Below, in pieces: positions 1 through 33,734 of a DNA stretch of 33,734 nt; within the stretch, counting starts at the first letter, position 1, and the number at the start of each line of letters is the position of its first letter. Source of the stretch: Eremomyces bilateralis CBS 781.70 (taxonomy: Eukaryota; Ascomycota; Dothideomycetes; Eremomycetales; Eremomycetaceae); the NCBI RefSeq assembly GCF_010015585.1, contig NW_022985113.1:1-33734 (forward strand). The letters run 5' to 3'. The notes under the pieces were generated by a model. The model ran no database searches and was not told the origin of the DNA. It saw only the letters and a program-made list of their open reading frames with translations. The position numbers and the translations under genes were made by a program.

Positions 1-1
1 A

Positions 2-21
2 TCACGTGTGCTTATCACGTG
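2..21. promoter_or_regulatory. Two TCACGTG elements upstream of IND1
   Basis: TCACGTG occurs at 2-8 and again at 15-21, 13 bp apart, about 330 bp before the IND1 start codon. The core CACGTG is the E-box bound by bHLH factors such as Cbf1 in yeasts. The same element in its full palindromic form appears in two other intergenic regions of this window. Function is inferred from motif and position only. Confidence 0.4.
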
Positions 22-352
22 CCTTAAATTTGAAAATAAAAGAGGTATAGCGGCACCGCTTAATCAGCGGATTACAGCTGTCGAGCCTGATTTTCAGGTG
101 TTCCACATATTCCTGGCAGAAACCCTCCAATATGTGTGCAGTGTCTAGCTTGCTCTGAAGTCGAAGTACCTATCGTTTTGCTCTGCACGCAGGGGTGCCC
201 GGCACACAGGGAGGGAGGTTACTTGATAGGTAGAACGGCGCTAAACCGGAAGGGGAAGTGCGGCAGCACCCGTTATTCTGTTGTAGAAACACCTGTTGAC
301 ATCCATGGGTATAATTCTGCTTGTAATACAATGTATTCCCAACAACGTGACG
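22..352 (+). other. Upstream region of IND1
   Basis: No supportable gene lies here. The open frames do not resemble known proteins. It should hold the promoter and 5' UTR of IND1. An ATG at 305 is in frame with the chosen IND1 start at 353 and would add 16 residues. Confidence 0.5.
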
Positions 353-1450
353 ATGAGCATTCGAAAATTTTCATCGTTAAGGATCCTTCGCCATGAAAAT
401 CCATTGGTGAGAGTTCCGCATCTGTCGTCCTGATCGCCATATTGACCGTGTAAAGGGGCTTCCAAGCTCGCGCGCTCCGCCTCAGATCCCCCGAATGCAG
501 CGAGGACTGCCGCAAAAACGACGAATTCCAGACGTAAAGAAAGTCATTGTGGTCTCGTCAGCCAAAGGCGGCGTTGGGAAATCTACCATAGCCGGTGAAT
601 GCGACCGATAAAAAATTAAGCATCACGATGCTGACTTAGCCGTTAGCAAACCTTGCTCTGGCATTTGCTCGAAGAGGTTTACGGACGGGGATTCTAGACA
701 CCGATATATTTGGTCCCTCGATCCCTACGCTCTTCAACATCTCAGGAGAGCCACGGCTGTCCACCAGTACGGCAACCCTTCCACAGTGTACCCTACGAAT
801 GCTCATCTCCTGCAGACAACCAACTAATTCCCCTTTCGAATTATGGAGTAAAATCCATGTCGATGGGCTACCTCGTTGGAGAAGATGCACCAGTCGTCTG
901 GCGTGGGCTCATGGTCATGAAAGCATTGCAGCAACTGCTCCATGAAGTCGAGTGGGGCGGACTAGACCTGCTCGTCCTTGACCTTCCGCCAGGGACAGGA
1001 GATGTCCAATTGACAATTTCACAGCAAGTGGAAGTGGATGGTAAGCGCATTCAACTTGAATCTGGCATCTGTGCGCTAACAGATGATTCCCCTCCAGGAG
1101 CTGTCATCGTCTCAACACCTCAGACATTGTCCGCTCTCGACGCCATCAAAGGCGTCAACATGTTCGGCAAGGTCAACGTCCCCATCCTTGGTCTCATCCA
1201 GAACATGTCCGTCTTCATCTGCCCCCACTGCTCCGAGAGCACCCATATATTTGGGTCGGGGCCGCTTGAGAAGAAATGTCGAGAGCTCAACCTTCCCCTG
1301 CTCGGTGATATCCCTCTCGACGGCAGGATTTGTGAGGATGCGGATCGTGGGATGCCGACTGTGGTGGCGGATCCTAAAGGTGTCAGAGCCCAGGCTTTTG
1401 GGCAGATTGCACAAAATATTGGGGAATTAATAGGACTGGATGTGAAATAA
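353..1450 (+). CDS. IND1: Mitochondrial P-loop Fe-S assembly ATPase IND1/NUBPL (Mrp/NBP35 family)
   Basis: This mitochondrial ATPase delivers [4Fe-4S] clusters, chiefly to respiratory complex I. I join five exons: 353-406, 456-594, 647-766, 816-1040 and 1098-1450, giving 296 residues. The introns are 49, 52, 49 and 57 bp; the last is in frame and free of stops. The N-terminus ([14 protein letters not shown]) is basic and free of acidic residues, as in a mitochondrial targeting peptide. It is followed by the family stretch ENPLGLP. The deviant Walker A is AKGGVGKST at the end of exon 2. [10 protein letters not shown] and [12 protein letters not shown] follow in exon 3, then [20 protein letters not shown] and [11 protein letters not shown] in exon 4. 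The cluster-binding CPHC pair and [16 protein letters not shown] lie in exon 5. Length and motif order match NUBPL. An in-frame ATG at 305 is an alternative start, but 353 gives the better targeting signal. Confidence 0.93.
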
Positions 1451-2554
1451 TTAAAAGAGGTGGAATACCTTGTAATATAGGTGTCATTTTTTTGGTGTTG
1501 TAATTACTAACCAGTACCATGGGGAATGAAATGTGTGGATTTTACCTATCAAGACATCCGACATCGATTTCTCCTTCTTCTCTCCTTCTTGTTAATTGCT
1601 GTTCCAGGATCCGCTGTTAACTATGAGTTCCACGCACATGTCGAAACTTTGAAAACGCGAGCAGAGGCCGATAGGCCGAACGCCGAGACGTGAAATGGGG
1701 ACCGTTAGGTCAAAGTTTGGTGTATGGAGTCTACCGGTAGCTTCCTAGGTGCTCTGCTAGTATTGCTGCGCCCCGGTCCATATCGGCAGCAATGCAACTC
1801 TCGCCAGCAGCGTAGGAGGTGTTCGACGAGCTCCCTCTGAACTTGGTCCCTAGATGGGCTACCATCCCACGGGAGAAGTGCGCGAATCGAGAGAGTATAT
1901 CTGTGCTCAGATGGCGGCCTGGCTCCAAGAAGAAGCTCCGCAGACACACAAGGTCCCTAAGCCTTCAAGCGTAAGGCACAGGGTTCGAAAGGGGGGGTTC
2001 GAAAGGGGGGGTTCGAAAAGGGGGGTTCGAAAAGGGGGGTTCGAAAAGGGGGGTTCGAAAAGGGGGGTTCGAAAAGGCGGAAGGGGTTGGGTCTCGTCGC
2101 GCCGCGGGAAGTGGTGGAAAAACCTCTTGCCACGAATGCTAGTTCACTAACCATGACATTCTAGTCTAGGCGGGCGAGATTCGAGAGGATGGCAGCGATG
2201 GCGCGAGGAAGGGTGGATGCCGACGAAAGGGCCGTGGACAAAGCGTCGTCTCGGGCAAGGGCATCGGAAATTGAGGAGCGGAATTCTCTCCTTGGCTAAC
2301 GATAAAGCATGATTTTCTAAAGCTGGCCGGACCGTGTTCAGATGATGATGGAGCTATGGTACCGGAACCCTATCCGAGAACCTCTCCTACCTGGGCAATC
2401 AGTCGAAACAGTGGAGTTCAGTCTCCTGGTAGCTTCAAGTCATCGCAATGTATTCTCCGGGCGAGATGAATGGCCCTGAAAGGAACCCCAGGCTTTGAAT
2501 ACTCGAAACTGCACCATATGATAGAGCCAACCTTAACTAGGGCTGAAGAACTCA
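1451..2554. other. Intergenic region between IND1 and the ABCF gene
   Basis: This 1.1 kb gap holds the 3' ends of two convergent genes and the 14-bp minisatellite at 1981-2081. The short open frames here (for example 1854-2150 plus and 1957-2154 minus) owe much of their length to the minisatellite and match nothing I recognise. I see no RNA gene or transposon. Confidence 0.5.
1981..2081. repeat. 14-bp G-rich minisatellite, seven copies
   Basis: The palindrome TTCGAA occurs at 1984, 1998, 2012, 2026, 2040, 2054 and 2068, an exact 14-bp period. Copies 1-2 read TTCGAAA plus seven G. Copies 3-6 read TTCGAAAA plus six G, and copy 7 degenerates into GGCGGAAGG. Only the number of A versus G at the boundary varies. 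All G runs lie on the plus strand, so the array could form G-quadruplex structure. The core GGTTCGAA also resembles part of a TFIIIC B box, which may be chance. Confidence 0.95.
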
Positions 2555-4897
2555 TCAAGTGTACCCTTTCTTCATCAGCCTCTCAGCCGCTCTTTCAGCA
2601 ATTCCCTCATATTCCAGCATCTCTCCCAGCCGCCTGAGTTCTCCTTTCACGACCCGATACACCTCTCCCTTCTTCGCCTCCTCCTCCTCATCCTCACTAC
2701 TCTCGCTCTCCTCCTCATCTCCCACCCCAGCAACGTTTCTCGAGAAAGAAGAAATCGACTCCCCCTCCACTAAGGTCCGAATGAAGAACCGGTCATGGCT
2801 GACCACCACCAACGCCCCTTCATATGCCCTCAAAGCCTGCACCAGCGCCACGATCGTGTCGGAGTCCAAATGCGTCGTCACCTCATCTAGAACTAGTAGA
2901 TGCGGCGGATCGAACAACAACAGCGCGATCGCGACGCGCACCTTTTGCCCCCCGGAGAGCGCGAAGATCGGCACCTCCGCCGCGGACTTCCCCGACAGTC
3001 CCAAACTTCCCAGGATCTTCCGTCCTTTGACTTCGTCCACCACCCCGTCCGATACCTGGATGAGGTGGGCGAGCGCGGTGAGCTCGCGGTTCTGCTCGCC
3101 GAGGGCGGTGAGTTCCTCCGTCACGCGCTGCGAGTAGCGGCCGAACTTCGCGCGTGGGTGCCGGGTGATGGTCCCCTTGGTGGGTTTGACGTCCGTTTTC
3201 GTTTCCTCATTTTTCTCCATGATGAGGTTGACTAGGGTGGTCTTCCCGCTGCCGTTCAGTCCGACGATCCCCACACGCTCGCCGAGTCGCACTGTCAGGT
3301 TGACACCTTTTAGGACCTCTTTTCTCGGCTGCTTCCGGCCTTTCGACGGGTAGCTGAACTGCACCCCCTCAACCGCAACCAAAGCGCCCGGAAACCTCAA
3401 ATCGGGCACTTCGGTCTTGATGACGATCCGTGGCAAAAGATCGAACTTGGGTACTTCGATGCCGGCGCGATTCGACAGGTGGTATCCGGCGAGGTCTCGA
3501 TTTAGCTTGAAGCGGGTTCCTTTGGCACTGACCTCCAGTCCTGTCCGCTCTTCCATCTTCTTTTTCCGGCTGGCAGCCTGCCGTGCTTTCTTGTCATCGC
3601 CTTGTCTTCTTGCCGCTTTCATGCTGGACTCGATCGTGTCTTTCATGTGAGCCACTTGCTTTTCCTGGGCACCTTTCATTCGCGTCATCCATTTGGCGTA
3701 CTTGTGCCGTTGCATCTCGTACCCCGAAAGTGTCCCGCGGAACCGTTCCAGAGAGTTCTCCCGCATCATGAGCAGCTCTTCCGCAATGGCATCGGCAAAG
3801 GCGCGATCATGGGTTACCGCCAGGATGGTCGTTCCCTTGTCCTCGGAAACCGAGATCAAGTACTGTTGCAGCCAAATGATAGAAGGGAGGTCGAGGAAGT
3901 TAGTCGGTTCGTCGAGCAAGAGTACATCGGCCGGTTGAATGAGCGAGCAAGCAATCGAGGCTCTCGTCCGCCAGCCCCCTGAAAGATGGCCTAGAGGGGC
4001 ATCGATAACATCTTCCTTGAAACCAAGTCCAATCAAGATCTTGCGAGCCTGACCTGGAAGACTGGACGCATCCATGCTTTCCAGCTCCATCCGTACGCTC
4101 TCCAGCATTCCAAACGCATTGTCATGCGCGGAACCCATGTCTTCTTCGTTCGACGCTGGGTCATCCGTGGCGGCCTTTTCTGCCTCAGAAACCTCATTCT
4201 CTACTTGGATCAACTCCTTCCTGGCCTTTGCGCCTCGAGCACCGCTCCGCTTCTCTGCAACTCGCTTTGCTTCTTCAAGTTTTCGCTTCAATCTGTCGAG
4301 GTTGATTCGGCGGATGGCTTGTACCGCAGCAACCGGGTCCGCCGTTTCTTTTAGTGACGATGACAGAATAGCCTCTTCGTGAAGAAGGCGCTCTCGCCTA
4401 GCATCGCTGCGAACGACGTGGTCAAGGAGCGTCTCGGTGTCTTGTTTCACTCGGGATGGTGACAAGGCATCTGATGCAGACAAAGACAACTGAGCAGTAG
4501 CATCCTCCAATGGAGCCTCTTGTGGCGAAGCATCGCTTTGAGTTTGGCCTAGAAGTAGAATGCGAATGCTAGGGGGAATTCCTGGGATCAGACTGTCCGC
4601 CATGGCCCGTAAAAGCGCTGAAACAGTTCAGTCGCGCCCATATACCGCTGTCACGGCACATCGATGGAGATACACACTGCTTTTCCCAACTCCATTCCGC
4701 CCAGCCAGTACATATCGCCGGCCTTCCTTGAGAGAAAGTTCCGCATTCGTCAAGATCTCCTTCTGCCCGATGGAGATAGAGAGGGATTTGACTACCACAT
4801 CTTTCGAGGTCGGGTCGGATACTGCTTCGGTGTGAAACCGAGATTGCTGGGCAGTAACTTGAATCTGCTGTGGCTTTTGGTGCTCCTTTGTCCGCAT
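2555..4897 (-). CDS. ABCF-family ATPase with tandem nucleotide-binding domains
   Basis: This is a soluble, translation- or ribosome-associated type of ABC protein with two ABC domains and no membrane segments. Two exons on the minus strand, 4678-4897 and 2555-4617, are joined across a 60-bp intron (4618-4677) that interrupts the first Walker A. The product is 760 residues. Domain 1 has GRNGVGKST at 66-74, signature LSGGWRTR at 285 and DEPTNFLD at 309. A charged helical insertion of about 200 residues lies between Walker A and signature. Domain 2 has GLNGSGKTT at 526, LSGGQKVRV at 627 and DEVTTHLD at 651. H-loops (VTHDR, VSHDR) are present in both. The lysine-rich linker and acidic tail (about 710-725) are typical of ABCF proteins. 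The second Walker B reads DEVT instead of DEPT. It may be an Arb1-like ribosome biogenesis factor, but I cannot assign the exact orthologue. Confidence 0.92.
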
Positions 4898-5651
4898 TGT
4901 GCTGTTTGAACTGTCTTCGGTCTGTTTTCAGTGGTGTTGAGAGGTGACGTGACGTGGAATGAGTAGGGTATGAAACCGATTAAAAGACTGTTAGGTTAAC
5001 TATAGTTAGGTATGTACTATCTAGGCGGTAAATGAACGTTTATGGGGACTTTAATGGCTTTAAAATCGTCGGATCACTGCTCTCTGCTGATCTCAAAGAG
5101 GTGTTTGGATTGGGTCACCGCAATAGCTGTATTGCCGGTTTCATTGGAACGTTATTGTTTAGGTTGGAGGGTTGTAGACATCAGGCATGTAATCGATACT
5201 CCCCTCACTTCAAGGCAACATCGACGATGACGGCATACCTTACGATATTATACCATACTAATGAAACCGATTGGCGAGACTGAATATTGAAGATGCGAGG
5301 GGCATTTACAGTATTCTCTCCCCATATCTATAGACCCTAAGAGTTTAGACCCAAGTTAACTGTCTCGAGTCCATATTACTTCCGGATAGTCGTCAGGGTC
5401 AATATTGGCCAATCAAATCGTGGCATTTGGTGATGTCGCGCATTCGAGGAGCTTCGACTTCCATTCCACACTTCATTCGCATTTCAATTGCCAAAGCAGA
5501 ACCACAGCACCATAGATTGGTTGCATACTTGAGGAAGCAGACCGAAAGGATCAACTAAACTCCCAGCGTACCGTCCAAGTCGCGATCCCTAGGCGCATAC
5601 CACACCATGCGGAGGCACTCACTACGCGTGTAGTTGACACTCACCACAACT
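4898..5651. other. Divergent intergenic region, ABCF gene and 5652 gene
   Basis: This 754-bp region separates two divergent start codons, so it should carry both promoters. Apart from the CCAAT palindrome at 5404-5413 I find no distinct element. The short open frames (for example 5032-5283) look like chance. Confidence 0.5.
5404..5413. promoter_or_regulatory. Palindromic double CCAAT box
   Basis: ATTGGCCAAT is a perfect 10-bp palindrome, giving a CCAAT box on each strand. It lies about 240 bp upstream of the start at 5652 and about 510 bp upstream of the ABCF start at 4897. The fungal HAP/CBC complex binds CCAAT. The overlapping inverted arrangement could serve either gene. Function is inferred. 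Confidence 0.4.
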
Positions 5652-7537
5652 ATGTCCGACGTCGAATCCCCTGGATCTGCGCAGCCCTCCTCGACAGGTC
5701 CAAAGTACCCGGCGCCAAAAGACAAGCAATGTCCCTATTGCTACCAACTCTTCACCTCCTCCTCCCTCGGCCGCCACCTCGACCTGTACATCAAGCCGAA
5801 GAACGCCAAACCGCCGGACGGGAAGCACGATGTCGAGGAGATCAAACGGATACGGGGGCACATTACGCGTCGACAGCCGAAGTCCGGGCCGAAGAGAGCG
5901 CCTGGCTCGTCTCGTTATAATGACGTCTCGGCCGACATGTCCACCCCAGCCTTGCGCGTACCGGCGATGAATAGCATCGTATCCCAGACACAGGAGAATG
6001 GCACGTTGGAATTTCCCCGTGCCAGAGCTGTCCCGATGGCACCGCACACATACATACCCGCCGATACGACTGCGCACATGCAACAAGGCGAGACGCCCCA
6101 CGAGTCGACGAGCCCAACGCGGCCGGCCATGGGACAGAAGCTCCCTGAAATCTTTCGGCCAACGTGGTTGACGACAGGGGTGATTTCCGGACTGCCGCCG
6201 CGGCCGGTGAGCGCGTTTGAACATTCCTTGGCGCGTGGCCACGGGTCCGCGGGCGGGACAACGCTGCCGGCTGGGATGGAGAGGGATGTGAAGGAGCGAT
6301 TGAACGAGCATTTGGAGACGGGGGCGGCGGCGCAGAGGGCATTGAAGGAGATGTGGAATGTTTTGGAAGGATTGAAGTGCGTTTAGCTTATATTCCCGAT
6401 GCTACCAGGAACGGATCAGAAGGATGGACTAACAACATTCCCAGCCAACCGAAGCCTCCCGCGCATCCATTTCCCTTCGACCCCGTCTCCCACAACTTTC
6501 CCGGCCTGTGCCTCCGAATCCTGGAACCTCCACCGACGCTCTTCTCCGCGACGCCCTTTGCGATGTCGTCATCTTGCTCCATTAGTCCGCCCGGCCCGAA
6601 TCAATATGATGCGCTGGTTCGCACCGTCCGGGAACGCCTTGCGAACCATAGCGCATGGATGGAGAAATGGTGCATGCAAAAGTCAAGCGATTTGCCGAAT
6701 GCGAGGAACACGGCGACCGAATCGATGACACCGCAGGACAACCATCAAGGTCCTCATGTGACAGGTCCAGAGGCGGCCATAATCCTCGAGCATGTCGATG
6801 TCTCGTATGCACACTTCAGTTCGTTGTCATCGTACGACAAGTCGCAAGCGTGGCAAATCGAGCTGCTGCGCGCGTACTTCCAAACCTCATCCGAGCTCCA
6901 GACGACCCGGAAGGAATTAGATACCGCACGCGCTGAAATCGACGCTCTCCGAGATGGTTGGCTAGGTTTTGAACGCGAAGACAAGGACGGCGGCGGCGCG
7001 ATCCAACGGAGCGAGAGCAGCAAACAATGGAACCAAACCCGCCTCGAACGCGTCATGAAAAACGTCTCCGGCGCCGGCGGACTCTCGCCGCATGCCGCCG
7101 CATTCGCAACCCCCCAAAAGGCCAGCATGCGCAGCATTTCAGATGAAGTACATACGCGGCTCGGGATCAACCTGGGGCCGGGCGACAACCATGTGTCCGC
7201 GTTTGAGAAGCTGCTGCAGCGGTTTCGGGATATCATCCGCCAGGAAGAGCAGAGTAAACCGCGGGAACCGGAGCGGCGGGTGCTGGCGCCGACGCCACCG
7301 GTCGCTGCGCACCGAGTGGCTCCTGGGTACGGAGAGCCAGGGATATCTCCGCCGAAGCGGCAATCTGCGTGGATGAACTCGGATACGAATGGAACGCACT
7401 ATGATCCTATTGAGCGGGAGTTTCGGGCTCATCGGTTTAAGCGGACGCGGACTGGAGCGGACGGACAGGGGGGAGCACAAGACTCTGAGGATGAGGAAGA
7501 CTCTGAGGTCGAAGAACCGGAAGAGGAAGAGCATTAA
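5652..7537 (+). CDS. Fungal protein of unknown function with N-terminal CxxC...H motif, coiled coil and acidic tail
   Basis: I recognise no characterised family. Two exons, 5652-6376 and 6445-7537, are joined over a 68-bp intron that has a GACTAAC branch site. The product is 605 residues. Near the N-terminus is a zinc-finger-like C27-x2-C30-x11-H42 in the context CPYCYQLF...SLGRHLDLYI. A basic stretch (ITRRQPKSGPKR) follows. A fourth zinc ligand is not obvious, so the fold is uncertain; UBZ-like or C2HC-like modules are possible. The middle is disordered and rich in Pro and Ser. A helical segment (about 420-450, ELQTTRKELDTARAEIDAL) looks like a coiled coil. The last 20 residues are very acidic (SEDEEDSEVEEPEEEEH). 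The layout suggests a nuclear protein, which is inference. The first ATG of the frame is at 5652. Confidence 0.82.
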
Positions 7538-7642
7538 GAACACAGGATACTTACAAAAAGAATGCAAACTTCATTGAGACGATCAGACATAGGAGAGACG
7601 CCATGAAAGCAAAGACACGTCTATGCAACCACAGAAGTGCAG

Positions 7643-9070
7643 CTAGAGGAATAGACCGACGAAAGAGCAAACTCCGAGCAAGCTCCATTGCCACCAACCC
7701 AACACATTCAAGTTCCACCCGCTATTCACCACGGCAATCAGCTCCGTAGCATTCGCCGGCTCCGCCCTATTTCTATACTCGTCATAGATGGCCCTAACCC
7801 CAACCTCCTCCACCGTGGGCAGCCACCGAATGATCCCATTGAGCACGCTGTTCCCCTGCATCAGCTGGCGCCGATTGTACTGCTTCCCGGTGGTGGAGAG
7901 ATGGACGAGGCCGGCAGTGATAGGGGGACGTCCTTGCGACTCGGTGGATGGGAGGTCTTGAACGAATCCCGCCACTTTCGCATCGTCGGTGCCGTGCTTC
8001 AGCGGATCGTTGTGGACGGTGCCGGTGTTTGAGGTGGATGGATGAACCGCCAACATGTGTTCCCGGCCGATGGTCCCGGTTGAGCCAGCGTCGTGGGAGC
8101 CATGCTTCCGTGGATCGTCGTGAGAGCCGTGCTTTCGTGAATCATCGTGGATGATGCCACTCGCACTATTCGCGGACAATGGATGAACCGCCAGCACATT
8201 TTCCTGGAGAACCTTATTGATTGAACTATCGTCGTGAGAGCCGTGCTTTCGTGAATCATCGTGGACGATGCCACTCGCACTATTCGCGGACAATGGATGA
8301 ACCGCCAGCACATTTTCCTGGAGAACCTTATTGATTGAACTATCGTCGTGAGAGCCGTGCTTCCGTGGATCATCATGGACGATACCACTCGCACTATGCG
8401 AGAATGGATGAACGGCCAGCACGTTTTCGTGGCCGACAGTTTCGGTGGAGCAAATGTCATGGGAGCAGTGGTTTTGTGGATCATCGTGGACGATCCTACT
8501 CGCGCTGTTCGAGGAAAATGGATGAACGGCTAATACGTTTTCGTTGGCCGTGGTTGCAGCCGAGTCTGCGTCACCGTGGGTGGTCAAGGTCGAGTCATCG
8601 GCCAATGTGGCAACGAGTTGTCGGCGGTCTCCTGGTTCGTTCCGCCGGAAGATGGACCTGATGAAATCGTAGTTGAGCGGATCGGGAATCGCAGATGAGG
8701 ATTCACGTTTCGCCGGCGCTGGGTCATCTCGAGCCGTCAAGATAATCTGATGTCCCTTCTGCCACTTTCTAGCGATGCCTTTACGTGGGAACTTCAAGAA
8801 CATGGGCTGCTGGGCAACGTGTCGCTTGGTTTCGACGGTGATGATCCCGGACTCCCGATCCAGCGTCGCTCGTTCGTCCCCGTACGCGGCCTTCTGCGCG
8901 TTCAGGTAATTGACGTTCAGTACATTGCTCGCGCCTTGCCCGAGGCGTCCGAAGAAGTTTTTGACGATATCCACGGCGGGCCGGGGCGGGGGGTCGGAGT
9001 CATACTCAACGGGCGTGGCTTGAATTGTAGGGGATAACAGGAGGAGCGGAACTAGGAGTTCTTTATACAT
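7643..9070 (-). CDS. Secreted or cell-surface protein with five Asp/His-rich tandem repeats
   Basis: This single-exon frame of 475 residues matches no family I recognise. It starts with a signal peptide (MYKELLVPLLLLSPTIQATP). Residues 20-165 are non-repetitive and contain several dibasic KR or RR sites that Kex2 could cut. The centre holds five repeats of about 35-47 residues with the pattern ENVLAVHP..S.SASGIVHDD..KHGSHDD. Repeats 2-4 are near identical; repeat 4 has an extra partial copy of RKHGSHDD. The C-terminus ends in a hydrophobic segment (VLGWWQWSLLGVCSFVGLFL) after a small-residue NSG site. That would suit a GPI-anchor signal or a membrane anchor. The many His and Asp residues could bind metal, which is speculation. 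The repeats suggest a fast-evolving cell-wall or surface protein. Confidence 0.75.
   Translation of the reverse strand: MYKELLVPLLLLSPTIQATPVEYDSDPPPRPAVDIVKNFFGRLGQGASNVLNVNYLNAQKAAYGDERATLDRESGIITVETKRHVAQQPMFLKFPRKGIARKWQKGHQIILTARDDPAPAKRESSSAIPDPLNYDFIRSIFRRNEPGDRRQLVATLADDSTLTTHGDADSAATTANENVLAVHPFSSNSASRIVHDDPQNHCSHDICSTETVGHENVLAVHPFSHSASGIVHDDPRKHGSHDDSSINKVLQENVLAVHPLSANSASGIVHDDSRKHGSHDDSSINKVLQENVLAVHPLSANSASGIIHDDSRKHGSHDDPRKHGSHDAGSTGTIGREHMLAVHPSTSNTGTVHNDPLKHGTDDAKVAGFVQDLPSTESQGRPPITAGLVHLSTTGKQYNRRQLMQGNSVLNGIIRWLPTVEEVGVRAIYDEYRNRAEPANATELIAVVNSGWNLNVLGWWQWSLLGVCSFVGLFL
8121..8348 (-). repeat. Two 114-bp tandem repeats within the secreted-protein gene
   Basis: The segments 8121-8234 and 8235-8348 are direct 114-bp (38-codon) repeats that differ at one base by my reading (ATGATG versus ACGATG). 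The difference changes Val to Ile in GIVHDD/GIIHDD. More diverged copies flank them on both sides, back to about 8030 and on to about 8570. The near identity points to recent duplication or gene conversion. Confidence 0.92.
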
Positions 9071-10143
9071 GTTGGAATTGGACTGTATGACTCGGATAGA
9101 GTATGGATATGGAAATACCGATTACGGCAGTGCTGGAAAGGTTAAGATACGGGGGACTCAGGCGTCGCCCAAAATGCAACCGGACCGAAGACTGCGACGG
9201 AACTGGGGAGGAATGAAGATAGGACAGAGCAAAAGATAGAGACATGGTTACGGTATGTGATGATTACCGGTATGGCAGAAAGAACCATGAGCCGAATGGA
9301 TGGATGCTCTTGCTCTTATCCAGCTGGCAGCAGTGTGATAAACCAGTGTGAAGTATGATTCTAGGAAGGTTCGAGGAACCTGCCATGGTGATATTTCTGG
9401 TTCATTACTTGAAGCGCTGAGCAAGTCTTGGAGCTTGCGCTGTCAGATCTGATGTTAATAGCGATACGTGGTTATTTCTATCTAATGTAGTTGTTGAGAA
9501 AATTGTGTGCCATGCTTGAGGTTGAATTGGATCATGACGATGCAACAGTTCTCGGCCTGCTAGAAGTTCGAATGGACAGGGGCTCTGCCTGCCGAGTTCC
9601 GGGCAAGCCTTATGCCCTTGTTGCCTTATCGGGACCCCCCGCCACGATCTGCGCTTACATTGGCTGGCAACGTGAGGACAAGGTTCCTTACTTTGATCGC
9701 ACCACCACTTCACCACCATCCTCACACCACCGATCCTCCTCCTCCCACCAGACCTATCATCACTCATCAAGAGATGCCAATTAACAATCCATGTCGGTTC
9801 CTGCTGCCGGCCATGGAGCCGAAATGTTGCACCTGGCACCACCATCACCTGAGTTGTGTCCTACTGTAGTCTGGGGGAGTGTAAGTCTTTTCGATGCCCG
9901 TCCACCTGATCGCCGCATCCGGAGCCGCGAAAAGGCTACGGAATGGGTCGATGGACGTTTCTACGTATGGTATATAAACCTCTCTCTACATGTCCGTGTA
10001 TTCAGCCTCTCCATCTCCACTCCAGTGTACAAACAAGCAACGTGACCATTCACCAAACAACGTCTCCTCTCAACTGTCACAACATATAATCAACCTCTCT
10101 CCTCACCCAAACCACCAACACACCCCCCTCCCCCCTACACACA
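9071..10143. other. Divergent intergenic region before the small TM protein gene
   Basis: This 1.07 kb region holds the promoters of the 7643-9070 gene (minus) and the 10144 gene (plus). The largest open frame, 9405-9848 minus, has no recognisable similarity. A TATA box is visible at 9971. The last 120 bp before 10144 are rich in C, A and T with almost no G, as in 5' UTRs of well-expressed fungal genes. Confidence 0.5.
9971..9978 (+). promoter_or_regulatory. TATA box of the 10144 gene
   Basis: TATATAAA lies 166 bp upstream of the ATG at 10144 and is followed by a CT-rich stretch. A clear TATA box with a long pyrimidine-rich leader suggests strong or regulated expression. It is a motif-based call. 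Confidence 0.55.
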
Positions 10144-10371
10144 ATGGCCTCAAGAACTCCCATCATGCGCCTCGTCGCTTCCGCCCGCTCCTACCTCACC
10201 GAAGCCCATCCCATGGCTCGCATGCCCGTCACCACCCGCGCCCACGCCCTCAACACCTCCAAATATTTCCGCCGCGCCGGCCGCACCACCGCCGCATTAC
10301 TCATCGCCATGCCCGTCCTCCTCGGCTGGCCGATCGCCGCCGCCTCCATGCTCAAACGAACCGGGATCTGA
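10144..10371 (+). CDS. Small basic single-TM protein, possibly mitochondrial; frame continues past its TGA
   Basis: The frame encodes 75 residues from the ATG in an AC-rich leader (ACACAATGG). The first 45 residues are basic with almost no acidic residue (SRTPIMRLVASARSYL..., YFRRAGRTT), like a mitochondrial presequence. A hydrophobic helix follows (about 50-68, ALLIAMPVLLGWPIAAASM). It resembles small conserved fungal proteins of unknown function as I remember them, but I cannot name it. Codons strongly favour C in third position. The stop is TGA at 10369-10371 in the context ATC TGA CTC. The same frame then stays open for 68 more codons to 10578. No intron with a plausible donor removes the TGA. 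Confidence 0.7.
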   Translation: MASRTPIMRLVASARSYLTEAHPMARMPVTTRAHALNTSKYFRRAGRTTAALLIAMPVLLGWPIAAASMLKRTGI

Positions 10372-10578
10372 CTCCATGGCCCGGCGTGGGGCTTGTCGAA
10401 GGCGCTGCTGGTTATGGTGGAGGGGTTGGGGGTATCGGGGGAGGACGCCGATGTCGTAAGACGGGGGAGGCCGTGGGAGATTACCGGAATGTCGGATTGG
10501 GATTTGAGGAGGGCGATAGAGCAGGCGGAGGATGCGAGGGTGGTGGTCGAGATGATGGGGAGGGATTTTGGGGAATGA
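10372..10578 (+). other. In-frame coding-like extension after the TGA (possible read-through or broken C-terminal half)
   Basis: After the TGA at 10369 the same frame runs 68 codons to a TGA at 10576. By my count 53 of 68 codons end in G or C, mostly G. The translation looks like a folded protein: LSKALLVMVEGLG, GRPWEITGMSDWDLRR and AIEQAEDARVVVEMMGRDFGE. An in-frame ATG at 10414 could instead begin a separate 54-residue frame. Explanations are stop read-through giving a 144-residue protein, a recent nonsense mutation, an assembly error, or an independent small ORF. The C-terminus (DFGE) is not a peroxisomal PTS1. Confidence 0.5.
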
Positions 10579-11120
10579 TATATGGGTTTGGGAAAGCATG
10601 CATGGCAATCGGAGTTTATGGTGACGGAAAGGCATGTCTGTCGGCAGGAACTGGACTTCTTCTCGGTTCTCATCGAATTTAGAACCATTGGGAAATTCCT
10701 GGTATGACGCTTGTCGTTGGAGGTTGGGATCTACTGTATATAGGTATCCCGTTTCAATCCTTCGAATAATGAAGAATATTGATGAATCTTGGATCCATTT
10801 CCCGTCGTGATTCTTTTTGACCTAGCAAAGTAGACTCCTTAAAGCTGGAGGCGGTCGTCGATCACCAGCACGCCTCCGTCGTTGCGTATCTTGAATGCCG
10901 TACTAAGCCTCGTCATTACATTCGCTTGTTTCATCGGAGCTTGAGTGTGTTGGTGAACAGGCGATGCGCATCTCTCAATGGCTTTGCGGTCGAGTGTCTT
11001 GGAAGCCCTTTATCCTCTTGTATAGTTGATATTGACCGTCGCATCGAGTCGTGCCTGGCTCATCTATACCGTAGGCGAAGCTCCATCGATCACATTTTCG
11101 TCCCGGTCGCAATCGATCGC
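10579..11120. other. Convergent intergenic region
   Basis: This is the space between the end of the 10144 frame and the stop of TRM7, and should contain both 3' UTRs. Open frames here (for example 10926-11129) are short and unlike known proteins. I see nothing else. Confidence 0.5.
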
Positions 11121-13142
11121 TCAGCTTAACATCTTGCTTCCCTCCTCCTGCCTCAACCGAGCTCTTCCACCTTCCACCTCACGATCTTCCTTCATAACGC
11201 CCATCATCTCCTCCAAATCCCCCGCCGTCGCCTCCCATTTCTTTTGATGAATCTTCCCCGTCCCATACTCCTTCGTCTTCCCATACGCCCCCCCTTCCTT
11301 CCGTCGGTGCTCGATCGCTTTGAGATACGGCGCCGCGGTCGGCGGCTGGACGGGATCCAAGTGGAGGTAATCGGCCGGGATTTGATATGTTGTGTCGGAG
11401 TCGAAGGAGCTCAAGTCGCCGCACGCAAGGAATTGGGTCACTTGCGCGTTTCGACGGGCGCGGAACTCTTCGTCGGTCAGCTCCTCGTCGGGAGATGGGT
11501 CTTCCATGGGGAATTCAAGGACGTGGGCGCCATCCTCGCGCACGGTGCGACTCGCTGGGGGTTGCACGGATAAATCGTTCTCATGACGGGTTTCCTTGCT
11601 TTCGCTCGGGACTTTATTGGTTCCTTCCATATCACCGAGCCATGCCATGCCCAATCCGTTTCTTTTAGCCTGTGCAGTTTCGCCCGCGACGTTTTCCTTA
11701 AGTCGCTTCATGGCCGGATCCCACAGCCCGTAAAATCGGAGCGACTCTTCCGAAGCCAGTTCTCCTTCCTTCGGTCTCGGTGGCACAATGTTTCCATAGC
11801 CGAGTTTCATATCCAGGCTGGGTTTGAACCCGTCCGGCAGGTTGAGCCCTTCACAGACCACGAATGCCTCTAAACTGCTCGACCGGCTCGCCTTGGGCTT
11901 GGCGATGGTGACGCGCTCAAAGACCAGGCTCATCTGCGACCAGATGAACTGCGCGTTCGTGGTCGAGCGGAAGATTTTTGCCACGAACTTGCCCCCGGGT
12001 TTGAGGATGCACATCGCCAGGGTCAACGCGGAGTAGAGCAGCTGCGATTGCACGTAGATGTCCATGTCGTGGAGGCCGGTGACATCGGGGGCTCCGTCGC
12101 ATAGGACGAGGTCGACGGGATTGGTCGGGGTGTCGGGGTTGCTCGTGTCACGGCCGGGGTCTAAAGCGTCAAGAAGGCGGGGGATGGTGCTAGGATGGGT
12201 GATATCGGCGCGGATCGTGGTGATGCCCTCGAGCGGCGACATCGGCTGCAGATCGACTGATACGATCTTGACATTTTTCGCGGTCTGGGATTGCTCATCG
12301 CGACTTGAGACACCGGCATCGTGCTCTTCTTGCATCTGTCGCTGGAGTTCGCAGCCGAGACAAGGATTCTTGCCATGAGTGGTGACCGGCTCGCGCGGTA
12401 CGCTCATCATGTGTGGAGGGCCCTCCGGTGGACAGGGCATCTGGAAGTCCTCGTCATCCTCGGCGATATTCCATAGCTCCATCAGGCTCATGTTTGCCTT
12501 TTGTTCTTCCGTGAATGAATCTGAATATTTGGGAGGCAGGTCCCACATATAGTCAGGAATATCTTCCATGTTTTCCCGGAGCCAGTCGTGCCACGAACGT
12601 TTTCGTCTTTCGTCCGGGCTGAGCCGTTTCCATGTGTCCCATGTGTCCAATGTTGTATCTGTAGGTGTCGTTGGCTCCATCCCCGATGGACCCTGCCTTT
12701 CAACGACTTTCTTTCCTTCTTCTACTGAAAGCGTCTCCTGAGCTGGTTCTGGATCCCGCTCTTCGAGGGGTAACCCCTGCTCTTCTAGTATCCGGTTACG
12801 GCATCGTCTACAGGAGCCAGGTAAACGAGGATTCTTAGGCCTAGGAACCCCAAGATCCCAATCCTTATGGTCCTCCAGGATGTCCCTCATGACCAACAGC
12901 TCCTTCAGGGCGCGGTCGACATATGCCGCCCGGCCAAATCGCTCCCCTTTGATCAAGACCCGAGAGAGCACCTGGCTCCAGCTCCCGGGGGCAGCACATA
13001 AGTCCACGACACGTGTCACACCTTCGAAGAGATTGAATTCTTCGTCCAGTTGTAATAGCTTGAAGGCACTGCGTGCCCGCCATCCTTGCTCTTTCGCGAG
13101 ACGATAATAGATATCTCGCTTGTCCTTGGAGGACTTTCCCAT
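11121..13142 (-). CDS. TRM7: tRNA 2'-O-ribose methyltransferase TRM7 (FtsJ/RrmJ family) with large insertion
   Basis: TRM7 methylates the ribose at positions 32 and 34 of the anticodon loop of some tRNAs, using AdoMet, in the cytoplasm. This single exon encodes 673 residues; yeast Trm7 has about 310. The N-terminus MGKSSKDKRDIYYRLAKEQG is family-typical. The AdoMet site is VVDLCAAPGSW at 45-55. The catalytic tetrad fits K28, D349 (LCDGAPD), K389 (GGKFVAKIFR) and E425 (SSLEAF). An insertion of about 210 residues (78-287) separates the AdoMet loop from VKIVSVDLQPMSPLEG. It carries two CxxC pairs, C111-RR-C114 and C261-LG-C264, and a Trp-rich acidic middle. A C-terminal extension of about 220 residues ends in a charged tail. 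The gene is divergent from MAK5, 337 bp away. Confidence 0.93.
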   Translation of the reverse strand: MGKSSKDKRDIYYRLAKEQGWRARSAFKLLQLDEEFNLFEGVTRVVDLCAAPGSWSQVLSRVLIKGERFGRAAYVDRALKELLVMRDILEDHKDWDLGVPRPKNPRLPGSCRRCRNRILEEQGLPLEERDPEPAQETLSVEEGKKVVERQGPSGMEPTTPTDTTLDTWDTWKRLSPDERRKRSWHDWLRENMEDIPDYMWDLPPKYSDSFTEEQKANMSLMELWNIAEDDEDFQMPCPPEGPPHMMSVPREPVTTHGKNPCLGCELQRQMQEEHDAGVSSRDEQSQTAKNVKIVSVDLQPMSPLEGITTIRADITHPSTIPRLLDALDPGRDTSNPDTPTNPVDLVLCDGAPDVTGLHDMDIYVQSQLLYSALTLAMCILKPGGKFVAKIFRSTTNAQFIWSQMSLVFERVTIAKPKASRSSSLEAFVVCEGLNLPDGFKPSLDMKLGYGNIVPPRPKEGELASEESLRFYGLWDPAMKRLKENVAGETAQAKRNGLGMAWLGDMEGTNKVPSESKETRHENDLSVQPPASRTVREDGAHVLEFPMEDPSPDEELTDEEFRARRNAQVTQFLACGDLSSFDSDTTYQIPADYLHLDPVQPPTAAPYLKAIEHRRKEGGAYGKTKEYGTGKIHQKKWEATAGDLEEMMGVMKEDREVEGGRARLRQEEGSKMLS

Positions 13143-13479
13143 CGTGAATCTATAGAAGAGTTTTGTGAGATATGGGATAGACTATGGGTTATAGGGTGAT
13201 ATCATCGTCTATAAATTTTTATTCTAACCAGGGAGTAACAATGGATGTGAGAATGAGGAACTACTGAGCGTCGTCGAGTCTCTAGTAGAAATTCAAACTG
13301 GAAATTTTACGCGGAGCAGGGTCCGTGCGCCCGGCTAAACTTGAAAGAATGAAAGTTGAAGCAGAAGAGTTGAGGCACCCCAATGAAATTTATTTCTCGA
13401 CATATTTCCGTCATCTTGAACTTTGAAACAAGAACCCGAATTTCAAGAGCGCCCTGCGTTCGTCGACTCTCCAATAAAC
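13143..13479. promoter_or_regulatory. Shared divergent promoter of TRM7 and MAK5
   Basis: 337 bp separate the two start codons, so both genes must be driven from here. The region has AT-rich runs (AAATTTTTATT near 13214, GGAAATTTTACG near 13301) that partly resemble the RRPE element of yeast ribosome-biogenesis genes, but the match is weak. Both products act in RNA maturation, which would suit co-regulation. Confidence 0.5.
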
Positions 13480-15823
13480 ATGACGACCTTAGAAGGCAAG
13501 AAGCGAAAGCTTCCGCCGAAGGTTGCAGCCATGCTCGCACGTAAACGCATGAAACTTCAACCCGGATCCTCCACTACGCCGAAAGTCACAGCGAACGAAC
13601 CGCGACCTTCGAGCGAGCTACGTGAGCGAGGCAAGACTGTGAGGCTGGATCAGCTGAAATGGAAGGAGGTAGAACTGCCCGATCGTTTGGACGACTATGA
13701 GGGTTTCTTCGGGTTAGAAGAAGTCGACGATGTGGAAATTGTTCGAGATGCTGCCGCCAGCACCTTGACTTATAAGACACATACCGAGAACATCCTTTCA
13801 GATAGGGAGCGACAAGAACTTCAGAAGCAGAAGCAGAAACCACCGCATGAAGATTATGAAGATAAGGATGTCAATGAGGAAAGTCCACCGCCTGATGCTG
13901 CCGGCGATGATGAAGAAGAAGAAGAAGAAAAAGCCGAAGTCGACAACGAAGAAGAGTGGGGTGGCTTCGACTCAGATTCTGCAGAGGACAATGACATGGA
14001 AGCGGACGAGAATACTGGTGACTTTGGGATAAACCCATTCCAGGGTTTAGTGGAAGAGTCTTTGGATGCTAGTAACGGCGTTGATGTCAGCGCATGGGCG
14101 CAGCTCCAGCTCTCCCAAGATTCGTTAGCTTCATTATCCCGATTGGGCTTTGCGAAGCCGACAGCAATTCAGGAATTATCCATCCCTGAGATAATGGCTG
14201 GCCGTGATGTCATTGGAAAAGCCTCCACAGGTTCTGGCAAGACGCTCGCATTTGGCATACCTATTTTCGAGCGAATCCTCGGCCAATCCACCGGCGACGA
14301 GCATCCCGAAACCGAAACTCCAAGCGAAGAACACACCCCTACTGCCTTGGTACTATCGCCTACGAGAGAACTCGCACACCAAATTACCAAACATCTTCAG
14401 CTATTGGCCTCGGGCGTCCCGAACCGCACCATACGTGTCGTGCCAGTAACGGGAGGCCTCTCGATCCAGAAGCAACGTCGCTTACTGTCAAACGCTGACA
14501 TAGTCGTCGGGACTCCCGGCAGAATGTGGGAAGTCATGGGTGATAGCAATGGTGTCATTGACCAGCTGAAACGCATTTCATTCCTGGTCGTGGACGAAGC
14601 GGACCGACTGCTCAGTGAAGGGCACTTCAAAGAAGTGGAAGATATCTTGGATTCGCTCGACAAGAGCACAGATGAAAATGAGACCGTCTCGCAAGAATCG
14701 ACCCGTCAGACCCTGGTCTTTTCCGCGACGTTCCACAAAGGACTGCAGCAGCGACTGAAAGGGAGCAAAAAGAGAGATACACGATTCCTAGACCCAAAGG
14801 AGTCGATGGAGTATCTAATCAAGAAACTCAGGTTTAAAGAAGAGCGGCCGAAATTTTTGGACGCGAATCCAGAGGAACAAATGGCGGAGAATCTGAAAGA
14901 GGGAGTGTTGGAATGCCCGGCGATGGAGAAGGTAGCTGCCACTGCTCTCACTCAAATTCAAATCTCTAACATCATCACAGGACCTATATCTATACGCTAC
15001 TCTGCTCTTGAATTCGTCCAAACGGACAATCGTCTTCTCGAATAGTATTCACGCTGTTCGCCGAGTGACAGCCTCCTTGCAAGCGCTGAATCAACCAGCT
15101 GTAGCTCTCCATTCCCACATGCCTCAAAAGGCGCGTTTGCGCTCCCTTGAACGATTCGCAGCAGCCGGCGCGAACTCAAAGTCCGCCGCTCGATCAATCC
15201 TAATCGCCACCGACGTGGCAGCACGCGGTCTCGATATCCCAGACACGGAAACCATCATTCACTACCATGTTCCTCAGACAGCCGACTTCTACGTTCATCG
15301 GTCCGGGCGGACGGCCCGTGCCGGTGCGAATGGGAAGTCAATCATGCTCTGCAGCCCTGAAGAAGTAGGCGGGGTACGCCGATTGATCCACAAGGTGCAT
15401 CCGAACAGCAAGTCCGCCATTCGCTCGCTCGGCATTGACCGACGACTGGTGGGGAAACTGAAGGGGCGATTGACGCTGGCGCAGAAGATCGCGAACGCGG
15501 AACTCAGCAACGCGAAGGAGAAGGTGAATGACTCGTGGGTCGATCAAGCGAAAGAAGACCTGGGGATTGACAGTGAAGAAGAGCGAGATTGGGCGGAGAA
15601 GGAGGGTAGAGGTCGTGGGTGGCAGAAGAGTGAGAAGTCGAAGGTCGGCTCGGCGGAGCTGAAAAGTTTCCGGAGGGAGCTTAAAGCTTTGCTTCAAACG
15701 AAGATCAATACGGGCTTTAGTGAACGGTATCCCACTACAGGGGATATGGATATTGAGGAGTTGAAGCGGGGGCTGCATGGTGACTTCATTGGAAAGGTTC
15801 CTAATCTGGAGTGGAATTCCTAG
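13480..15823 (+). CDS. MAK5: DEAD-box ATP-dependent RNA helicase MAK5
   Basis: Mak5 is a nucleolar helicase needed for 60S ribosomal subunit assembly. Exons 13480-14931 and 14981-15823 join over a 49-bp intron to give 764 residues, close to other fungal Mak5 proteins. The lysine-rich start (LEGKKRKLPPKVAAMLARKRMKL) resembles a nuclear signal. An acidic region (about 125-185, DDEEEEEEKAE) precedes the helicase core. Motifs seen are the Q motif (GFAKPTAIQ), ASTGSGKT at 248-255, PTREL at 294-298, TPGR, DEAD at 372-375, SATF for motif III, TIVFSNS for motif IV, ATDVAARGLD for motif V and HRSGRTARAG at 590. The splice restores EKDLYLYATLLLNSSKRTIVF. The first ATG in the frame is 13480. Confidence 0.96.
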
Positions 15824-16341
15824 AAGAGTTCCATAGCTTATCGAGATCTCCTCAGGCAATAGAATGATTGGCTTTGGAGTCGTGCATCGAAGAAAGGCGT
15901 TGTGTTCTGGTAATCGCAGCACCCAGATGAGTGTTCGGGATTTTAAACACCGGCATAATTGAGCACATTTAAGCCCTCAGCGTATATCATCTAAAAGATC
16001 TCATTGAGACTATATTTGCCATATTTCGATATTGGGTGAATAGAGGCATTGCTGTTCTTCCAAAGCCATCTCGGATATGTATTCTGTCCTGTGGCGGTGC
16101 GTATGTTGTTCTGGCAACGGAACGCGTTCAAAATCCATGTGGCGTCATCACATCAAATTGTCATATCAACTCTCAGCTGCTTGAATCATCCCCATGGACA
16201 CAAATCCGTGGTTCACTCTCCTCAGATATCACATCGGTCCCAACGCTCGACTGTCTCAGGATTTCAAATAGAAAACCCGCCCGCGTAAGGTTCGTTGCGA
16301 AACTAGCTTTGTCGTTTGATATGAAACTATACTGAGCTAAT
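15824..16341. other. Intergenic region between MAK5 and the Uls1-like gene
   Basis: This 518-bp region has the MAK5 3' UTR and the upstream region of the next gene. The overlapping short frames at 16036-16335 have no recognisable similarity. I see no RNA gene or repeat. Confidence 0.5.
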
Positions 16342-19300
16342 ATGACGGATAGGCAAGCGCTTGAAAAGGAACTTGATCGTTTGACGCAAAAGTACCAAGC
16401 CAACAACGCGAACAAAGAATCCTCGTCCCCCAAACACGACTCCTACACCTAAACTTGACCGAAACCTCCTCGTCTGAATCCCGAGGCCAGAAAAACGAGA
16501 AATCCTCATCCCCAAAACACGACCTTCGCTGGCACCGAGCTCGACCGAGACGTCCTCGAATTCTGCTCTGCACTCAGTTAAACAGGGTCCGCAAGAAGGA
16601 ACTGAGGAAATATACAACACAGTCCAAGTCAGAAACGGGGAGACTATCGTTGAACACCACGATCGAAGTGTACCGCGCTCTTCTTCCACCAGCACACCGG
16701 ATTTCGATGCCAACAGCCCTTCTGGATTCCTAGCATCGATTGCGTCGTATCAGTCGTTATCCGACAGTCTACTCTTCGTGTCATCATCAAAGGATAGTGC
16801 TTCCAATACTTACGACGAAATGGTGAACGACCGGGAGCCTCCGCAGGCATACTCTTCGGGGAAAGCGTCAGCAACAAATCCTGGACCAGAACAAGACCCC
16901 TCTGCACGGAACGGTTTGAATTCATCAGGCGCAATGGGCCAACCTAAACATGATAACACAAGCAAATCTATGCCCAAGTCGCCCAAAAGAGATCCCCTTC
17001 GAGAAACGGTCAATGTCCAGCCCGTGTTTGGTCAACCAACGCCGCCAAAGAATCGGTCAGGGGGAATGTCGCATCTTTTTAATGTGCCGAAGCCTGGCCA
17101 GCCTCGACCGGAACATCACCGACCTCAGCAGACACAAACTCTGAATGCCTCTGCCGGTGTTCAACCTGGAACGGCTGCCTACGGTGCCGCCATGAACTCA
17201 GCATTAAACCCTACAAATTCGCAGCGACCGGGTTCCAATGGACTCCAGCATGGCCACTCAGCCCCAGCATTCAGATACCCGCCCGGGTTTGCACCAGCTT
17301 ACACACCGGCTATGAGCCAGCAGCCCACCGCTCACCAGAGGCCAGTCGCGATTCAAAGGCCCTCAAATCCACCATACCCTTACCAACCAGCTACGAAGCC
17401 TGTATTCTCAGCCCACGCCCATGGCGGGTTCACTGCAGTCAATATCCCATCGAGAAATACCATTGATCTCACTGGTGATGGTGACGATGTTTACGGCGGC
17501 TTTGACCCTAACAAAGCTTTTGGTGATGACAAATTCGGCGCACCCGACCCATTCCAATATAGAGACCCCGATCAGGCCGACAAGGACCTGAAAGATCTTC
17601 TCTCCGGACATTTCGGCGATGATGAGGATGTGCCCAAGCTACGGCTGCGGAAGCGTAAAGTTGCGGCGGCCAAGAAAGAGGAAAAGAGGACAGGTGCTGA
17701 TGCACTTGCTGCCAAGCTGGGAGCCCTCGATGTTAAAGACAAAGAGGAAGAGAAGAAGGCGGAAGAGGATGAGGATGAGGACGAAGAGGACGGAACCGTG
17801 GATGGTTTGGCGGTAAAATTGCTTCCTCACCAGGTTGAGGGGGTGGCTTGGATGATCGACCGCGAGAACGGTAAACGCAAGAAAAATGGGGTGCTCCCAA
17901 GAGGTGGAATTCTTGCAGACGACATGGGAGTCGGCAAGACGATTCAAGCTATTGCACTGATTATGACCAACCCACGTCCTGTAGCGGAATTATCGGCAGC
18001 AACGAAGCCGACTACGAAGAAGGACAAGATGCCTTCCTCTATAAGCAAGTGCACACTGATAGTTGCGCCGGTTGCCGTTGTCTCGCAATGGCAGGAAGAG
18101 ATCAAGGATAAAGTTTCTCCCGGACATGCCCCTCGCGTATTGGTTCATCATGGGGCGAAACGGAGCAAGTCGGCTAAAGAGCTGGAGAAGCATGATATCG
18201 TCATTACAACCTTCGGGATCCTTCACACGGAGCACGCAGCGTCGTCTAATGAACCTGACGGGCCGAAAGCTCCGCTCTTCGGTGTTCGATGGTACCGTGT
18301 CATCTTGGACGAAGCACAGAATATCAAGAATAGGTCTGCGAAGTGCACTCAAGCGGCCTATGCTCTCGATAGCTGGTACCGCTGGTGCCTCACCGGAACT
18401 CCGATGCAAAACAACTTGGACGAGCTTCAAAGCCTAATCCGATTCCTGAGAATAAAGCCATACAGCGATTTTAAAATGTGGAAAGAGCAGATCTCCGGTC
18501 CTCTGAAGAATGGAAGAGGGAACCTTGCCATGAAGAGGCTTAATTACTTTTTGAAGGCGATCATGAAGCGGCGGCTGAAAACCATCCTCCAAGAGCCAGG
18601 GGCGTTAAGTTTTGGTAAGAAAGCCGAGGACGAGGAGCACAAGAAGAGCGCGTTCACAATTGTGGACAAGACCGTCGAGATTATCGAGGCGGAGTTCAAC
18701 GAACGAGAGCGTCGATTCTATGAACGCCTTGTGGACCGGGCACAAGCAAACTTAAACCAAATGATGGGTGCTGAGCGTAAAGATTACATCGGAGCGCTTG
18801 TCCTCCTATTAAGACTTCGACAAGCCTGCAATCATCCAGACCTAGTGGGAGAAGTTCTTGACTCTGAGCAAGATGCTCTGGACGAAGTGCAAACAGTTCC
18901 ACAAACTCCGAGGAAGACCACAGGCCAGAGCGAGGATATTGATGACCTCGCAAACATGCTGGGCGGACTGAGTGTTGTCAAAAAGAAGTGCGACGTTTGT
19001 CAGATCACAATAGCCCCCGAGGCAGTCCGACGAGGCGAGCTCCGATGCGAGGAGTGCGAGGATGACCTTGCAGATCAATCACCGCGAGAGGACTTCAAGA
19101 AGGGGAGCAGCAAACACGGTTCGAAGAAGTCGGATAGTCGCCGAAATCGCAGAGTGGTCTTGGATAGTGATGAGGAGGAGGAGGAAGAGGCTGACTGGGT
19201 CGTGCCCGAGTCGGAACGCCAGGTTGCAGACCTAGGGAAAGCTGGCGGGACAGATGATGAGGATGTCGAAGGCGGAGGTGAATCGATCAATTCGGAGGAC

Positions 19301-20180
19301 TCCGATACAGATGAAGAGTCTGAAGAACGAACTAAACCGTCAAGAACACGTCACCGGGGTCCCATTGAACTCTCCAGTGGCTCAGAGGGTGATTCGGATG
19401 AAGATGGGCTGGAGACAGTAAAGTGTCCCATGACGTCAACCAAGATTCGGTATTTGCTGGGCATCCTCGAGAAGGAAACTCCGGAACACAAGGTTATTGT
19501 GTTCTCTCAATTCACGAGCATGCTGAACTTGATCGAACCGTTCCTACACAGAAGCGGATATCGTTTCGTGCGATATGACGGGAGCATGCGGCCGGACGTT
19601 CGAGATTACAACATCAATCAGCTGCGTAACGACAAGAAGACGCGCATATTACTCTGCAGTCTCAAATGCGGCGGTGTTGGACTGAACCTTACAGCCGCTT
19701 CGCGAGTCGTCCTCGTGGAACCTTTTTGGAATCCGGTAAGTTGAAACTCCCTCATGTATCTCACTGTGTGATGGACTTTGTCTAACCTTGGGGGAACAGT
19801 TCGCCGAGTCTCAAGCCATTGATCGAGTCCATCGCATCAATCAAACCAAAGCAGTCCATGTGTACCGGTTAACCGTTGCCGACACTGTAGAGGCGAAGAT
19901 CCTTCGGCTACAAGAAGCAAAGCAGGCTCTTGCAAACGCAGCCATCGAAGGCGGCAGCCGCAAGGACGCGCAGAAATTGAGCTTCGAAGACATATTGAAG
20001 CTTTTCGGACGCGATGCGGAGACCAAGCATGACGAGGAGAATCGCAGGTACGGGCGAGTGGATGAGCGCTTGCATCAGGCGGGTTCCCAGGCGATTGATC
20101 TCGTGAGGCAGGTGGCCCGGACGGGTGGCTCTCAGGGGCGGGCCGAGAGGGTAGAGCATCCGGTATACGGCAGGAGATGA
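16342..20180 (+). CDS. Uls1-like SNF2-family DNA translocase with SUMO-interacting motifs and a C4 RING remnant
   Basis: The product is a SNF2 ATPase of the Rad5/Uls1 (S. pombe Rrp1/2) group, acting on chromatin and SUMO-modified proteins. My model has exons 16342-16391, 16486-19735 and 19800-20180, giving 1,226 residues; the 3' intron (64 bp, TCTAAC branch) is clear. The first intron (16392-16485, weak acceptor CGAG) is a guess. Coding-like sequence runs upstream of the first in-frame ATG of the main exon (16820), which would give 1,098 residues. In the long model, a SIM TIDLTGDGDD is at 342, motif I ADDMGVGKT near 494 and DEAQ at 625. CDVC...CEEC starts at 852, a second SIM-like PIELSSGSEGDSDED at 976, and the QAIDRVHRINQ box at 1105. 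Only four cysteines remain where Uls1 has a C3HC4 RING. The N-terminal third is disordered. Confidence 0.85.
16412..16565 (+). repeat. Imperfect 83-bp tandem duplication at the 5' end of the Uls1-like gene
   Basis: The stretch beginning AATCCTCGTCCCCCAAACAC at 16418 recurs as AATCCTCATCCCCAAAACAC at 16501, offset 83 bp. Similarity continues through ACTTGACCGAAACCTCCTCG and GCTCGACCGAGACGTCCTCG. Because 83 is not a multiple of three, the copies lie in different frames. Read in matching frames they give ILVPQTR...TETSSSES and ILIPKTR...TETSSNSA. In my gene model copy 1 is within intron 1 and copy 2 is coding. Confidence 0.7.
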
Positions 20181-20487
20181 GACGCGAGATCAAATGATCT
20201 AGCGTTTAATCCTTTGCTAGACCCTCTCCTGCTGCTGGCATCTTGATGGGGTTTCCGATTCGAGACTGTCTGGATATATGGTCAGGCGTTGGTTATGGAC
20301 CTGGAGCGACTGCGCACGGAAGACTTCCAAATGACTTTATGACATCATGTAGATTTCGGTTTTGCATATTCAAGTTTCTTTCCCTTTGGTACAAAGTCCA
20401 TTTAGAGCGCCCTTCTCGGCATCAATTTTCAGAAATACAGAAGCCCATTAGAGTCATAAATCCCTTCTCGCCAACCCCAGTCCGCGT
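20181..20487. other. Convergent intergenic region
   Basis: This 307-bp gap lies between the stops of the Uls1-like gene and the DUF427 gene. It should contain both 3' UTRs. I see nothing else in it. Confidence 0.5.
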
Positions 20488-21503
20488 TCATGAAAATTTT
20501 GTAATCGGCTGCTGCTCTCTCACACCGTTGATAAATATATCCACCTTCTCGTTGAAGAAGCAAATCATCCCCGCAATCGCAGTGCTCTCGAGGGTCGGAC
20601 GCTTATACGACCAAACGAAATCCTTTTTCTCCCATCCTCTTCTCCCGATTTCGAACTCCAGTTCTTCGCCAGGGGGTGCCGTAGCAACTACATGGTACCA
20701 GGAAGCCTCACCTTTATACGGGCACCCAGTCACGAGAGTGCTGGGTCTGAGGGTGGTGGTCGAGGTGAGGCTGTGAAGTGGGAGGTAGTAGCGGGTGGGA
20801 AGGGAGGTCTCTAATACATGGACGGAATAGTTGGTCGAGGCAAGGAGGGTGCCGTGGTATCGGACCTCGATTTTCCGTGTGGATGGGAGGAGATCCACAC
20901 GCTTGAAAGGGTCTTTGGGATGAATATAAATGGGGAGATCTTCTTCGTACCATTTCTCTGGATGGATTCAGTCAGTCATGGTCGATATGTCGTATATCGG
21001 ACGCCCAAGGCGACTGATGCTTGGTTAATGGGGAGCCATACCCATCTCGTTGAACGGCAACCGAACATAGTCCAGCTTCCCTCCTTCCAGCATATTCCTC
21101 ATAGTGAAGATGACAGCATGGTTCGTGACCTTCTTGACATCTCCTTCCGTCACCGACAAGGTCCCCCGAAACGCTCCTAAATCCCCCGAGGAATCCTTGA
21201 TCCCCTGGCTCTTTTCCAGGACCAGTTTCGTTGGTCTCTTGATGATGTCCTCCCGCGGGACATAGTAGTATGGATAGTTCTCATGCTCCCACACCTGCAG
21301 AGCACGAATGGTGTCGAATACTAATGTGTTGTTGTAATGCACTCGGATGCGCCGAGTGGACGGAATGACCTTGAGCGGTCCATCGTCCAGGAGTTTTCCC
21401 GCAAGGACCAGGATCCTGCAGCGATGTTAAAATCGCGCTCTATTAATGCATTTCGAACTTGGAAAACCTACTTATCCCAAGCTGGATCAGATGAGACGGC
21501 CAT
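20488..21503 (-). CDS. DUF427 domain protein
   Basis: Three minus-strand exons, 21472-21503, 21042-21415 and 20488-20957, join over introns of 56 and 84 bp to give 291 residues. The first exon is only 32 nt. Family marks are the VIPSTRRIRVHYNNTLV strand pair, WEHENYPYYYVPRED, then KWYEEDLPIYIHPKDPFKRVD, LPSTRKIEVRYHGTLLA, LPTRYYLP and the TGCPYKGEASWYHV box near the C-terminus. This looks like the two-part DUF427 arrangement common in fungi. The biochemical function of the family is not known to me. It lacks a signal peptide, so it is probably cytosolic. It lies downstream of the transhydrogenase gene on the same strand, without evidence of a functional link. Confidence 0.88.
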
Positions 21504-21890
21504 TTTGGAAAATTGTCAGGATTCTTTATCGAGAGTTCAAACATTCAGCGATAAAATTCCATCTTAAATCAATGACGGACAGAGCTGGCGTTGCTGACGA
21601 TGCGAAGCTCGTATGTCGGAATCCGTCCCCAAGAGTCCGATCCGTCCTTGAACGGACTAGGTTGGCATCATGATTGGTCTCGATTCCCTGAAATGATGAC
21701 GAATCTGCAGCTACGTCAACTCTGGAGATCGATTCTACACCAAAAACGATGCGTTCTCGGGTGGTGTCGTGGAGAAACGTCCAATTATAGTTGCAACTAC
21801 CGTAGTTATATTACCCACCGGGATTCAGTGGCCCAGCACAAGGAAACCAATATAGCCATATGTACAGCCCTGTAGAGGGGAACCACCATT
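21504..21890. other. Intergenic region upstream of the DUF427 gene
   Basis: These 387 bp hold the 3' UTR of the transhydrogenase gene and the promoter of the DUF427 gene, both on the minus strand. The short plus-strand frames here are not supported. No clear motif is seen. Confidence 0.45.
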
Positions 21891-23447
21891 TTAGTACTCC
21901 ATCGCCTCCTCGAACAATGCAGTTAATGTTTCCTTATCCTCTTCTTGCACCCCCGACAAACCCGGAGCCAACATCAAAACTCGTCGTTGAGGCAGTGTCC
22001 CTTCCACCAATACGTCAATGTCCGACCTCGTGTATCCCACCTGCTTCAGGCCACGTGGTTGATCCCCCAGCTTAACTAGGAACTCCTTCAGTGCCTCCGA
22101 GAGCACCTCGCCGGCATTCTCCTGTTTGACATTGCTTATATCAACTCCAAAGCACTCGGCTGCAGCAAGATGTCGGTCTGGATTGCTCGGACCTGTGAAA
22201 CGGAAGACTGCCGGGGCAGTCACTGCCACTGAAACACCATGCGGGATCAATGGTGTCGACACATCATACCCGTTGTGCATATAACTGCGATTCATGCCGC
22301 TGATGGGATAACTCATACCATGGCAGAGATGCACGCCCGCATTTCCGAACCCCACACCAGCTAATGTCGCAGCAAGAAGCATCTGCTCCTGTGCCTCATA
22401 GTCGTCCGGATCAGCCACAGCCCGCGGCAGGTACTTGATGACCGACTTCAGCGCTTGCAAGCTGAATATATCGCTGATCGGGTTGGCACCCTGGTACGCC
22501 GGTCGCTCAATTGGATTGGTGGGACGCGGCCTCCGTTGCTGATACGGAATTGCCGTCCAAGACTCTAGCGAGTGGCAGAGAACATCGAGTCCAGAGCTAC
22601 AGGCGACTGCAGATGGCATAGTACGCGTGTTCTCCGGATCGCAAATGCCCAATGTCGGCTTCATCGCCCGATGGGCGACTCCAGTTTTCGTCTGGTGAGA
22701 GGTGAGATCGAAGATCGCGGTACCGGTGGTTTCGGATCCTGTCCCTGCGGTGGTAGGGATCGCAATCAAAGGCCGCAATTTACCGCGGATCGGCAGCCCT
22801 TTGCCTACAGGAGCATTGACAAAGTCAAGGAGATCGGCATCTATGGATTGGCTCAGCATGGTGAAGGATAAAAGGCAATACTAGGGCCTCATACCTGGAT
22901 TACACGTGTACAAGTTCATCATCTTGGTTGTGTCCATGGCTGATCCTCCTCCCACCGCAATAAAGAGATCCGGGTTGTACGGCTTCGCGGCAGCAATGGC
23001 GTCCTTCACCGATGCCTCCTTCGGCTCCACTCGACACGTTGTGTACTCCTCCCACTTCACGCCCTGCTGTGCGAGGGCCTTCCTCACGTTCTCCATTACC
23101 GGTAACTTCGCGACTCCTGGGTCCGTCACAAGCATTACACGTTCAGCACCCATGTTCACAACGTCCATCCCTACCTCCGCCGTCGACCCCGGCCCGAAGC
23201 GGATCGACGACGCCGCGAGCTCGAAAGCATAGTCGGGGAGAGGCGAGGGCGTTGCAAGGCGGCGGAGACCTTGAGCAAGGCCATTGGATCGCGGTCGTGG
23301 TCGGTGCCGGTGGAAGTGAGGAGACGATTGAGTCTGGTGATAGGTGGGATTGGAATGGCAGGGACATGACGGTGGGTGATTCTGAACCGTCCGGAGAAGG
23401 TTGCGTGCCCGGACTGCCCGCGTGGGTGCGATTCGAACGGCAGGCAT
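21891..23447 (-). CDS. Mitochondrial hydroxyacid-oxoacid transhydrogenase (iron-containing ADH, ADHFE1 type)
   Basis: Enzymes of this group oxidise 4-hydroxybutyrate to succinic semialdehyde while reducing 2-oxoglutarate to D-2-hydroxyglutarate, in mitochondria. Exons 22895-23447 and 21891-22840 join over a 54-bp intron to give 500 residues. The N-terminal 65 residues are rich in Arg, Pro and Ser (MPAVRIAPTRAVRARNLLRT), fitting a targeting peptide. The core begins DYAFELAASSIRFGPGSTAEVG. The nucleotide site is AVGGGSAMDTTK at 164-175, and IPTTAGTGSETT follows. Metal ligands likely are D270 and H274 (GLDVLCHSLESW), H358 (HLCHGMSYP) and H385 (IPHGVSVA). Length and motif order match ADHFE1. I chose the ATG at 23445-23447, the first in frame; upstream in-frame sequence has no ATG. 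Confidence 0.93.
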
Positions 23448-24094
23448 CTTACAAGAACATATGAGGCTTAAGCCACTCGAAGCAATCGACTTGGACGGCG
23501 AAACGATCGATGACACACGTATCACCAACTGTGTGGGGGATGAGTAGACGTCGGAGTATCAGGAAGGCTAAGGAAAATTGCCGTGCCGATTACAACATCA
23601 CGGCTTGTATTCCGACATCGCCGAATACGGATAGGTTCCTCTCGCCCAACTCCGAGGTGTAGAACGCGTAGTGGAGCCTTCAGCCATTAGCGTCACCAAA
23701 ATCACAATGGATGAATGGGTGGATGGATAATGGGCGATGGTAATTCATTGCGGGGAACCCAAGTTGGGGAGCGGAGAACCGGAGGGGAAGCTGGACACAT
23801 GCATGGATGGACGCGAGGCACTAAGGCAGATATCATTATCGACGTGAGCCGAATTGACCCCTGAGTTTGAACGACTTGGACATATGAATTCCTCGACAAT
23901 TATCAGTTTGAGTTGGTTCCTCCGCAATTTAACGGGTAACCCGGTTAACTTTAACATGCCGCCATTAGAAACAAAGAAACTGCACAGTCAAGTGCGTGAT
24001 CAGGACCCTCTACTCCACGCCAACTCCCAACCACCCTCGCCCCTCGTATTACACAGGACTCCTCCATCGCTCGTAGTGCAGTGATACCGTCCGC
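23448..24094. other. Intergenic region upstream of the transhydrogenase gene
   Basis: This 647-bp region lies between the transhydrogenase start and the protease stop, both on the minus strand. It should hold the transhydrogenase promoter. Besides the CGG/CCG inverted repeat at 23933 I see nothing distinct. Confidence 0.45.
23933..23943. promoter_or_regulatory. CGG-N5-CCG inverted repeat, possible Zn2Cys6 factor site
   Basis: CGGGTAACCCG is an inverted repeat with CGG and CCG half-sites 5 bp apart, about 490 bp upstream of the transhydrogenase start. Fungal Zn2Cys6 regulators bind such sites. A single short match can arise by chance. Confidence 0.25.
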
Positions 24095-25522
24095 CTAATA
24101 CCACCGCTGAGCAAAGTGCATCCTAGCCCCACCGATGTCGAACACGCTAATCACATTCTTCATGAACGGTCCACCAAGAACATTAATACCCTGAGAAGCG
24201 TCCGCGAAGCCGGTGTAACAGAATGGCTGTCCTCCGGTGCCAGTCCCATTCCATTGGAAGATCATATCTTGTGGCGGGATCTGCAGCATCTGTCCGCCGA
24301 TCTGGAAAGCGAGATACGGTACCGTAGCATTGCACTGGACGTGATAGAGCCCGTCGAGCCAGTTGTATACCGCGGGCGGTTCATAGGCGGCGGCAATGGC
24401 CTCGGAATAATAGGCCGGCAGGTAATTGAGAGTGGTGCCCGAGTCGACGATGAACTGAATCGGGAACACGAGGTCGACTGGCGCCCCCTGGCGCGGCCGA
24501 AGAAAACGCTTCTCAATCTTGGGCTCTTGCGGCTTGGAGTGGGCATTGAGGAATTTGGCGCTTCGACGGAATTTGCGAGAGTCCGACAGCTTGCCCACAG
24601 CAATACCCTGGATACCGATGGCATAAAAGGTGAATTCTTGATTATCCGATGGCAGCAACTGGAACAGCTCGATCGGGGTTACCGCCCATGGGGAATGGTA
24701 TGCGACTCCTGGGGGAAGACCGCCAATAGCGATGACGCCGCCTTCCGAGATGGGTTGACTGGTGCGGTCGAGTGCAATTGAGAAGAGAGGGTCCGTTTTC
24801 CGAGTCCGGATGAGACTGAACATCAACGACTCATAGTTCTGCCCGTTGCCACGGCTCACATTGCCATTGGGGAACGAATTGGTTAGTTCAGGATATGCCA
24901 GTCCCATGAGTCCGCTGGATTTGTTGTCTCCGAACCAAAAGGCGCGGTCAATGATAGCAATCTGCTGTTTCTCCACCTCAAGGCCTCCAAGGGCCACGTT
25001 CTCGTGCACGAACTGCCCATCCAAGAATTCGCCGTCCGCATAAGATATATTGAACGTGAGTCCGGGAACCGACTGACTGGTTGGAGAGGGGGTGTAGGCG
25101 GGACCGAAAAGGCAGTCATCTTGACCGATGTCGTGACCAAATCCATCGTCACAGATGTAATGCTCCGAAGCAACCCAAGTGTCGCTGCTGCCTGTGTCCA
25201 TGATGAGGTCGAAGATTTGGCTTCCTATGGCCAGTTTACTGGAGTAGATGCGGCCCTGCCTGATGGCTATGACGGCTTCGGAGAACGGTGCTTGAGCAGC
25301 AGGGGCACGGTTGACGGCAAGCGCGGATTTCAGGAAATTGTGACTCTGAGAGCCGGTACTGTCAATGGCTTCGAAGCGTGCAACGTGGCTTGCTTCCTTC
25401 AGTTCTGAGGGACGCGAGAAAGCCGCAGGGCGAACCACATTGACCGGTCTGCCATTCATGTGAGTGAGCTGGGCTGCCGTGGCGAGCCCGCTTAGAGCGA
25501 GCAGGAGAGGAGGCAAACGCAT
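24095..25522 (-). CDS. Secreted pepsin-like aspartic protease (family A1)
   Basis: This is a single exon of 475 residues. A signal peptide is clear (MRLPPLLLALSGLATAAQ), followed by a propeptide of about 60 residues. The two catalytic motifs are DTGSSDTW with D109 and DSGTTLNY with D360. The flap strand is FNISYADGEFLDG, and the C-terminal FCYTGFADASQGINVLGGPFM is typical. There are several N-glycosylation sequons (NIS, NKS, NVS, NAT, NGT). An insertion at about 312-347 just before the second catalytic motif is basic and has RR at 319 and KR at 338. Kex2-type processing there could split the enzyme into two chains. Fungal relatives include two-chain and GPI-anchored forms, but no GPI signal is visible here; the protein ends HFAQRWY. 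Confidence 0.93.
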   Translation of the reverse strand: MRLPPLLLALSGLATAAQLTHMNGRPVNVVRPAAFSRPSELKEASHVARFEAIDSTGSQSHNFLKSALAVNRAPAAQAPFSEAVIAIRQGRIYSSKLAIGSQIFDLIMDTGSSDTWVASEHYICDDGFGHDIGQDDCLFGPAYTPSPTSQSVPGLTFNISYADGEFLDGQFVHENVALGGLEVEKQQIAIIDRAFWFGDNKSSGLMGLAYPELTNSFPNGNVSRGNGQNYESLMFSLIRTRKTDPLFSIALDRTSQPISEGGVIAIGGLPPGVAYHSPWAVTPIELFQLLPSDNQEFTFYAIGIQGIAVGKLSDSRKFRRSAKFLNAHSKPQEPKIEKRFLRPRQGAPVDLVFPIQFIVDSGTTLNYLPAYYSEAIAAAYEPPAVYNWLDGLYHVQCNATVPYLAFQIGGQMLQIPPQDMIFQWNGTGTGGQPFCYTGFADASQGINVLGGPFMKNVISVFDIGGARMHFAQRWY

Positions 25523-26752
25523 GATTGATGAAGCGAGTGTGGTTGAGGTGTAACTGATACAGGAGATGAAGCGAGAGGACTCTAGACAGATGTCTGATGC
25601 AAGAAAAAACGAATGGAAGGGTTGAGATTGAACGAATGGATTTTGGAGGTGAAGAGGGAGGTTGTGTGTGAGAGCGAGAGCGGGCGAAGTTAAAAGAAAG
25701 AGAAGGAGTGAAAGTGATGGAGGCGTAAGAGGGGGGTGAGGGTGGAATTTTCAGATCCGACGAACTTGTGCTGTGAACTCAGGGCGCAGCCTGCATCTTG
25801 CGAGTTTGAATATTAAATCGGCATGGTGACATCCGTTTGCACCATACCGGTAGCACCGAGATGCGGGAAATCGCAGAGCCGCTCGGATCGCTTCATGTGA
25901 TGTTCCTCTGGGGCACTCTGTACGTTCCCTTCTCTTAGCAGTGGATGACCGAACTTCATGAAACCTGCCTCCAGATCTCTCCACTCATACGAACGGCCTC
26001 TACCAAGCCAGAGCTCGTTTTGCTGCTGCGGTCACATCCCCAGATCGGACAAGCAGAATACTTTATGGCCCCATCGCTAATAGTCTTCCACGCTGGAATA
26101 CTCACGATAAATAATCAAAGGTGGCAGGCCAGGAGTAAGGGAAAAAAACTGTTCCACATGTACCTAAGTTAACTTCCAGATCCACATGCTATCCAGGTAC
26201 AGCCATGTTCAAACTCTCGTCGCACGACCGAAACCCTTCCCGAGCCGGCAGTAGTGTAATCAGCAAGGGGAGGGATAGACCCAGAATGGCAGCAGATCTG
26301 TCTCCCTAGCATCTCGGACCAAGATACGACCGGATGGGGAAGACATTGCATGAAGCAGAGTCGAACTAACCTTGAAACCCTATGTTCTTCAGTTCGAGAT
26401 CGAATCGGATCACAACAGAAAGGGGAAAAGCAGGCCACAGTAACTAGCGGCTGCTATGTTGTAACTTCTACCCCCTGTCCAACGTTCCTGTGAGGCGTGT
26501 TACCCGTGCTGTGCATCTTGCGTAACGAAACGTAGTCGTGGCGCCCCTGATCGTCAGCAAAGTCAAGTGTTTTAGTACGTCCAAGGAAAATAGCAAGCCG
26601 CATTGACATATCTCAGTACGAGGTATTGCCTAATCAGACGCCAGTTGGTTCCTCACGCACGTTGTGATGGAGCAAGGCCCCTGGGAAATAATAGTTGATA
26701 TATTTGTCAAACGCTTATAATACAGAGTAAATACACGTAACATGAAGCTGCG
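25523..26752. other. Long intergenic region upstream of the protease gene
   Basis: This 1.23 kb region is the protease promoter and the GPI16 3' flank. The first 220 bp after the protease start are purine-rich on the plus strand, thus pyrimidine-rich on the transcribed minus strand, as in fungal leaders. The small frames (for example 25751-25984 and 26169-26438 minus) match nothing known. I see no RNA gene or transposon. Confidence 0.45.
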
Positions 26753-28716
26753 TTACTCCTGTTTGGTCCCCCCCTTCAACTGGGATACCAAGAATGCCAA
26801 CCGCCCTTTGATGCGCTGCTGTAACAGGGCCACGATCGCGGCTAATCCAGCTGGGGGTGCTTCATCTGCCCCAACGAACCTTCTCACCACGAGATTGAAG
26901 ATCCCTCCAAAACCCAATGCCATAACGGTACTCGTGAGGATGATCACATTATACGGCATGCTGAAATCCGGCGTTGGGAGCTGCAGAAGCAAGGAAGTCG
27001 TCCGCAGGTAAATACCTCGGGACTGTGCTTCGTCCGATGTAGATCGCCGTGGCGATTGCGGCAGAACTCGGATCACCGCAGGCGCAACGTCAAACCCACG
27101 ATTCGCATCGGGCGGGTACTCCGTGTACCGCAGAACAGCTTTTTCGAAGTCATACGAAATCGTTACAGTTGATGCAGGTGGAATGGTAAGAACCAGTTCT
27201 AAGTGCGTCCCACGTGCGCGATCGACGGCTGGTCGATAGTATGTACTTTCCAATGGATCGCTGTCGTGGCGAACGTCCTGCTGATCGTTTGACTCGGCGG
27301 TTACACGCAGGGTATGCAGATATGGACGCATGAACCACGGTAGGCTCTCCAAATAAACTATGGAAACCGATAAATTCGCAGACGGGTTCACGATTGTGGA
27401 CCACATGCCTCCACGTTCGGAGCCATAACCAGTGATGTGGCGGGAGGCGTGTAATTGAGGTGAAGGGAGGGGTACCTCAGTGACAAGATTCTCTGCTGGT
27501 AGAAGCAAGTCAAACTCTGCGGCTTCTAGTACGAGTTAGCATGTTACCTATATAGTTATATAGCACACGGACCTGGCATAGAGTAGCATCGAGTCAGCCC
27601 ATTATCCTCCTTGGACTCGTGGAATGGTTTTTCGGTCTGTACCATCACCGTTCGTTCAAGCGGTACAGTGAGGCAAACTGGGTAAATCGAACTCGAAGGG
27701 CCCGTCTCCAGGGGACATGAGCCGTTGATTGGCTTGCCAAAGATATCCTTAAGACTCCATGACGGCTCTGAGGAACTCTTGATTGGGAAACAGGAGTCCT
27801 CGCCGCTATATAACTTAGATGTGTCGCATTCGACCTCCTCAATGGGGACCGGCCTTGGAATCGGGTCACCTAGAAAGGTCAACATCTCTCCATTGACTGT
27901 GTGAAGGAGGCATACGTCTAGAACGCAATGACCGAGCAATGTCCAGGACCATATCAACGGTTTGCTCGACCTGCAACACACAATTCTTTCCACCTTCGTC
28001 ACAAATTGGCCTGACATCAATAGCCATGGTCTGCCAAGTCGCGTCAAACAGCTTGTGCCCATCAAAGAGACTCGATATGCCTGCCTTTCCCTTGCATGGA
28101 AGCAGCTTCAGAAATGGAGTTAAATTCTCCGTGCATACCACTTCGTGCGGCAGTGTGCCATGAAGGAGGTGGAGGTTAGAAAGTGAGGAATTAGGAAAGA
28201 TCCCCTCCGGTTCGAAGGTCATAATTGGTCGGATAGTTTTCGTGGAATCGATGAAATTTAAGGAAGCGCAAAATAGCCCCGACAGCGCATTTGTTAAACC
28301 AAGCCATCTAGTCTCAGCCCTAACTATTCATTAGTCTATACTCTAGGAAGAGAAGTGAACCACACATACTCATCAGCTGTATCTGCCTCAACCCAAGCCC
28401 ACAGTTCGACTCCTGTTCCCCCTTCTCTTGCGCCATCCCAAGGACGCGCTCCCCAGCTCTCCGAATCCCATCGTCCTAAACTGAATCGCAAATGAAGTTC
28501 CTTCGTGGAGGTGTGCTGCAAGATTTGCCCCAAGGACCGTGGAAAGTATCGGAAGTTCTGCTGGTCAAATGACAAGGCCGACGTATTGCTTCGGAAGTTG
28601 AAAGACGCAAGGAGCGCGGAATTAGGGAGTGGTCGAAGGTGGAGCCGTTCTTGATAATCGCTGGCCAAGCAGAGCGTTATGGCCAGTGGGAGCAGGAAAA
28701 CGAGTGCAATGAGCAT
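26753..28716 (-). CDS. GPI16: GPI transamidase subunit GPI16 (PIG-T)
   Basis: Gpi16/PIG-T is an essential ER-membrane subunit of the transamidase that attaches GPI anchors. Four minus-strand exons, 28370-28716, 27916-28319, 27573-27869 and 26753-27525, join over introns of 50, 46 and 47 bp to give 606 residues. A signal peptide (MLIALVFLLPLAITLCLAS) leads into DYQERLHLRPLPNSALLASF. Family blocks follow: RSLGQILQHT, ELHLRFSLGRWD, WLGLTNALSGLFCASLNFID, CKGKAGISSLFDGHKLFD, QTVDMVLDI, PRPVPIEEVECDTSK, EFDLLLP and HITGYGSERGGM. One C-terminal membrane segment (MPYNVIILTSTVMALGFGGIF) ends in a short basic cytosolic tail. The donor of intron 3 (GTCCGT) is weak, but the join restores the expected sequence. 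The gene is divergent from LUC7. Confidence 0.92.
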
Positions 28717-29074
28717 TGCGGCATTGGTGCCGTCTTCGGAGCTCAAGTCAGGTCATATCCGTATGAACTGGAGGTGCCAGATACATCGGTCTGGAGTATG
28801 AAGGTATGTGGACACTTCACCGTGAGGTTCAAGACCCTGACGACCTGACTCTATCACGTGACCACGCGTCTCCAGGAACTGACTCATGTGCGCCTTGGTG
28901 CCTTAGTGCCTCATTCTCACATCTGCATCACATTGACATATCGCAATCCTTCCAATCTTCAGTCGCGAGCTCCTCCGAGAAGTGTCGTCAAAGGTTTAGG
29001 TCTAGGGGACATACCATACTAAGCATTTGCGACCGCACATTTAGGACAGTTCGGCGATCAGAAGTACCGCGAGG
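28717..29074. promoter_or_regulatory. Shared divergent promoter of GPI16 and LUC7, with a TCACGTGA palindrome
   Basis: 358 bp separate the two start codons. The palindrome TCACGTGA at 28854-28861 lies 138 bp upstream of GPI16 and 214 bp upstream of LUC7. It is a strong match to the Cbf1-type E-box. No TATA box is obvious. Confidence 0.5.
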
Positions 29075-30054
29075 ATGGCGGCAGAACAACGAAAGCTGCT
29101 CGGTTCGTCGATTCTTTGCGATCTGGAAATTCATACCGCTGACAGCATGCAGAGCAGCTTATGGGAGAGCAGCTCATGAGCGGACCAGGGACGAGATCGA
29201 CTCAGTTGCCAATGACAGATCCTAAGGTGTGCCGCTCATACCTCGTCGGTACATGTCCTCATGACCTGTTTACCAATACCAAACAAGATTTCGGTCCATG
29301 CTCGAAAGTTCACAGCGAGCCCTTGAAGAACGAATACGAGGCTGCCGATGAAAACCAAAAGAAGAAGTGGGGATTCGAATATGACTATCTGCGAGATATG
29401 CAGAAGTACGTCGATGAGTGTAACAGGAGAATAGAGACGGCTCAGAGGAGGCTGGAGAAGACGCCGGATGAGATTCGTCAGACAAATACTTTGGTCAGTG
29501 ACTGTCACGTACCACCAAAGTTGGGCAAAAGCTAACTTCTACAGCTAAAACAAATATCCGACCTCACCCAAACGATCGATCTCGGGCTGGAGGAGATTAA
29601 GATCATGTGTGAAGAAGGACAGGTCAATCAAGCAGCACAGGAGTTCTTCAAGATCCGGCAGTCAAAGCATACCAAAGATGAGCGAGAGCGCGACTTAAAA
29701 GTTATATCCGACACGTCTGGGCCGTCCGGTCACCAAAAGCTCCAGGTGTGCGACGTCTGCGGCGCGTATCTGAGCCGTCTCGACAACGACCGACGTTTGG
29801 CCGACCATTTCTACGGAAAGATGCATCTGGGATATGCGCAGATGCGAAAAACATTTGACCAGTTGCAAAAGGACCTGAAGGGAAGGGCGCCACCCCAAAG
29901 ATCAGATCCAGCCGATGGCCCTCCTGGATCAAGGGGTGACTACGATGGCGGATTCGGTGATAGAGGGTATGGGCGAGGGGGGTTCCGCGGTGGCTATGGG
30001 CGCGGAGGAGGCTATAGAGGGAGAGGAGGCTATGGCGGAGGCGGAAGGTGGTGA
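29075..30054 (+). CDS. LUC7: U1 snRNP-associated splicing factor LUC7 with RGG tail
   Basis: Luc7 belongs to the U1 snRNP and helps choose 5' splice sites. Exons 29075-29102, 29153-29493 and 29545-30054 join over introns of 50 and 51 bp to give 292 residues. The first exon is only 28 nt and encodes MAAEQRKLLE, the conserved start. The CCCH finger is C-RSYLVGT-C...C-SKVH. A coiled-coil region lies between the fingers, and the second, C2H2 finger is CDVCGAYL...HFYGKMHLGY. The C-terminus is an RGG/YGG-rich tail (GYGRGGFRGGYGRGGGYRGRGGY) where metazoan relatives have RS repeats. The two reconstructed joins (LLEQLMGEQL and NTLLKQISDL) match the family well. Confidence 0.95.
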
Positions 30055-30472
30055 ATCAAGCATCTCGTCATTATGGAGTACGGTATGGGAGCACGACTAG
30101 GTCAGCTATCAACTGCATGGCGTCTCAGGTTTAATGGCGCATGCGGTTCAATTTCGCGCTGTGTAATGTACTGTACTACGAGCGTGTAATCTAGACCTTG
30201 AAGTCTAGGCGATTATCTCGTTCCTCGGATAAAAAATTCAGAAACGATGAATCATGAGCTGAGGGACTTAGTTATCATCAATTCCTGTCTAGCAATCTAT
30301 CACGTGACACGGCCATGTCATCAAATGTCAAACTAAACTGACGCCTTAGCACCACTTCATGAACGCTGCCAATATCTCCCAACGAACCAAATCGCAAACG
30401 CCCCATTTCCACCCACGATACCATCTTCTGTCCCGGTATCGCCTTCTGTACCTATAGGCGCATTCGATTGCC
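30055..30472 (+). other. Intergenic region upstream of the ArfGAP gene
   Basis: These 418 bp hold the LUC7 3' UTR and the ArfGAP promoter. The only marked element is TCACGTGA at 30300. Confidence 0.5.
30300..30307. promoter_or_regulatory. TCACGTGA palindrome upstream of the ArfGAP gene
   Basis: The perfect 8-bp palindrome lies 166 bp before the ATG at 30473. It is identical to the element between GPI16 and LUC7 and has the same flank, CTATCACGTGAC. Confidence 0.45.
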
Positions 30473-32110
30473 ATGTCACGTCGTCCCAATCCGGACCAGG
30501 ACCGCATCGAGCGGAACAGAGCCACGCTCAAAAGCCTGGTAAAGCTCGAGGCCAACAAAAGCTGCGCCGATTGCAAACGGAACAAGCATCCAAGATGGGC
30601 CAGCTGGAATCTCGGCATCTTCGTCTGTATCCGATGTTCCGGTATCCACCGCGGAATGGGAACACACATCAGTCGAGTCAAGTCGGTGGACCTCGACTCC
30701 TGGACGGACGAACAGCTACAGAACATGCTGCGGTGGGGGAACGGTCGAGCGAATAAATACTGGGAAGCAAAGTTGGCGCCGGGCCATGTTCCGTCGGAGT
30801 CGAAGATCGAAAACTTTATCCGCACAAAATACGAGTCCAAGAGATGGGCGATGGAGGGCGGCATGCCGGACCCCTCAACACTGTCCGATGCCACCGACGA
30901 CGATGTTCCGCTGAACGTAGTACAAGAAAAGGCGAAATTGGAACGATCAACTTCGCAACGAACCGCATCGAGCGCGATGCCGAAACCCAGGGCGGCCAAC
31001 ATCGACCTATTCGGCGACGATACACCCCAGCGACCATCGACAGTCGAGCCGCAAACCAATCGGCCCCCGCCACCAAAATCACAAGCCGCACCACCAAGAC
31101 AGACCAAGCAAGCCGATTCATTGCTTGGCCTAGACTTCTTCGGAACCAGCAACTCTGCGCCGATTTCAAACGCAACCTCTCCGCCGCCGGCAGGGGTTCC
31201 CTCACGGCCTGATCTCAAGCAGTCCATCCTGTCGTTGTACGCAGCAAAACCTGCGGCTCCTCCTCAACAGCATCAACGACAGCCTTCGCAAGGATCTTTT
31301 GGGACACTCACTTCGCCATCGTCACCTCCTGCTACACAATCAGGAGTAAGTGGGTTGGATGATGCATTTAGCGGTCTTAGCTTTAGCAACCAACCCAGTG
31401 CACCACCAGCACCGACGGCTTCGCCGTTTGATGCACTGTCATCATTAAGCCCTCGATCGTCAGTAGCAGCTCCTCAAACTACCAAGGCCTCTGCGTTTGG
31501 TACCGGGGGAGGCTTTTTCGATGCTCCCAAACCCGCACCGGCCACCACGCAGCCAGTGACCTCTATACCACAAGGCAACTTGGGCGGTTTCGGGGATATA
31601 TTCTCCTCGACCTCTCCTCCCCCGTCCCAGGCGCCGAAAGCGAGCCAAGCCGACCTTTTCGACATCGGTTTCGATAGCGCACCGGCCCCCCCTCCGAAGC
31701 AGACCACCGCTGCACCCAACATCTCTTCCGCGTTCAACCTTTCTAAACCCACGGCCGCCCCCGTGGCTCCGAAGCCGCAAACTGCTCCGTTGACGGATTT
31801 CTCTGGCTTCTCGGGCATGGATGCGTGGGGCTCGAACAACGCGTGGGCGACTGATCCAGCACCGGCGGCAAAGCCTGCTGCGGCTCCGGCGGCGGCTCCT
31901 GCGGCGTCCACGATAGCGAGTGACTTTGGCGGGTGGGGGATCACGAGCGAGGCGAAACCCACGCCGCAAGTGGCACAGGATGAGGATTTCGGGGGCTGGA
32001 ACAGTGCGGCGCCGGAGACACCTGGGGTTGGAAATTCGGGGGCAAAACAAAAGGCGTCGGCGGGAGGGTTTGGTGGGCAAGACGATTTGTTTGGGAATGT
32101 TTGGAAGTAA
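30473..32110 (+). CDS. AGE2: ArfGAP, AGE2/SMAP type
   Basis: ArfGAPs stimulate GTP hydrolysis by Arf and act in Golgi and endosomal traffic. This single exon encodes 545 residues. The zinc finger is C31-x2-C34-x17-C52-x2-C55, in CADCKRNKHPRWASWNLG and CIRCSGIHRGMG. The arginine finger is R60. One more residue than the usual x16 spacing appears, as I recall from fungal Age2-like proteins. The rest of the domain follows (SVDLDSWTDEQLQ, ANKYWEAKLAPGHVPSE, FIRTKYE). From about residue 145 the protein is disordered and rich in Pro, Ala and Ser, with short DLFG, FGGW and NPF-like adaptor-binding motifs. It ends DDLFGNVWK. The ATG at 30473 gives the normal ArfGAP start. Confidence 0.92.
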   Translation: MSRRPNPDQDRIERNRATLKSLVKLEANKSCADCKRNKHPRWASWNLGIFVCIRCSGIHRGMGTHISRVKSVDLDSWTDEQLQNMLRWGNGRANKYWEAKLAPGHVPSESKIENFIRTKYESKRWAMEGGMPDPSTLSDATDDDVPLNVVQEKAKLERSTSQRTASSAMPKPRAANIDLFGDDTPQRPSTVEPQTNRPPPPKSQAAPPRQTKQADSLLGLDFFGTSNSAPISNATSPPPAGVPSRPDLKQSILSLYAAKPAAPPQQHQRQPSQGSFGTLTSPSSPPATQSGVSGLDDAFSGLSFSNQPSAPPAPTASPFDALSSLSPRSSVAAPQTTKASAFGTGGGFFDAPKPAPATTQPVTSIPQGNLGGFGDIFSSTSPPPSQAPKASQADLFDIGFDSAPAPPPKQTTAAPNISSAFNLSKPTAAPVAPKPQTAPLTDFSGFSGMDAWGSNNAWATDPAPAAKPAAAPAAAPAASTIASDFGGWGITSEAKPTPQVAQDEDFGGWNSAAPETPGVGNSGAKQKASAGGFGGQDDLFGNVWK

Positions 32111-32355
32111 GTCGAGCAGGGGAAATTACGTCGAACGGTCCTGTCGACGAGCATACATAGCGATAGATGATGATAGCGTTGTCCTTCCATCCCCGATTCG
32201 TGGGTTTACACATCGCCAGAATGAAGAATGCACAGAAGAATGGATATAGAAGTAATGCGTGCCCATATACACATGATGCATGTCCAGTCTCATACAATAC
32301 AGCCGTGGAGGCGTGGCAGTCGAAGAAAAGCGCCCAACGCCGTGGATATCCGCGA

Positions 32356-32811
32356 TCATGATTTCTTGCCCCCAAAGATGAAGCTAAAGATAAAGCCAAG
32401 TATCCAGTACAGTAGCACCACCGTTACCACGATTATGCCTGCCAGCTTGAGGATCGCTGTCTTGTTCCCCGCTTGAGCCGCCCGTCCCAATCTCGTGGCG
32501 CTGCCCTTGAGTGTCGTCGACATGTTCGAGAAAACTTCGCTCTGTAGGAAAACAGTCAGAATCCGCTCGATATGTCCGTCTAACCCCAGGACCAAAATCT
32601 GCCAGGACGGATGTAGACATACCGAGTTGTCAATTATATCCTGATTCCGAGCATTGTCATAGATATCAATAGTCACGCCCCGAAGAGCGGACACCTTGCC
32701 AGATAACTCATCCAGGCGAGAGTTATTCTGCCTATCCTACCGGTAAGCGCCATTCCCCGCAAAACAGATGCGCACATCCACCAACCTTTCCCGTTCATAT
32801 GATTCTGACAT
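32356..32811 (-). CDS. SFT1: Qc-SNARE, Sft1/Bet1-like
   Basis: This is a small tail-anchored SNARE for Golgi traffic. Minus-strand exons 32786-32811, 32623-32731 and 32356-32541 join over introns of 54 and 81 bp to give 106 residues. Exon 1 is only 26 nt. The start MSESYERERQNNSRLDEL leads into a SNARE helix (LSGKVSALRGVTIDIYDNAR, SEVFSNMSTTLKGSATRLGR). A C-terminal membrane anchor (ILKLAGIIVVTVVLLYWILG) is followed by a short tail with KK. Length and the QAGNK stretch before the anchor fit Sft1 better than Bet1, though the two are close. Intron 1 has a weak donor (GTTGGT), but the join restores the frame. Confidence 0.87.
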
Positions 32812-33263
32812 GTCGAAGGCGATGGAGGCGCAGGATGGTCGCGGACGGCTGGTGGTAGGAAACGTTCGGTTCGTGATGGGGGACGGTTTGCGTCTTATAT
32901 GCGCTGGGGCACTTCGTTCATTCGGGTCGTCGAGCGTGATCGTCGAGAGATTCACGGCATTATTGTTGGAGGTCTGGACAATGAAACGAAGGCGATGTAG
33001 ATGGAGTTAAACAGACAATGACGATCGTTGGGTCCGGTGGACATTTTGGACCAGGAGCGCAAGAGCTCTGGCGGTTGCAAAATGTGAGAGAACGCTTGGC
33101 GTTTTTTTGAGTGTGTGTGTGTCCCGCCCGCAACTCCACCAGAAAACGCGATATCACCCATTTTATGACCAAAACGCGCTGAATTCGTGCCTGCAAGTTG
33201 TGAAATTAAAGGGAAATTATTAGATTGAGTTTTATATCAAGTTTTTTATTTTTTATTTAGGAA
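32812..33263. other. Divergent intergenic region, SNARE gene and 33264 gene
   Basis: This 452-bp gap should carry both promoters. It has a short GT microsatellite near 33112-33122 and an AT-rich stretch (33205-33260) immediately before the 33264 start. No gene is supported here. Confidence 0.5.
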
Positions 33264-33734
33264 ATGGCACCCCAACTGCGTGGAATTGGTACGCGCAGTA
33301 CGCGAACGCGCGTCCGGTTTGAAGACGAGATTGAGCGCACTGCTCAACTTGCGAGAGAACAAACAGCTACGAAGAAAAAGAACACAAAGAAGGCGGCCCC
33401 AAAGACGGCGGGTAGAAAGAAGAAAGCCCAGGTAGCTCCAAAGAAGATATCGGCGAAGGCATCGTCGTCTAGCATACCCAAGACCGCTAGCAAGACAACA
33501 CCTCTGGAGCTAGATCCGCAAAGGGGCCTTGCAGACGATGAGGAAGAGCTAGGAGAGGAAGAGCAGGAAGAGGAAGAGTAGGAAGAGGAAGAGCAGAAAG
33601 AGGAAGAGCAGGAAGAGGAAGAGCAGGAAGAGGGTACGGTTACTCCGAAACCGAGCCGTAAACGGAGTCGATCTCAAACCGATCAGCTACCGATACGGAC
33701 ACCACCTACGATGACCGGTTCGAAGGCATATGAT
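33264..33734 (+). CDS. Lys/Glu-rich protein of unknown function, partial at window edge, with in-frame TAG
   Basis: The frame starts MAPQLRGIGTRSTRTRVRFEDE and is lysine-rich for about 60 residues (KKKNTKKAAPKTAGRKKK), suggesting a nuclear protein. An acidic stretch (DDEEELGEEEQEEEE) then leads to a TAG at 33579-33581, after 105 residues. The same frame stays open beyond the TAG to the window end. It continues a 15-bp repeat coding EEEEQ and then GTVTPKPSRKRSRSQ. The TAG sits where the repeat has CAG, so one C-to-T change could explain it. The gene may be truncated, mis-sequenced or variable in the population. I recognise no family. Confidence 0.6.
33569..33635 (+). repeat. 15-bp GAAGAGGAAGAGCAG repeats
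   Basis: About four copies of a purine-rich 15-bp unit code for EEEEQ in the frame of the 33264 gene. Copies differ at single bases: CAG to TAG at 33579, and GAA to AAA in the next copy. Both are C:G to T:A changes. Confidence 0.8.

Follow-up and report, generated by a model that had tools for sequence, protein, structure and literature searches.

The ATG at position 10144 opens a 75-residue frame that ends at a TGA, past which the same frame stays open for 68 codons (the CTC after the stop included), and the whole is most likely a single frame of about 144 codons cut by one stop. It lies in the window, the whole stretch of DNA analysed (bases 1–33734 of the 49,368-base contig C47), from the 26.6 Mb genome of Eremomyces bilateralis. 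The extension is coding-type sequence beyond chance, in the same frame and on the same strand as the first part. The preliminary description had correctly placed the 75 and 68 residues, the TGA CTC and the final stop at 10576–10578, and its count of 53 codons ending in G or C among the 68 of the extension was exact (45 G and 8 C). The original observation is confirmed and, with the controls used here, is firmer than first stated.

Table 1. Features at and around the interrupted frame (positions are those of the window).
Feature	Position	Strand	Basis
TATATAAA with a C/T-rich leader behind it, likely sense promoter	9971..9978	+	read in sequence
75-codon first part	10144..10368	+	basic N-terminus, one hydrophobic stretch, pI 12.0
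In-frame TGA, then CTC	10369..10371	+	read in sequence
68-codon coding-like extension	10372..10575	+	open frame, coding scores
TGA ending the extended frame	10576..10578	+	read in sequence
165-codon antisense open frame, considered to shadow the sense frame	10191..10688	-	coding scores

The 100 nt upstream of the sense ATG are 65% C+T, and the corresponding stretches upstream of two antisense ATGs reach 51% and 47%. The only hydrophobic stretch of the first part is LLIAMPVLLGWPIAAASML, at residues 52–70. With the N-terminal model, the first part scores 42.9 bits in the sense frame, the highest of the six frames, and its amino-acid composition is unusual (-3.4 bits). The extension is acidic (pI 4.7) and has no clear membrane segment, its highest 19-residue hydropathy being 1.15. 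An inverted duplication of the first half was also sought, and no inverted repeat of at least 12 nt was found in 10080–10700.

Coding signal past the stop

Coding character was scored with codon-phased second-order models trained on 97 open reading frames whose stop-to-stop length is at least 200 codons, drawn from the window and another 250 kb of this genome, with 9850–10760 masked; with the C-terminal model, the reference frames were scored leave-one-out. Some of the 97 reference ends are exon ends or false frames rather than true gene ends. The control made of equal-length stretches past the reference stops is, if anything, a harder one, because these stretches may themselves hold some coding sequence.

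The C-terminal model gives the extension 36.0 bits in the frame of the gene, and 27.0 and -18.9 bits in the other two sense frames. None of the 97 post-stop stretches scores as high (their maximum is 13.2), and 11 of the 97 stretches formed by the last 68 codons of the reference frames do so (median 17.9). The general model places the extension at the median of the reference ends with 12.5 bits (49/97 at least equal it), a value that two of the 97 post-stop stretches also reach. Only 3 of 5000 dinucleotide shuffles of the extension match its coding score. The frame structure that it carries beyond its own dinucleotides (z = 2.47) is close to the median of true ends (2.53) and is attained by no post-stop stretch (0/97; 95th percentile 1.92).

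The signal runs on through the stop. The 13 codons before the TGA score 7.0, 6.2 and 1.4 bits with the N-terminal, general and C-terminal models, respectively, and the 10 codons after it (10372–10401), which are weakly coding, score 0.8, 2.5 and 2.9 bits, so that the codons flanking the TGA are above zero on both sides in all three models. The coding signal ends at 10574 with the C-terminal model or at 10552 with the general model, and not at 10371.

Nonsense change, base error and readthrough

To one gene of about 144 codons interrupted at codon 76, either by a nonsense change or by a base error in the assembly, we assign roughly an even chance. The original gene would have been a single frame, cut at codon 76 by a single nonsense change or, in the assembly, by a wrong base; its product would be a small membrane protein with one span, a basic N-terminus and an acidic tail at the C-terminus. 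A true stop in the cell would leave a protein of 75 residues, and UGA CUC may leak to some extent. We infer that the stop is a local rather than a conserved change, and likewise the place and role of the protein.

A nonsense change or base error is favoured because readthrough is rare and the signal downstream of the stop has full strength, comparable in both score and z to that of normal gene ends. Recent nonsense substitutions and sequencing errors are named as confounders that mimic readthrough in the account given in PMC5100048, and the present locus resembles them in its single stop, its full-strength coding signature downstream and its origin in one genome. In that account, however, such confounders were excluded or subtracted by means of related species, whereas the E. 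bilateralis locus was studied in a single genome. If the stop is a nonsense change or an error, the locus would be a further case in which one genome's coding signature downstream of a stop does not separate these causes from readthrough, and mechanical annotation would list a truncated 75-residue protein.

Two points count against a nonsense change or error. Of all single-base nonsense changes that could arise in the 97 reference frames, only 1.5% (transitions weighted 3:1) would create TGA CT, a figure that speaks for readthrough instead, and the locus shows no sign of long decay, since its 144 codons contain no stop other than the TGA at 10369.

Functional readthrough, the main rival, in which a near-cognate tRNA would decode the UGA in a leaky UGA CUC context and yield a minority product with the acidic 68-residue tail, and hence two isoforms of the membrane protein, is possible but in our judgement less likely; this weight and the one given to a nonsense change or error are judgements and not computed posteriors. 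In Ustilago maydis, UGA followed by CU is reported to be sufficient for efficient readthrough, with the largest effect coming from the first two bases after the stop (PMC4207609), and this is the context found at 10369. It is also a scarce one, with TGA CT ending one of the 97 reference frames, and the extension that it precedes is strongly coding in frame. The preliminary description had proposed readthrough at a leaky stop, with two merged units as the other possibility. Two parts of its proposal stand, namely a coding extension that shares frame and strand with the first part, and a UGA CU context that has been tested as leaky in a fungus; the third-base switch, which it offered as a hint of two units, is not supported in that role (see below).

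The rest of the context is less suitable. The best readthrough contexts described in PMC4207609 have A and then G at the third and fourth following bases, and C occupies both positions here. In mammalian cells, the highest readthrough levels reported in PMC12233894 occur with A or G just before the stop, but the base preceding the TGA is C. The 120 nt past the stop show no excess of RNA structure (z -0.13; an equally good fold is reached by 88 of 200 shuffles), which counts against readthrough, a downstream stimulating structure being present in some readthrough cases and not a defining trait. By eye, the extended C-terminus (GRDFGE) lacks a peroxisomal signal, although the fungal cases compared carry one. 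Furthermore, for two insect clades the coding signal of readthrough regions is described as being, on average, intermediate between first open reading frames and non-coding sequence (PMC5100048), whereas that of the extension shows no weakening relative to normal gene ends. The same source indicates that none of the non-Pancrustacean genomes it tested appears to have abundant readthrough, and the prior for readthrough outside Pancrustacea is accordingly low.

The locus is thus similar to the fungal UGA CU(A) peroxisomal isoforms (Stiebler et al. 2014, PMC4207609) in having UGA followed by CU, a same-frame extension and a nuclear gene. It differs from the cases described there in the third following base (C) and in its 68-codon extension, in which no PTS1 is seen by eye. 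Tentatively, readthrough of UGA CUC might provide a small one-pass, probably organellar, membrane protein with an optional acidic tail of 68 residues, a non-peroxisomal isoform of domain length from a fungal nuclear gene. If so, fungal readthrough would no longer be confined to tails carrying peroxisomal signals, in the cases compared, but would also supply a membrane protein with an entire tail domain.

Untranslated sequence, merged units, introns and editing

It is improbable that the native protein is the 75-residue form, followed by an ordinary 3' untranslated region that happens to be coding-like by chance. The short frame is complete with its membrane segment, and the openness of the following 68 codons is unremarkable at such a composition, being reproduced in 327 of 5000 shuffles; at least 68 open codons follow 6 of the 97 reference stops. 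The amino-acid composition of the extension (3.9 bits) agrees mildly with that of reference ends (median 4.6) and lies within the post-stop 95th percentile (4.5), and the two post-stop stretches that match it with the general model are in keeping with chance. Nevertheless, no post-stop stretch reaches its C-terminal score or its z, and the score is rarely equalled by shuffling. In addition, the G+C content falls from 0.627 to 0.436 past the TGA at 10576–10578, with no such drop past 10371.

The proposal of two units, with the extension as the start of an antisense gene or as a small reinitiated frame from the ATG at 10414, is still less probable. The 165-codon antisense frame is open, and the extension scores 29.9 bits there with the N-terminal model; this frame also looks coding because its third positions face the sense third positions. 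The sense score of the extension exceeds the antisense score by 6.1, a lead reached by 67 of the 97 true sense ends and by none of the 34 antisense controls kept (the other 63 of the 97 were dropped, as they had no open sense frame). Over both halves, with the TGA excluded, the sense frame totals 78.9 bits vs 58.4 for the antisense frame. The upstream part of the latter is not coding-like, its first 110 nt scoring -1.7 bits (N-terminal model) and -5.6 bits (general model), and it has no C/T-rich leader. The sense strand is favoured. As for reinitiation, the ATG at 10414 carries G at -3 and +4 (by eye), and the codons preceding it at 10372–10401 score only weakly as coding (0.8 to 2.9 bits), so that the case against a start at this ATG is an argued one.

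A second sense frame, at 9978–10682, is open for more than 230 codons over the same gene and becomes Gly-rich past the TGA. Its scores before and after the stop are 23.8 and 27.0 bits, vs 42.9 and 36.0 for the frame of the gene, and it is judged to be a shadow.

The third bases had also been read as a sign of two merged units. C ends 53 of the 75 codons of the first part and G ends 45 of the 68 codons of the extension, a shift matched in size by only 3 of the 97 reference frames. However, the same upward shift in skew (G3-C3) is seen in 74 of the 97, the median moving from -0.114 in codons 21–90 to +0.114 in the last 70. When frames are counted from their first ATG, 54 of 75 shift upward, and one of these 75 frames is, at both ends, as extreme as the gene at 10144. 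Moreover, the best switch point is the codon at 10381, three codons into the extension, and a switch exactly at the TGA is 3.24 nats worse. The switch fits a strong form of a general trend within the reference genes; it suits one gene and is a poor argument for two. Such within-gene shifts weaken one argument for calling loci of this kind two merged units. A literature search by title gave nothing on point about them, and they are not claimed to be unpublished.

Along the 97 reference frames, the third bases themselves change from the early codons to the last 70, with C3 falling from 0.376 to 0.243 and G3 rising from 0.229 to 0.381.

Very little weight is given to splicing, by which an unusual intron would remove the TGA and leave one frame in the mature mRNA. 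The TGA lies within a branch-point word, CTGAC (CTRAY at 10368), with an in-frame AG at 10401; there are 13 in-frame GT-AG pairings of 40–250 nt, and an 87-nt in-frame GT-AAG stretch (10315–10401) spans the stop. Its donor would be GTCCTC, which is followed by branch- and acceptor-like sequence at a frequency of 0.029, as against 0.079 for all GT words. The interval from 10144 to the TGA holds three GT dinucleotides, each of them GTC; besides GTCCTC these are GTCGCT and GTCACC, at 0.087 and 0.076, while GTAAGT reaches 0.32; the test is a noisy one, with two other GTC words among its top 14. The single GC donor candidate before the TGA, CTC|GCATGC, is weak. The earlier statement that no good intron donor precedes the stop is therefore upheld by sequence, with three GTC sites near or below average and one weak GC site. 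Furthermore, the part of the supposed intron before the stop, 10315–10368, encodes most of the membrane segment and is coding-like (10.1, 8.2 and 0.8 bits with the N-terminal, general and C-terminal models).

A survey of about 284 kb yielded 458 in-frame stops preceded by 60 or more open codons and followed by 50 or more. Coding thresholds were passed on both sides by 38 of them, eight of which had a sense sum above the antisense sum, and four of the 458 remained under the further demand that the frame score highest of all six both before and after the stop. By eye, three of the four have ordinary explanations: an intron over the stop in two cases (GTAAGT and GTACCT), and in the third a gene that starts in another frame and has a GTACGT intron. 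The TGA at 10369 is alone among these strict survivors in lacking an ordinary explanation.

Elsewhere in the window, an ordinary-looking intron is seen by eye at 14932–14980 (donor GTAGCT, branch CTAAC, acceptor CAG); it would link two DEAD-box helicase frames, 13423–15045 and 15008–15823.

Finally, RNA editing, in which A-to-I conversion in fruiting bodies would turn the premature stop into a Trp codon, is hardly credible here. There is precedent, since some filamentous ascomycetes do correct premature stops in this way, and the Fusarium genes described in PMC11156358 likewise have a stop inside an otherwise normal coding frame. According to the same source, the editing has a strong preference for an A that is preceded by U, and the stops it corrects are UAG, as in Fusarium, whereas the stop at 10369 is UGA, a poor match because its A follows G. 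The range given there comprises Sordariomycetes and one member of Pezizomycetes, such editing not having been identified in Aspergillus nidulans or Botrytis cinerea (PMC11156358).

Identity of the protein

The basic N-terminus and the one membrane span suggest an organellar membrane protein, possibly a mitochondrial one. Single-sequence structure prediction gave a mean pLDDT of 43.1, which says nothing. Searches with either half found no family in Pfam or NCBIfam at E values up to 10, and in its own genome each half matches itself alone, without a paralogue. Pattern searches of the viral_contigs set returned 27 and 26 stretches for the two halves, and those of the genome_contigs set returned 116 for the 144-codon reading and 455 for the extension; none was confirmed in either set.

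In PDB, the extension had no match and the first part had one, over 26 residues of chain 6gcs_j (E 0.82), which we take to be the complex I subunit NUUM of Yarrowia. An NDUFB4/NUUM identity of the first part was considered and rejected. Besides the weakness of this match, a 25-residue NDUFB4 stretch of chain 7zm7_j, presumably from Chaetomium, matches another locus of the same genome, C13:320759 (E 0.013, 48%), and gives no alignment with the protein encoded at 10144. The Yarrowia stretch of 6gcs_j found no match in the genome, which shows nothing either way, and a search with PF07225, also without a match in the genome, was uninformative, as it missed the controls too.

The C13 locus, at 320759–320833 (L030 1477 onward), is itself the likely NDUFB4 of this genome (MSVNRYKYFRWTPRTFGLTLLYVAIIPFGIGYVAYKTD...), and it is possibly a first exon that runs on into a 151-codon open frame.
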